From Bacteroidales bacterium (lineage in GTDB: Bacteria; Bacteroidota; Bacteroidia; Bacteroidales; VadinHA17), in NCBI GenBank assembly GCA_003141895.1, contig PLNT01000046.1:1-64000 (forward strand): DNA of 64,000 bases, in the 5' to 3' direction. The notes below the pieces were generated by a model that was not told the DNA's origin, did no database searches, and worked only from the letters and a program-made list of their open reading frames with translations. Positions 1-64,000 of this stretch are shown here, in pieces; the first letter of the stretch is position 1; every line of letters starts with the position of its first letter. The position numbers and the translations under genes are program-made.

Positions 1-73
1 ACGGCTATGCCCTTTAGGGGGGAAGGGGGGCCAAAACAACACAAAAATTTACAAAACAATACCTTAAAACAAT

Positions 74-967
74 ATGAAAACCAGAACATTAATAATAATT
101 GCAGTCATTCTCCTGGCAGGATGCAAAAATAAAACTGAAAAAGCTGATGCTTATGGAAATTTTGAAGCAACTGAAGTTACAGTATCAGCCGAAACAAGTG
201 GACGTGTTCTCCAATTTGATCCAGTTGAGGGAAGCCAGGTTGATAAGGGAGCCATTATTGCTCTTGTAGATACAACTGTTCTTCATCTTCAAAAGGCGGA
301 AATAGAAGCTGGCATGAAAAGTGTATTGGTACGGCTGGTTTCTGTCAATGCACAGAACGATGTTCTTAATCAACAGATAACCAATCAAAATGTAAATGTG
401 TCCAGGATCGAAAAGATGCTTAAAGATTCGGCCGCAACGCAAAAACAATATGATGACGTTACCGGACAGGTTGCCGTTCTTCAAAAACAAATTGCGGCAA
501 ATAACACACAGAAAGCGTCAGTTTCCACTGAACAGGCAGTTTACGAATCAAAAAGAGCCAGCGTAAATGAACAGATTAACAGGTGCACAATAAAAAGTCC
601 GCTCAAAGGTACTGTTATAGAAAAGTACGCAGAAGCCGGAGAACTGACGGCTCCGGGTAAGCCCCTTGTAAGAATAGCAGATCTCTCAGTAATAAAACTG
701 AAAGTCTATGTTAGCGGCGCTCAGCTTGGAAAAATAAAAACAGGTCAATCGTGTACAGTAAGAATTGATAATGGAGTAAAAGGATATCAATCCTTCCCCG
801 GAACGATAAGTTATATTTCTGAAAAAGCAGAATTTACACCTAAAATCATTCAGACAAAAGAGGAGCGTGTTATATTGGTCTATGCAGTGAATATAGATGT
901 TGTAAATGACGGAACCCTTAAATCGGGAATGCCGGGTGAAGCTCTCTTCACAGCTGAAAAGAATTAA
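74..967 (+). CDS. HlyD/MFP-family efflux periplasmic adaptor lipoprotein
   Basis: N-terminal lipobox (LLAGC), barrel-sandwich motif (GRVLQFDPVEGSQVDKGAIIALVD), coiled coil, second half IKSPLKGTVIEKYAEAGELTAPGKPLVRIADL. Confidence 0.9.
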   Translation: MKTRTLIIIAVILLAGCKNKTEKADAYGNFEATEVTVSAETSGRVLQFDPVEGSQVDKGAIIALVDTTVLHLQKAEIEAGMKSVLVRLVSVNAQNDVLNQQITNQNVNVSRIEKMLKDSAATQKQYDDVTGQVAVLQKQIAANNTQKASVSTEQAVYESKRASVNEQINRCTIKSPLKGTVIEKYAEAGELTAPGKPLVRIADLSVIKLKVYVSGAQLGKIKTGQSCTVRIDNGVKGYQSFPGTISYISEKAEFTPKIIQTKEERVILVYAVNIDVVNDGTLKSGMPGEALFTAEKN

Positions 968-969
968 AG

Positions 970-1881
970 ATGGTACAAGCTATAGAGGCAACTGGAATTT
1001 TTAAATCATTCGGATCAACAAAAGCTCTGGAAGACATTTCATTCTCAGTAAATGAAAGCGAGATTTTTGGTTTCATCGGTCCCGATGGATCAGGTAAAAC
1101 AACCCTTTTCAGGACCATTACCACTCTCCTTCTGCCCGACAAAGGGAGAATGAAAGTTCTCGGAATGGATGTTATCAAAGACTACAAGGAACTCCGGAAA
1201 AATATTGGTTATATGCCCGGAAGATTCAGCCTGTATCAGGATCTGTCAGTCGAAGAAAATCTGAATTTCTATGCAACAGTTTTCGGAACTACTGTTGAAG
1301 AAAATTATGACCTTATTTCTGATATCTATTCCCATATAGAACCTTTTAAAAAGAGACTTACCGGAAAGCTTTCGGGTGGGATGAAACAAAAACTTGCACT
1401 TTCATGCGCCCTGATACATAAACCTCGACTTCTTGTCCTTGATGAACCAACAACTGGAGTAGATGCAGTCTCAAGATCAGAGTTCTGGGATATGCTGGGT
1501 AAATTGCGTCAATATAATATAACTATCATTGTTTCTACACCATACATGGATGAAGCTATCAGGTGCGACAGAGTAGGTCTGATACAAAATGGTAAAATAT
1601 TGTCTATTGATACACCTCAAAAAATAAAAGAAGGGTTTAGCAGAAAACTATTTACAGTAAAAGCATCAGAAAAATACAAACTCATTTTATCTCTCAGGAA
1701 AAATCCGGGTATTCTTACTGCATATCCTTTTGGCGACTCAATTCATGTGACTTTAGCTGACGAAAGTGCAGATAGAACTCTTCTGAATTATCTTAAAAAT
1801 GATGGAATAGATGATGCGGTTATTCAGGAAGCGGAAGCAGGAATTGAAGACAGGTTCCTTGAGCTAATGGAAATAGAATAA
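970..1881 (+). CDS. ABC transporter ATP-binding protein (NBD1)
   Basis: Walker A GPDGSGKTT, signature LSGGMKQKL, Walker B LLVLDEPTTGVD; H-loop position reads STPYMDEA (His replaced by Pro). Confidence 0.93.
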   Translation: MVQAIEATGIFKSFGSTKALEDISFSVNESEIFGFIGPDGSGKTTLFRTITTLLLPDKGRMKVLGMDVIKDYKELRKNIGYMPGRFSLYQDLSVEENLNFYATVFGTTVEENYDLISDIYSHIEPFKKRLTGKLSGGMKQKLALSCALIHKPRLLVLDEPTTGVDAVSRSEFWDMLGKLRQYNITIIVSTPYMDEAIRCDRVGLIQNGKILSIDTPQKIKEGFSRKLFTVKASEKYKLILSLRKNPGILTAYPFGDSIHVTLADESADRTLLNYLKNDGIDDAVIQEAEAGIEDRFLELMEIE

Positions 1882-1910
1882 ATGCTCAGGGCTCAGAATG
1901 AAAAAAGCAG

Positions 1911-1956
1911 TGTCACTCCGCGAAAAACTCCGTGTTACTCCGTGGTTAAATAAAAA
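1911..1956. repeat. Short intergenic repeat with three ACTCCG(T/C)G units
   Basis: cactccgcgaaaaactccgtgttactccgtggttaaat; ACTCCG at 1915, 1927 and 1937. Confidence 0.5.
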
Positions 1957-1973
1957 TGTGAATAAAAAACAAG

Positions 1974-2753
1974 ATGGAAAAAGTTCAGGAAAAAGTAATC
2001 ATAGCTCATGATCTTGTAAAAAAGTTTGGAACTTTTGTTGCCAATGATAATCTCAACTTTGAAGTTTACGCTGGTGAGATTTTTGGATTTCTAGGGGCTA
2101 ACGGAGCAGGAAAGACAACTACTATAAGGATACTCTCAGGCCTCTCTAAGCCTACATCAGGCGAAGTTAAGGTTGCCGGGTTTGATGCTTACCATCAGAC
2201 AGAACAGATTAAGAAGAATATTGGCTATATGTGTCAGAAATTCTCTCTTTATGAAGATCTTACAGTTAAGGAAAATATTGTTCTCTATGGAGGAATTTAT
2301 GGGATGTCCAGAACTCTTATCTCTGAAAGACTCAGGGAACTGCTTGAAAAATTGCATTTCGAGGAATATGAAAACAGAATGATCTCAGATCTTCCTCTTG
2401 GTTTACGGCAAAAACTCGCTTTTTCAGTTGCGATCCTTCACAATCCCAAAATAGTGTTTCTTGATGAACCAACCGGCGGAGTCGATCCTATAACAAGGAG
2501 ACAATTCTGGGAGTCGATATATGAAACAGCATCAAGAGGCATAACTGTTTTTGTTACAACTCATTATATGGATGAAGCTGAATATTGCGACCGTATCTCA
2601 ATAATGAGTGACGGCAAAATTGTCGCCCTGGACACTCCCGCTGAATTGAAAAAACAATATAATTCAAAGAGCATCGATGAGGTATTTATTAAGATAGCGA
2701 GACCTGCTACCCAGGGTAGCCCCCCCTTGGGGGGGTTGGGGGGTAGAAATTAA
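1974..2753 (+). CDS. ABC transporter ATP-binding protein (NBD2)
   Basis: Walker A GANGAGKTT, degenerate signature LPLGLRQKL, Walker B IVFLDEPTGGVDP, H-loop TTHYMDEAE; C-terminal tail PATQGSPPLGGLGGRN encoded by an intergenic-type repeat. Confidence 0.92.
   Translation: MEKVQEKVIIAHDLVKKFGTFVANDNLNFEVYAGEIFGFLGANGAGKTTTIRILSGLSKPTSGEVKVAGFDAYHQTEQIKKNIGYMCQKFSLYEDLTVKENIVLYGGIYGMSRTLISERLRELLEKLHFEEYENRMISDLPLGLRQKLAFSVAILHNPKIVFLDEPTGGVDPITRRQFWESIYETASRGITVFVTTHYMDEAEYCDRISIMSDGKIVALDTPAELKKQYNSKSIDEVFIKIARPATQGSPPLGGLGGRN
2706..2746. repeat. G/C-rich palindromic repeat overlapping the 3' end of the NBD2 gene
   Basis: gctaccc-a-gggtagc followed by ccccccttggggggg; same style as repeats at 26958, 31025, 31730, 63388. 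Confidence 0.7.
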
Positions 2754-2804
2754 GGATGTTGATGGTTCTTGCAGCATATCAGATATTAAATTGATTATTA
2801 ATTC

Positions 2805-3914
2805 ATGAAACGATTTCTTGGTTTTGTAAAAAAAGAGTTCCTGCATATTTTCAGGGATTACAGAACACTATTTATATTGTTTGGCATCCCTGCTGCTCAG
2901 ATACTGATTTTTGGATATGCAGTAAGCACCGATATAAAAAACGCAGGAGTTGCCTTCCTCGATCTTTCTCATGATGAAGTAACTCAGAAACTTACAGACA
3001 AGATCATCTCTTCGGGGTTTTTCAAAAAAACTGAGACATTGCTGAATTATAATGATATTGATAAAGTTTTTAAAAAGGGAAAAACAAAAGCTGTAATAAT
3101 ATTCGAGGCAGATTTCGGTAAAAAACTGATAAGTGAAGGAAAAGCATCACTTGATATAATAGCAGATGGGTCTGAACCAAACACCGCTACACTCATAACA
3201 AACTACACAGCTGCAATAGTAAATGATTTTACAATGAGTCTGGCGGGTTCTTCTTTAAACAACTCAGTACATATAAGTCCGGAAGTTAAAATGTTCTATA
3301 ATCCCGAACTTAAGAGTAATTTTATGTTTGTGCCGGGAGTTATTACTCTTATTCTGATTCTGATCTGTGCTCTTATGACTTCAGTAACGATAACCCGTGA
3401 AAAGGAATTTGGTACAATGGAAGTCTTGCTTGTCTCCCCTCTCCGTCCGGTTCAGATAATACTGGGCAAAGTGATACCGTATTTTATCCTTTCATTCATA
3501 AACGTTCTTCTTATTCTTGCACTCTCGTGGCTCGTATTCGAACTCCCGGTTAAAGGAAGCCTTATACTGCTTCTGGCAGAATGCATGCTTTATATACTTA
3601 TGAGTTTAAGCCTGGGTATCCTTATTTCAACGGTATCAAAAACTATGCAGCAGGCTATCTTTATCTCCCTTATTGGACTGATGCTACCAACTATTTTACT
3701 TTCAGGATTTATTTTCCCGATAGAAAATATGCCAAAGATCTATGATTATATAAGCTCAATCCTGCCTCCGAGATATTTTATAATCATAATCAAAAACATA
3801 ATTATAAAAGGGACCGGTTTATTTTATATCTGGAAAGAAACTCTGATATTGATTGTTATGACGCTTGCCTTTATAGGATTGAGTGTCAGAAACTTCAAAA
3901 TAAGATTGGAATAA
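2805..3914 (+). CDS. ABC-2 type transporter permease
   Basis: N-terminal KKEFLHIFRDYRTLFILFGIP, six-TM pattern, TREKEFGTMEVLLVSPLRP motif. Confidence 0.9.
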   Translation: MKRFLGFVKKEFLHIFRDYRTLFILFGIPAAQILIFGYAVSTDIKNAGVAFLDLSHDEVTQKLTDKIISSGFFKKTETLLNYNDIDKVFKKGKTKAVIIFEADFGKKLISEGKASLDIIADGSEPNTATLITNYTAAIVNDFTMSLAGSSLNNSVHISPEVKMFYNPELKSNFMFVPGVITLILILICALMTSVTITREKEFGTMEVLLVSPLRPVQIILGKVIPYFILSFINVLLILALSWLVFELPVKGSLILLLAECMLYILMSLSLGILISTVSKTMQQAIFISLIGLMLPTILLSGFIFPIENMPKIYDYISSILPPRYFIIIIKNIIIKGTGLFYIWKETLILIVMTLAFIGLSVRNFKIRLE

Positions 3915-3959
3915 ACCCCCGGACCGCAAACCGCACGCCGCATACCATAAAGAAATAAT

Positions 3960-5078
3960 ATGAGAACAATATTTTACCTTATACGAAAAGAATTTTTGCA
4001 GATTTTCAGGAATAAATTTATTTCAAAAGCAATTTTTGCAGTTCCTGTTCTGCAGATGCTGATTCTTGTTCCTGCTGTAACATTCGAGTTAAAGAACGTC
4101 AAAATCGCAATCGTTGATAAAGATATGACCTCTGAATCGAGAGGTCTTATAAGCAAGCTTGATGGTTCAACATTCTTCAGGGTTTCTTATTTAATTTTTT
4201 CGGAAAACGAGGCCAATAACCTTTTACACAGAAACAAATGCAGCATGGTCATCCAGATCCCATCAGGTTTCGGAAAGGATATCGGCACCGGGAAACAAGG
4301 AAAGCTTCTTGCAACCATTGATGCTGTTAATGCCTCATCGGCCGAGCTTTCATGGGCTTATCTCAATGGAGTTATCCTTGATTACAATACTGATCTGATT
4401 AAACAAAATATTTCAACTCTTCCGCTCGGTCCGGTATCGCGTATAGAAATAAATAACAGATACTGGTATAATGAATTACTTAATTATAAATACTACATGT
4501 TACCCGGGATACTTGTAATCCTGGTTACTGCAATAGGCTTCCTGCTCGCTGGTTTAAATATGGTTCGGGAAAAAGAGATCGGAACCATTGAGCAGATAAA
4601 CGTGACTCCGGTAAGAAAGTATCATTTCATTATTGCAAAGATGGTACCTTTTCTTCTTATAGGGCTTATTGATCTTGCATTGGGGCTGATAATAGGAAAA
4701 ATCGCATTTGACATACCTTTTGAAGGGAGTATACTGGTTATGTTCCTTGGCAGCACAATTTTCCTGGTAGCTGTCCTTGGCCTGGCACTTTTTATTTCGA
4801 CATTCTCTGGCACGCAACAGCAATATATGTTTGTCGCATTTTTCTGTATGGTTATATTTATCCTTATGAGCGGGATCTTTACCCCATATGAAAGTATGCC
4901 AATGTGGGCACAGGATTTTAATATGATTAATCCTGTTGCTTACCTGATGCGTATTAACAGGATGGTAATGCTAAAGGGCTCAACAATTCAGGATATAAGC
5001 AGAGAACTCTATTCGCTTATACTAATTGCAGTTGTCTTTACTACTCTTGCAGTTAGAAGATACAGGAAGACAGCTTAA
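3960..5078 (+). CDS. ABC-2 type transporter permease
   Basis: RKEFLQIFRNKFISKAIFAVPVLQ, VREKEIGTIEQINVTPVRK motif, C-terminal TM helices. Confidence 0.9.
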   Translation: MRTIFYLIRKEFLQIFRNKFISKAIFAVPVLQMLILVPAVTFELKNVKIAIVDKDMTSESRGLISKLDGSTFFRVSYLIFSENEANNLLHRNKCSMVIQIPSGFGKDIGTGKQGKLLATIDAVNASSAELSWAYLNGVILDYNTDLIKQNISTLPLGPVSRIEINNRYWYNELLNYKYYMLPGILVILVTAIGFLLAGLNMVREKEIGTIEQINVTPVRKYHFIIAKMVPFLLIGLIDLALGLIIGKIAFDIPFEGSILVMFLGSTIFLVAVLGLALFISTFSGTQQQYMFVAFFCMVIFILMSGIFTPYESMPMWAQDFNMINPVAYLMRINRMVMLKGSTIQDISRELYSLILIAVVFTTLAVRRYRKTA

Positions 5079-8000
5079 ACCCGCAACCCAATCAACAAAA
5101 TATCGTCTATCTGACCACAATGTTTGCTATGAACGGTCGGAAAGTTTATCCATTCTTCAAGAACATTTATATAGACTTCCTTCTGAAATGCCATTTCGTA
5201 TTGCTGATTATCAAGCAGCATCTGTTTAAATCTGGGAACCATAAATTTTTTCCCATTCTCGCCTCCAAACTGATCTATAAACCCATCCGAAAAAAGGTAT
5301 AATGTATCTCCCTTTTGTAAACGGAATTCATGCTCAGTGAAATCGGTCATGACAGAATGGTATCCGATTGGCATCCTGTCTCCCTTTTCCTCAATGATGA
5401 TAAATTCATTTTTGACTTTTCGTATAATATAAAGAGGATTATAGGCACCTGAATACCATAATTTTTTTGTCTTCTTATCATACGTACAAAGAGCAATATC
5501 CATACCCTCTTTACTTGACAATAATTTATCCTCTTCCTTAAGAGCTGAAATTATGTTTGTTCGTAAAGATATTAAGATAGAAGAAGGGTTAATTATTCCA
5601 GATTCATTAACAATTTTTTGCAGAAAGCTTATTCCGAGCATGCTCATAAGAGCTCCAGGAACTCCATGACCTGTACAATCAGCGGCAGTGAATATAATGT
5701 GATTTTTTTCTTCTGTCATCCAATAGAAATCTCCGCTTACAATGTCTTTTGGTCTGAAAAGAATAAAATAATCTGAAAATGTATTTTTAAGTATCAATTC
5801 TTCAGGTAGTACAGCTTGCTGAATCCTTCCTGCACTCTTAATGCTATCTGTTATCTCCTGTTTCTGGTTCGTTACAACATCCCTCTGCCGTTCAATTTCA
5901 TTTTTCTGTTCAACCACTTCAAGAGTACGTTCAAGAACAATTTTTTCAAGTTTGATCTTTTCATTTCTTAAATTTCTCTCTCTTATTCTGATAATCAAAA
6001 TGATAATACCTATAAAACATATAAAGGCCGGGATATAAAACCATGGCGTTTGCCAGAACGGCGGTTTGATCAAAAAATGATATGTTGAAGGTTCACCTGT
6101 TAATCCAAATTTGTTTCTTGCTTTAACCTTGAATGTGTAGGCACCAGGTTGCAATCCCGGAAAAACGACCTCTCTGAGCTTACTGTATGGGGACCATTCC
6201 TTACTCTGGTTCTCAAGAAAATATGAAAACTCAAGCTCGTCGGGATTATTATAGCAAAAGCCTGTGAAATCAAACGTCACATGGTTTGATTTATGAGAAA
6301 GCACCAGATTCTCAGGAAGATTTGACCATCTGCTGATTTTTGTATTTTTAGTAGTCCAGTCAACCTTTTCAAAAAAAAGTTTAATTCCGGTAATTGATGT
6401 GCCCGGTAAATAAGTATAATTAAAATCCATTCCGGGATCATATCGCACAAGACCGTTTTTTGTCCCAAACCAGATCAAACCGTCATTATCAGCGGAAATT
6501 GAATTAGGAATGTTTTCGCCCCCAAAAAAACCATCAGACATATCATAATGAACCAATTTCTTTATATTCTGCTTTTTATCTAATGATAAAAGATCAAAAC
6601 CTTTATCATTCCCCGCCGCTAATATTGTATCACAAATAAAACGAAGAGAATTTACAGTATTGGACATAACCATATCGTTCGATGACACAGCTGATATCGG
6701 GATTGTATCTTTTTTGGTATCAAACTTAAAAATCCCGCCCCCGATAGTTCCAATCCAGATGTTGCCCGACGGATCTTCAGCCAGTGAGGTAACTTTTAAA
6801 ACAGAAAGTCCGTCTTCAGATCCGAAATTTGTAAATTGAATGTCATCAGTATTTATCAACGATTTCCTTTCGAACCTGACCATGCCTCCTAGCGTACCTA
6901 TCCAGACAGTCCCTTTTTTGTCCTCAATAATTGTTGAGATTTCATTATTGATAAATCTCTGATCCTGGCTTAAGAAAATAAATTTATCACCTGATAATCT
7001 GCCAACCCCGCCTGAAGTACCTATCCACATGCTCTTATAGCTGTCGTAAAAAAGACTAGTTATTTTCTTATTGTCAAGCTGGTTATTCCAGGAGAACTGT
7101 GAAAGCTTATCTTTATCAAGAATATTAATTCCATTATTGGTTCCAATCCAAATCCGATCGTCGCCAGATTTTGCAAGTGCATTGACGCCAACATCATTTA
7201 AACCATTTTTATTGGAGTAATAAGTTAAACGTTTGATATTATTTCTGTCTTTCATAAACTTTGACAGGCCTTCTTCTGTAGCAACGTAAAAGATGTTATT
7301 GTCATCAAATAATACACCCTGTACTTGTGAACCCATTATCCCGTTATTCTCACTATAGCTAATAAATTTTTCATCTTTGAACATTAACGCTCCCTCATCG
7401 AACGATGCGAACCACATATTGCCTTCCCTGTCTTCAATTATTTTAAGAATCTGGTTTGTAAGTAGTCCATTATCTTTGTTCAGTATGCCTGTAATTTTGC
7501 CATCCCGCAGTTTTATTATCCCATTTTTGTCGGTTGCAAACCATAGTTCATCTTTGTTCTTGCTGAAAATATCCCAGATTTGCAGGTTAGGAATGATACT
7601 ATTCACTAAACAAGGTTCGAGAAAACAGGATTTATTCTCCGGAGATAATTTGGCTGTAAAGAGACCGTGACCATCAGTACCAATCCAAACTGTACCGTTG
7701 TTGTCGGGTTCAATTGATAAAACAGATGCTGAGCCTGTATAGGATCTTTCTACCTTTTTTATTTTTTGTGAGGAATCATCTGTAAATTCAACAATGCTTA
7801 GTCCGCCTACCATCCCCAGCCAAAGCTTCCTGTCGTGATCCTCATACATAGAATAAATGAAATTACTTAAAAGCCCGTCATCTGCTGAATAATTAATTAT
7901 TGTTATCGAATCTCCATATGATAGTCTTGCAAGTCCTTTGGCCCAGACAGCAGCCCAGATTATGCCATTTTTCCCCTCAACTATTTTCATAATCGAATTC

Positions 8001-8362
8001 CCGCTAAGACCTTCTTTCCCCCCGACTGAAAGAAATTTATAGCCGTCATAAAGGGTCAATCCATTGTCGGTGCCAATCCAGATGTTTCCCTTACTGTCTT
8101 CAAGTAAACTTCTGACTGTATTGCCTGTCAGACCATTGGTTTTGTTGAATGTTTCAAATTTCTGACCGTCGAAACGAGACACTCCTCCTCCGTCTGTTCC
8201 CATCCAGATATATCCCCGTGAGTCCTGAAGTAAACAATAGACAGATGATTGGGAAAGTCCTTCCTCCACAGAATATCTTTTGAAAAAATATCTTTGCGGG
8301 AGGAGATTAGTCTGAAGGAGAATCGTAAATGCAAGAAAAATTATGGCTCTTTTTTGCATCAC
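5075..8362 (-). CDS. Two-component-regulator-propeller / Y_Y_Y / SpoIIE (PP2C) phosphatase sensor
   Basis: About 14 propeller repeats of the type EDSKGNIWIGTDNGLTLYDG; Y_Y_Y region (VVFPGLQPGAYTFKVKARNKFG); TM; coiled coil; SpoIIE motifs AADCTGHGVPGALMSM and YLFSDGFIDQFGG; no histidine-kinase domain. Confidence 0.92.
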   Translation of the reverse strand: MMQKRAIIFLAFTILLQTNLLPQRYFFKRYSVEEGLSQSSVYCLLQDSRGYIWMGTDGGGVSRFDGQKFETFNKTNGLTGNTVRSLLEDSKGNIWIGTDNGLTLYDGYKFLSVGGKEGLSGNSIMKIVEGKNGIIWAAVWAKGLARLSYGDSITIINYSADDGLLSNFIYSMYEDHDRKLWLGMVGGLSIVEFTDDSSQKIKKVERSYTGSASVLSIEPDNNGTVWIGTDGHGLFTAKLSPENKSCFLEPCLVNSIIPNLQIWDIFSKNKDELWFATDKNGIIKLRDGKITGILNKDNGLLTNQILKIIEDREGNMWFASFDEGALMFKDEKFISYSENNGIMGSQVQGVLFDDNNIFYVATEEGLSKFMKDRNNIKRLTYYSNKNGLNDVGVNALAKSGDDRIWIGTNNGINILDKDKLSQFSWNNQLDNKKITSLFYDSYKSMWIGTSGGVGRLSGDKFIFLSQDQRFINNEISTIIEDKKGTVWIGTLGGMVRFERKSLINTDDIQFTNFGSEDGLSVLKVTSLAEDPSGNIWIGTIGGGIFKFDTKKDTIPISAVSSNDMVMSNTVNSLRFICDTILAAGNDKGFDLLSLDKKQNIKKLVHYDMSDGFFGGENIPNSISADNDGLIWFGTKNGLVRYDPGMDFNYTYLPGTSITGIKLFFEKVDWTTKNTKISRWSNLPENLVLSHKSNHVTFDFTGFCYNNPDELEFSYFLENQSKEWSPYSKLREVVFPGLQPGAYTFKVKARNKFGLTGEPSTYHFLIKPPFWQTPWFYIPAFICFIGIIILIIRIRERNLRNEKIKLEKIVLERTLEVVEQKNEIERQRDVVTNQKQEITDSIKSAGRIQQAVLPEELILKNTFSDYFILFRPKDIVSGDFYWMTEEKNHIIFTAADCTGHGVPGALMSMLGISFLQKIVNESGIINPSSILISLRTNIISALKEEDKLLSSKEGMDIALCTYDKKTKKLWYSGAYNPLYIIRKVKNEFIIIEEKGDRMPIGYHSVMTDFTEHEFRLQKGDTLYLFSDGFIDQFGGENGKKFMVPRFKQMLLDNQQYEMAFQKEVYINVLEEWINFPTVHSKHCGQIDDILLIGLRV

Positions 8363-8400
8363 AAATTTTAAAGGTTTTGGGGTTCTGGATAATATACTGA

Positions 8401-10227
8401 TTATTTCATTATAAAAATAAACTGTCCTCCTTCATCACCTGTATTCTTTATAGGGCTGTAGATTGGAGTCTGATATGAATTATTAACAACCGGAACCTTA
8501 AGAAAGTCGAATAGCTGACCGGCATCATAATATTTTTCTGTATTCTTTGTCAATGCCTCTAAAAAGTAATAAGCAAAAATCGAATGGTTATCTTTTCCTT
8601 TATCAAGTACCGGTTCCACTCCACCTGATGTCAGTGCCTTTCTGCTGTTCAGTGAATACATTTTAGAATAGTATTTGGCGGAGTTATCATAAGGGATCGT
8701 GATAGTTTTGCCTCTGAAAATATCGCCGCTGAAGCATGCATCAGTAACAAGCAGAGTGTGTTTTGAATGAATCCCTGACAGAAATGATTTTATATCTTCG
8801 TTCGAGATGTATTTTGAAATTGATTTTGAGGATGCATCAACCGGGACCCAGAACCCTTTGTCCATATTCTGAATATAATCGCCATGCCCTGAATAGTATA
8901 TCATTACGTTATCATTCTCCTTTACTTTCTGGAGAAGAAACTCAAACTCCTTCATAATATTATCGCGGGTAGCGTCTTGATTATAAAGCGTTTTAATATA
9001 TTTGAAGGTATATTTTGACGACAATAGATCAGCAACACTCTTTGCATCATTGACAGCATTTTTCAATCTGGGCCATTCTCCGCTATATTCATCTATCCCG
9101 ATAACAAGTCCATAGTATTCTCCAACCTGAACTGATTTCATAGCCTGGGCAACATTCAGTCCCTTTAAAGGATCGCCGCGAAACTCTGAATAGTTCTGAG
9201 CTACTGACCGGTCCAAACTTCTATTTAAAGGATGGTCAATTTTTATTGAAAGATCAAGATCATTAACATTTGTGATATCGGCTCCTGCAATATCAAATTT
9301 CACTGTTAATGTTGAGTCGGTATAGTCTTTATTGGCAAAAAACTGAAGTTTTATCTGTTGTTCCTCTCCCTGTTTGAGTGCCGTAACATTTTTGAAATCA
9401 GCAGATTCTGTATTTGCTGGCAGTTTATAACTGATGGTCAGGCTATCCGCGTCTTTATTCCCGACGTTTTTCAGGTTCAATGTCAAAGTAACCGGTTTGC
9501 CAATTGATACTTTATCATTATTTGTATCAAACTTATAATCCATTATAAGCACCTTCGATTTATCCTGATCCTTTTTATCAAGATAAGCAATATCGATATT
9601 GTCAACAATAATTGTTGATTTCTCTCCGACCTGAAACCCGAACATGTTTCCAAAAAATGGTTCAAAGGGCATAGAATGCACAAGTTTCTCATTGAGGAAG
9701 AAATAGTACATGTTTCCTGCTTTCCTTACTGTAAGCTTATTAAAAGCGTACCTGTTTACTTTGTCTGAAAGAGTGAATGGAACATAATCCTGGAATTGTC
9801 CATTGTATTTGTCGAGAGTAAAATGACCTGCTCCAGTCAGAAGAAAATCGAATTGCCTGAATGGATTAACTGCTTTCCCCCATTGCAGGCCGTAACCTTT
9901 GTCAATTTCCCCTTCTACAAATTTAACTGAGATTTCAATTTCGAAGTTACGCTTCTGATCGATTATCACCGGGAGCAGATCTTCTTTTGGTTTATCAGTT
10001 AATGACTGGAACACAAGCTGACCATCTTCAATTCTTTCCGACCAGCTATTCTCTTCTATGCCGAGGAGCCAGTAATTACTAAACTTTGTGAAATCATCCT
10101 TGAAGATGGGCTGGGATTTCAGATCCTTGCTGTAATTATAATCAGCCGGTGAAATTTTTTCCTGAGCTGAAACCGGTAGGGCTAAGATTGTGAGTAAAAT
10201 TAGCCAAAACGTCTTTTTTAACTGCAT
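8401..10227 (-). CDS. Secreted caspase-family (C14) protein with N-terminal LamG-like and CARDB-like regions
   Basis: Signal peptide; FKDDFTKFSNYW... jelly-roll-like region; DSLTISYKLPAN CARDB-like; caspase core YYGLVIGIDEY, His in VMIYYSGHGDY, Cys in LLVTDACFSGD. Confidence 0.88.
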   Translation of the reverse strand: MQLKKTFWLILLTILALPVSAQEKISPADYNYSKDLKSQPIFKDDFTKFSNYWLLGIEENSWSERIEDGQLVFQSLTDKPKEDLLPVIIDQKRNFEIEISVKFVEGEIDKGYGLQWGKAVNPFRQFDFLLTGAGHFTLDKYNGQFQDYVPFTLSDKVNRYAFNKLTVRKAGNMYYFFLNEKLVHSMPFEPFFGNMFGFQVGEKSTIIVDNIDIAYLDKKDQDKSKVLIMDYKFDTNNDKVSIGKPVTLTLNLKNVGNKDADSLTISYKLPANTESADFKNVTALKQGEEQQIKLQFFANKDYTDSTLTVKFDIAGADITNVNDLDLSIKIDHPLNRSLDRSVAQNYSEFRGDPLKGLNVAQAMKSVQVGEYYGLVIGIDEYSGEWPRLKNAVNDAKSVADLLSSKYTFKYIKTLYNQDATRDNIMKEFEFLLQKVKENDNVMIYYSGHGDYIQNMDKGFWVPVDASSKSISKYISNEDIKSFLSGIHSKHTLLVTDACFSGDIFRGKTITIPYDNSAKYYSKMYSLNSRKALTSGGVEPVLDKGKDNHSIFAYYFLEALTKNTEKYYDAGQLFDFLKVPVVNNSYQTPIYSPIKNTGDEGGQFIFIMK

Positions 10228-10247
10228 GGCTATAAATATTTGTTAAT

Positions 10248-10255
10248 CAAATATA
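10248..10255 (-). promoter_or_regulatory. Putative Bacteroidetes -7 box (TATATTTG) for the caspase gene
   Basis: TAnnTTTG on the minus strand, 21 bp upstream of the start codon; no convincing -33 box. Confidence 0.4.
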
Positions 10256-10400
10256 CAAAATCTATAATATCTGAATATTATATATAAAGTTTAGTCAACC
10301 TGATTCCTTCTCAAGGTAAATGTTCATACCTGTATGTTTGCATAAAAGTCAGCTTCTTATATTGTTTCAATAGGCTCAATCATAATTAAATAAAGAAAAA

Positions 10401-10408
10401 TAAATTTG
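10401..10408 (+). promoter_or_regulatory. Putative -7 box (TAAATTTG) for the VCBS-repeat gene
   Basis: TAnnTTTG, 12 nt before a 22-nt block shared with the promoter region at 17137. Confidence 0.5.
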
Positions 10409-10420
10409 CATTATTCTTTA

Positions 10421-10442
10421 TTTCGTTGTAAATTTTGTGGAG
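10421..10442 (+). promoter_or_regulatory. Conserved 5'-leader block TTTCGTTGTAAATTTTGTGGAG (copy 1)
   Basis: Identical 22-mer at 17137-17158, with further similarity downstream (aaacctgat). Confidence 0.75.
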
Positions 10443-10463
10443 TTTTCTTTAAACCTGATCGTG

Positions 10464-13400
10464 ATGAAACAATTTCTTCTAAAGAAACAGGTTATTTTTT
10501 TAGCTATTGTTTTCATTTTATTAGGCCATAACCTATTTTCTCAAACATTTGTTGAACAAACCAGTATTGTTCTGCCCGGAGTAACAAACGGTTCCGTTTC
10601 CTGGGGTGATTATAATAATGATGGATATCTTGACATTCTATTGACAGGCAAGACAGGAATTGATCCAAACTTTTATCCGATTTCAAGAATTTTCAAAAAT
10701 AATAAGAATAATACCTTCTCGGAACAAACAACCATTTCTTTAAGAGATGTGGAATCCAGCTCTGTTACCTGGGGCGATTATGACAATGACGGGTATATTG
10801 ATATATTATTAAGCGGAAGCTGGGGTGCCAACATATACAGAAACAATGGTAACAACACATTTACTGACCTGACTGGCCTTCCATTAATTGGTCTTTGGGG
10901 GGGGTCGGTTGCCTGGGGAGATTGTGATAACGATGGATATCTGGATATATTACTGGCTGGAAGTGGCAATTCAAAAATCTACCGGAACCTGGGAAATAAC
11001 CTCTTTATTGAGCAAAGCGCCATTTCACTGACAGATGTCAATAATATTGTTTCAGTTGCATGGGGAGATTATAATAATGACGGATATCCTGACATCCTTT
11101 TAACCGGTCAGGAGAAAGGAGGCGCTAGTGTCTCTAAAGTCTATCGGAATAATGGAAATAATACTTTTACGGAACAAACTGGCATTCATTTAACAGGAGT
11201 TCTAGGGAGTTCTGTTGCATGGGGTGATTATAACAACGATGGATATCTGGATATTTTATTGACAGGTGCTAGTTCAGAAGGCATCGTTTCCAGGATCTAC
11301 GGCAACAATGGCGATAATACTTTTACCGAACAAACCGGCATTTCGTTGACAGGAGTAATGAATGGTTCAGTTGCCTGGGGTGATTACAATAATGATGGAT
11401 ATCTGGATATTTTATTAACTGGTACAACAAATGGAAATAATAATGGTGCTATCACTAAAATTTATCGCAATAACGGCGATAATAGCTTTACTGAACAGAC
11501 AGGTATTTCATTAACAGGAGTTGCCTCAAGTTCAGTGGCATGGGGTGATTATGATAACGATGGAGACCTGGATATTCTGTTAACAGGACTAAGTGCAAAT
11601 GGCCAGATAATTTCCAAAATATACAGGAACGATATTGTTAATCCCAATACAAAACCTTCAATTCCGGCCAATCTAAATGCTGCCATAAATAACGGAATTG
11701 TAACATTCACATGGAATAAAGCATCTGATAATCAAACAGCACAGAACGGATTAAGTTACAATCTGTATGTTTATGAATCAGGTCAGACAAATTATAAAAC
11801 TACACAACATGCATTCCGCCAAAGTGATATCTTAAATGGAAGCCGGCTTATAGCAAAAACGGGGAACATTCAGTGGAGCACTACTGGTTATGCTTTAAAT
11901 AACCTGCCTCCTTATAAAACATATTATTGGACAGTACAGGCAGTCGACAATGGTCTTTTAGGTGGTCCTTTTGCTGCCGAACAAAGTTTCATTATGCCAT
12001 TGTACAAACCTACTACCCAGGCAAGTTATCTGAAGATCACCAGTTTGCAGGATAATCAGATGACTCTGAACTGGGCAAATGGAGGAGGAACAAAACGGGT
12101 TGTTTTCATAAAACAGGGAACAAACGGAAATGCTGACCCGGTTGACAATACAACTTATGCTCTGAATGGTTTAACCCCCGGAGGATGGAGATGTGTTTAC
12201 AATGGTAATGAAAGTTCAGCAACGATAGCCGGATTAATAATCAATACAAGCTATATAGTTCATGTAATAGAGTATAATGGATCGTCAGGTAGTGAAAAAT
12301 ATCTGACTTCCGGAGCAGCAAGTAATCCGTTGCCGTTTAGTTCAATATTTACGGAACAATCGGGTATTAATCTGGAAGGCGTTATTGGGATCTCAGCATG
12401 GGGCGATTATGACAATGATGGAAATCTTGATATTTTATTGACAGGAAGCAATCTTTCTTTAGTTTATCACAACAATGGGAATAACAGTTTTACTAAACAG
12501 ACAGGTATTTCATTAACAGGTATTTGGAGTGGTTCAGCAGCATGGGGGGATTATAATAACGACAACTTTCTGGATATTATATTGACAGGTTTTAATGGGC
12601 CTGCAGAAAGCGGCGGGCCTGTCTCTAAAATCTATAAGAATGACAGAAATAATAACTTTATTGAACAAACCGGCATTTCATTACCACCGATATATCAAAG
12701 TTCAGTTGCCTGGGGTGATTACAATGGCGATGGCTATCTGGATATCTTACTTACCGGTCAGACAGCCTCTGGTTATCTTTCAAAAATATTCTCCAACAAC
12801 GGAGACAATACTTTTTCAGATCTCACCGGTCCTTCATTAACTGCATTTTACAGGAGTTTCGTGGCCTGGGGCGATTACGACAATGACGGTTACCCTGATA
12901 TTCTGTTGACAGGACGATCTATATCCTGGCCGATTTCTAAACTTTATCATAACAATGGTGATGGCACCTTTACGGAAAATACCGGTGTTTCTTTACCTGG
13001 TGTTGAAGATAGTTCTGTTGACTGGGGTGATTATGATAATGATGGCTACCCGGATATTATATTGACAGGCACAGATATAACCGGTTACAGAAATTCAAAG
13101 ATTTACAGGAACAATGGAAATAATACATTCACAGAGCAGCAAAATATTCATCTGACCGGAGTTACATCGGGTTCCGTAAAATGGGGAGATTATGATAACG
13201 ATGGCAACCTGGATATTCTGTTGACAGGTTATTCAGACTCCGGACCGGTTGCCAAAATTTATCGTAATAATGGTGATAATACTTTTGCCGAACAATCTGG
13301 TATTCCTTTAACAGCTGTCTATGGAAAGAGTTCGGCAATCTGGGGGGATTACGATAATGACGGAGATCTTGATATTCTGCTAACTGGGATTGATGCAAAT

Positions 13401-16400
13401 GGTAATAATATTTCAAAAATTTACAGGAATAATATTGAAAAAATCAATAAGATTCCCGTACATCCTGATAATCTGAGTTATGAGATCAAGGGCAAAAATG
13501 CTCTTTTGAAGTGGGACAGAGTCACAACAGATGAAACTTCATCAAAATCCATTACATATAATATAAAAGTTGGAAGAAAAAGTGGTGCATCAAATTTTGT
13601 TCCTTGCAATTCTGATTTAAATGGTTTCAGGCGAATAGCAGAAAGGGGCAATACCCAGTTTAACACAACTTTTCTTTTTAAAAACCTCCGATGGGATACA
13701 ACTTATTATGCCAGTGTGCAGGCAATAGATAACTCATTTAAAGGCGGAGCTTTTTCAAATGAGGTCCAGTTTAAAACTAGTCCAGTACAGGCATCTGATC
13801 TCAATGCGACTCATATCAATAACAGTTCGATCATGCTAAAATGGAAAAGAGGGAATGGAGACCGATGCATAGTTTTTGCCAGGGAAGGTACCTCCGGAAC
13901 AGCTAACCCACAGAATTTCACAACATACTTTGCCAGCCCGGTATTTGCTGAAGGTTCGCCGCTGGGTTCAACCGACTGGTATTGCGTTTATAAGGGAGAG
14001 GCAGATTCAGTTTTACTCAGCGGTCTGAACCCGCAAAAGAATTATACTATTTACACTATTGAATTCCAGGGCAAAATTGGTTCCGAGATTTATGCCCCGT
14101 CACCAACTTCAGAAAATATGGGCATATTCAGTTCTTCATTATTCAGCGAACAAACTGGTATCCAACTAAGTAGCATTGGGTTTAGCTCAGTTACATGGGG
14201 CGATTATGATAATGATGGATATGCTGATATTCTCGTTACCGGTAATCCTGGTCCTGTTAACAGCTCAGTCACTAAAATCTACCATAACAATGGTGACAAT
14301 ACTTTTTCTGAACAAACCAGCATTTCCTTACCAGGAGTCTCTTTTAGTTCTGTCGCCTGGGGTGATTATAATAATGACGGATTTCTGGATATTTTATTGA
14401 CAGGTGTTACAAGTTCGGTTTATCTTTCAAAAATCTACAAGAACAATGGCAACAACACTTTCACTGAACAAACTGGCATTTCATTACCTGGCGTTGATGT
14501 ATCTTCAGTTGCCTGGGGCGATTATGATAATGATGGAAATCTCGATTTTCTGTTAACAGGGCAATCCTATGATGGATATATTTCTAAACTCTACAGAAAC
14601 AACGGCGATAATACTTTTACTGAACAGACAGGCATTTCTTTGCCGGGAATCGCATCCGGGTCTCTTGGATGGGGCGATTATAATAATGACGGCAATCTGG
14701 ATTTTTTATTGACAGGCTATACTGGTTCAAATGGTGTCTCAAAAATTTATCGAAACAATGGAGATAATACATTTAGTGACCAAACAAACATCTTACCAGC
14801 TGGTCTTTCAGCTGGTTCCGCTGCCTGGGGAGATTATGACAATGATGGTTATCTTGATATTCTATTGACGGGAAATGGTTATTCTAAAATCTACCACAAC
14901 AATGGAGATAATACTTTTACTGAACAAACAGGCATTCATTTGACAGGAATAAATTATGGTTCTGCAGCCTGGGGCGATTATGATAATGACGGATTCCTTG
15001 ATATTTTATTAACAGGTAGCACAGGCTCAAGTTATATTTCCAGGATCTATCATAACAATGGTGATAATACCTTCACTGAGGAAACCGGAATTTTACTGAC
15101 TGATGTAGACTGGAGTTCAATAGCCTGGTGCGATTACGATAATGATGGCGATCTGGATATATTAATGACAGGATTTGATGCAAGCAGTAACGCAATTTCA
15201 AAAATATACCGGAATAATCTGGTCGCTAAATCAGGTACATTTGCTCCAAATATCAAACCTTCTGCTCCAACTAATTTAACAAGTTCAATAAGTCCAGGCA
15301 AAACTGAATTGACATGGTCCCCGGTAAATAATGATGAAACTCCGGATAATGCTATGAGCTATAATCTCCGGTTCAAATTAAAAGATGCTACACAATGGAA
15401 ATTTGCACCCCAGGCAGCCGAAAATGGGTACAGGCGGGTTCCGGCCATGGGAAATCTGCAGCTGAACAAAAGCTTCAGATTGAAAAACCTTTCACCGGGA
15501 ACATATTACTGGCAGGTTCAGGCTGTTGATCAGGGATATGCAGGAGGTGCCTGGTCTGCTTTGAATTCATTTACTGTTAAGAACACCCAGGCTTTCTTTA
15601 AATCTGATACCGTATGCCGCGGTTCGGCTACTCATTTTACTGATCAATCTGCTGCCTCTGATGGAATTGCGTCATGGAAATGGGATTTCAAAGATGGCAC
15701 AACATCTGCATTGCAGAATCCAACTCATATTTTTAGTTCAGGCGGCACACATAACGTTAAATTAGTAGTTACCAGCAATAGCGGGGTAAAGGACACTATT
15801 GAACATAACGTAATTGTTAAAGTCAGACCAATTACTGATTTCTCTGCGACAACTGTCTGCCAGGGAAGTGAAACAGTTTTAAATAACCTTACAAATACTT
15901 CAGGGCTAAATATCACTTCATGGTCATGGGATTATGGTGACGGTAAGGGTTCAACATTTCAGAGTCCCGGATCACATGGTTACCTCCTTGCCGGTGATTA
16001 CAAGCTAACTTTATTAGCTGTTGCAAATAATGGTTGCTCCGATACCATTAAAAAGACTGTTACAGTTGGAACAATTCCTGTGGCAGAAATTACAGCAAGT
16101 AAACCGCTCACCTTTTGCGCAGGAGATAATGTAACCTTGTCAGTAAGTGCAGATACAGATTATTCATATAAATGGTTACTTGACAGCACAGCTATAACTG
16201 ATGCAACAAAAAATAGTTTTACCGCAACACAATCCGGAAAATACTCTGTTGAAGTAACAAATACCAAAGGATTATGCAAGACAATTTCCTCACTCGTATC
16301 GGTAACGAGTCTTTCAATGCCGGTCACCCCCGTAATAATTACTGAAAATTATGAGGAAGGCAAGTGCCCGGGGAATAGTGAGATTATTCTTCGGGTTGAT

Positions 16401-17072
16401 CAGCCCGGTGCAGAGTATAGTTATCAATGGAAACGAAACGGGACAGCAATAAGCGATGCCACAGGAAGCAGCTACATCGGGTTTCTTCCAGCCGGTGACT
16501 ATACCGTAGCGGTTAATCAGTCCGCTTGCATATCTGAATCTGCGGTTAAGACACTTGTTTTTGATAATGCTCCTGAAAAACCTTACATATTTGCGAAGGG
16601 CCCTACTGTCTGGTACCTTGCATGTAATACTGTCAACGCCCCTCAATACAAATGGTACTATAACGGTAATCTGATTCCTGAAGCAACCGGTTATTTATAT
16701 GTTGCAAACCAGAACCTTGGTAAATACTTTGTAAGCATTGGGAATGACAAAGGCTGCTTTACTGCCAGTGATGAAATAACTATTCCACCTGTTATTACTG
16801 GTTTAGAAGATATTGATCTGGGCAAGGGAATAAAAATCTACCCCAACCCTACTACAGGTAAGTTCACAATGGAGATGGATAACGACATTTATGGTGATTT
16901 GGGTATAAGTGTTATGAACCAGGCAGGGAAAGAAGTTCTGAAGTTAAGGCTTAAGAAAACGACGGAACATTTTTCAACGCAGATTGATCTTAACGGACAG
17001 CCTAAAGGTCTTTATCTCATTAACACTACATCAGGCAAATATTTCAGAACTGATAAAATCGCAATTGAGTGA
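10464..17072 (+). CDS. Giant FG-GAP/VCBS-repeat, Fn3- and PKD-containing secreted protein with T9SS type A sorting domain
   Basis: ATG at 10464 begins a signal peptide (MKQFLLKKQVIFLAIVFILLG); the ORF-track GTG at 10437 lies in the shared leader. 21 repeats SVAWGDYDNDGYLDILLTG...SKIYRNNGDNTFTEQTGISLTGV; PKD-like regions; C-terminus GIKIYPNPTTGKFTMEM. Confidence 0.93.
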   Translation: MKQFLLKKQVIFLAIVFILLGHNLFSQTFVEQTSIVLPGVTNGSVSWGDYNNDGYLDILLTGKTGIDPNFYPISRIFKNNKNNTFSEQTTISLRDVESSSVTWGDYDNDGYIDILLSGSWGANIYRNNGNNTFTDLTGLPLIGLWGGSVAWGDCDNDGYLDILLAGSGNSKIYRNLGNNLFIEQSAISLTDVNNIVSVAWGDYNNDGYPDILLTGQEKGGASVSKVYRNNGNNTFTEQTGIHLTGVLGSSVAWGDYNNDGYLDILLTGASSEGIVSRIYGNNGDNTFTEQTGISLTGVMNGSVAWGDYNNDGYLDILLTGTTNGNNNGAITKIYRNNGDNSFTEQTGISLTGVASSSVAWGDYDNDGDLDILLTGLSANGQIISKIYRNDIVNPNTKPSIPANLNAAINNGIVTFTWNKASDNQTAQNGLSYNLYVYESGQTNYKTTQHAFRQSDILNGSRLIAKTGNIQWSTTGYALNNLPPYKTYYWTVQAVDNGLLGGPFAAEQSFIMPLYKPTTQASYLKITSLQDNQMTLNWANGGGTKRVVFIKQGTNGNADPVDNTTYALNGLTPGGWRCVYNGNESSATIAGLIINTSYIVHVIEYNGSSGSEKYLTSGAASNPLPFSSIFTEQSGINLEGVIGISAWGDYDNDGNLDILLTGSNLSLVYHNNGNNSFTKQTGISLTGIWSGSAAWGDYNNDNFLDIILTGFNGPAESGGPVSKIYKNDRNNNFIEQTGISLPPIYQSSVAWGDYNGDGYLDILLTGQTASGYLSKIFSNNGDNTFSDLTGPSLTAFYRSFVAWGDYDNDGYPDILLTGRSISWPISKLYHNNGDGTFTENTGVSLPGVEDSSVDWGDYDNDGYPDIILTGTDITGYRNSKIYRNNGNNTFTEQQNIHLTGVTSGSVKWGDYDNDGNLDILLTGYSDSGPVAKIYRNNGDNTFAEQSGIPLTAVYGKSSAIWGDYDNDGDLDILLTGIDANGNNISKIYRNNIEKINKIPVHPDNLSYEIKGKNALLKWDRVTTDETSSKSITYNIKVGRKSGASNFVPCNSDLNGFRRIAERGNTQFNTTFLFKNLRWDTTYYASVQAIDNSFKGGAFSNEVQFKTSPVQASDLNATHINNSSIMLKWKRGNGDRCIVFAREGTSGTANPQNFTTYFASPVFAEGSPLGSTDWYCVYKGEADSVLLSGLNPQKNYTIYTIEFQGKIGSEIYAPSPTSENMGIFSSSLFSEQTGIQLSSIGFSSVTWGDYDNDGYADILVTGNPGPVNSSVTKIYHNNGDNTFSEQTSISLPGVSFSSVAWGDYNNDGFLDILLTGVTSSVYLSKIYKNNGNNTFTEQTGISLPGVDVSSVAWGDYDNDGNLDFLLTGQSYDGYISKLYRNNGDNTFTEQTGISLPGIASGSLGWGDYNNDGNLDFLLTGYTGSNGVSKIYRNNGDNTFSDQTNILPAGLSAGSAAWGDYDNDGYLDILLTGNGYSKIYHNNGDNTFTEQTGIHLTGINYGSAAWGDYDNDGFLDILLTGSTGSSYISRIYHNNGDNTFTEETGILLTDVDWSSIAWCDYDNDGDLDILMTGFDASSNAISKIYRNNLVAKSGTFAPNIKPSAPTNLTSSISPGKTELTWSPVNNDETPDNAMSYNLRFKLKDATQWKFAPQAAENGYRRVPAMGNLQLNKSFRLKNLSPGTYYWQVQAVDQGYAGGAWSALNSFTVKNTQAFFKSDTVCRGSATHFTDQSAASDGIASWKWDFKDGTTSALQNPTHIFSSGGTHNVKLVVTSNSGVKDTIEHNVIVKVRPITDFSATTVCQGSETVLNNLTNTSGLNITSWSWDYGDGKGSTFQSPGSHGYLLAGDYKLTLLAVANNGCSDTIKKTVTVGTIPVAEITASKPLTFCAGDNVTLSVSADTDYSYKWLLDSTAITDATKNSFTATQSGKYSVEVTNTKGLCKTISSLVSVTSLSMPVTPVIITENYEEGKCPGNSEIILRVDQPGAEYSYQWKRNGTAISDATGSSYIGFLPAGDYTVAVNQSACISESAVKTLVFDNAPEKPYIFAKGPTVWYLACNTVNAPQYKWYYNGNLIPEATGYLYVANQNLGKYFVSIGNDKGCFTASDEITIPPVITGLEDIDLGKGIKIYPNPTTGKFTMEMDNDIYGDLGISVMNQAGKEVLKLRLKKTTEHFSTQIDLNGQPKGLYLINTTSGKYFRTDKIAIE
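10549..15220 (+). repeat. Three arrays of seven FG-GAP/VCBS-like coding repeats (about 10549-11632, 12340-13438, 14132-15220)
   Basis: 21 WGDY/WCDY...DNDG...LLTG units counted by eye, grouped 7+7+7 and separated by Fn3-like modules. Confidence 0.85.
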
Positions 17073-17116
17073 TATTCAATCTTTAAAACTAGCCGGATTT
17101 ACCAGATTAGAATAAA

Positions 17117-17124
17117 TACTTTTG
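17117..17124 (+). promoter_or_regulatory. Putative -7 box (TACTTTTG) for the YCF48-repeat gene
   Basis: TAnnTTTG, 12 nt before the shared leader block, the same spacing as at 10401. Confidence 0.5.
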
Positions 17125-17136
17125 CTTTTATCCGAA

Positions 17137-17158
17137 TTTCGTTGTAAATTTTGTGGAG
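17137..17158 (+). promoter_or_regulatory. Conserved 5'-leader block TTTCGTTGTAAATTTTGTGGAG (copy 2)
   Basis: Identical to 10421-10442. Confidence 0.75.
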
Positions 17159-17185
17159 ATTTATTCAAACCTGATTGAAATTTTT

Positions 17186-20100
17186 ATGAAAACTAAAATC
17201 TCGATATTTTTTTTAGTTTTTTGCTTATCTCTTTTAAGCACGTTTTCAAATGCACAGGGGGTTTGGGAGGTACAAAATCCATTACCAACATGTGAGCCTC
17301 TAAATGGTAGTTATTGGTTGAACTCTACAAATCTCTGGGCAGTGGGCGACAACGGTACAATTCTTAAGACAGTTGATGGAAATACATGGACCAAATTGAA
17401 TTCGGGGACAACTTCTTATTTATATGGTGTTTATTTTTTTGATGCTAATATTGGTTGGGCAGTTGGTTCAAATGGAACAATTCTGAAAAGCACAAATGGG
17501 GGATCAACCTGGACCTCAGAGACAAGTGGTACTACTCAGGAATTATATAAGGTGCATTTCATAGATTCAAACACAGGATTTATTGTTGGTGGTACATATG
17601 CATCAGGATCTGGAATAATTCTAAAAACTACAAATGGAGGTAACACCTGGAATATACTGCTAAGCGGTTATGCATATAATTTTTATGATTTTGATTTCAT
17701 TGATACAAATAACGGATGGGTAGTTGGAGATCATGGAACGATATTAAAAACCCAAAATGGGGGAAATGCCTGGACAGCACAAGTAAGTAATACTACGAAT
17801 GATCTTTATACGATTCAATTTATTAATTCAAATATTGGGTGGGCCATAGGCTCTAGCGGACGAATATTGAAAACTATTGATGGCGGAATTACATGGAACC
17901 CACAAACCAGCGGTGTTAATGCAGGACTAATTGCTTGTTATTTTGCCGACACTCAAACAGGATGGATTGCAGGAGAGCATTACATTTTAAAAACTATTGA
18001 TGGTGGTCAAAATTGGTTAGTCAAAAGTAATTCTACTTATGATTATTTTAACAGTATCTGTTTTGCAGATATATCAACAGGGTGGGTTATAGGTAACAAA
18101 ATTTTAAGAACAGTTGATGGAGGTACTTCATGGATAAATTTAATAACAGGAGTCTCTAATTATGCTTTAATGAGCATTTATTTCTCTGATGCCAATACAG
18201 GATGGTCTGTTGGTGTAGGTGGAACAATTTTAAAAACAATTAATGGAGGTTTAAGTTGGTTATCTCAAACAAGCAATACTAGCAATGATTTGTATGGTGT
18301 ACAATTTGTAGATAATAATAATGGATGGGCAGTAGGAGCATCTGGTACTATATTAAGAACTAACAATAGAGGTTTAAATTGGATAGTTGTTACCAGCGGT
18401 ACGAGTGATTATTTATTTAGTGTATTTTTTTTTAATGCAAGTAATGGCTGGGCTGTGGGGGGAGCTTCTTCTGGTACTGCACTTTTTACTATTGATGGAG
18501 GCCAAACTTGGACGGTTAAAGCAAATCTGCCATCGAAACAATTAAATTATGTCCATTTTTTTGATGCAAGTAACGGATTGGCTTTAGCACCATTGTCTCT
18601 CACAGCATCGACCTTGTTGAAAACAGCTACTGGTGGCAATTCCTGGACATCTAAAACAATTAATTTAGCACTGAATGAAGTCTTTTTTATTGATCCCAAT
18701 ACCGCATGGGCTATTGGATCTAATGGATCAAATATTTACAAAACGACAGATGGAGGAACAACATGGACAACACAGGTTAGTTCTTCAGGGTTTATGGGTC
18801 TCTTCTTTTATGATGCTGCAAAAGGTTGGGTTGCAAGAACTGATGGTGCAGTTCATGGAAACCTTACTATGCAGAAAACTACTGATGGTGGTTCCACTTG
18901 GGTGATTGAGAAAATTCCTTCTCTATCTGTAACTAAAACATATTTTGTGAAGCCTAAAGTTGGATGGGCCGCCGGATTTAATGGAATGATAATACATTAT
19001 ACTGATTATAGTCCAACCACTCAGGCAAGTAACGTTTCAATTGCTGGAACCACCTATCAAAACATAAACGTCTCCTGGACACGTGGAAATGGTAACCAGG
19101 GTGCTCTGTTTGCCAAACAAACAAATACAGGTACCTGTACACCAGATGTGAATGTTACATATTTACCAAATGCCACTTTTGGATTAGGCGATCAGGTTGG
19201 CAGTACCGGTTGGTATTGTGTTTATAATGGCATGGGGACTTCTGCTTCAATTTCCGGGTTGCAAGCAAACACAGCTTATACATTTCAGGTTTGCGAGTAC
19301 AATTTCAGCCCTGATTTCACTCATTATAATTCCACCACAGCAACAAATAATCCCATAACAGCTACTACTGCAATTGCACCTCCTCAGATTACAACTAACC
19401 CGGTTGCTGTCACCAAATGCGAAAATCTTTCAACCACCTTTTCCACCTCTGCCTCAGGAACGGGGCTAAGCTATCAATGGCAGGTCAATTCAGGACCGGG
19501 ATTTGTGAATGTTACTGATGATGCTGTCTATTCCGGCAGCCAGACTGCTACTCTAACTCTGACAGGTATTCCGGCTAGTCTGAATTCATATAAGTATCAC
19601 TGTGTTGTTTCAAACACCTCAGGCAGTGCCACAAGTAATGATGCTGTTTTGACCGTTAATCCTTTACCTGTAACTCCTTCTGATATTTCTGGCTCCCAGA
19701 TAGTTTGTTTAAACAGCATTTATCCCTATAGTGTATCACCTATCGCAAATGCAAGCACATATACATGGACCTATCCTGCCGGTTTTTCGGTAACAAGTAT
19801 TATAGATAACAATATTAATTTAACAACTTCATCCGGAGCTGTCACCGGTAACATTACTGTTCAGGGCCTTAACGGCTGTGGATCGGGTCCTGTAAAAAGT
19901 TTCCCGGTCAGTGTGAGGAACCTGCCGGCAAATGCTTCCCAGATAACCGGATTGAACAGTGTCTGTACCGGAAGTATAAATATCGGATACAATACAGCAA
20001 CAATTTCAGATGCGGATTATTATGTCTGGTCATTGCCTTTGGGAGCCACAGGTACAAGTTCAACCAATTCCATTATGGTAAGTTATGGAACTAATCCACT

Positions 20101-21448
20101 TACAGATCAGATAACTGTCAAAGGGCATAATATTTGTGGTGATGGGGTCCAGAGTGTTCTCCCGGTTTCTGTAAATACAGTGCCTGAAGCAATCGGTACA
20201 ATTTCAGGCAGTTCAAATTTATGTAAAAACCAGAAAGATGTTTTGTTTTCTATAAATGCAATTCCAAATGCTACCTCCTATTCATGGACATTACCTCAGG
20301 GCATAGCGGGCTCTAATTCAATGAATAGTGTGTCGCTGAATATTGGTCCGGATGCTTTCTCAGGAGATGTTAAGGTTTCAGGAGTAAATTCATGCGGTAC
20401 TGGTGCTGAAATAGTATTTCCTGTAATAGTTGATGCCGCTCCTGATTCTGCAGGACCTATTACCGGTCCGGCAAAAGTTTGCGGAGGAGAAACTAATGTA
20501 CAATATTCAGTTCCCAAATCAGACAAAGCTACCTCTTATATCTGGTCGCTCCCTGATGGGACAAGTGAAACAACAATTGCAAATAAAATTGCATTGAATT
20601 TTGATAATAATACTATATCAGGCAACCTGACTGTTTCACCTGTTAACTCATGTGGAAGTGGCAATAGCAAAAGTTTATTTATTGATGTTACCGTTCCATC
20701 TAAACCTGAAATAACTTCAGATAACTACAAGGCAGGAAGCTGTCTTGGAGAAACACCTCTGAAACTAAGTGTTAAAGAGGCTTTGCCCGGATATAATTAT
20801 TTGTGGTACAAGAACGGAGCTTCAATTAGCTCAGTTGCGTCATCTTATCTCGAAGGATATCTTTCAAGTGGTTATTATACCGTTGAAGCAGATCTAGACG
20901 GATGTACATCACAGTCTGAAATCTTCAAAGTACTCTTTTCGGATGCTCCTGAAAAACCGGTTATTTATTCCAAAGGGCCGACAGTATGGTACCTCGCATG
21001 CAGTAATGAGAATGCACCACACTACAAATGGTATTATAATGGGAGCATAATACCCGGAGAAGATAAATCTGTCTATGTAGCCGCTCAGAATCTCGGAAAA
21101 TATTATGTACTGGTAGGAAATGCCAATGGATGCTATACTGCAAGTGATGAAATAACTATCCCTTCTATTATTATGGGTATCGATGACATTGATCTGAATT
21201 CAGGAATAAAAATCTACCCAAATCCCACAACCGGAAAGTTAACTATCGAAATGAACAATAAATTATTTGGCGATTTGATGATCAATATTCTTAATCAGGA
21301 AGGAAAAGTAGTATCCTCTAAGAAAATAAAGAAGACAACTGAAGAATTACTCGACCAGACCGATCTAAGTGCATTATCAAAAGGAATCTATTATATTCAT
21401 TTGATTATCAATGATTTTAATTCATCCCAGAAAATAATTATAGAATAA
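17186..21448 (+). CDS. YCF48/BNR-like propeller protein with Fn3/Ig/PKD-like modules and T9SS type A sorting domain
   Basis: ATG at 17186 begins a signal peptide (MKTKISIFFLVFCLSLLSTFSNAQ); 14 repeats like GWAVGSNGTILKSTNGGSTWTSETSGT; PKD-like repeats (ISGS..VC.N...YSV); C-terminus GIKIYPNPTTGKLTIEM. Confidence 0.92.
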   Translation: MKTKISIFFLVFCLSLLSTFSNAQGVWEVQNPLPTCEPLNGSYWLNSTNLWAVGDNGTILKTVDGNTWTKLNSGTTSYLYGVYFFDANIGWAVGSNGTILKSTNGGSTWTSETSGTTQELYKVHFIDSNTGFIVGGTYASGSGIILKTTNGGNTWNILLSGYAYNFYDFDFIDTNNGWVVGDHGTILKTQNGGNAWTAQVSNTTNDLYTIQFINSNIGWAIGSSGRILKTIDGGITWNPQTSGVNAGLIACYFADTQTGWIAGEHYILKTIDGGQNWLVKSNSTYDYFNSICFADISTGWVIGNKILRTVDGGTSWINLITGVSNYALMSIYFSDANTGWSVGVGGTILKTINGGLSWLSQTSNTSNDLYGVQFVDNNNGWAVGASGTILRTNNRGLNWIVVTSGTSDYLFSVFFFNASNGWAVGGASSGTALFTIDGGQTWTVKANLPSKQLNYVHFFDASNGLALAPLSLTASTLLKTATGGNSWTSKTINLALNEVFFIDPNTAWAIGSNGSNIYKTTDGGTTWTTQVSSSGFMGLFFYDAAKGWVARTDGAVHGNLTMQKTTDGGSTWVIEKIPSLSVTKTYFVKPKVGWAAGFNGMIIHYTDYSPTTQASNVSIAGTTYQNINVSWTRGNGNQGALFAKQTNTGTCTPDVNVTYLPNATFGLGDQVGSTGWYCVYNGMGTSASISGLQANTAYTFQVCEYNFSPDFTHYNSTTATNNPITATTAIAPPQITTNPVAVTKCENLSTTFSTSASGTGLSYQWQVNSGPGFVNVTDDAVYSGSQTATLTLTGIPASLNSYKYHCVVSNTSGSATSNDAVLTVNPLPVTPSDISGSQIVCLNSIYPYSVSPIANASTYTWTYPAGFSVTSIIDNNINLTTSSGAVTGNITVQGLNGCGSGPVKSFPVSVRNLPANASQITGLNSVCTGSINIGYNTATISDADYYVWSLPLGATGTSSTNSIMVSYGTNPLTDQITVKGHNICGDGVQSVLPVSVNTVPEAIGTISGSSNLCKNQKDVLFSINAIPNATSYSWTLPQGIAGSNSMNSVSLNIGPDAFSGDVKVSGVNSCGTGAEIVFPVIVDAAPDSAGPITGPAKVCGGETNVQYSVPKSDKATSYIWSLPDGTSETTIANKIALNFDNNTISGNLTVSPVNSCGSGNSKSLFIDVTVPSKPEITSDNYKAGSCLGETPLKLSVKEALPGYNYLWYKNGASISSVASSYLEGYLSSGYYTVEADLDGCTSQSEIFKVLFSDAPEKPVIYSKGPTVWYLACSNENAPHYKWYYNGSIIPGEDKSVYVAAQNLGKYYVLVGNANGCYTASDEITIPSIIMGIDDIDLNSGIKIYPNPTTGKLTIEMNNKLFGDLMINILNQEGKVVSSKKIKKTTEELLDQTDLSALSKGIYYIHLIINDFNSSQKIIIE

Positions 21449-21455
21449 ATAAACC

Positions 21456-23375
21456 ATGAAACGATCTTCAATATTCTTATTCGTTCTTATGTTTCTCTAT
21501 ATGCCCAAAATAATGGGGGTCGAATTTTCTGCCAAGGAGAAGTCAATAATCTATACAAATGCCATCCAGGTTCTTCAGAACTACCAGTCGATTGTAAACC
21601 AGGTAGGAGAATCTGTCGTAAATAATATTGAAAAGGCTAAAAGCGGTTCGGAAAGCTTTCTGGAGCTATTTGTCAACAGACAGGTATTGATCTATAATGA
21701 CCTCGATCCGGCACATAAACTAAGTGAATTCTATGAAGCTGAGACATATTCATCAAATATAATCCTCTGGTATCCCGACGGGCTCTCCATACAGCTCGAT
21801 CTTGAAAACGCCAGGGTAAGCGATATTATGACACATGAAGAAAATGTGTACTCAATAGATATATTGGTGAAAAAAACTATCAATGGAAATTATCTGAATC
21901 AGACACTGAATAAAAATGTCGAAGAACTGACTTTCAGAATCGCCTTTGGATTGCAAAACAAATCGATAACAAATTTTAAAATCGTCGGAATCAGGAATGC
22001 CTCATCAAATTATGTAATTGACTACACACAGGCTCTGAAAGAGGTTAATAATGTTGATTTTAATGCTGATGATATGACAAAAATCAGGGGCGAGCTAAAA
22101 TCTTTACTTAAAGACTATTCAAATTATTTATCACTTCTTGGTGATCCCCAGGAACAGGCCGATGACAAAGAGTTCTATAAAACAAGTTTCATAAAATTAT
22201 TCCAGTCCGGTGATATAAAGATATTTAATGATTTCAGCCCGCAACCACTGACCAGCCTGATTTCTGTTACCGATTACCTTTCAGGCTTTTTGTCTGATTA
22301 CCCTTCCGGCATAAAGAATCTGTCGATCAATACCGACTCTGCAAAATTCGGTAAAGTAATGAAGACCGATAAGGAGAATTATTATACATATGTAAATGCT
22401 GATAAGTTCTTCTCGGGAAATTACAAGGGGAAGGATGTCTTCCGCAAAATGTTTCCTCTGATTTTTAAAATATCTTTTAAAGCTTCAGGAAAAACATTTA
22501 CAGATTTCACAATCAGCAGCATTGATATCTCATCTGTAAACTTCTACCAGGCATCTGCAGGGAATGCAGACAAAAAACCTGAAATCATTATTAAACCCGT
22601 TACACGAAAAGGACTGGGCCTGTCATTTACGGCATCATATGGTCAGACTCAAATCAATTCGAAGGATATAACAACCCTGACTGTAGCAAACGCCCAGCAT
22701 TCATGGAAAGTTACTCCCATGTACGGTTATCTGACTGCCCTGGGAGTGAATTACTTTTTTACTGATAATATTGCAGTAAAAAGCGGAATAGAATTCAGTA
22801 AATATTCAGAAAAATACAACCTGAACGGATCATTTACCAATAATGTCCTTTCAACAGATATCAATTCATCATCTTATTATAAACAAATTGACGTAAATTT
22901 AGATTCGGTAGTAAATATTAATTATATAACAATCCCTGTTTTAATAAATTTCGTGAGCGGGAAACCAGGAAGATTTGGTTTTTACGTTGAAGCTGGTGCT
23001 AAGATTTCAATTCCGGTCAGTGCATCATATTCAAGCAAAGGAAGTTTTAAAACATCCGGCAACTATCCCACTAACCCAAGTGTAATTCAGAATCTTAGTT
23101 TGCCAGAACTTGGATTCTACAACCGGGAAGGCACTATTAATAAAGGTGATATTGACTTTAAAGGATTAAATTTTTCTCTTTACAGTTCTATAGGAATAAA
23201 TATACCTTTGGGATACTATTCTTCTATCAGTATGGGTCCTGAAATGAATTTAGGGTTAACTGACATATTAAGTGATAAGAAAAAATATGTGGATATTTTC
23301 GGAAAATCATATGTTCATCAACCAACAAAAATTATGAACTTTGGCATCAGAATAAGCCTGACATACAAATTGTAG
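21456..23375 (+). CDS. Outer-membrane beta-barrel protein with duplicated N-terminal domain
   Basis: Signal peptide; two related N-terminal segments (FLELFVNRQVLIYNDLDP / FIKLFQSGDIKIFNDFSP); C-terminal barrel strands ending FGIRISLTYKL. Confidence 0.7.
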   Translation: MKRSSIFLFVLMFLYMPKIMGVEFSAKEKSIIYTNAIQVLQNYQSIVNQVGESVVNNIEKAKSGSESFLELFVNRQVLIYNDLDPAHKLSEFYEAETYSSNIILWYPDGLSIQLDLENARVSDIMTHEENVYSIDILVKKTINGNYLNQTLNKNVEELTFRIAFGLQNKSITNFKIVGIRNASSNYVIDYTQALKEVNNVDFNADDMTKIRGELKSLLKDYSNYLSLLGDPQEQADDKEFYKTSFIKLFQSGDIKIFNDFSPQPLTSLISVTDYLSGFLSDYPSGIKNLSINTDSAKFGKVMKTDKENYYTYVNADKFFSGNYKGKDVFRKMFPLIFKISFKASGKTFTDFTISSIDISSVNFYQASAGNADKKPEIIIKPVTRKGLGLSFTASYGQTQINSKDITTLTVANAQHSWKVTPMYGYLTALGVNYFFTDNIAVKSGIEFSKYSEKYNLNGSFTNNVLSTDINSSSYYKQIDVNLDSVVNINYITIPVLINFVSGKPGRFGFYVEAGAKISIPVSASYSSKGSFKTSGNYPTNPSVIQNLSLPELGFYNREGTINKGDIDFKGLNFSLYSSIGINIPLGYYSSISMGPEMNLGLTDILSDKKKYVDIFGKSYVHQPTKIMNFGIRISLTYKL

Positions 23376-23398
23376 TAATATCCGAAATCAATAAATAG

Positions 23399-24049
23399 AT
23401 GGTTAAGAAACTTCTCACAATAGTATTAGCTACCGCGATAAGCCTGATTGCATCAAGCCAGACAAAAACTGCTGTTACAAGTAAACAGGCAAAAATTACT
23501 GACGAAATCAATCTAAGTCCATCCGACATAGAATTATTCAAAGAACAGACAAAACAGAAAGTTGAAGAGTTTCAACAATATATCGTAACCCTTGGAAACA
23601 AAAATGAGCCGGCCGAAAAACGCAATATGGCTGAAAAAGAGGCCTTAAAGCTTTTTTACAATGGTGCCCAGATGGAGATAACAACTATAAAGCCCGACGG
23701 ATCGATCCAGAAAATAAACCGTCCAATGGAAAAATATCTCGCAAGGCTCAAATCTCTGCCATTTACGAAGGTTATCATTAAATTCTATGATATAGCTTAT
23801 ATCAGTGAGTTTACTAAGGGCCCTGACGGCAAATATTACTCCACTGCTACTATTATCCAGGAGTTTACCGGTTTCACTAACGATGAAATCGTCTACAAAG
23901 ATGTCACAAAAAAAGAAGTTGAGATCATTGTTGATCTTGTAGAGGACAAATTCTTTAACGAAAAAAGATGGAAAATCTTTCTTGGGGATATTAAGGCAAC
24001 AGAAACAAAATCAACAGAAACTGAAACAAAATCAACAGTACTAAAATGA
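23399..24049 (+). CDS. Hypothetical secreted protein related to the N-terminal repeats of the upstream barrel protein
   Basis: Signal peptide; EALKLFYNGAQMEITTIKPDG resembles IKLFQSGDIKIFNDFSP. Confidence 0.6.
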   Translation: MVKKLLTIVLATAISLIASSQTKTAVTSKQAKITDEINLSPSDIELFKEQTKQKVEEFQQYIVTLGNKNEPAEKRNMAEKEALKLFYNGAQMEITTIKPDGSIQKINRPMEKYLARLKSLPFTKVIIKFYDIAYISEFTKGPDGKYYSTATIIQEFTGFTNDEIVYKDVTKKEVEIIVDLVEDKFFNEKRWKIFLGDIKATETKSTETETKSTVLK

Positions 24050-24900
24050 CTTTAATACCTGTTCCAGGAAGACTTGTTGCTTTAATATTCTTTCTTCTCC
24101 TGGTTGCAAAAAATAATAATTGCTATTCTCAAACAATTGTTAAACAGGAAAACCAGAATGAAAAAAATTTCCTGGTACGCACAAAACAATTTAATGAGTT
24201 TGTTGACCGGTTCAATTATAAAGTAAATTTCCATGGAGACAGCGCTGATTCAGAATTCAAATCAAAAATTCCTCGCGACAAATTAATTAATTCCCTGTTC
24301 GACCTGAAAGATCCTCGTGTGGATCCAAATAACGAAAGGTATTCTAAAAAATATGTTGACGAAAAAACAGAATTTATCAGCGAGATGATCCTTAAGAATC
24401 TTTCAATAAATAAACATTCCGGTAAAATAATTGCTGAAGCAAGATCACGTGTGCTTTTAAAAGGAACTCCTCATGTCATCAGCATTTTTCTTTCCCAGGA
24501 AGTTTCAGGGAATAATACGGTAAAATGGGTTATAAATGATGTAAAAGGCGATCTTTTTAATTTCTTTAAAAGTGATACTTCTCTCGTTAGATTTATTCCT
24601 CCGTCAAGCAATGAAACTGACTTCCTAAACCTTAAAAGAGCGCTGGATGATACCGATCACCTGCAATATTACTCTTCAAAAGATTATTGTCCTGATTATC
24701 TTTCGGTATTTTATTATATGATTAATTCCAAACTAATCCAATTTGAATATACTGAAGAGATAATATACCACATCATCGATATCCCAGGCTGGTTCATTAA
24801 AGTAAAGGAATTTAACAGGAATGAGATGAATTCCGGATGGCTCATTACAGATATAGGGAAGAATACATTTGATAAGTTCAATTATCTGAAAAACAATTAA
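24046..24900 (+). CDS. Hypothetical secreted protein
   Basis: Overlaps the previous ORF by 4 bp (ATGA); N-terminal hydrophobic segment. Confidence 0.6.
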   Translation: MTLIPVPGRLVALIFFLLLVAKNNNCYSQTIVKQENQNEKNFLVRTKQFNEFVDRFNYKVNFHGDSADSEFKSKIPRDKLINSLFDLKDPRVDPNNERYSKKYVDEKTEFISEMILKNLSINKHSGKIIAEARSRVLLKGTPHVISIFLSQEVSGNNTVKWVINDVKGDLFNFFKSDTSLVRFIPPSSNETDFLNLKRALDDTDHLQYYSSKDYCPDYLSVFYYMINSKLIQFEYTEEIIYHIIDIPGWFIKVKEFNRNEMNSGWLITDIGKNTFDKFNYLKNN

Positions 24901-25095
24901 AAATTATTTTCCTGATAATTAGAAGCCACTTCAGTTTTCTTCATCTCATTATGAAGCTTTTTCAGTCTTATTTACGTTGCTTCCAGGGGTCAGCTCTAAA
25001 AGGTTCGATCAAATATTTATATATTTGCAAAGTTGTATGAACAATGGATAAAGCTGTCTCTTTTATAAACTAATCCGTCTTTAATATTATAATAA

Positions 25096-26907
25096 ATGCC
25101 TGATGTAATAAAGCTTTTGCCCGATTCGGTAGCCAACCAGATAGCTGCAGGAGAAGTAATACAAAGGCCTGCTTCTGTTGTAAAAGAGTTAGTTGAGAAC
25201 TCGGTCGATGCCGGAGGAAAATACATCAGGGTAATAATAAAGGATTCAGGGAAAACCTTAATCCAAATAATTGACGACGGGTCAGGGATGTCAGAAACTG
25301 ATGCCCGGCTATCATTTGAAAGACACGCTACATCAAAAATAACTACTGCCCAGGATCTTTTCGCAATTACTACAAAAGGATTCAGAGGAGAAGCTCTCGC
25401 TTCAATAGCTGCAGTTGCAATGGTTGAGCTTAAAACACGGCGGGAAGACAGTGAGACAGGGATCATGGTTGTGATAAGTGGCTCAAAGGTTGAAATGCAG
25501 GAACCATGCAGCTGCCCGGTCGGTTCAAGTTTTTCAGTAAAAAATCTTTTCTACAACATACCTGCCAGACGGAAGTTCCTTAAATCTGACAATACCGAGA
25601 TAAGACATATTGTCAATGAATTCCAGAAAATCGCCCTGGCACATCCTGACATAAGGTTTTCACTTCATCATAACGATTCTGAGATATACAATTTAACTTC
25701 CGGCAATCTGCGACAGAGGATAATCGGAGTTTTTGGAAAGCAAATAAACCAGGATCTGATTACACTTGAGACTGAAACAAGCCTGATCAGCATAAAAGGA
25801 TTTGTAGGGAAACCTGAAAATGCAAGAAGAACTTATGGAGAACAATTTTTTTTTGTGAATAACCGGTACATGAAGCATCCATATTTTCACAAAGCAGTTG
25901 TTGAAGCTTATCAGAACATTCTTCCTGTTGAAGCTATCCCATCATACTTCATTTTCATGGGAGCCGACCCTGCATCGATCGATATAAATATTCATCCTAC
26001 CAAGACGGAGATAAAATTTGAGGATGAGAGATCCATATGGCAAATACTCATGGCATCAGTAAGGGAAGCTCTCGGCAGATTCAATATTGTTCCATCACTC
26101 GATTTTGAAAATGAAGCACTTGTAGATATCCCTGTGATGATGAGGACCACCGGGACAATGCCTGATCAACCAAAGATAGAGATCAATACGCAATTTAATC
26201 CATTTGATGGTGAAGAGCGGTCGCCTGTACGATCAGGTTTTGTTGAACGTTTTGAAAGAGAAAATACTGCCAGCTGGGAAAAGTTATATACGGCTCATGA
26301 AAAGGAAAATGAAAATCCTGAACAATTTGAAAAGATAAGGGAGTCGACAAGAAAATTCTTTCAGATTAAAAATAAGTACTTTGTCTGCCCTGTCAAATCG
26401 GGATTAATGCTAATCGACCAGAAAAGAGCGCATGAAAGAGTCCTTTATGAAAGATTTCTTGACTCTCTGAGCAATGACAGGGCAATTAGCCAGGTGGAAC
26501 TATTTCCGGTAACAGCGGAATTAAATCCTGCCGATTACTATATTCTGAAGGAAATAGAAAACGAACTTCGTATACTCGGATTCAGTTTCCAGCATTCCGG
26601 GAAAAACAAGATTACTATCACTGGTAGACCTGCAGATAGTAGCTCATCCGATCCTCTTGAGATACTAGAGATATTACTTCAGGATTATAAAAACACCCAG
26701 GCGGAGCCTTCAATAAGTGCTAAAGAGAAAGTCGCAACCGGCATGGCATGCGCATCAGCAATTCCTTATGGAAAAGTTCTGAGCCAGGGAGAAATGGAAG
26801 ATCTGTTTGATACACTTTTTGCGTGCAAATCGCCAAACTATTCTCCAAAAGGAAAGCCTGTCATAAGTATTATAAGCCTCGAGGATATTGATAAAAGATT
26901 TAAGTAA
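25096..26907 (+). CDS. mutL: DNA mismatch repair protein MutL
   Basis: GHKL motifs: IAAGEVIQRPASVVKELVENSVDAG, IIDDGSGM, TKGFRGEALASIAAV; C-terminal MutL dimerisation domain. Confidence 0.97.
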   Translation: MPDVIKLLPDSVANQIAAGEVIQRPASVVKELVENSVDAGGKYIRVIIKDSGKTLIQIIDDGSGMSETDARLSFERHATSKITTAQDLFAITTKGFRGEALASIAAVAMVELKTRREDSETGIMVVISGSKVEMQEPCSCPVGSSFSVKNLFYNIPARRKFLKSDNTEIRHIVNEFQKIALAHPDIRFSLHHNDSEIYNLTSGNLRQRIIGVFGKQINQDLITLETETSLISIKGFVGKPENARRTYGEQFFFVNNRYMKHPYFHKAVVEAYQNILPVEAIPSYFIFMGADPASIDINIHPTKTEIKFEDERSIWQILMASVREALGRFNIVPSLDFENEALVDIPVMMRTTGTMPDQPKIEINTQFNPFDGEERSPVRSGFVERFERENTASWEKLYTAHEKENENPEQFEKIRESTRKFFQIKNKYFVCPVKSGLMLIDQKRAHERVLYERFLDSLSNDRAISQVELFPVTAELNPADYYILKEIENELRILGFSFQHSGKNKITITGRPADSSSSDPLEILEILLQDYKNTQAEPSISAKEKVATGMACASAIPYGKVLSQGEMEDLFDTLFACKSPNYSPKGKPVISIISLEDIDKRFK

Positions 26908-26957
26908 TATGATACACCAATCGCATAAAATAATTGGTTGTTTAACCCTCTTCCCAA

Positions 26958-27022
26958 CCTTCCCCCACGGGGGAAGGAGTAAGAAACTGACATTTCCCCC
27001 TTGGGGGAAACAGGAAAGGGGG
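26958..27022. repeat. Intergenic G/C-rich palindromes
   Basis: ccttcccccacgggggaagg and tttcccccttgggggaaa in one 65-bp stretch. Confidence 0.7.
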
Positions 27023-27168
27023 TCATCCAGAATAATTATAAATCGATAGTATGGCGCAATATTAAATTTTGTTAAAGGCAGTTTTTGTTATGACAAATTG
27101 ACTGAATGTAACAGACAAAGATTTTTGGCCCGACAATTGAAGTTAGAAAAAGAAATAAAAAAATTGAG

Positions 27169-27912
27169 ATGAACGGATACGGCAGAGGAATCCTGGGATT
27201 ACCCCCGGTTGTGAAAAATATCATAATGATTAATGTTTTGATGCTTCTGGCTTATTATGCAGCAGGAAGCGTTTTCGGGGTTGATCTCAATGCATTGCTT
27301 GGGCTTTATTTTCCAAAATCGGAACAATTCAAGCCTTTGCAGATTGTCACCCATATGTTTATGCATGCAAACTTCTGGCATATATTCTTCAATATGTATG
27401 CCTTGTTCATATTCGGGCCGATTCTGGAGAATGTGTGGGGGCCAAAACGTTTCTTCATTTTCTATATGGTTTGCGGATTAGGAGCAGCATTTACTCATGA
27501 AACGGTTATCTTCTTTCAGTATAATCATCTTATTAATAGTATGAGTCCTGATAATCTGCAGGCAGTTATTTCTGAAGGTGCGAACTATCTTCGACAGGGA
27601 AAGGTATTTACCGAGCCTGATATGCAAAATCTTCAGATATTGCTTAATACTCCAACTGTTGGTGCTTCGGGAGCTATATTCGGTGTTTTGCTTGCATTTG
27701 GAGTTCTTTTCCCAAATACTCAATTGATGCTGCTTATTCCACCCATTCCTATAAAGGCAAAATGGCTTGTTTTGGGCTATGGAGCTCTTGAACTTTTCCT
27801 TGCAGTAACACAACCGGGGAGTAATATAGCTCATGCTGCTCATCTTGGCGGCATGCTTTTTGGATATATTCTGATCAGGTATTGGAGAAAAACAACTAAT
27901 ACTTTGTACTGA
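27169..27912 (+). CDS. Rhomboid family intramembrane serine protease
   Basis: HMFMHANFWHIFFNM, GASGAIFGV (catalytic Ser), HAAHLGGMLFGY (catalytic His). Confidence 0.93.
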   Translation: MNGYGRGILGLPPVVKNIIMINVLMLLAYYAAGSVFGVDLNALLGLYFPKSEQFKPLQIVTHMFMHANFWHIFFNMYALFIFGPILENVWGPKRFFIFYMVCGLGAAFTHETVIFFQYNHLINSMSPDNLQAVISEGANYLRQGKVFTEPDMQNLQILLNTPTVGASGAIFGVLLAFGVLFPNTQLMLLIPPIPIKAKWLVLGYGALELFLAVTQPGSNIAHAAHLGGMLFGYILIRYWRKTTNTLY

Positions 27913-28799
27913 TGGGGATCTTTGATGACATAAGATTAACCTTCAGAAAAGGGAATAATCTTACAAAGCTTATCTATATTAATGTTGCAGTATTTATTCT
28001 GATAACGATTGTTGCTGTTATTGGATTTCTGCTTAATAACAATATAATATCTGAAAAAACCCTCGAACTTCTCTCGGTGCCTGCTTCTCTTAAAGTCTTG
28101 CTCGTACGTCCCTGGACATTGATCACCTATATGTTCACTCATAAAGATATTTGGCACATCCTGTTCAACATGTTATGGTTGTATTGGTTTGGCAGAATCT
28201 TTCTTGAATATCTAGATGAAAGGAAGCTTGTTGCTGTATATCTTCTCGGCGGAATTTGCGGAGCCCTGGTATATATTATCTCATTCAATGTCTTTCCGGC
28301 CTTTACATCCGTAGTTGCTGATTCTGCTGCTATTGGAGCTTCTGCATCGGTAATGGCCATTGTGGTCGCAATTGCAGTATATGTACCGGATTATACTGTG
28401 CAGATCTTTTTATTTGGAAGGATAAAGATAAAGTATATGGCTCTGGCGATATTTGTCCTTACCTCAGTTATGGACTTTTCAGTAAACTCAGGAGGAAAGC
28501 TCGCTCATATTGGAGGGGCTTTTTTCGGTTATTTCTATATAATAAATCTGAAACAGGGGCACGATATCGGAAAGGGATTTAATAAAATAATTGACTTTTT
28601 TGTAACTATGTTTAAACCAAGAAAAAGGCTTAAAGTCACTCACAAAAAAGTTGCTACTGAATTTGAATATAATAAAATCAGGGCTGAACATCAGACGAAA
28701 ATAAACCTCATTTTGGATAAAATATCCAAAGGAGGTTATGATAGCCTGACTAAGGAAGAGAAGGAAGCACTTTTTAAGGAGAGTCAGAAAAAAAATTGA
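27912..28799 (+). CDS. Rhomboid family intramembrane serine protease
   Basis: YMFTHKDIWHILFNMLWLYWFG, GASASVMAI (variant GxSG), LAHIGGAFFGY; start overlaps the stop of the preceding rhomboid. Confidence 0.9.
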   Translation: MGIFDDIRLTFRKGNNLTKLIYINVAVFILITIVAVIGFLLNNNIISEKTLELLSVPASLKVLLVRPWTLITYMFTHKDIWHILFNMLWLYWFGRIFLEYLDERKLVAVYLLGGICGALVYIISFNVFPAFTSVVADSAAIGASASVMAIVVAIAVYVPDYTVQIFLFGRIKIKYMALAIFVLTSVMDFSVNSGGKLAHIGGAFFGYFYIINLKQGHDIGKGFNKIIDFFVTMFKPRKRLKVTHKKVATEFEYNKIRAEHQTKINLILDKISKGGYDSLTKEEKEALFKESQKKN

Positions 28800-28800
28800 C

Positions 28801-28821
28801 ACCAACTATTTAACAGTTGGT
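28801..28821 (+). terminator. Possible hairpin downstream of the rhomboid pair
   Basis: accaact-atttaac-agttggt stem, weak T tract. Confidence 0.3.
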
Positions 28822-28911
28822 ACAACTTTTACACCTTATCGTCAAAAAACATTCTTCCGGAATAAATGTTCCTGTTAATAGTACTATTTTCGTAATCACA
28901 AATTATTGTAA

Positions 28912-29988
28912 TTGAGAATAATCCTTTATAAAACTCTGCTAGCCGTAAATGTTGTCTTTGCTTTTACGCTTCTCATTTCATATCTCGCGGTAATAATTAG
29001 TCCCGGGGATTTTGCGCTGCCTGCATTTTTCGGTCTCGCTTATCCTTATCTACTCTTAATCAATATCATACTTGTTATTGTCTGGGCTATGTTATTAAGA
29101 TTTGAAGCCTTGATATCATTAATTATTATTGCCATCGGTTTCAATCACTTCTCAAATTATATCCAACTCACAAGAGGCTCGGGAGATAAGAATAATACGT
29201 ATAAGGTGTTGAGTTATAATGTACGTCTATTCAATTTTTTTGAATACAATAACGGATCCACATCTGAAAAGAAAGTTATTGAATTCATAAAAACACAAAA
29301 ACCCGATATAATCTGTCTGCAGGAGTTTTTTCTGTCGGGTAATCCGACACTGGAAGAGGCAACTATCATTACCTCCCTGGGTGGCAAATATTATTCTCAC
29401 ATGAAAGTCTCGGGTAGCGGCAAAAACAGGTTTTATGGAATTATCACCTTAAGCAAATTCCCTATTGTTGGCAAAGGTGAAATTGTGCACCAGGGATCTT
29501 CAAGCCGTTCGATTTATACAGACGTGCTGATTGATAAGGATACAATAAGGATCTTCAATAATCATCTTCAGTCCTTCAGGTTAAAAAGAATGGAACGTTC
29601 GTTTATCGAAGAATTAACTTCTTCGGATGCTAAACAGAGCGAAATGAAAACCTTATCAGTCAGTCTCAGGAAAGGATTCGTAAACAGGGCTCTTCAGGCG
29701 CAGGTTCTGAAAGAACAGGTAAACAAATCACCTTATCCGGTATTGGTAGTGGGGGACTTTAATGATACGCCTGTATCATATTCGTACACCAAAATCCGCA
29801 GAGGACTTCATGATTCTTTTGTCAATTCAGGATATGGTGCAGGATTCACATACAAGGGGAATTATCCACCAAACAGGATAGATTATATTTTGTATGATAA
29901 TTCTTTCATTAATAGCTTTTTTGAGATAATTAAAGTGAGGTATTCCGACCATTATCCTATAGTAGCCTATTTCAAAAAGAAAAACTAA
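28912..29988 (+). CDS. Endonuclease/exonuclease/phosphatase family protein
   Basis: N-terminal TM helices; YNVRLFNFFE, DIICLQEFF, VVGDFNDTPVSYSY, SDHYPIVA motifs; apparent TTG start. Confidence 0.88.
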   Translation: MRIILYKTLLAVNVVFAFTLLISYLAVIISPGDFALPAFFGLAYPYLLLINIILVIVWAMLLRFEALISLIIIAIGFNHFSNYIQLTRGSGDKNNTYKVLSYNVRLFNFFEYNNGSTSEKKVIEFIKTQKPDIICLQEFFLSGNPTLEEATIITSLGGKYYSHMKVSGSGKNRFYGIITLSKFPIVGKGEIVHQGSSSRSIYTDVLIDKDTIRIFNNHLQSFRLKRMERSFIEELTSSDAKQSEMKTLSVSLRKGFVNRALQAQVLKEQVNKSPYPVLVVGDFNDTPVSYSYTKIRRGLHDSFVNSGYGAGFTYKGNYPPNRIDYILYDNSFINSFFEIIKVRYSDHYPIVAYFKKKN

Positions 29989-30947
29989 AAGGGTAGTTTT
30001 CTGAAATCCACATTCCCTCCGGAAATGATCAGTCCGATTTTTTTACCTCTGAATAAATCAGGGTTTTCTTTAACTGTTGCAAGAACTGTTGCTGATGATG
30101 GCTCTATAATTATTTTCATTCTCTCCCAGACAAGAAGCATACACTCAATTATTGTTTCTTCCCTCACTGTCAGAATTCTGTCTACATTCTTTTTAATTAT
30201 GGAAAAAGTAAGTTCACTTAAAGATGTAAGAAGTCCGTCAGCACATGTTAAAGGATTAACCGAAGGTGTAAGCTGACCGGTGGAGAAAGAAATGAAAGCA
30301 TCATTTGCATTAAGAGGCTCAGCACCAATAACCTGAATTGCCTTATTGATACCTTTCACGCATGCGGAGGTACCACTTAACAGACCACCACCACCGACTG
30401 GTGCTATAACAATATCAAGGTCATTCTTTTCGTTGAGAAGTTCAAGAGCGGCAGTCCCCTGACCGCAGATTACATTAAAATTATCGTAAGGATGGATAAG
30501 GGTTGCGCCAGTTTTCTCCATTATCAATTTTGTTGCATCTTCACGGGCCTGCAGGGTAGGTTTACAAAAGGTAATATGGGCGCCGTAACCAGCAACTGCA
30601 TTTTTCTTCACAAGAGGTGCAGTCTCGGGCATAACAATATTTGCTTTTATTCCATTCATTCTTGCAGCCAGTGCCAGAGCCGCCGCATGATTACCAGAGG
30701 AATGGGTTACAACACCTTTAAGTTTCTCCTCATCTGACATTGAAAGTACCGCATTCGTTGCACCCCTGAACTTAAATGCGCCAACCTTTTGAAAATTCTC
30801 ACATTTAAAGAAAAGCTCACAGTCATAAAGTTCATTTAGCTGATGAGATGTCAGAATGGGAGTATGATGAATGAATGACTTGATTCTTGAATAAGCTGCC
30901 TGGATATCGCTAAGTTCGGGTATTTTCATGAAGTAGGTTTTTTTCAA
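29985..30947 (-). CDS. PLP-dependent threonine/serine dehydratase (fold type II)
   Basis: KCENFQKVGAFKFRGA (PLP Lys), SSGNHAAALALAA, GGGGLLSG. Confidence 0.92.
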   Translation of the reverse strand: MKKTYFMKIPELSDIQAAYSRIKSFIHHTPILTSHQLNELYDCELFFKCENFQKVGAFKFRGATNAVLSMSDEEKLKGVVTHSSGNHAAALALAARMNGIKANIVMPETAPLVKKNAVAGYGAHITFCKPTLQAREDATKLIMEKTGATLIHPYDNFNVICGQGTAALELLNEKNDLDIVIAPVGGGGLLSGTSACVKGINKAIQVIGAEPLNANDAFISFSTGQLTPSVNPLTCADGLLTSLSELTFSIIKKNVDRILTVREETIIECMLLVWERMKIIIEPSSATVLATVKENPDLFRGKKIGLIISGGNVDFRKLPF

Positions 30948-31024
30948 AAATAATACTTTTCCCGGGATTGCCCGCCACCCCCCCTAAATGGTGACTTTCA
31001 AATTTATTTAAAGCACAGTATTAG

Positions 31025-31062
31025 TCCCCCTTTAGGGGGACGGCCGCGTAGCGGCCAGGGGG
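31025..31062. repeat. Intergenic double palindrome
   Basis: tccccc-ttta-ggggga followed by ggccgc-gta-gcggcc. Confidence 0.75.
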
Positions 31063-31167
31063 TTTACCTTTAAAAATGTTTTATATTTTGATTATTTTTA
31101 TAAACAAAAGTTCATAATTTGTGTCTTATAGTAGGTTTAAAATTTAATTTCATTAAATGATCACTTC

Positions 31168-31722
31168 ATGAAAAACTCTGCTCATCCCTGGCATTCGGTT
31201 GATACAGGGAAAAATGCGCCAATTTCTGTAAAAAGCATTATTGAGATTCCAAAAGGATCTAATGGCAAATACGAATTGGATAAGGCTACCGGTTTGCTAC
31301 GTCTCGACAGGGTGTTATTTTCGTCTGTCCACTATCCGGCTAACTATGGGTTTATCCCACAGACCTATTGTGATGACCACGATCCTCTTGATATACTGGT
31401 TATTTGTTCCATAGAACTTTTTCCAATGAGTATAGTCGAGGCAAAAGTAATCGGAGCGATGGAAATGATTGATGGTGATGAACGGGATGATAAAATAATT
31501 GCAGTTGCCGGCAATGATATGTCTGTTAATTATATCAACGAATTATCTGAGCTTCCGCCTCATACACTCGTAGAATTAAAAAGGTTTTTTGAAGATTATA
31601 AAAAACTTGAACATAAAAATGTAATTGTGGAACAATTTCTGAACAAGGAAAAAGCCTATGATATTATCGTTGAGGGGATGAGGCTCTATCAGGAAAAGAA
31701 GGAAGTACTGTTACAATCCTGA
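31168..31722 (+). CDS. ppa: Inorganic pyrophosphatase (soluble, family I)
   Basis: [48 protein letters not shown] signature. Confidence 0.95.
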
Positions 31723-31729
31723 GGTAACA

Positions 31730-31832
31730 CCCCCAAAGGGGGGCTATAGTTTCATTTTAATCACTAAAATTCGTTTAAAGTACCGTATTTGTCCCCCTTT
31801 AGGGGGGACCGCCGTATAGAGGCGAGGGGGTC
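31730..31832. repeat. Intergenic G/C-rich palindromes downstream of ppa
   Basis: ccccc-aaa-ggggg and gtccccc-ttta-ggggggac, related to 31025-31062. Confidence 0.7.
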
Positions 31833-31860
31833 GCCTACAAGATCTCTACAAAATTAATGA

Positions 31861-32262
31861 CTACCGTGTCTTAGCCGTAGCAATTATCATTTTTGAATTC
31901 AACCTGTTGCCGAGAGAGAGCACATTAACCAAATCCTGGATGGGAAGTGAATTATCAAAACGCAGCATTATAAAAGCATCCGGAGAATGTGTCAGTTCTT
32001 TCTTTAATTGCGCTTCAAGTGCATCAAAAGGCACCTGCATATTGTTCACATAATAAACCTTCTCTTTTGTCATGGTAAGATTAATTTCCTTCTTCTGAAG
32101 TGTCTGGCTGTTCCTTGAATTTGGCAATGACACCCTTATCATGCTCGGGTTCAGCAATGTTGAAATAATGATGAAGAACAGCATGAGAAAAAACATGATG
32201 TCGTTCATAGAAGAAGTAAATACTTCAGCAGTAAAATCTTTTTTCTTGCGAAGGCTTATCAT
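31861..32262 (-). CDS. exbD: ExbD/TolR-family biopolymer transport protein
   Basis: Single TM with conserved Asp (SSMNDIMFFLMLFFII), periplasmic ExbD domain. Confidence 0.88.
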   Translation of the reverse strand: MISLRKKKDFTAEVFTSSMNDIMFFLMLFFIIISTLLNPSMIRVSLPNSRNSQTLQKKEINLTMTKEKVYYVNNMQVPFDALEAQLKKELTHSPDAFIMLRFDNSLPIQDLVNVLSLGNRLNSKMIIATAKTR

Positions 32263-32963
32263 TTTGACGGACTTTTTAACAGATCAATAAAGTTCATCGC
32301 ATTCCATTCAAGCTGGTGGATAGCCTTATTTACCATGATATTGAGCCAGTGATATCCTATATATGCGACTATACCTACAATTAGTCCCGATGCGCTGGAG
32401 ACCATTTTGACATAAAGTCCGGCAGAAACACTACCAATACTTACATCGCTTGTCATAGAAATATTGAAGAATATTTTTATTACTCCGATTATAGTTCCCA
32501 GGAAACCAAACATTGGAGCAATACCTGCTATTACAGCCAGTATTTGAATATTTTTTTCAAGATCATATACTTCAAATTTGCCGGCAATCTCGATTGACTC
32601 TTCGATTTCTTTGATAGGTTTACCTAAACGTGATATTCCTTTTTCAATCATCCGGGCAATAGGTTTTGAAGTACTCCTGCAAAGGGCGAGTGCTGCATCG
32701 GTTCTGCCATTAAGAATATATTCATGAATACTGTTCATAAAGTCTACATCTGAGCTGATATGTCGTCTGATAGTCAAATAACGTTCAATAAACACATAGA
32801 CAGCAATTATCGAAAGCAACGCTATGGGTATCATTATGATGCCTCCCTTCATAATAATATCTATCATTTTTGTTGCTTCAGGTGCGTGTTGAATGGGAAG
32901 TGCTACACCCGATTTATTCAGAGTATCAAGGGTCTGTGTAATTTCAGAAAAGACAGCGGTCAT
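32259..32963 (-). CDS. exbB: MotA/TolQ/ExbB proton channel family protein
   Basis: GGIIMIPIALLSIIAVYVFIERYL, IAGIAPMFGFLGTIIGVIKIFFNIS motif; 4-bp overlap with exbD. Confidence 0.92.
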   Translation of the reverse strand: MTAVFSEITQTLDTLNKSGVALPIQHAPEATKMIDIIMKGGIIMIPIALLSIIAVYVFIERYLTIRRHISSDVDFMNSIHEYILNGRTDAALALCRSTSKPIARMIEKGISRLGKPIKEIEESIEIAGKFEVYDLEKNIQILAVIAGIAPMFGFLGTIIGVIKIFFNISMTSDVSIGSVSAGLYVKMVSSASGLIVGIVAYIGYHWLNIMVNKAIHQLEWNAMNFIDLLKSPSK

Positions 32964-33189
32964 ATAGATTAGTATTATTGTTACTATTCAAAACGAGAAC
33001 TGAAAAGAAAAATTATCAACTCGGGAAAATATTAAATTAATGTCTGAGTTAAAGTTAGCAGATTAAAACCCAAATTTAGTTGTTACAACAGGTTTTTCCT
33101 AAAGAGTTAGTACATTTGTTTATATAAAATTCCCTGCTTCACGAGCCGGGAATTATTAATAACTTTGTTGGCTTAAAAAAAGAATAAAT

Positions 33190-33852
33190 ATGCTTTACAA
33201 TTACATTCTACTGGCGATTGATCAACCACACTTAAAGGACACTAACTCAGTTAATAATGTGGCAGAACTGCTTATGAAGGGAGGTTTTATTATGATCCCT
33301 ATTCTTTTATTATCTATTTTCAGTATTTATCTTTTCATAGAAAGGTTTTTATATATAAGAAAAACCACAATCGTTGATCAGGCACTTGTTTTCAATATTA
33401 TTGATGAACTCCGGAACAAAAGATCAGAGGATGCCCTGGCTCATTCAAGGAATATTGACACATCTCTGGGAAGAATACTCGAAAGCGGGCTAAGTCAGGG
33501 TGGAAAAACCCCTCAGGAAATGGAGAATTATATGGAAGCAACAGCCAACCTCGAGATTTCAGAGATGGAAAAAAACACAGGCTATCTTGGCATAATTGCA
33601 GGTATTGCTCCCATGTTAGGTTTCATTGGAACAATTGCCGGTGTAATCAAGATCTTCTATAACATCTCACTGGCTGATAACATCAGTATCGGAATTATTG
33701 CCGGAGGATTATACCAGAAAATGATCTGCAGCGGCACAGGATTAATTGTAGGTGTTATTGCTTACAGTTGTTATCATTATTTGCAAATGATGATTGACCG
33801 CTATTCCATTGATATGCAAAGACAGGTTAATGAGGTTATAAAGGTTTTGTAA
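33190..33852 (+). CDS. exbB: MotA/TolQ/ExbB proton channel family protein (second copy)
   Basis: IAGIAPMLGFIGTIAGVIKIFYNIS; paralog of 32259-32963. Confidence 0.92.
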   Translation: MLYNYILLAIDQPHLKDTNSVNNVAELLMKGGFIMIPILLLSIFSIYLFIERFLYIRKTTIVDQALVFNIIDELRNKRSEDALAHSRNIDTSLGRILESGLSQGGKTPQEMENYMEATANLEISEMEKNTGYLGIIAGIAPMLGFIGTIAGVIKIFYNISLADNISIGIIAGGLYQKMICSGTGLIVGVIAYSCYHYLQMMIDRYSIDMQRQVNEVIKVL

Positions 33853-33853
33853 A

Positions 33854-34258
33854 ATGATTATCAAAAGAAAAAAACACTTTAAGGCGGAAGTCAGTACTTC
33901 TTCTCTGAATGACATAATGTTTTTTCTGCTTTTGTTTTTTCTGATAGTCTCTTCACTCGCAAATCCGAATGTGATAAAGTTATTATTGCCCAACTCAAAA
34001 TCTGCTCAGAATCTTACTAAGCAACAAATAACATTGTCTGTAACCAGGGATAAAAAATATTACCTCGATAGTCATCAGATTAGTTTCGATGATATTGAAC
34101 CATTATTAAAAGCAAGAATAAGCACACTTCAGGAACCAACTGTTATTCTGAGGATGGAACAATCACTTACTGTCCAGGATCTTGCTGATCTACTTGAAAT
34201 TGGCACGCGTCTAAAGGTAAAAATGGTAATGGCCACAAACAAGACTCCCGGTTCGTAG
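33854..34258 (+). CDS. exbD: ExbD/TolR-family biopolymer transport protein (second copy)
   Basis: SSLNDIMFFLLLFFLIVSS, paralog of 31861-32262. Confidence 0.88.
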   Translation: MIIKRKKHFKAEVSTSSLNDIMFFLLLFFLIVSSLANPNVIKLLLPNSKSAQNLTKQQITLSVTRDKKYYLDSHQISFDDIEPLLKARISTLQEPTVILRMEQSLTVQDLADLLEIGTRLKVKMVMATNKTPGS

Positions 34259-34285
34259 TTTATAACTGAATTCGCCGAAATCTCT

Positions 34286-35209
34286 TTAGTTTTGCAGTAA
34301 TTTCATTATTTCGTCCAGTTTTGGAGAAAGAATTATCTCTGTTCTTCTGTTCGTGGCTCTTCCTTCCGGAGTATCATTTTCAGATTTCGGAAAAAATTCG
34401 CCTTTCCCAGAGGCAGTCACCCTAATGGGCGCAATATTATAATCAGTAGTAAGAATCCTGACAATTGATGTGGCTCTTGCAACACTTAGATCCCAGTTAT
34501 CTTTATAAATATTTGTTTTTATTGGTACATTATCTGTATGCCCTTCCACAAGGATATCGATGTCAGGGTTTTTATCCAGAACTTCGCTTAACAACTTCAA
34601 AGCATTTTTCCCTTTGTCTTCAACGGCAGAACTTCCCGATTGGAATAATAGTTTATCTGACATTGAAACGTACACTTTTCCGTTCTTTATTTCAACCGAC
34701 AGTTCATCAGAATTAAATCCGAGCAAAGCATTACGTAAAATACTATTCAGTCTATTTGTGATGGAATCCTGTTTTGCAATAATACGTTGCATCTCAGTCA
34801 ATGATTTTTCTCTTTCGGCAAGCTGTCTTTCTTTTGTGTTCAGCTCATCAGATTTAGCTTCCATAGCTTTGTTGAACTGGTCAGTTTTTGAAAGGTTCTC
34901 ATCGATTAATTTTCTGTATTTCCCATCTAAAGCATTATTTTTATCGGATAAGGAATTATATCTGACGGTAAGGTCAGTGTACCTGCTAGTTATCCGCATT
35001 ATTGTATCCTTTAACACGATGATTTCTCTTTCTTTTGCTGCCAGATTAGAACATAATTTATCTCTTTCTATAACTACTGTTTTAAGGTTTTTGCTCCACA
35101 AACCAGGTACCTTAGCGGGTTTTGAATCACCACATTTATATACCGGAGCACAACCAATCAGTAGTACAAATAATGTCAATGGAAATAATAATTTGTTTAT
35201 CCTTTTCAT
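34286..35209 (-). CDS. OmpA/Pal-family peptidoglycan-binding lipoprotein
   Basis: Lipobox LIGC; coiled coil; OmpA C-terminal domain DILVEGHTDNVPI...WDLSVARATSIVRIL...NRRTEIILSP. Confidence 0.92.
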   Translation of the reverse strand: MKRINKLLFPLTLFVLLIGCAPVYKCGDSKPAKVPGLWSKNLKTVVIERDKLCSNLAAKEREIIVLKDTIMRITSRYTDLTVRYNSLSDKNNALDGKYRKLIDENLSKTDQFNKAMEAKSDELNTKERQLAEREKSLTEMQRIIAKQDSITNRLNSILRNALLGFNSDELSVEIKNGKVYVSMSDKLLFQSGSSAVEDKGKNALKLLSEVLDKNPDIDILVEGHTDNVPIKTNIYKDNWDLSVARATSIVRILTTDYNIAPIRVTASGKGEFFPKSENDTPEGRATNRRTEIILSPKLDEIMKLLQN

Positions 35210-35405
35210 TTTTCTTTCGTTTTAAATAGTAATTCTAAGACAAACTAATATGATTAAATGTTGTAGCTTATTTATAAAGTATTAAATACCTCAAAATAAA
35301 GTTTTGAAATGAGGGATCAAAAGTAACTCCATAATTGATATGATATACAAAAATGTTTTTAACTTACATTCTGCTTTTTTCTATAGTAATTCAAATCCAC
35401 ATAAG

Positions 35406-36821
35406 ATGAAAAAAATATTTCATTCTCTTTTCAATAATAACCTCAAGAAAATCTTAACGTTAACTGCGATATTATTTTCTCCGTTGAGTCTTTTTGCTGC
35501 TGGAAGCTCTGTTCCTTCAATAGGACCGGTAAGGTTAGAATTTATCATTTTCGGTCTGATTCTTCTTGGGGTCGCACTTTTTCACAAGCAAACATTCTGG
35601 GTAGCTGTGATCGGCCTGACAGTATTATTGACCTTCAAGCTGGTTTTTGATCCCGGATTTCACCTCATGCAACATCTTTTCGGAAATACACCCTTTGGTG
35701 AGCAAATAATGGATAAAGCATTGCGCCAGGGAGAATGGGGGATAATTCTTAATCTTCTTGGTCTTTTACTTGGTTTCGCCATTTTATCGAAAATATTTGA
35801 AGAATCAGGCGTACCTGACATTTTACCCAGATTCCTCCCTGACGACTGGAAAGGTCCGTTTCTTCTGCTGGTATTTGTATTTGTGCTATCCTCATTTCTT
35901 GATAATATCGCCGCAGCGCTTATTGGCGGGGCTATCGCAATTGTTGTCTTTAAAAAGAGAGTTCATTTAGGCTATATTGTTGCAATCGTTGCTGCCAGCA
36001 ATGGAGGAGGCAGCGGAAGTGTTGTAGGAGACACCACAACAACGATGATGTGGATAGACGGTGTAAGTGCACTCAATGTTCTGCATGGATTTGTTGCAGC
36101 CGGAACAGCACTTCTGTTTTTTGCATGGTTTGCCTCCCATCAGCAGGACAAGTATCAAAGAATACAGAAAGACGCTAATCCAAATGCTAAAGTTGATTGG
36201 GTAAAATTATTTAACGTTGCTCTGATGCTTGCTGGTGCAATTATTTCAAACATACTATACGATATGCCTGCACTGGGAGTATGGATAGCAATCCTTATCG
36301 GAGCTCTTCTCAGACCGGTACCATGGAAAGAAGTTCCGGGCGCCATCAAGGGATCCATTTTCCTGCTATGTCTTGTATTTTGTGCCTCGCTTATGCCTGT
36401 TGATGAACTCCCGAAGGCTTCATGGATCACTGCACTTGCACTGGGGTTCCTTTCATCAGTATTTGACAATATCCCTCTTACGAAGCTTTGTCTCGAACAG
36501 GGTCATTTTGACTGGGGAATGCTCGCATATAGTGTCGGATTCGGTGGCTCAATGATATGGTTTGGTTCTTCAGCAGGCGTAGCTATCACAAGTAAATTTC
36601 CTGAATCACGGGATGTTGTTCTCTGGGTTAAAAACGGTTGGCATGTTGCTGCTGCATATATAATCGGATTCTTTGCATTATATCTCATAATGGGATGGGA
36701 ACCGGCGGACAATAAAGAACATAAAATCGTTAATTGTCCTGTTCCGGGTTGTCCCATGGGCAAGGTACCATTAACGGAGAATATACCAGGGACAATTGGT
36801 TACCTGGAGTTGATAAAATAG
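35406..36821 (+). CDS. ArsB/NhaD-superfamily (ion transporter) Na+/H+ antiporter-like protein
   Basis: Multi-TM; SSFLDNIAAALIGG, AASNGGGSGSVVGDTTTTMMW, SSVFDNIPLT motifs; preferred ATG 35406. Confidence 0.8.
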   Translation: MKKIFHSLFNNNLKKILTLTAILFSPLSLFAAGSSVPSIGPVRLEFIIFGLILLGVALFHKQTFWVAVIGLTVLLTFKLVFDPGFHLMQHLFGNTPFGEQIMDKALRQGEWGIILNLLGLLLGFAILSKIFEESGVPDILPRFLPDDWKGPFLLLVFVFVLSSFLDNIAAALIGGAIAIVVFKKRVHLGYIVAIVAASNGGGSGSVVGDTTTTMMWIDGVSALNVLHGFVAAGTALLFFAWFASHQQDKYQRIQKDANPNAKVDWVKLFNVALMLAGAIISNILYDMPALGVWIAILIGALLRPVPWKEVPGAIKGSIFLLCLVFCASLMPVDELPKASWITALALGFLSSVFDNIPLTKLCLEQGHFDWGMLAYSVGFGGSMIWFGSSAGVAITSKFPESRDVVLWVKNGWHVAAAYIIGFFALYLIMGWEPADNKEHKIVNCPVPGCPMGKVPLTENIPGTIGYLELIK

Positions 36822-36860
36822 ACCCGGGTATACCTCATCCATATTTCAGACTATGATGAT

Positions 36861-36954
36861 GAGATTGCTTCGTCGTTTCACTCCTCGCAATGACCGTTAA
36901 TTTGATAATGTACAACGTCATTGCGAGCCTGACGAAGGAAGGCGTGGCAATCTT
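36861..36954. repeat. REP-like palindromic intergenic element
   Basis: agattgc...ctcgcaatgac / gtcattgcgag...gcaatct inverted arms (11-bp perfect inner stem). Confidence 0.7.
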
Positions 36955-37008
36955 CCAATCCCATGGCATGACCCTACTGGAAAAATGCTCGCTCTGCAAC
37001 AAAAAAGC

Positions 37009-37032
37009 AGGGACGTTGCATGCAACGTCCCT
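37009..37032. repeat. 24-bp perfect palindrome AGGGACGTTGCATGCAACGTCCCT
   Basis: Exact self-reverse-complement between two convergent genes; could act as a bidirectional terminator. Confidence 0.85.
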
Positions 37033-37058
37033 ACGAATTCATTAATATCCTGGATTTA

Positions 37059-39359
37059 CTATCCAAACAAACTCCACGCAACAGTAACACCTGCCATAAC
37101 GACAGCAACCATTGACATAAGCTTAATAAGAATATTCATTGAAGGGCCACACGTATCTTTAAACGGATCACCTACGGTATCTCCTACGATACTTGCTTTA
37201 TGGCATTCACTTTTCTTACCGCCATAATTTCCTCTTTCAATATATTTTTTAGCATTATCCCATGCTCCACCTGCGTTGTTTAGCATACTGGCAAGAGTAA
37301 AACCGGTGGTCATTCCACCCATCAATAACCCGACAACTCCGGGAACACCAAAAATGATACCAGTTACAACAGGAACAATAATTGCCATTAGAGCAGGAAC
37401 AACCATTTCTTTCTGTGCTCCTTTGGTTGCAATTGCGACGCATTTAGCATACTCAGGTCTCCCGGTTCCTTCCATAATACCTGGAATTTCACGGAACTGA
37501 CGTCTTACTTCGTCAACCATTCTTCCTGCATTCCTTCCGACTGCTTTCATAGCCATTGCAACAAATACAAAACACATCATTGCTCCAATGAAAAGGCCAG
37601 CAAGTAATATGGGATTAAAAAGTGAAAGATTATATGCTGAAACAAAATCTTTGATTCCTGCATGTGAAACTTCGATAGCACTTTGACCAGCCTGAAGAGC
37701 TGCCGGAGCATGACTCTTATAGAACAAGACATCACCGATCTGTTTATAACCATCAACGCTTTTGTCAGCAAGTCTGCCAAGCCAGAGTTTTACTTCTTCC
37801 ATATATGCTGCAACAAGTGCAAGTGCAGTAAGAGCAGCTGAACCAATAGCAAAACCTTTACCGGTAGCTGCTGTCGTATTTCCAAGACCGTCAAGGGCAT
37901 CAGTTCTTTCCCTGACCTCTTCTGGTAAACCTGCCATTTCAGCATTGCCTCCTGCGTTATCTGCAATTGGTCCGAATGCATCAGTAGCAAGTGTAACTCC
38001 CAGTGTTGAAAGCATACCTACAGAAGCGAAACCAATGCCGTATACGCCCATTGCAAAGTTGTGGAAACCACCCGCGAAACCATAAGCAGCTATAATACCG
38101 CCTACAATTGTCAGAACAGGCAGCCAGGTAGAAAACATACCAACAGCCATACCTTCAATAATAACTGTTGCCGGTCCCGTCTGAGATTGTTCTGCTATAC
38201 CCTGTGTAGGTTTATATCCGTCAGAAGTATAATATTCTGTTGCCTGACCAATTATTACACCCGCAACAAGTCCTGCAACTGCAGCGCCGAAAACACCCCA
38301 GGTAATCCACTGTGCATAAGCCATTGCGGCCAAAACAACCAGTATAAGAGCTGAACTTCCTCCTGTTCCAAGCAGAAGTGCTCTGAGAAGGGTTTTTGGA
38401 GAAGCCGATTCTTTTGTTCTTACCATATATATTCCGGCGATTGACAATAAGATTCCGATTGCTGAAACCAACATAGGAGCTATAATAGCTTTAATCTGAA
38501 AATCATTTTGTCCTGCTATCATTGGAAGAGCAGCACCGAGAGCAGCTGTTGCAAGTATTGAACCTGCATATGATTCATAAAGGTCTGCCCCCATACCGGC
38601 TACGTCACCTACATTATCACCAACGTTGTCAGCAATAGTTGCAGGGTTACGTGGATCGTCTTCCGGAATGCCTGCTTCTATTTTTCCGACAAGGTCAGCA
38701 CCAACATCAGCAGCCTTTGTAAAGATACCACCACCAACACGTGCAAAGAGTGCCTGAGTTGATGCCCCCATACCGAATGTGATCATGGTTGCTGTAATCT
38801 CAACAAATTTCTGGTGCTCATCAATTCCTTTCGTTACAAAATTAAGTCCCAGGAAATTTAATCCTGTAGCCATGTGTTCAGGTGTAAATACAACTTTCGT
38901 CAGAAAGATAAACCATGCAGCAATATCAAGAAGTGCGAATCCAACTACAACAAGACCCATAACGGCCCCGCTTCGCAATGCCACCTGTAATCCTTTGTTA
39001 AGAGATTTTGATGCAGCCCAGGCTGTTCTGTTTGATGCAAAAGTTGCGGTCTTCATCCCCAGATAACCGCAGAGGCCTGAGAAAATACCTCCGGTAAGAA
39101 AGGCCACAGGAACAAATGGGTTCTGAACCCCAATATATGCCAGTACGGATAATAATACGACAAGAATTATAAAGATCTTGCCAACAACAGTATATTGGCT
39201 TTTCAGGTAGGCCATTGCACCTTCTCGAACATATTCAGCAATCTCCTTCATCTTTTCTGTTCCTTCATCCTGAACTTTCATACCTTTATAAAAGATCCAG
39301 GCGAACAACAATGCGCAAAGAGCTGAAATTGGAACAATCCAGAATAAGCTACTAATCAT
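37059..39359 (-). CDS. hppA: Membrane-bound pyrophosphatase, K+-dependent type (probable Na+-translocating)
   Basis: [49 protein letters not shown] (Ala at the K+-dependence position). Confidence 0.95.
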
Positions 39360-39530
39360 AATTTAAGTTTTAAGAGTTTAATAAATATCAAAACAATTAA
39401 TATATATTCTTAATTATTTAAGCATTTTCGAGATTCAGGCAAGTTAAAGAGCAATGAAAATTAATATTAATAAAAATATTTGGTTTTTAATGATTTCATA
39501 ATAATAGTTGCACAATTGTTATCAACAAAG

Positions 39531-39563
39531 ATGTAGAGACAGGACTGAGACCTGTCTCTACAT
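39531..39563. repeat. 13-bp-stem palindrome between the two hppA genes
   Basis: atgtagagacagg-actgaga-cctgtctctacat; possible terminator for the 39621-41900 gene. Confidence 0.7.
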
Positions 39564-39620
39564 TTTAAACAATAGAAAAAACTTATGTTGCTTTAATCCT
39601 TGCGGACCAAAACTCAGGTT

Positions 39621-41900
39621 TTATTGGATGAATACTTCTTTCTTAAATCCGCCTCTCTTGGAGAATGTTATGGCTCCGATAATAATCACAAGACATATCA
39701 CACCAGTAACAAACATTCCAACTGAGGCCTGTCCTGGTTTCTGATAAGCTATAATAACAGGAGCTGACAGAAGTGACACCAGGTTTATAACTTTAATCAT
39801 TGGGTTAAGAGCTGGTCCTGCAGTATCCTTGAGTGGATCACCAACTGTATCACCAACAACAGCTGCATGATGAGCATCTGATCCCTTACCGCCATAAAGG
39901 CCGTCTTCAATAGTCTTTTTAGCATTATCCCATGCACCGCCTGCCCCGGCCATAAATACTGCCAATAGCTGACCTGAAAGGATTACCCCGGCAAGGAAAC
40001 CGCCAAGGGCTTCAACCCCCAGAAGTGCACCAATTAATATTGGAGAAACAACAGCAATCAGCGCGAGAGGAATGAGTTCTCTCTGTGCAGAAACAGTGCA
40101 TATATCAACAGCTCTCTGATAATCAGGTTTTACAGTACGCTCTATTATCCCGGGTATTCTGAACTGACGACGAACTTCTTCCACAATCTGAGCGGCCGCA
40201 CGTGTTACAGCATTTATAGTCAGAGAAGAAAACAGGAATGGAATTGTTCCTCCTATAAGGAGTCCAATAAATACCATTGGAACAGAGATACGAATACCGG
40301 TTTCAATCAGCTGGGCTGATTTTTCAAATCCCATCTGGATCTGAACTTTGCTGACATCAGTGATGAATGAACCGAACAATGCAACTGCAGCAATAACTGC
40401 GGAACCTATGGCAACACCTTTTGTAATAGCTTTGGTTGTGTTACCGGTAGCATCAAGAGAATCCATTATCTTGCGTGCATCTTTATCAAGATGAGAAAGT
40501 TCTCCAACACCGTTGGCGTTATCTGCAATTGGTCCAAATGCATCCATTGCAACATTATTCCCTGTAAGAGTTAACATACCGATTCCGGTCATTGCCACAC
40601 CATAAAGAACGTAAACGATCGGTTGACCGTAATATATCATTACCGATGCAAAAATTGTTACAGCGATAACCAGAGTCTGCCAGACAGCAATTTCAAATCC
40701 ATAACTCATACCCTTAAGTATGAGTGTTGCAGAACCTGTTTTTGCATTTTTTGCAATATCCTTAACTGGGTGATAATTCCCATCGGTGAAGTGTTTAGTT
40801 ATTTCATCAAGAACTATTGCAAGAGCAATACCAACAACTACCGAAAGAAAAGAATGCCAGTCATGAAGATAGAAATATGACAGAACACCAAAAGCGGCAA
40901 TACTTATTGCAGCTGAGGAATAGAATCCTTTGTTGATAGATTTAAGTGCGTTGTTAGTTTTATCGTCTTTGCTACCTTTTACAAGATAGGTACCAACAAT
41001 TGAGGAGAGAACTCCGATACCTCTCACAAGCAGAGGGAATATAATCCACGATAGTTGGTGTGTCTGGGTAAATAACACAACCCCAAGTATTAATGTAGAT
41101 ACGATTGTAACTTCATATGATTCGAATATGTCAGCTGCCATCCCGGCACAGTCGCCAACATTATCTCCTACCAGGTCGGCGATAACTGCGGCATTTCGTT
41201 CGTCATCTTCAGGAAGACCAGCCTCAACTTTTCCTACAAGGTCAGCGCCAACATCCGCAGCCTTTGTATAGATACCGCCACCTACTCTCATGAATAGTGC
41301 AAGTAAAGTACCACCAAAGCCAAATCCAAGAAGAGTATCAGGAGAAGCAACACCGAAAATAATAAAAATCAATGTGCCACCGAGAAGTCCTAAACCGTCA
41401 GTTAACATTCCGGTCACTGTACCTGCACGATAAGCAATTTTTAATGCTTCGGAGAAGCTTCTTCTTGAAGCTGAAGCTACCCTTACGTTCGCCTGAACAG
41501 CCATTCTCATACCGAACTGACCAACCATAAGGGAGAAAACAGCACCCATAATAAAAGCAACTGCTCTTCCAAAACCAATTACCAATTTTAACGATTCATC
41601 TGAATATCCTACAAAACGCAGTTTTGACTCTTCAGTCGGAGGAACCACGTATACTGAAAGGAATAGAATTACCGTAAATACAAAAATAAGAGGAACAATT
41701 GTCTTCAACTGACGCTTAAGATAAGCATTTGCTCCCAGTCGTATGCCATCCCAGACATCCTGCATCTTTTCAGTCCCTTTATCACATGCCATGACCTGTC
41801 TTCTAAGAAACAGTGCATAGGCAAGACCGAAAAACGCAATTACCAGAACGCTCCAGATTGCAACAACTTCAAAAGGGGTTGCCCCCGGTAAACTAACCAT
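39621..41900 (-). CDS. hppA: Membrane-bound pyrophosphatase, K+-independent type (probable H+-translocating)
   Basis: [49 protein letters not shown] (Lys at the K+-dependence position). Confidence 0.95.
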   Translation of the reverse strand: MVSLPGATPFEVVAIWSVLVIAFFGLAYALFLRRQVMACDKGTEKMQDVWDGIRLGANAYLKRQLKTIVPLIFVFTVILFLSVYVVPPTEESKLRFVGYSDESLKLVIGFGRAVAFIMGAVFSLMVGQFGMRMAVQANVRVASASRRSFSEALKIAYRAGTVTGMLTDGLGLLGGTLIFIIFGVASPDTLLGFGFGGTLLALFMRVGGGIYTKAADVGADLVGKVEAGLPEDDERNAAVIADLVGDNVGDCAGMAADIFESYEVTIVSTLILGVVLFTQTHQLSWIIFPLLVRGIGVLSSIVGTYLVKGSKDDKTNNALKSINKGFYSSAAISIAAFGVLSYFYLHDWHSFLSVVVGIALAIVLDEITKHFTDGNYHPVKDIAKNAKTGSATLILKGMSYGFEIAVWQTLVIAVTIFASVMIYYGQPIVYVLYGVAMTGIGMLTLTGNNVAMDAFGPIADNANGVGELSHLDKDARKIMDSLDATGNTTKAITKGVAIGSAVIAAVALFGSFITDVSKVQIQMGFEKSAQLIETGIRISVPMVFIGLLIGGTIPFLFSSLTINAVTRAAAQIVEEVRRQFRIPGIIERTVKPDYQRAVDICTVSAQRELIPLALIAVVSPILIGALLGVEALGGFLAGVILSGQLLAVFMAGAGGAWDNAKKTIEDGLYGGKGSDAHHAAVVGDTVGDPLKDTAGPALNPMIKVINLVSLLSAPVIIAYQKPGQASVGMFVTGVICLVIIIGAITFSKRGGFKKEVFIQ

Positions 41901-41927
41901 AATGAATATACAATTTAAAGATTAATA

Positions 41928-42716
41928 CTATATTGATCTAAAGAATTCATAATTAATGTTTTCCAGTTCTGAAAGAGAAGGATAAGGATAGAAGAGAATT
42001 TCATCCTTTGAGCCAACGTAGAATCCACTTTCTATTGTCCTGTACAAAAGTGATCCGGAATATACTCTCTGAACTGTTTTCATGTGTTTTTCGTATTCCC
42101 CGCTCAATATCTCAAGACAATCACGAAGATGTCCGATGTTTGAATAAGGTAACTGTTCTGCTGAACCACCAAGTGGATTAGTCGCTAATTCCCCCAGTTT
42201 CAAATCAACATAAAACAGTTTTGGAAGAACGATGGGAATGGATCCGTCAGTGAGTTTCTTTAAAAATGCAGATGGCGTCAATTCACTGGCGACCAATGGA
42301 GTAACCGGACATAATTCCTGAAAAAGATGCAGTTTCCCCAATATTTCCTTTGAGTTGTCGTAGACAACTTTCTTCAATTCAAGGGTATGTCCGCTATCTG
42401 TTGTAAGATAAAGATTCTTGAGAGCAGATAAAGGAATCATTTCCAGAGTTTTATAAACCGAAAGATAGACGGAGCTTTTTGGTTTGCCATCTGGTTTCTG
42501 AACACATCTGGAGTTCAGACTTTTCATGTCAATCAGATTCTCAATTTTATCAAGATCAACTTCAAAGAAAATTGCCTGACCTTTATTTCTTTTTTTTGTT
42601 CCTGTTGAGAGGTACGCTCCAAAATCTGCCGGAGGAAGCATCGAAGCTATCAATGCTTCTGGTGTTGCTGTTAGATAAATGAACTTATTCATAGGCTTAT
42701 TATTATTATAGATCAA
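41928..42716 (-). CDS. Conserved hypothetical protein
   Basis: Long ORF, no motif recognised; likely start at MNKFIYLTATPEALIASMLPPADFG. Confidence 0.6.
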   Translation of the reverse strand: MIYNNNKPMNKFIYLTATPEALIASMLPPADFGAYLSTGTKKRNKGQAIFFEVDLDKIENLIDMKSLNSRCVQKPDGKPKSSVYLSVYKTLEMIPLSALKNLYLTTDSGHTLELKKVVYDNSKEILGKLHLFQELCPVTPLVASELTPSAFLKKLTDGSIPIVLPKLFYVDLKLGELATNPLGGSAEQLPYSNIGHLRDCLEILSGEYEKHMKTVQRVYSGSLLYRTIESGFYVGSKDEILFYPYPSLSELENINYEFFRSI

Positions 42717-42856
42717 TTTAAATCAAGACAATACAGGTTTCAAAAATGAGGAAAAAAACAAAAGTACGGAAGGTACAAATATAGAACAGATTTATATTCT
42801 GCCAAACAAAAAAATCAAAACAGTAAATTTTAACACTTAAAAAATGTTAATTAATG

Positions 42857-43507
42857 TTAAGTGTCTGTTTTTCTGTCATTTCCTGATTTTAGTTTATTTT
42901 TAATGGAATTAATAACAAATGGTATAGAGGTTATTACTATCAGAAAAATGACAATATACCCAAGATAATCTTTTATACCGGGGATATATTTCCCCATATA
43001 ATAACCTGTTAAAACCAATGCATTCACCCAGAAGAACGCTCCAACAAGACTATATATAAAGAATTTATGGAGTTCCAGTTTTACAATACCGGCAACAATC
43101 GGGGCAAATGTGCGGACAACAGGCAGAAACCTGCTTAATATAATTGTTTTTTTACCATGCTTCCTATAAAATTCGTTAGCAGCCACTAGGTGTTCCTGGC
43201 GGAACAGTAGCCCCGATTTCCTCTTAAAAAGCAAAGGTCCTACCTTTTTTCCGAAACCATAACCTACCATGTTTCCGGCAACCGCGGCAATAATTATTAA
43301 AACAACAAGAAGAAAAGGATGTACGTCAAGGATCCCGGTTGAACACAACAATCCTGCTGTAAAGAGCAGAGAATCACCTGGCAGAAAAAACCCGACAAAC
43401 AAACCGGTCTCGGCAAACACAACAAACATAAGCAGATAGATCCCTCCGAAATGTATTATACTTTCAGGGTTTACAAGTTGTTTTAAGAACTCAAATATAT
43501 CGTGCAT
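42857..43507 (-). CDS. DedA-family (VTT/SNARE-associated) membrane protein
   Basis: FAETGLFVGFFLPGDSLLFTAGLL, SRFLPVVRTFAPIVAG; start placed at ATG 43507. Confidence 0.9.
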   Translation of the reverse strand: MHDIFEFLKQLVNPESIIHFGGIYLLMFVVFAETGLFVGFFLPGDSLLFTAGLLCSTGILDVHPFLLVVLIIIAAVAGNMVGYGFGKKVGPLLFKRKSGLLFRQEHLVAANEFYRKHGKKTIILSRFLPVVRTFAPIVAGIVKLELHKFFIYSLVGAFFWVNALVLTGYYMGKYIPGIKDYLGYIVIFLIVITSIPFVINSIKNKLKSGNDRKTDT

Positions 43508-43529
43508 GAAATCCGATTTTGAGATTTTT

Positions 43530-44408
43530 TCAACCCCCAAATGGCTTGTTCAGATCTTCCAGCAATTCAGCTCCCAGTACTCCTCTGGCGATTTCGCGTA
43601 CGCCTCCTGTCATCCGGATGTTCCAGTTTTTATCGATTTGAATCTTCAGCGTTCCTCCCTGCATATGCATGGTAAGATCACCTTTGAGCAGACCTCTTTT
43701 AACGAGAATGCATGATGCTGCACAGGATGAGCTGCCTGATGCCAGTGTAAATCCGGCTCCGCGTTCCCAGATCAGAATCTGCGCGTCGTGATCAGAAAGG
43801 ACCTTTGCAAACTGAACATTGATACGATTGGGAAACAATGCATGATTTTCCAGTAATGGCCCATATGTCCGTATTTCTTTCTCATCCAGTTCCTGCATGA
43901 TAACAACACAATGCGGATTGCCTACTGAGACACAATTCACTTCAAATTCCCGGTTGCCTGCCATTATTTTTTGCCCGATGAACTCCGGTTGATCCGAATT
44001 GACTGGTATATCGTGTGAAGTAAAGATTGCCTTCCCCATATCCACACTAATAAGAGTTGCTTTCCCTTTTTCTTCTTCTGCGATTTCCGCATAAACAATA
44101 TCGGTGAGTGTCTCAACAGAAAATTTCCGGGTCCTGGCATGGCCATAATCATAAAGATACTTGCATAAGATCCGCAATCCGTTGCCGCTTTTTTCAGCTT
44201 CTGAACCGTCGGGATTATAAACCCTGAAACCGAAATCAGCTTTTGCCGACGGAACCATCATAACAATACCATCGGATCCTATCCCGAAATGGATGTTGCA
44301 CAAACGCATTATCGCCTGTTTAGTGAGTTGAAAATCTATATTTGAACTCTCAAGAACAATGTATTCATTGCCTAAACCGTGCATCTTAACAAAACTGTTC
44401 TTCTCCAT
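43530..44408 (-). CDS. dapF: Diaminopimelate epimerase
   Basis: KMHGLGNEYIVLE, YNPDGSEAEKSGNGLRILCKY, ERGAGFTLASGSSSCA. Confidence 0.95.
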   Translation of the reverse strand: MEKNSFVKMHGLGNEYIVLESSNIDFQLTKQAIMRLCNIHFGIGSDGIVMMVPSAKADFGFRVYNPDGSEAEKSGNGLRILCKYLYDYGHARTRKFSVETLTDIVYAEIAEEEKGKATLISVDMGKAIFTSHDIPVNSDQPEFIGQKIMAGNREFEVNCVSVGNPHCVVIMQELDEKEIRTYGPLLENHALFPNRINVQFAKVLSDHDAQILIWERGAGFTLASGSSSCAASCILVKRGLLKGDLTMHMQGGTLKIQIDKNWNIRMTGGVREIARGVLGAELLEDLNKPFGG

Positions 44409-44432
44409 CTTTAACTGAATGTAGTCGGAATA

Positions 44433-45689
44433 TTAAAGCATAAAATTTTTAACCAGGTCATCAAAGGTATCTCTTCGCCGTATAAGCCGTGGGTTGCCGT
44501 CGGCCTGTATCAGGACTTCAGCCGGCCGCAGGCGACTGTTATAATTCGAGCTCATTGAATATCCATAAGCACCGCTATCCAGCACACCAAGAATATCATT
44601 CTCAAGGATTTCAGGCAGTTTCCTGTCTTTTGCAATTATATCACCCGTTTCGCATATATTGCCTACTATGTTCACGTTTTCTTCTTTTAACGATGGAATG
44701 TCATTTCCCCGGTATATTTCAATATCATGATGGGAGTCGTACATCACAGGACGAATAAGCACATTAAATCCCAGGTCGGTGCCTATATATTTAATATTAT
44801 AATTTGTTTTAATCGCATTTACCTTACCGAGCAGGATACTTGATTCAGCAACGATGTACCGTCCGGGCTCAATCTTGAACTCTATATCTTTTCCATATTC
44901 TTTTACCCAAGAATTTATTACTTTCGTAAGCTTTCCACCAAGATCTTTAAGGTCAAGCCTGGGTTGATCAGATTGTTTATTATATGGAATTCCAAATCCT
45001 CCTCCCAGGTCAACAAACTCCAGGTCGTCGAATTGCCTGGCTATGGAAAGTATGTTGCCGGTACTCTTCAGGTAGGCTTCACTGTCCATGAAGAGTGAAC
45101 CTATGTGCTGGTTAATTCCGATTAATCTAAGGTTATATTTTTCGATGATTTTTTTTACCTCGGGAATACTGCTCATTTCGATACCAAACTTGGTTTTTTG
45201 ACCGGCAGTTGTCACCTTCTCATGATGCCCGGCGCCTACTCCAGGATTCAACCTGAATGAAACTTTACCTCCTGGGTTGAGCTTACCAAACATAGTCAGC
45301 TGCGAAACAGAATCGACAGAAATTTTTACACCTTCATTTATTGCATAGCTAAATTCATCTTCACTAACATTATTGCTGATATATAATATTTCCTCAGGTT
45401 TATACCCGGCCATTCTGTTCAGATATATTTCGCCGGGTGACATGGCGTCAGCCCGTAGTCCTTCACTCCTTACAATCTTAATTAATTCGAGGTTACTATT
45501 AGCCTTGAGAGAATAATTTACAGTGAAATTTGAATAGGAAATTAGTCCTTTCAGATCACGACACCGCAGGCGCAGAATGTTCTCATTATATGTATAGAGC
45601 GGAGTTCCGTATTTCTCAATCAGTTGAAACGGATCTGTCTTGCCAAAAAACTTCTTTTCGCTGCTTACTTTGGAATAAATATAATTCAT
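44433..45689 (-). CDS. lysA: Diaminopimelate decarboxylase
   Basis: [14 protein letters not shown] (PLP Lys), [39 protein letters not shown]; true start most likely ATG 45689, since the ORF-track extension overlaps dapL. Confidence 0.93.
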
Positions 45690-45715
45690 TGTTTTAAGAT
45701 CAAAAGTAACTTTAA

Positions 45716-45723
45716 TATATTTG
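45716..45723 (+). promoter_or_regulatory. Putative -7 box (TATATTTG) for dapL
   Basis: TAnnTTTG, 17 bp upstream of ATG 45741. Confidence 0.5.
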
Positions 45724-45740
45724 CGGCTAAAATATACAAA

Positions 45741-46973
45741 ATGGCGCAGATTAACGATAATTATTTTAAACTTCAGGCTGGCTATCTGTTTCCGGAAATT
45801 GGTCGACGGGTTCGTGAATTTCAAAAAGAACATCCCACAGCCGATATCATAAAAATGGGGATCGGCGATGTAACGCAACCACTTACACCTTCGGTTATCC
45901 ATGCTTTTCATGAAGGTGTTGAAGAAATGTCGAAAGCTGAAACATTTAAAGGATACGGTCCCGAACAGGGGTATGATTTTCTGCGCGAAGCCATAGCAAA
46001 AAACGACTACCACGATCGCGGTGCTGATATACAACCTGACGAGATTTTCGTTTCAGATGGCTCAAAATGTGATACTGGCAATATTCTGGAGATCTTTGGC
46101 CTGAACAATGTCATAGCCGTGCAGGACCCGGTTTATCCGGTATATGTCGATACAAGCGTGATGGCTGGCCGCACCGGGGAATATCTTGGAAACGGGTATT
46201 ACGACAGATTGGTATATCTGCCCTGTACTGCTGAAAATGGCTTTATTCCTGAAATTCCTGAAAAGAAAGTGGATATAATCTTCCTCTGCTATCCTAACAA
46301 TCCTACAGGAACAACAGCTGGCAAAACAGAGTTAAAGAAATGGGTCGACTATGCGATTAAAAACAAATGCATAATACTTTATGATTCAGCATATGAGGCT
46401 TATATTTCTGATCCCCAAATTCCTCATTCAATATATGAAATTGAAGGAGGCAAAGAAGTAGCAATCGAATTCCGCAGTTTTTCAAAAACCGCAGGATTTA
46501 CCGGAACCCGATGTGCATATACGGTTATCCCGAAGAATCTTGTTGCTTCAACTTCTGACGGATCAGAGAAACCCTTATATCCCCTATGGTTAAGAAGACA
46601 TACAACAAAATTCAACGGAGTATCATACCCTGTTCAGAAAGCTGCTGCTGCTATCTTTTCACCTGAAGGAAAGAAAGAAGTGAGGGCAACAATCAACTAC
46701 TATATGAACAATGCTAAGATCCTTCGAGAAAGTCTTGCCAAACTGGGTTTTCAGGTCTTTGGCGGTGTTAATGCCCCATATGTATGGCTAAATTCAGGAA
46801 GGCAAATTAAATCCTGGGAACTTTTTGATAAACTGCTTTATGAAGCCCATGTGGTTGGTACTCCCGGTTCAGGCTTTGGCCCCTCAGGTGAAGGATACTT
46901 CAGATTTTCTTCATTCGCCACACACGAAAGTGTGATGAAAGCTATGGAAAGACTTGGAAATCTCAAATGGTAG
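45741..46973 (+). CDS. dapL: LL-diaminopimelate aminotransferase
   Basis: [62 protein letters not shown]. Confidence 0.95.
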
Positions 46974-47235
46974 GTACTAAGCAGGTTTAGAGTTTTTCGA
47001 AACACTTTCATGATTTTAGAGTGTCAAATATCATTATCGTAACCAGTGAATAATTCACAAACGAGTATATCTTTCTTAATGAGGCATTTAAAGAGTAAGA
47101 TATTACGGCATGATCTTTGACAACTTATTAGTGATTAAAACGTTTAAAATAATGATATTTAAAAATCATTTGCTAAAAATTGTTAATTATTGTTTTTGTG
47201 TTAAATTTGAACACAATCCTAACTGATGCCAATGT

Positions 47236-47997
47236 ATGCCTAAAATATCTGCCGTAATTATCACGTATAATGAAGAGCAATTCATCGATAAATGTCTCGC
47301 ATCCCTGAAGGGGGTGGCGGATGAGATAGTTGTTGTGGATTCATTTTCTACGGATACCACAGAAGACATTTGTAAAAAACATAACGTCCGGTTCATAAAA
47401 CATGCATTCGAAGGTTTCCGTGATCAGAAGAATTTCGCTCTCCAACTTGCCAGTTATAAAAATATACTTTCACTCGATGCTGATGAAGCTCTCTCTGACC
47501 AGCTCAGGGAATCAATATTAGCAGTTAAAGAAAGATGGGAATTTGATGGTTATGTTTTTAACAGGCGCAGCAATTATTGTGGGACATGGATAAATCATTC
47601 TGAATGGTATCCTGACAAACAATTAAGAATGTTCTACACCGACCATGGTAAATGGGGTGTATTAAACCTGCACGAAAAATTCATGATGTCAAACGGGGCC
47701 ACAATCGGAAAAATGAAAGGCGACTTGCTTCATTGGCCTTTCTTATCCCTTCAGGACCATATCAATAAAATGAAAAAATATTCAGCTATTGGTGCTGAAG
47801 AATTCCATAAAGCAGGAAAAAAGGCGAATATATTTACACCCTATATACATTATTTATGGGGGTTTTTCAGAGCTTATATCGTTCACAGAGGAATACTTGA
47901 TGGTCGTAACGGATTCCTGATCTGCTCCCTTTATGCAAAATCCACTTTTAATAAGTACAAAAAACTAAGGGAGCTTAATAGAAGTTCTGAACGATGA
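47236..47997 (+). CDS. Glycosyltransferase family 2 (LPS core-type)
   Basis: ISAVIITYNEEQFIDKCLASLKGVADEIVVVDSFSTDTT, LSLDADEALS. Confidence 0.93.
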   Translation: MPKISAVIITYNEEQFIDKCLASLKGVADEIVVVDSFSTDTTEDICKKHNVRFIKHAFEGFRDQKNFALQLASYKNILSLDADEALSDQLRESILAVKERWEFDGYVFNRRSNYCGTWINHSEWYPDKQLRMFYTDHGKWGVLNLHEKFMMSNGATIGKMKGDLLHWPFLSLQDHINKMKKYSAIGAEEFHKAGKKANIFTPYIHYLWGFFRAYIVHRGILDGRNGFLICSLYAKSTFNKYKKLRELNRSSER

Positions 47998-48007
47998 GAT
48001 CGTTTAA

Positions 48008-48577
48008 ATGACTTTTGAAGAAGATATAAAGGAGTCACTTAATACCCTTAGAAAAGGAGGTATTATACTCTATCCGACAGATACTATATGGGGATTCGGC
48101 TGTGATCCTACAAATGAATCAGCAGTCAGTGGTATCTTCAAATTAAAATCAAGAGAAGAAAATAAAAGTCTGATCCTTCTTGCTGACGGGATATCAATGA
48201 TTGAACGTTATGTTAAAGATGTTCCTGAAATTGTTTATGAACTCGTTGAAGTTTCTGACACCCCTCTTACAATAATCTACCCTGGGGGAAAGAACCTTGC
48301 ACCGGGTGTATGCAGCCATGACGGGTCGATCGGTATAAGAATCTGTAAGGATGAGTTTTGTAGTGAACTGATCGGCCGGTTTCGGAAACCGATCGTTTCA
48401 ACTTCAGCAAATTTAAGCGGTAGATCTTCCCCCGGGAATTTCAGTGAAATTGAGGAAAACCTTATCGGCAAAATTGATTATGTTGTAAAATATCGTCAGG
48501 ACGACCGGTGCAAAAATTCTGCATCTCCGGTCATCAAAATTAATAAAGACGGCTCAATAAAAATAATAAGGAAGTAG
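48008..48577 (+). CDS. L-threonylcarbamoyladenylate synthase (Sua5/YciO/YrdC family)
   Basis: GGIILYPTDTIWGFGCDPTNESAV, KSREENKSLILL, STSANLSG. Confidence 0.93.
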   Translation: MTFEEDIKESLNTLRKGGIILYPTDTIWGFGCDPTNESAVSGIFKLKSREENKSLILLADGISMIERYVKDVPEIVYELVEVSDTPLTIIYPGGKNLAPGVCSHDGSIGIRICKDEFCSELIGRFRKPIVSTSANLSGRSSPGNFSEIEENLIGKIDYVVKYRQDDRCKNSASPVIKINKDGSIKIIRK

Positions 48578-48578
48578 T

Positions 48579-49277
48579 TTATCTCGATCTGACTTTGCCA
48601 GAACCCGATACATGTGCATCAACTCTGGGATTACCTTCGTAAGTGACATTACCGCTGCCAGATACACTTGCCAATAGAGATTCTGTGACATTACATGTGC
48701 AATTCCCGCTTCCGGAAATGTGTATATCAGCTTTATTAATCCTTACAGATTCACCTGTAAAGTTTCCTGATCCGCTTACTGAGATTCCCGTTTTAGAAGC
48801 AGTTCCGTTTCCAAGAATTATGTCTCCCGAACCTGATATGCTACAATCAAGATTTGATACTGATATTTCGTTTGCATATAATTTACCGCTTCCGCTAACG
48901 CTCAGATTGAGATCATCGCTCTTAACAGCATCTTTGATCTCAGCTTTTCCGGAACCGGAAACACCTAATCCTTCTATTTCAGGCATAGTTACATAAACAG
49001 TAACCTTTTCGTCAAAATGGAATTTCCAGTTTTCCTTTTTTATAATAAGTTTGTTCCCTGAGACTTCAGTTATTATTTCATCAAGATACTTCCTATCTCC
49101 TTCCAGAACTACTTTAAATTCAGGACCAAAGTTGATATACAGATTCCCTGACACTCCAAAGCTTACCTTTGTAAAACCCTTCACATCGCGGGTTTCTTTT
49201 GTGTCAGATTGCCCTTTTACGGTCCCGGCAGATGCAATAATCAAAATGATTGCTGAAATGAAAATCATCCTTTTCAT
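48579..49277 (-). CDS. GIN-domain (DUF2807) secreted protein
   Basis: Signal peptide; repeated VSGSGK/ISGSGD/VSGSGN motifs; FTKVSFGVSGNLYI. Confidence 0.9.
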   Translation of the reverse strand: MKRMIFISAIILIIASAGTVKGQSDTKETRDVKGFTKVSFGVSGNLYINFGPEFKVVLEGDRKYLDEIITEVSGNKLIIKKENWKFHFDEKVTVYVTMPEIEGLGVSGSGKAEIKDAVKSDDLNLSVSGSGKLYANEISVSNLDCSISGSGDIILGNGTASKTGISVSGSGNFTGESVRINKADIHISGSGNCTCNVTESLLASVSGSGNVTYEGNPRVDAHVSGSGKVRSR

Positions 49278-49364
49278 AATGTCGTGGTTTAATAATAGTT
49301 TAATTCATACCAGTAAAAGACTCACTTTCCTGGGAAAAGCTGCACGTATACAGAAAAATTTAGT

Positions 49365-49907
49365 TCAATTTATTTCAATCAAACCGGCTGGAATATCCAT
49401 GAAGATCTTTTTCCCTTTATTATCGATTCTAACGATAAAATCTTCATGGAAAGGTATCAGAATACTTTTTTTATCTGGGGATATTACAGTAATTAACCAC
49501 TGTCCGTTATTTGACATTTCATCGGAAATTATTCCGAGTGACTTATTCCCGTTTATAAACACATTATAACCGATCAGATCCGGGTTATGCAGGTTACTGA
49601 TACTGATATTTGTTCCTGAAGTCAGAAAAATTCTACAGCCTATGAATTCACTGATTCTTTCATTGGATGTATACCCTTCAAACTGTAATTTTAGAATGTC
49701 AGCACCGGAATACTCAATATCGGAAATAAAAAAAGGAACCGGTTTCCCTTCAACTTCAAGAAAGACCGATTCCATTTGGGGTATATTTTCAGTAAAGATT
49801 TTCTCTAACCTAACTGCTACGGATCCCTCATAACCGCTCACTTTCGTGATTCGTCCCAGCAATATGTCGCTTTTGTAAGCCATCGGATCGCAGATCCCTA
49901 TGACCAT
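49365..49907 (-). CDS. rimM: 16S rRNA processing protein RimM
   Basis: LGRITKVSGYEGSVAVRLE, VLIPFHEDFIVRIDNKGKKIFMDIPAGL; directly downstream of rpsP. Confidence 0.9.
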   Translation of the reverse strand: MVIGICDPMAYKSDILLGRITKVSGYEGSVAVRLEKIFTENIPQMESVFLEVEGKPVPFFISDIEYSGADILKLQFEGYTSNERISEFIGCRIFLTSGTNISISNLHNPDLIGYNVFINGNKSLGIISDEMSNNGQWLITVISPDKKSILIPFHEDFIVRIDNKGKKIFMDIPAGLIEIN

Positions 49908-49911
49908 TGGA

Positions 49912-50505
49912 CTATTCCTGAGGCTTATCTTCCGCAGGGGTCTCTGGTGCAGATTCTTCAGTTGCAGGAGCCTGATCTGTTACTTCAGGTGCAGCTTCTT
50001 CAGCTGTTGCTTCGGCTTTGTCACCTGCTGCTGCTTTCGCAGCCAGATCAGCATTCTTCTTTGCAAGTTTTGCTGCTCTTGCTTCATTAACGTGTTTTTC
50101 AACTGATAGTCTTTTCCCTAGTTCATCATCCTGGGATTTTTCAAGATTTGATTTTTTAGCTTCGATTTTTGCTTCATTCTGCTTAATCCAATCTTCAAAT
50201 CTTTTAGTTGCTTCGGCCTCATCAAATGCTCCTTTAACAACTCCTTCAAGAAGATGTTTTTTTATAAGTACACCTTTATAAGACAGGATAGCTCTACAGG
50301 TATCTGTAGGTAATGCGCCGTTTTGCAGCCAAGTTAACGCTTTATCGAAATCGAGTTCGATTGTTGCGGGGTTAGTAACCGGATTATAAGATCCGATCTT
50401 TTCAATATATCTGCCATCACGTGGCGATCTGCTATCTGCAACCACAATGTGGTAGAAGGCCAGTTTCTTCCGGCCTTTTCTAGCTAATCTGATTTTAACT
50501 GCCAT
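49912..50505 (-). CDS. rpsP: 30S ribosomal protein S16 with long C-terminal extension
   Basis: [42 protein letters not shown]; Ala/Glu-rich tail. Confidence 0.96.
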
Positions 50506-50551
50506 TAATTCTTACGCTTATTTATTTAACTTGTTTAAAAAATTGTGGCTG

Positions 50552-50559
50552 CAAAGATA
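50552..50559 (-). promoter_or_regulatory. Putative -7 box (TATCTTTG) for rpsP-rimM
   Basis: CAAAGATA on the plus strand, 46 bp upstream of the rpsP ATG. Confidence 0.5.
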
Positions 50560-50758
50560 TAATTTTTATTATAACTAATAGGAATCTTAAACCTAATTTT
50601 ATTGATTTCCTATCTTTAACCTACCCGGGAGATGTTCATCCGGCACATTTTTGTTCCGTTTAACGAAATGCATATTATGCATTACAGAAGTCCGTTTCCG
50701 GACTGACTTAATAATTTTAATGGTATCTTTTTGAAGCCCGACTTAATTCTATTTTGAG

Positions 50759-50766
50759 TATTTTTG
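50759..50766 (+). promoter_or_regulatory. Putative -7 box (TATTTTTG) for dnaE
   Basis: TAnnTTTG, 36 bp upstream of ATG. Confidence 0.45.
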
Positions 50767-50802
50767 TAAATTAATATAACAAGGTTTATCTAAGATTATT
50801 TT

Positions 50803-53800
50803 ATGGCAGGTTTTGCTCATTTACATGTTCATACTCAATACTCTATTCTGGATGGAGCATCCAACATTCCATTACTGATCGATAAGGTTAAAACCCTTGG
50901 CATGGAGGCCGTAGCAATAACCGATCATGGTAATATGTTCGGCGTAAAGGAATTTCATAATAGCGCGTCGAAGAAAGGTATTAAGCCAATTATAGGCTGT
51001 GAAATGTACGTTGCCAGAAGATCGATTGAGAATGTCTCCGGAAAAGAGGATCGGTCGGGAGATCATCTGATACTGCTTGCCAAAAATCTCATCGGATATA
51101 AAAATCTGATTAAGCTAGTTTCAATTGCCTGGATAAAAGGCTTTTATTATAAACCAAGAGTTGATAAACAACTTCTCTTAAAATACAAAGAAGGATTAAT
51201 AGCCTCTTCGGCCTGCCTGGGTGGAGAGATCCAGGATGAGATACTTAATGGGTCACTGGCAGGTGCTGAAGCTGCTTTGAAGAATTATCTTGAAATATTC
51301 GGTGAAGATTTCTACCTGGAGATTCAAAGACATGAGACTTATGACCCAGAGGCCGACAGAACTGCTTTTCCTCTGCAGCAGAAAATCGTAGAAGCTTTCA
51401 AAAAACTGGCAGTTAAGTATAATGTCCCTGTGATTGCCACTAACGACGTTCATTTTATTAATGCAGAAGATGCTGAAGCACACGACAGACTTATTTGTAT
51501 AAATACTGCGAAGGATATTGATGATCCCAACAGATTAAGATACTCAAAACAGGAGTACGTAAAGAGTGAGGAAGAAATGCGGGTCATTTTCAGCGATATT
51601 CCTGAAGCAATAGATAATGTAGCCGGACTGGTGTCAAAAATTGAGAAGTACAAACTCGATCACGATCCTATTATGCCGGAATTCGACTTGCCTGAAGGAC
51701 ATACAGACAAAGATGAATATCTAAGATTTCTGACCTATAAAGGTGCGTCTGACAGATGGGGAACTCTTATAAAGGAACAAACTGACAGGCTCGACTTTGA
51801 ATTGCAAATGATTGCCCAAATGGGATTTCCAGGGTATTTTCTTATTGTCCAGGATTTTCTCCGGGCTGCCAGGGAAATGGGTGTTTCTGTAGGTCCCGGA
51901 AGAGGATCTGCAGCGGGGTCAGCTGTTGCTTATTGTCTCAGAATCACAGATATTGACCCGATAAAATATGGTCTTCTGTTTGAACGTTTTCTGAATCTCG
52001 ACCGTATTTCCATGCCTGATATTGATATCGACTTTGATGAAGACGGGCGGGAAGCTGTTTTGAAATATGTTGTTAATAAATACGGGCATGATAAAGTAGC
52101 CCATATTATTACCTTCGGATCGATGGCAGCTAAAATGGCTATCCGCGACGTGGCAAGGGTCCAAAAATTACCCCTGCCCGATGCTGACCGTCTGGCAAAA
52201 TTAATTCCCGAAAGGCCCGGCATAACACTTAAGGCAGCATATGCTGAAGTTCCCGAACTGGCACGTGAAAGGGAATCATCAAATAAACTTATTGCGCAGA
52301 CTCTGAAATATGCAGAGGTTCTTGAAGGTTCAGTCAGACAAACAGGTGTACATGCCTGTGGTATAATTATCGGAAAAGATTCTCTTGATAATTATATCCC
52401 ATTATGTACTGCAAAAGATACTGATCTTTATGCCACACAGTACGATGGTAGTCATGTCGAGTCAGTGGGGCTTCTTAAAATGGATTTTCTTGGATTAAAG
52501 ACACTCTCCATCATTAAGGATGCAATTGACAACATAAAAAAATCAAAAGGAATAGTTATTGACGTCGATACTATGCCTCTTGATGACAAAAAAACTTTTG
52601 AACTATTCAGTAATGGCGAAACAACCGGGATATTCCAGTTTGAATCCACAGGGATGAAGCGCTACCTGAGAGATCTTGAGCCAAACCGGCTTGAAGATCT
52701 GATTGCCATGAATGCTCTCTACCGTCCCGGACCGATGGAGTATATTCCAAAATTCATCCGGCGTAAGCATGGCATGGAAAAGATTGATTATCCTATTCCT
52801 GTTATGGAAAAATATCTTGATGATACATATGGTATCACAGTATACCAGGAGCAGGTGATGTTACTATCTCAGGAACTTGCAGGCTTTACAAAGGGCGAGG
52901 CTGATTCGCTCAGAAAAGCCATGGGAAAAAAGAAGCGTTCAATTATGGACGAGATGAAGCTGAAGTTTCAGGAGGGTTGTTCTAAGAAAGGATATGATGT
53001 AGAAATTGTAAATAAGATCTGGTCCGACTGGGAAGCATTTGCCCAGTATGCCTTCAATAAATCACATTCAACCTGCTATGCCCTTGTAGCCTTTCAGACA
53101 GGGTATCTTAAAGCAAATTATCCCGCTGAGTATATGGCTGCAGTTCTCAGCCGTAATATCAGTGACATAAAAAAGATTACAACCTTCATGGATGAGACCC
53201 GACGCATGGGTATGGAAGTACTCGGACCTGATGTGAATGAGAGTAATGTTAAATTTACTGTAAATAAAGACGGGAACATCAGATTCGGTCTTGGTGCAAT
53301 AAAGGGAGTCGGTGAAAGTGCAGTTTTACAGCTAATTGAGGAAAGAGAAAAGAATGGACTTTATAAAGATATTTATGATCTTGTTGAAAGAGTGAACCTT
53401 AATTCACTTAATAAAAAGAACCTTGAAGCGATGGCTGTAGCAGGCGCTTTTGATTGTTTCACGAAAATAACCAGGGCTCAGTATTTTTCACTTGATACAA
53501 AAGGGTCAAGCTTTATAGAAAGTCTAATCCGGTTTGGCAATAATTCAAAATTGGTAAAGAGTTCCAGCCAGCAATCACTTTTCGGAGAGACTGGCGGATT
53601 TGACATGATAAAGCCGGAACCCGCCCCTTGTCCGGATTGGCCGAAACTTGAGAAGCTTAACAGGGAAAAAGAAGTGATTGGGATCTACCTGTCATCTCAT
53701 CCTCTCGATGACTTTAAACTGGAGATCAGTACCTTTACCACTGCGACTCTTGCAGATCTGCAAAATCTCCGTGAATATCTCGAGCGCGATGTAACTGTAG

Positions 53801-54288
53801 CGGGTATGGTGATTGACATAAAAACCGGTATAGGGAAAAATGGCAAACCCTATGGCTCCTTTACATTGCAGGACTATTCAGATTCCTTCAGGTTTATGCT
53901 GTTTGATAAAGACTACATTGACAATAGTAAATTCTTCATTGTAGGATACTATCTCATGGTAAAAGGAAGGGTTCAGAAAAGGAGATATAAAGAAGATGAA
54001 ATTGAATTCAAAATTAAGACTATTAATCTTCTGTCGAGTGTCAAGGATGAACTTATTAAAACAGTTACCCTGAAAATTGATCCCGAAAATATTGATCACG
54101 AAATGATCAATGATTTGAAATCCCTTATTAACGAAAATAAAGGCGAAACTGAACTCAAATTCCTTTTCATTGATTCGGATGATAAGATATCATTACCGAT
54201 GTTTTCACGTACTTTCAGGATAAGACTGAATAACGAACTTCTGACATACATTGAGGATCATCCGGGAATAGAATTCAAAGTAAATTAG
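50803..54288 (+). CDS. dnaE: DNA polymerase III alpha subunit
   Basis: PHP domain FAHLHVHTQYSILDGA; GRGSAAGSAVAYCL; MPDIDIDFDEDGRE; YNRSH-type AFNKSHSTCYALVAFQTGYLKANYPAEYMAA; OB-fold. Confidence 0.98.
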   Translation: MAGFAHLHVHTQYSILDGASNIPLLIDKVKTLGMEAVAITDHGNMFGVKEFHNSASKKGIKPIIGCEMYVARRSIENVSGKEDRSGDHLILLAKNLIGYKNLIKLVSIAWIKGFYYKPRVDKQLLLKYKEGLIASSACLGGEIQDEILNGSLAGAEAALKNYLEIFGEDFYLEIQRHETYDPEADRTAFPLQQKIVEAFKKLAVKYNVPVIATNDVHFINAEDAEAHDRLICINTAKDIDDPNRLRYSKQEYVKSEEEMRVIFSDIPEAIDNVAGLVSKIEKYKLDHDPIMPEFDLPEGHTDKDEYLRFLTYKGASDRWGTLIKEQTDRLDFELQMIAQMGFPGYFLIVQDFLRAAREMGVSVGPGRGSAAGSAVAYCLRITDIDPIKYGLLFERFLNLDRISMPDIDIDFDEDGREAVLKYVVNKYGHDKVAHIITFGSMAAKMAIRDVARVQKLPLPDADRLAKLIPERPGITLKAAYAEVPELARERESSNKLIAQTLKYAEVLEGSVRQTGVHACGIIIGKDSLDNYIPLCTAKDTDLYATQYDGSHVESVGLLKMDFLGLKTLSIIKDAIDNIKKSKGIVIDVDTMPLDDKKTFELFSNGETTGIFQFESTGMKRYLRDLEPNRLEDLIAMNALYRPGPMEYIPKFIRRKHGMEKIDYPIPVMEKYLDDTYGITVYQEQVMLLSQELAGFTKGEADSLRKAMGKKKRSIMDEMKLKFQEGCSKKGYDVEIVNKIWSDWEAFAQYAFNKSHSTCYALVAFQTGYLKANYPAEYMAAVLSRNISDIKKITTFMDETRRMGMEVLGPDVNESNVKFTVNKDGNIRFGLGAIKGVGESAVLQLIEEREKNGLYKDIYDLVERVNLNSLNKKNLEAMAVAGAFDCFTKITRAQYFSLDTKGSSFIESLIRFGNNSKLVKSSSQQSLFGETGGFDMIKPEPAPCPDWPKLEKLNREKEVIGIYLSSHPLDDFKLEISTFTTATLADLQNLREYLERDVTVAGMVIDIKTGIGKNGKPYGSFTLQDYSDSFRFMLFDKDYIDNSKFFIVGYYLMVKGRVQKRRYKEDEIEFKIKTINLLSSVKDELIKTVTLKIDPENIDHEMINDLKSLINENKGETELKFLFIDSDDKISLPMFSRTFRIRLNNELLTYIEDHPGIEFKVN

Positions 54289-54299
54289 AGAGAAATCGC

Positions 54300-54307
54300 T
54301 ATCTTTG
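54300..54307 (+). promoter_or_regulatory. Putative -7 box (TATCTTTG) for trxA
   Basis: TAnnTTTG between dnaE stop and trxA start. Confidence 0.5.
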
Positions 54308-54347
54308 CAGAACGATAATAATATGAAAATTCAAAACATAAATTAAT

Positions 54348-54665
54348 ATGTCAACAGAGGTTAATGATAAAAATTTCGATGAACTTGTAATAAAATCTGA
54401 CAAACCGGTTCTGGTTGATTTTTGGGCAGAATGGTGCGGACCTTGCAGAATGGTTGCCCCGATAATGGAAGAGATTTCACATGAATACGATGGAAAAGTT
54501 CTGGTGGTGAAATGTGATGTAGACAGCAGTCCTGAGGTTGCTGCAAAATACAGCATCAGAAATATTCCTACTGTACTTTATTTTAAAGGCGGGAAGGTAG
54601 CTGACAAACAAGTTGGTGCTGTTCCAAAGAATAACTTTGTGGCAAAGCTTAATGCTCTTATCTAA
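54348..54665 (+). CDS. trxA: Thioredoxin
   Basis: VDFWAEWCGPCRMVAPIMEEI active site, IRNIPTVLYFKGG. Confidence 0.97.
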   Translation: MSTEVNDKNFDELVIKSDKPVLVDFWAEWCGPCRMVAPIMEEISHEYDGKVLVVKCDVDSSPEVAAKYSIRNIPTVLYFKGGKVADKQVGAVPKNNFVAKLNALI

Positions 54666-54686
54666 GAAACTAATTTTATATAATAC

Positions 54687-54718
54687 AGGCCGTTCGGGTA
54701 ATCTGTAACGGCCTTTTT
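54687..54718 (+). terminator. Rho-independent terminator downstream of trxA
   Basis: aggccgtt-(12 nt)-aacggcct followed by ttttt. Confidence 0.85.
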
Positions 54719-54729
54719 AATAATCTTTT

Positions 54730-55305
54730 ATGACTATATGCGTTTTTGCCTCATCGAGCAGCCGGATTGACAATAAATATGCTGCTGAAGCTACTTTGCT
54801 TGGAACGCTTCTGGCCAGAGCTAAGATGGATGTGATATACGGAGGAGGAGGTATTGGATTGATGGGCTGTCTGGCTGATGCGGTTATCTCGAATGGAGGA
54901 AAGATAACAGGTGTAATTCCGTCTTTTATGATAGATGAAGGCTGGGATCATGCATCAGTCAGCGATATGATAGTTACCACTGACATGGGTGAAAGAAAAA
55001 AGACAATGTTTTCCAGAGCAGATGCTGTTGTTGCATTACCCGGCGGAGTCGGCACACTTGAAGAACTAACAGAAGCGATGACTCTTAAGCAACTGGGAAT
55101 CTATCAGGGCCAGATCATAATTCTTAATACCCTCAACTTTTACAATTCATTAATTGAGTTTCTCGAACATATGATAGCCGGACATTTCATAAGAAATGAG
55201 CACAAAGGAATATGGGAAATTGCATCTTCACCCGAAGAAGTTATTACCCTTCTTTTGAATAAAGAAAACTGGCACGACGATCCAAGAAGTATTGCAAGAA
55301 TCTAA
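54730..55305 (+). CDS. LOG-family (TIGR00730) nucleotide 5'-monophosphate phosphoribohydrolase-like protein
   Basis: VIYGGGGIGLMGCLADA, MGERKKTMFSRADAVVALPGGVGTLEELTEAMTLKQLG. Confidence 0.95.
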   Translation: MTICVFASSSSRIDNKYAAEATLLGTLLARAKMDVIYGGGGIGLMGCLADAVISNGGKITGVIPSFMIDEGWDHASVSDMIVTTDMGERKKTMFSRADAVVALPGGVGTLEELTEAMTLKQLGIYQGQIIILNTLNFYNSLIEFLEHMIAGHFIRNEHKGIWEIASSPEEVITLLLNKENWHDDPRSIARI

Positions 55306-58300
55306 CTCTCAGGAATTTTTGTTCCTATAAACATAATATCGTCTACCTGGTTGAGATCACCTTTCCATGTTAAGATCTCTTGTTCCAGCCTGTCTTTTTG
55401 CAAACATATAGGTAGACTCCAAATTTCGGAAAGCAGCTTTTTAACGTTCCCCGATTTATATTTTTTTACTTCAGGCGACCCAAACTGATCAGCATATCCG
55501 TCAGAACACATGTATAGCATATCCCCGGGCTGAATATCGACAAACTGATTGGTAAAATTCTTCTTCTCGTCCATAGTTGTCATCCCTATCGGAAATCTGT
55601 CTCCCTTATAAGTGAAAACTTCACCTTTTCTGACTATATAAATAGGGTTATAAGCTCCAGCGAATTCAAGTGTAAAGTTCTTTTTATTGAAGGCAACAAG
55701 AGCAAGATCCATCCCATCATTTATTGCCCTTTCATGACGCTGCAAGAGAGATTTCATAACTTCAATGTTAAGCTGGTCAACAATTGCTGAAGGACGGGTT
55801 AATCCGTATTCTCTTACAACCTTATTGAGAGAATTATGGCCAATGATTGACATAAAAGCTCCTGGTACGCCGTGCCCGGTACAGTCAACAGCGGCGATGA
55901 ATTGCCAGTCACCATTATCATACATCCAGTAAAAGTCCCCGCTCACTATATCCTTAGGCATGAACAGAACAAAGGTCTCTTTAAATGTATCTTCTTTAGG
56001 CAGCATTGCTCTCTGTATACGCTCTGCATATCTGATACTTGCAGTAATATCTTTGTTTTTCTCCTCGATTTCCATACTTTTCTGCACTACTTCTGCAGTT
56101 CTCTCTTTCACCTTCTCCTCGAGAATAAGTTTTTCTTTCACAAGATTCTTTTCCCTGATTTTTATATATGTAACAATTCCAACAACAATTAAAACGATTG
56201 AAAGTACAATAAACCACCATGTTTGGTAAAAAGGCGGCTTAATCACAAAATGAAAAGAGACAGGTTTATTATTCCAGATACCCTGGCTGTTACTGGCAAT
56301 GACATTAAATGTATACTTACCCGGAGTCAAAGCTGAATAGATAGCTCTTGTCTGATCAGTCACAGGCAGCCAGTCCTTATCAGCTCCATCAAGTTTCACT
56401 TTATATTTTACAACATCAGGGTTTGTAAGACAGATGCTATAATAATCAAACAGAAGTGCTTTCTGGTTGTACTTCAACTTTAGTCCCTGCCCCATTGCGT
56501 GAGGCTTATAGTTTACCTGCAGACTCAAAAGATGAGTCAGCGGTTCAAGGCTATGGGTTGCCAGTTCAGATGGATTCAGGTGGGTTGCACCGTTCGCAGT
56601 ACCAAACCAAAAATCACCTTTTGGTCCTTTGAAAACTGCATTCGCTTTAGTCTCAATTCCGATAAATCCGTTTCTTTCGGTATAAGAGAATATCCTTTTA
56701 GTCTCAGGGAAATACCTGTTCAGACCATTATTTGTACCAATATAAATACTGCCATCGTCTCCGGTTGAAAGAAGATTGATATTATTAGACAACAAACCAT
56801 CCTTCTGATTTATGGTCATTACAATTGAATCGTTCCTGAATGCTTTCAATCCCTCACTGGTACCAATCCACAGGGTTCCTTTCTTATCCATAACAAAAGT
56901 TTTTGTTAAAATCCCGTATAAAGCCGGAACCCTCTTGAAATCCTTTGTGACGGAATTAAACTTTATAACTCCCGGCAGCTTTCCTCCTATTTTCTCAATT
57001 CCAATCCACATATTACCTTCCGGATCGCAATAAAGGGCAGATATTTCCGCGATTATTACGTTGTCCATGGAGTTATACCTCTTGAAATTTTGCTCATCGA
57101 TAGTCCCTACTGATACTCCTTCAACAGTGCCTATCCATAAATTATTATTTTTATCTATCTCAAGGGCTTTAACCTGCCCGCCCTTATAAAGCGTAGAGTT
57201 AATTAATGGTTGAGATTCGAACCTGGAGCCTTTAATATTATACATGATCACACCGCCTTCATTTGAGCCTACCCATATATTCCCATTTTTATCTGCCCTC
57301 AGAAATCTTACATCTTCAGAAATCTCATTACTCATCTTATTATAAAAAAGAGTTTTCTTTTCTCCCCCCGGGTAATATCTTGAAATGCCGGCATTTGTTC
57401 CGAACCATACTCCACCAGTTAGATCCTCACAGATTGCGTTAACATTCGGATTAACCAGTATATCTTTTTCATTGATCGTATTAAACGCATCTCCTTTATA
57501 AATTGTGAGTCCATTGTCGCGATCAGCAATCAGAATATTGCCTTCCACGTCCTCAATAATCTTGTATATATTAGTTGGAATAAGGCCGTCTCCTGAATTA
57601 AAAATCCTGAATTTATCTCCGTCAAATAATGCGATTCCCCCACCCCAGGTTCCGATCCAAACGCGGCCCCGTCTGTCTTCAGTTATGCAACTTACCGCAT
57701 TACTGGCAACACCCATCTTTATCAGATCATAATATTCCATCCGGCTTTCGGACATTATATACTTGTAGACTCCTCCATTATAGGTGCCGAACCAAAAATT
57801 CCGATGGCTATCCTCAAATAAACAGATAGTGCTGAAGTAATTAGTCATATGAGGCATGCGGAAGCCTTCAAATTTCTTATCATCATTATTGTACTTTTTC
57901 ACACCCACAGCGGTAACACATACTAATGATCCATCTTTGATTTTGGTTGCGTCAAAAACCTGGTCACTGATCCCTTCCTTCCCCTTGAATATTTTAACTT
58001 TCATATGGTGGATATCCTTTACAGGAAAGTCTGTTTGAATAGCCCCGTCATAAGATGAGGTAAACCATAATTTATCTTTAACCTGGACAATACCGGTAAT
58101 GTCACCGGTAAGTTTTAACGAATCGAAAGCCACCTGTTCAAATTTCTGTCCGTCATAACGTGAAATACCACCATTCAGATGTCCAAACCAGATATATCCA
58201 AGTGAATCTTCGGTTATACGTTTAACGCCTCCGCTGGCCAGATTATCCGCTGAAGTAAAGTTTTCAAACTTTTTGCCGTCGAAACGTGAAAGTCCGTTTC

Positions 58301-58493
58301 CTGTTCCAAGCCAGATATAATCTTTTGAATCCTGAAGAAGAGTGTTTACTTTCTGCTCACTCAGACCCTGTTTTACGCTGTAATTATCAAAGAAATATTT
58401 CTGCGTTTGTCCTGACAGAGTTGTAACTGGTAGAAAAAGCATAAGCCAGACAAATAGTCTTGTCTGGCTTCTAAAGTAATTTATGTAATACAT
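55302..58493 (-). CDS. Two-component-regulator-propeller / Y_Y_Y / SpoIIE (PP2C) phosphatase sensor (second copy)
   Basis: About 14 propeller repeats (QDSKDYIWLGTGNGLSRFDG); Y_Y_Y (YSALTPGKYTFNVIASNSQGIWN); TM; coiled coil; AVDCTGHGVPGAFMSI, YMCSDGYADQFGS. Confidence 0.92.
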   Translation of the reverse strand: MYYINYFRSQTRLFVWLMLFLPVTTLSGQTQKYFFDNYSVKQGLSEQKVNTLLQDSKDYIWLGTGNGLSRFDGKKFENFTSADNLASGGVKRITEDSLGYIWFGHLNGGISRYDGQKFEQVAFDSLKLTGDITGIVQVKDKLWFTSSYDGAIQTDFPVKDIHHMKVKIFKGKEGISDQVFDATKIKDGSLVCVTAVGVKKYNNDDKKFEGFRMPHMTNYFSTICLFEDSHRNFWFGTYNGGVYKYIMSESRMEYYDLIKMGVASNAVSCITEDRRGRVWIGTWGGGIALFDGDKFRIFNSGDGLIPTNIYKIIEDVEGNILIADRDNGLTIYKGDAFNTINEKDILVNPNVNAICEDLTGGVWFGTNAGISRYYPGGEKKTLFYNKMSNEISEDVRFLRADKNGNIWVGSNEGGVIMYNIKGSRFESQPLINSTLYKGGQVKALEIDKNNNLWIGTVEGVSVGTIDEQNFKRYNSMDNVIIAEISALYCDPEGNMWIGIEKIGGKLPGVIKFNSVTKDFKRVPALYGILTKTFVMDKKGTLWIGTSEGLKAFRNDSIVMTINQKDGLLSNNINLLSTGDDGSIYIGTNNGLNRYFPETKRIFSYTERNGFIGIETKANAVFKGPKGDFWFGTANGATHLNPSELATHSLEPLTHLLSLQVNYKPHAMGQGLKLKYNQKALLFDYYSICLTNPDVVKYKVKLDGADKDWLPVTDQTRAIYSALTPGKYTFNVIASNSQGIWNNKPVSFHFVIKPPFYQTWWFIVLSIVLIVVGIVTYIKIREKNLVKEKLILEEKVKERTAEVVQKSMEIEEKNKDITASIRYAERIQRAMLPKEDTFKETFVLFMPKDIVSGDFYWMYDNGDWQFIAAVDCTGHGVPGAFMSIIGHNSLNKVVREYGLTRPSAIVDQLNIEVMKSLLQRHERAINDGMDLALVAFNKKNFTLEFAGAYNPIYIVRKGEVFTYKGDRFPIGMTTMDEKKNFTNQFVDIQPGDMLYMCSDGYADQFGSPEVKKYKSGNVKKLLSEIWSLPICLQKDRLEQEILTWKGDLNQVDDIMFIGTKIPES

Positions 58494-58500
58494 ATAATTC

Positions 58501-60846
58501 CTATTTTGTAACGAAGAAGAATGTTCCGTTCATAACATCCAACCCTTGTATATTTCCGAATTTTGGCTTCTGGCCTTTGTCAGTTGCCACGGCAGCAGTA
58601 ACGTATTTAACCACAGTCTCGATAGGAATACATGCATTCTTGTTATTCAAAAGAGTACTGGCGAAGGTTGCTGTGAATTTTGAATTATCTGATGCTTCTT
58701 CATATCCTGCAGAAGAGAAAACCTGTGCTGATTTGGCACCGGCTACCAGAGTATTATCGCATGAAGGAGCACCATTAGCTGATCGCATAGCAGAATAAAA
58801 TCCAGGACCGGACTCGCAAGCGTCGGATACCACAAGTGTATGAACGATAACATCACTATAACCCTGCAATCCGGCTTTTAAAGAATTGATATTAAAATAA
58901 GTAAACTCATCATCACGTTTTGCATCGACTGGAATCCAGTAGCCAACATCATTGATAAACTTACCATGGCCGGCGTACCAAACCAGTAATGACTTAACCT
59001 GATTTTTCTTAACCTGATCACGAAGCTCAATATTGAAAAACCTTTCCATCTCAGCTTTCGTCATATCTTTCTTATGAATAATATTATGAATCTGATAATT
59101 AGCGAGAGCTCTCTGGATTGTGCTTATATCTTTGATAGGTCCGTCGAGACTTGCAAATGTTTCATAACTTGAGTTTTCTATAAGTACTGCCCAGGTTCTT
59201 CCCATAGGATTATTAGTTGCGATCTGGGCATTATCCCTGTTGATCACGAATTCTGTCTCCTGCCTGTTACCATAAATATCCTCAGCTACAACGGTAAACT
59301 TATTTAAATTTGAGATATCAAGTGTTGCTGAGAATGAGGGATTTAATTCATTGGGATTATAACTTGCTGTAAAATTTCCCACAGTAATTGATTTGATCAT
59401 ACTCTCATCCGAGATTTTACCCTGAATTGCAATATTTGGAGTAGGAGTATCAAGCAGAACCTGTCTGTCTTCAGATGTATAAGGAGCAACTATATTTATT
59501 ATAGGAGGATTGGTTTCGGTCCGTCTGAGTGCATAACTAAGAACTTTCTCATTATCATAATCATCTATGGCAGAAAATGTAATTTTATCCAGACCGGTTA
59601 CATTGACATTAGCAAGAAATTCATTCCCTCCATTTTTTTCTACCATTGTAATCGGCTCTTTATTAATGGTAAGTGATTTAATTTTGCTTTTGTCTTTAAC
59701 CATTCCTGTAATAAGAATAGCGGTTTTATCGCCTTTGATTTCTAAAGTATCTTTAGCCGGTACAGGGCTTATAAGAGATATCTCAGGAGGAACTGTCTCC
59801 CTGTTAAGCTCGTAAAGCCTTTTCTGTGAAGCCTGTAACATTTCCTGTGCTTTTTGATCATATTTTGCCAGCTGAGTAATTTTATTATAATCTTCCATTG
59901 CTTTATCATAATTCATGATCTCTTCATATGATTTAGCCCTGGCATAATAAGCATCCGGGTCTTCCATTTTAAGTCCAGCCTTTAAGTTGATACACTTTGT
60001 AAAATCGTTAATAGCGTTTACATGCTGGTTAAAATCCTGGTAGCATTTTGCCCGCGCAAAGTAGAAAATCGGATTGCCGGGGTCTATCATGATGGTTTTT
60101 GAAATATCATTGATAGCGTTCGGATAATCAAGGTTTTTCATATACACTTTTGCCCTTTGCAAATAAGCTGAAGTATTTCGGTCGTTGTTCTTGATGACCT
60201 CGTTGCACTGATTCATTGCTTCCATAGGATTTGAGGTGGTAAGTAGATCAGCCAGTTCAATCCGGGGCTCAGCCAGCTTCTTATCTTTTGAAATAGATTT
60301 CTCTAATTCCTTTTTAGCAAGTACCTCGTTTTCCAGCCTCCTGTAAATGATCCCACGCCAGTAATAGTCCATTGGTGTATCCTTTATTATAATCACAGTA
60401 TCAGAAGCCTGAAGAGCCTGTCCATACTTTTTCAGATTAATCAGACTGATCACCTTTTCAGGGTAAATCTTCGCATTGCGCCTGTCATTGGCAGATGCGT
60501 GGTTAAGGAGCTTCAAAGCTTCTTCATAATTACCCATCTTGTTGCAGATGGCACCTATACTTATCAAAGCATCAACATCTTTAGGTGCAAAGACCAGGGT
60601 TTTTTCAAAATCAGCTTTTGCTTCAGCATATTTTGCTTGCATTTCGTAGGCCTTTCCGCGTGCTGTATAATAGTCGGGATTTCTAGGTTCAAGGCCTATT
60701 GCACTTGTGAACTGAACGATAGCGTCATCAAACATTTGTTTTTCAACAAACTCTGTTCCTGCTTTGTAATACTTCTTGGCACTTTGCCCAAAAGAACATA
60801 CTGCCACCAGGAGAATGGTTGCCATTAAAAATGCTCGCTTCTTCAT
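58501..60846 (-). CDS. Secreted caspase-family (C14) protein with N-terminal TPR array (second copy)
   Basis: Signal peptide from ATG 60846 (MKKRAFLMATILLVAVCSFG); about 8 TPR units; His in LLVWYAGHGKF; Cys in TLVVSDACESGPG. Confidence 0.9.
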   Translation of the reverse strand: MKKRAFLMATILLVAVCSFGQSAKKYYKAGTEFVEKQMFDDAIVQFTSAIGLEPRNPDYYTARGKAYEMQAKYAEAKADFEKTLVFAPKDVDALISIGAICNKMGNYEEALKLLNHASANDRRNAKIYPEKVISLINLKKYGQALQASDTVIIIKDTPMDYYWRGIIYRRLENEVLAKKELEKSISKDKKLAEPRIELADLLTTSNPMEAMNQCNEVIKNNDRNTSAYLQRAKVYMKNLDYPNAINDISKTIMIDPGNPIFYFARAKCYQDFNQHVNAINDFTKCINLKAGLKMEDPDAYYARAKSYEEIMNYDKAMEDYNKITQLAKYDQKAQEMLQASQKRLYELNRETVPPEISLISPVPAKDTLEIKGDKTAILITGMVKDKSKIKSLTINKEPITMVEKNGGNEFLANVNVTGLDKITFSAIDDYDNEKVLSYALRRTETNPPIINIVAPYTSEDRQVLLDTPTPNIAIQGKISDESMIKSITVGNFTASYNPNELNPSFSATLDISNLNKFTVVAEDIYGNRQETEFVINRDNAQIATNNPMGRTWAVLIENSSYETFASLDGPIKDISTIQRALANYQIHNIIHKKDMTKAEMERFFNIELRDQVKKNQVKSLLVWYAGHGKFINDVGYWIPVDAKRDDEFTYFNINSLKAGLQGYSDVIVHTLVVSDACESGPGFYSAMRSANGAPSCDNTLVAGAKSAQVFSSAGYEEASDNSKFTATFASTLLNNKNACIPIETVVKYVTAAVATDKGQKPKFGNIQGLDVMNGTFFFVTK

Positions 60847-60882
60847 TTGTCTAAAACTTAGGTTAATTTCTCTTACAACTTT

Positions 60883-60890
60883 CAAAAATA
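60883..60890 (-). promoter_or_regulatory. Putative -7 box (TATTTTTG) for the TPR-caspase gene
   Basis: CAAAAATA on the plus strand; sits over the ORF-track start, which supports ATG 60846. Confidence 0.4.
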
Positions 60891-60909
60891 GAAAATTTTC
60901 TTCTAATAA

Positions 60910-61953
60910 TCAATGCCTTAAATATATTTCAAGAATACTTCCGCTAAAAACTGTTTTTGAAACATGAATTCCGCTGATCAAAGGCGCTGTCACTCCTTCC
61001 CTGAAATATTCCGTACCCTTGAAAATTCGGGCCTCATCCCACAATCCTTCATTAATAAAATGATTAAGTACCTTCCCGCCCCCTTCTATAAATAATGATT
61101 GATATCCGGCATTATAAAGATAATCTGATATCTGAATTGCTGAGGACACATTTTCTTTTAGTACTATCTTTTTTGCTTCTGGAATGTACGAACCGGAATT
61201 ATGAGTAAAAACAATTGATGTATTATTTGTACTTTTTACAAATGATCCTGTGTTGATATTACCCGAACTGCTGAGAATAAGTTTTAACGGATCAGGTCCT
61301 GTCCATTCACGTACATTCAATTTTGGTGAATCAGCACGTATTGTTTCCGCTCCTACAAGGATTGTTTGTTCTGAGGCTCTCCATTTGTGAACCAATATTC
61401 TTTCAGATTTGCCGGTAATCCTGGTTGGCTTTTGCTTTTCAGATCTTTCTATATCGAGAAATCCATCTGCACTCTGCGCCCATTTCAGGATAATATATGG
61501 CCGCTTTTTCTCATGAAATGTAAAAAACCTCTTGTTCAGGCTTCTGCATTCGTTTTCCAGAACTCCTGATTTTACTTCGCAACCGGCATCTTTGAGTTTC
61601 TTTATCCCCTGTCCCGATACTTTATCACTCGAATCGATTGTTCCAATTACTACCCTTGGGATTTTATTTGCAATAATAAAATCAGCGCATGGCGGAGTTT
61701 TGCCAAAATGGGAACACGGTTCCAGGTTTACATAAAGAGTTGATGAGGTTAACTTTGATTTGTCAGTTACTGAATTTATTGCATTTACTTCAGCGTGAAC
61801 TTCCCCTGCCCTCAGATGATATCCTTCTCCTAAAATTTTATCCTCACAAACGATTACAGATCCCACCATCGGATTTGGATAAGTCATACCTTCTGCTTTA
61901 GAAGCTAGCTCAATGCACCTTCGCATAAATTTATTTTCGTCGGTTTCCACCAT
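60910..61953 (-). CDS. ribD: Bifunctional diaminohydroxyphosphoribosylaminopyrimidine deaminase / 5-amino-6-(5-phosphoribosylamino)uracil reductase
   Basis: MRRCIELASKAEGMTYPNPMVGSVIV, HAEVNAI, LYVNLEPCSHFGKTPPCADFII. Confidence 0.96.
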   Translation of the reverse strand: MVETDENKFMRRCIELASKAEGMTYPNPMVGSVIVCEDKILGEGYHLRAGEVHAEVNAINSVTDKSKLTSSTLYVNLEPCSHFGKTPPCADFIIANKIPRVVIGTIDSSDKVSGQGIKKLKDAGCEVKSGVLENECRSLNKRFFTFHEKKRPYIILKWAQSADGFLDIERSEKQKPTRITGKSERILVHKWRASEQTILVGAETIRADSPKLNVREWTGPDPLKLILSSSGNINTGSFVKSTNNTSIVFTHNSGSYIPEAKKIVLKENVSSAIQISDYLYNAGYQSLFIEGGGKVLNHFINEGLWDEARIFKGTEYFREGVTAPLISGIHVSKTVFSGSILEIYLRH

Positions 61954-61979
61954 CTCAGTGAAAATACTAAATTTGACTT

Positions 61980-62846
61980 ATGGCTGTCAAGATACAAACT
62001 ATAAAGGATATCAGATTTTATCTTAAAAAGGAACTACATGATATTTACACTGAACCTGAAATAAGAGTTCTGTCCGATATACTTATTAAGACTATAACCG
62101 GTATCACAAAGTTGCATCAGCTTTATGATAATGTATATCCAGTTGCCGGCGATGAGGCTGACAAAATCATAAAATTCGCCGGGAAGCTTAAATCGGGTAC
62201 GCCTGTCCAATACATTATTGGTGAAACAACTTTCTATAATTGTACAATTAAAGTAAATGGTTCAACTCTAATTCCACGACCTGAAACAGAGGAGCTTGTT
62301 GATCTGATTATAAGGCAAAATATGGATTATTATGGCAATATTATTGATTTCGGGACAGGTTCAGGCTGTATAGCGATTGCCCTTGCTGTTAATCTGAAGC
62401 ACTCAAATGTTACTGGAACAGATATATCAGATGAAGCCATCAGAATTGCACACCAAAACAGTATTCTGAATAATGTAAGGGTTAACTTCTTAACTGATGA
62501 TATTTTCAACCCTCATCCGGAAGAATTGTCAAAAGCCGGAATAATAGTGAGCAATCCGCCGTATGTCCGCAATTCGGAAAAACTTCATATGTCTGAAAAT
62601 GTCCTCGGCTTTGAACCTCATTTGGCCTTATTTGTTAACGATTCAGAACCTTTGGTTTTTTATGATGCTATCCTGAAGCTTGCAGAGAAACTTTTACTTC
62701 CGGGTGGCCGGATCTATTTTGAGATAAATGAAGCGATGGGATCGCCTCTGGTTAAGTTACTTGAATCATTTGGTTATTCGGAAATAATAATTACTTCAGA
62801 CATAAATGATAAACAAAGAATTATCGAAGGCAGAAAAAAAGTCTGA
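61980..62846 (+). CDS. prmC: Peptide chain release factor N5-glutamine methyltransferase
   Basis: TLIPRPETEELVDLII, IIDFGTGSGCIAIALA, IIVSNPPYV. Confidence 0.95.
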   Translation: MAVKIQTIKDIRFYLKKELHDIYTEPEIRVLSDILIKTITGITKLHQLYDNVYPVAGDEADKIIKFAGKLKSGTPVQYIIGETTFYNCTIKVNGSTLIPRPETEELVDLIIRQNMDYYGNIIDFGTGSGCIAIALAVNLKHSNVTGTDISDEAIRIAHQNSILNNVRVNFLTDDIFNPHPEELSKAGIIVSNPPYVRNSEKLHMSENVLGFEPHLALFVNDSEPLVFYDAILKLAEKLLLPGGRIYFEINEAMGSPLVKLLESFGYSEIIITSDINDKQRIIEGRKKV

Positions 62847-63306
62847 GAAAACGTTGTTCAGGATTGGTCTTGACAAGGCTATGGGTCAATGCTCGCGTCG
62901 GGAGTTTTGTGTCGATGACATACGCAGTAAACTATCTTTATGGGGGCTTGAGAAGAATGATGCTGAAAAGGTTATCAGAACACTTATATCTGAAAAATTT
63001 ATAGATGAAACAAGATATGCATCAGCTTTTGTAAGAGACAAATTTAAATATAATAAATGGGGACGGGTTAAAATTGCTGCTCATCTCAAAAGAAAGAAGA
63101 TCCCTGAAGATACAATAAATGAAGCGATCAGAGCAGTTGACAATGATCAGTATATCTATTTTTTAAAGAGATTACTGGAAGGCCACAGGAGAACCATAAA
63201 AGCCAAAAACAAATATGATCTTAAGTCAAAACTGCTTCGTTACGGATTATCAAAGGGGTTTGAGAGCAACTTGCTCTATGATATTTTAAATGAGCTGGAT
63301 GAATAA
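62806..63306 (+). CDS. recX: Regulatory protein RecX
   Basis: KAMGQCSRREFCVDDIRSKLSLWG, LISEKFIDETRYASAFVRDKFKYNKWGRVKIAAHLKRKKI; overlaps the prmC 3' end by 41 bp. Confidence 0.88.
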   Translation: MINKELSKAEKKSEKTLFRIGLDKAMGQCSRREFCVDDIRSKLSLWGLEKNDAEKVIRTLISEKFIDETRYASAFVRDKFKYNKWGRVKIAAHLKRKKIPEDTINEAIRAVDNDQYIYFLKRLLEGHRRTIKAKNKYDLKSKLLRYGLSKGFESNLLYDILNELDE

Positions 63307-63387
63307 ATATCAGGGCCATACACTCCGACATTAGGACATTACGTATCTAAGAGTCAAATCTAAAATTAAAGGACCTTAACAGTATAA

Positions 63388-63462
63388 TTCCCCTCCCTGG
63401 AGGGGTTAGGGGTGGGTTTTCCCCCGAAATTAACCCACCCCTTGCCCCTCCCAGGAGGGGAA
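63388..63462. repeat. Large near-perfect inverted repeat (31-nt arms, 27 matching positions)
   Basis: ttcccctccctggaggggttaggggtgggtt / aacccaccccttgcccctcccaggaggggaa with 13-nt loop. Confidence 0.85.
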
Positions 63463-63486
63463 TGAAGAAGGTAATGATCATGAAAT

Positions 63487-63909
63487 TCAGATTCCTGAAA
63501 AAATACTCGCTATAAACGGCCAGAAGACCACCAGAAAGATTATAGCTGATCCGATACAATCTACAATAATTAATTGCTTTCGTGTATCTGAATACCTGAT
63601 ATAGAATATTGAGAATGCTATCCTTAACATAAACTGGGCTAAAAAAAATAGAAATATCCGCATCCCGTACACATTCCACTGGTATGCTTCCGCGAATCTG
63701 CCTCTTATTATTAATGAAAAACTGTGTGAAAGTCCGCATGAGATGCATGGCTGGCTTGTTAATTCCTCATGAATGCAGGCGACTGGATAATTATTTTTTT
63801 CTGGTGAAAAAATGCCGGAGTATGCAAAAATCAGCAATATAACTCCGGCAAAAAATATATTAATAAAGAGGTAAGGTTCATTTCTGAATCTTACCTTCAA
63901 GTTCTGCAT
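63487..63909 (-). CDS. DUF2752 family membrane protein
   Basis: CIHEELTSQPCISCGLSHSFSLIIRGRFAEAYQWNVYG; start placed at MQNLKVRF. Confidence 0.75.
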   Translation of the reverse strand: MQNLKVRFRNEPYLFINIFFAGVILLIFAYSGIFSPEKNNYPVACIHEELTSQPCISCGLSHSFSLIIRGRFAEAYQWNVYGMRIFLFFLAQFMLRIAFSIFYIRYSDTRKQLIIVDCIGSAIIFLVVFWPFIASIFSGI

Positions 63910-64000
63910 ATTATCACTTTTTCTTTTTGACAATAACATGTTTCTTAATACTATCTGGTTTCTGCACACTATCACTTTTTGAAGTGTTTCCACCTTCAAG

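Follow-up and report, generated by a model that had tools for sequence, protein, structure and literature searches.

Conserved pairing of metacaspase-like genes with propeller-SpoIIE receptor phosphatase genes in the Bacteroidales

The window analyzed here, a stretch of 64,000 nucleotides (positions 1 to 64,000 of contig PLNT01000046.1, assembly GCA_003141895.1), comes from a Bacteroidales genome of 4.0 Mb in 46 contigs. At two places in it, a gene for a caspase-fold protein lies directly upstream of the gene for a large propeller-SpoIIE sensor (Table 1).

Table 1. Features of the two cassettes and of the gene next to copy 1
Feature	Position	Strand	Basis or remark
Copy 1, receptor phosphatase, 1095 aa	5075..8362	-	ORF, Pfam, AlphaFold model, alignment
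Copy 1, intergenic gap between caspase and sensor, 38 bp	8363..8400	-	ORF coordinates
Copy 1, metacaspase-like protein, predicted exported, 608 aa	8401..10227	-	ORF, Pfam, alignment, partial model
FG-GAP/PKD protein with T9SS sorting tail, 2211 aa	10437..17072	+	Divergent neighbor, not proposed as part of the cassette
Copy 2, receptor phosphatase, 1063 aa	55302..58493	-	7 bp downstream of the TPR-caspase
Copy 2, TPR-caspase, predicted exported, 794 aa from TTG	58501..60885	-	Divergent C14 domain with AGHG/SDACESG

A first-pass annotation, made from the sequence alone, had described the copy-1 sensor as a protein with approximately 14 (2 x 7) propeller repeats, Y_Y_Y, a transmembrane helix (TM), and SpoIIE but no kinase, and both Pfam and an AlphaFold model confirmed this description. 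Pfam detected Reg_prop (E 5e-56), Y_Y_Y (E 3e-08), and SpoIIE (E 7e-20), whereas no HisKA, HATPase, or receiver domain was found by Pfam and SpoIIE alone followed the TM. The layout is thus a signal sequence, a 14-blade double propeller, Y_Y_Y, the TM (residues ~773–795), a coiled coil, and the SpoIIE/PP2C domain (~860–1095). In the model (mean pLDDT 81), 56 strands within residues 27–641 form 14 four-stranded blades, and the model aligns with the ectodomains of the HTCS proteins BT3049 (3v9f) and BT4663 (4a2l/4a2m) over about 790 columns. Every acidic metal-ligand position is kept in the SpoIIE/PP2C domain, and the metal-ligand motifs are invariant among 16 aligned sensors, as judged by alignment; a regular expression misses variants, e.g., GDYY for GDFY. 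When the domain was compared with solved structures by sequence, the best match was SiaA-PP2C (6K4E, E 7e-30) and the next best had an E of 7e-4; the TM-score to SiaA-PP2C by fold was 0.82.

The ORF coordinates and Pfam also bore out the remainder of the earlier description of copy 1, i.e., the same-strand order, the short gap, and an upstream caspase with SGHGD and DACFSGD motifs and a signal-peptide-like N-terminus. The protein is predicted to be exported and periplasmic. Peptidase_C14 covers residues 374–590 (E 5e-19), preceded by a CARDB-like domain at residues 234–313 (both Pfam) and an all-beta domain at the N-terminal side. By sequence, the nearest solved structures are metacaspases, and by fold those nearest to the caspase core are metacaspase and MALT1; since the pLDDT of the full-length model was 54, its interpretation was confined to this core. 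A terminator-like site was sought in the gap between the genes and none was detected. The sigma-70 promoter scan was generic and ill-suited to this phylum, and was therefore given no weight.

The His and Cys are invariant in both C14 alignments. The Asp of ‘ND’ and that of ‘DAC’ aligned with those of metacaspase ‘ND’ and ‘DSC’, and both acidic positions are invariant in the two alignments; we take these two residues to be the ones that shape the Arg/Lys pocket in the T. brucei enzyme. A regular-expression check of all caspases flagged three exceptions, in two of which the catalytic His is lost: L179 (paired, AGLG, from another family) and L185 (unpaired, AGQG). Both His and Cys are intact in all paired caspases except one. 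Since L179 is paired and yet lacks the catalytic His, proteolysis may not always be needed.

The C14 domain of the copy-2 caspase was missed by Pfam at E<0.01. The possibility that copy 2 has no caspase was nevertheless rejected on the basis of its similarity to copy 1 within the genome (E 3e-12) and the alignment, and the second copy of the cassette, as claimed earlier, is real. An in-frame ATG further inside the TPR-caspase frame yields a better signal peptide than the TTG start.

The genome contains five C14 genes (copy 2 and four that pass the Pfam cut-off) and 11 SpoIIE domains, five of which are in frames of 1050 aa or longer. A caspase lies directly upstream of two of these five long sensors. 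With an estimated total of ~3,400 genes, hand arithmetic gave a probability near 1e-5 that two of five sensors would have a co-directional C14 gene directly upstream by chance. Chance adjacency was rejected because of this low probability and because the arrangement recurs across families.

We scanned neighborhoods in other genomes with purpose-built HMMs. Enrichment of the adjacency in other genomes, which the first-pass annotation had named as a check, was present in two caspase clades, and the pair occurs in many uncultured Bacteroidales. All the tallies leave out L186_1096, which by the tree falls outside the clade concerned. Among copy-1-clade caspases of the 608-aa and 446-aa types, the receptor gene lay downstream in 19/19 testable loci, as the next gene in 16 and behind a single intervening gene or small ORF in three. 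The copy-2-type TPR-caspases, whose orthologs are clearly separated from other C14 proteins across the order, were paired in 38/43 full-length loci from ~15 families of the order, and in the other five the pair was split or a gene was missing. This comprises 20/20 loci inside the window's family and 18/23 outside it, the latter being mainly one or two per family and chosen blind to their neighbors. The window's family (117 genomes searched) has copy-1-type and 446-aa caspases, and the copy-2 type is widespread in it. In paired loci the gaps were mostly <100 bp and the flanking genes variable; close relatives on three public contigs retain the pair, with different downstream neighbors in one. 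An 840-aa subgroup of the copy-1 clade was paired in 1/7 loci, the pair being split or a gene missing in 6/7. The receptor was directly adjacent in 0/26 loci of sister caspase clade III, and a caspase was directly upstream in 0/23 other large SpoIIE proteins (three from this genome and 20 from other genomes, the latter being among the highest-ranked by SpoIIE score and not a random sample). No caspase-sensor fusion ORF was found among the loci examined, and when the whole phylum was searched, close copy-2 orthologs turned up only within the order.

Adjacency counts across related genomes are not fully independent evidence, and the copy-2 loci within the window's family are not independent since their flanks are often the same genes. 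Synteny of the whole region was rejected as an explanation, because the pair is kept with different flanks and is absent from the clade III loci.

In the caspase tree, a long distance separates clade I (copy 2) from clade II (copy 1), whose sister is clade III. In the sensor tree, the sensors paired with a caspase cluster in a single group of 57, only two of which are unpaired; the support for this group is no more than 87, and some branches are long. These trees agree with a single ancestral pairing that clade III has lost, and also with two pairings with related sensors.

To our knowledge, bacterial caspase homologs are mostly without known function, and most studied cases are intracellular. 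The proteins described here share the C14 fold and the His/Cys dyad with bacterial metacaspases and orthocaspases (PMC3501461), metacaspases being the nearest solved structures, but differ from them in their predicted export, in their TPR or CARDB/all-beta domains, and in being paired with a receptor phosphatase. The main text of the 2012 metacaspase survey mentions neither SpoIIE nor PP2C, and 70 of its 217 operons have no function assigned (PMC3501461). The caspase conflict systems of multicellular bacteria (PMC7159879) likewise combine a caspase-superfamily peptidase with a conserved gene neighborhood; however, they are built round MoxR-vWA and other NTP-dependent parts. The sensor resembles the Bacteroides HTCS BT4663 and BT3049 in its periplasmic double seven-blade propeller, Y_Y_Y, and single TM helix, but it has a PP2C output instead of histidine kinase, receiver, and AraC-type DNA-binding domains. 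The earlier view of an HTCS with its kinase swapped for a phosphatase thus holds for the ectodomain, whereas such a swap is found well beyond this locus, the propeller-SpoIIE layout being itself common in the order. No paper on the caspase/propeller-SpoIIE pairing was found in the literature searched, which covers few subscription journals, and in this literature the statement that no named system has the pairing still stands. The caspase/receptor-phosphatase signaling system thus appears to be previously undescribed. Its novelty is the dedicated caspase partner; the parts themselves are of known kinds and the combination is new.

Sequence comparison places the phosphatase nearest to SiaA rather than to RsbU. 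A SiaA-like D-x-TGHG-[VI]PGA signature is present in 9/11 SpoIIE domains of the genome, and there is one RsbU-like enzyme (L005, SGKG signature). The genome encodes 10 SiaC proteins, and in every one a Y-[FI]-N-[TS] motif corresponds to the phospho-site peptide of SiaC. One SiaC gene has a DUF6272 gene beside it, and another SiaC is fused to DUF6272, presumably the SiaB family. In Pseudomonas aeruginosa, SiaC phosphorylation at T68 (peptide LLYLNTSSIK) is set by SiaA and SiaB (PMC7647112). Like the threonine-phosphorylation pathway SiaABCD (PMC7647112), in which SiaA is the phosphatase and SiaB the kinase, the present system has a SiaA-PP2C-type SpoIIE domain and, in the same genome, SiaC-family and SiaB-like DUF6272 proteins; unlike in SiaABCD, the ectodomain is a propeller, a caspase and not siaBCD adjoins the phosphatase, and the targets are putative. 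No SiaB or SiaC gene lay next to the paired sensors in the neighborhoods examined, the homologs being elsewhere in the genome. No RsbW-type kinase or STAS gene was linked to the phosphatase either; other contigs (C32 and C40) encode one stand-alone HATPase_c_2 protein (RsbW-like kinase) and two STAS proteins that likewise stand alone and carry a D-S-S-G motif. Because of the SiaA match, the ten SiaC proteins with the motif, and the few STAS and RsbW-type proteins, we favor SiaC as the target and consider a SiaB/SiaC-type switch more likely as the output than a sigma/anti-sigma one. The partner-switch output proposed earlier is accordingly less likely, and a sigma-factor STAS output was rejected as the lead reading.

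We propose that each cassette would constitute a two-gene envelope-signaling unit of an exported, periplasmic metacaspase-like protease and its cognate receptor. The caspase would act upstream and, once triggered, cleave a periplasmic substrate, its own partner, or the receptor's ligand. The propeller would read this action and switch the cytoplasmic phosphatase. In the manner of SiaA in Pseudomonas aeruginosa, the phosphatase would then remove the phosphate from a SiaC-family protein that a SiaB-type kinase keeps phosphorylated. We give this full mechanism, with the protease upstream and SiaC downstream, a probability of roughly 0.45; that caspase and receptor are functionally coupled is very probable. 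Linkage data on the pair carry neither direction nor substrate. Only tentatively may the scheme be extended to protease-gated receptor phosphatase signaling throughout the order, in which a periplasmic metacaspase would trigger the propeller receptor and the phosphatase would drive SiaB/SiaC-type switches.

The caspase-fold protein could instead serve the receptor chiefly by binding or scaffolding in the periplasm, with proteolysis secondary or lost in places. The paired pseudo-caspase L179, the protein contacts suggested by the TPR, CARDB-like, and all-beta domains, and the non-protease exported partners directly upstream of other propeller-SpoIIE sensors of the genome are in line with such a role, but the invariance of the His/Cys dyad and of both acidic positions matching the metacaspase substrate-pocket Asp residues argues against it, and we consider it somewhat unlikely. 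The direction could also be the reverse, with the receptor responding to an envelope cue independent of the caspase and the caspase, transcribed along with it, being only an output or a bystander of that same stress. The caspase-then-sensor gene order is silent on causality, and the ectodomain relatives 4a2l/4a2m are HTCS, the ectodomains of which bind glycan or small ligands; however, a bystander would be unlikely to stay adjacent across many families while the flanks change, and this possibility appears quite improbable.

SpoIIE/RsbU proteins classically dephosphorylate STAS anti-anti-sigma factors, and the same pair could operate a sigma-factor switch in which an RsbW-type kinase holds the STAS factor that SpoIIE acts on. 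The genome does encode suitable HATPase_c_2 and STAS proteins, but SiaA is by far the nearest solved PP2C-type protein to the paired SpoIIE domains, the 10 SiaC proteins agree far better in number with the nine SiaA-type phosphatases, and the lone L005 could serve the STAS set, making this output unlikely. Inherited synteny without functional coupling would agree with the shared copy-2 flanks within the window's family; it is nonetheless highly improbable, as ~15 families and two distant caspase clades keep the pair amid different flanks and the sister clade lacks it.

If the proposed protease-receptor mechanism is true, it would provide a testable physiological role for one large set of bacterial caspase homologs. 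It would also supply the Bacteroidales propeller-SpoIIE receptors, which are abundant and, within the literature searched, unstudied, with candidates for their input and their output (the SiaC proteins). Two of the three remaining long SpoIIE sensors of the genome have another exported pair upstream, consisting of a PD40/PKD-type protein and a protein of 319–334 aa, suggesting that propeller-SpoIIE sensors may generally come with a dedicated exported partner.

Among the TPR-caspases that are paired with a propeller-SpoIIE sensor, the one at locus L179 carries leucine in place of the catalytic His (AGLG), with the Cys retained. At two further loci (L131 and L133), an additional stand-alone caspase is found in tandem, upstream of the TPR-caspase. 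At L195, a gene that appears Fic-like by eye separates the caspase from the sensor.

Caspases of the 446-aa type are part of a longer co-directional gene set (L110 and L113), in the order 530-aa Kelch-like protein, 263-aa protein, caspase, and sensor. Divergent to the copy-1 caspases lie large secreted proteins (in the window and at L102, L103, and L104), which are of two kinds: FG-GAP proteins with a T9SS tail, or Fn3/Fib_succ_major lipoproteins.

Other propeller-SpoIIE sensors are directly preceded by an exported protein of 319–334 aa that is not a caspase; the single one scanned (L032) gave no Pfam domain. In the genome of the window, a PD40/PKD-type protein precedes this partner (L032 and L033).

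The unpaired clade III caspases, at loci such as L029, L147, L148, L145, and L152, tend to have a DUF5683-like protein of approximately 250 aa upstream and Fn3/Fib_succ_major lipoproteins downstream.

SiaB-like (DUF6272) and SiaC domains occur in one natural fusion at L247. Proteins of approximately 1030 aa, encoded on the opposite strand, adjoin this fusion and the SiaC gene of L246; the L246 neighbour is an ABC-2-type transporter fusion.

Coordinates of the features, within each locus or the window
Feature	Locus	Position	Source
Paired TPR-caspase	L179	1443-3839	
258-aa caspase	L131	9581-10357	
258-aa caspase	L133	9474-10250	
293-aa gene	L195	5097-5978	
446-aa-type set	L110	7002-10846	
Divergent secreted neighbour	window	10437-17072	
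Non-caspase exported partner	L032	2557-5019	own genome
Non-caspase exported partner	L033	3882-6258	own genome
Non-caspase exported partner	L213	3746-4741	another family
DUF6272-SiaC fusion	L247	5402-6310
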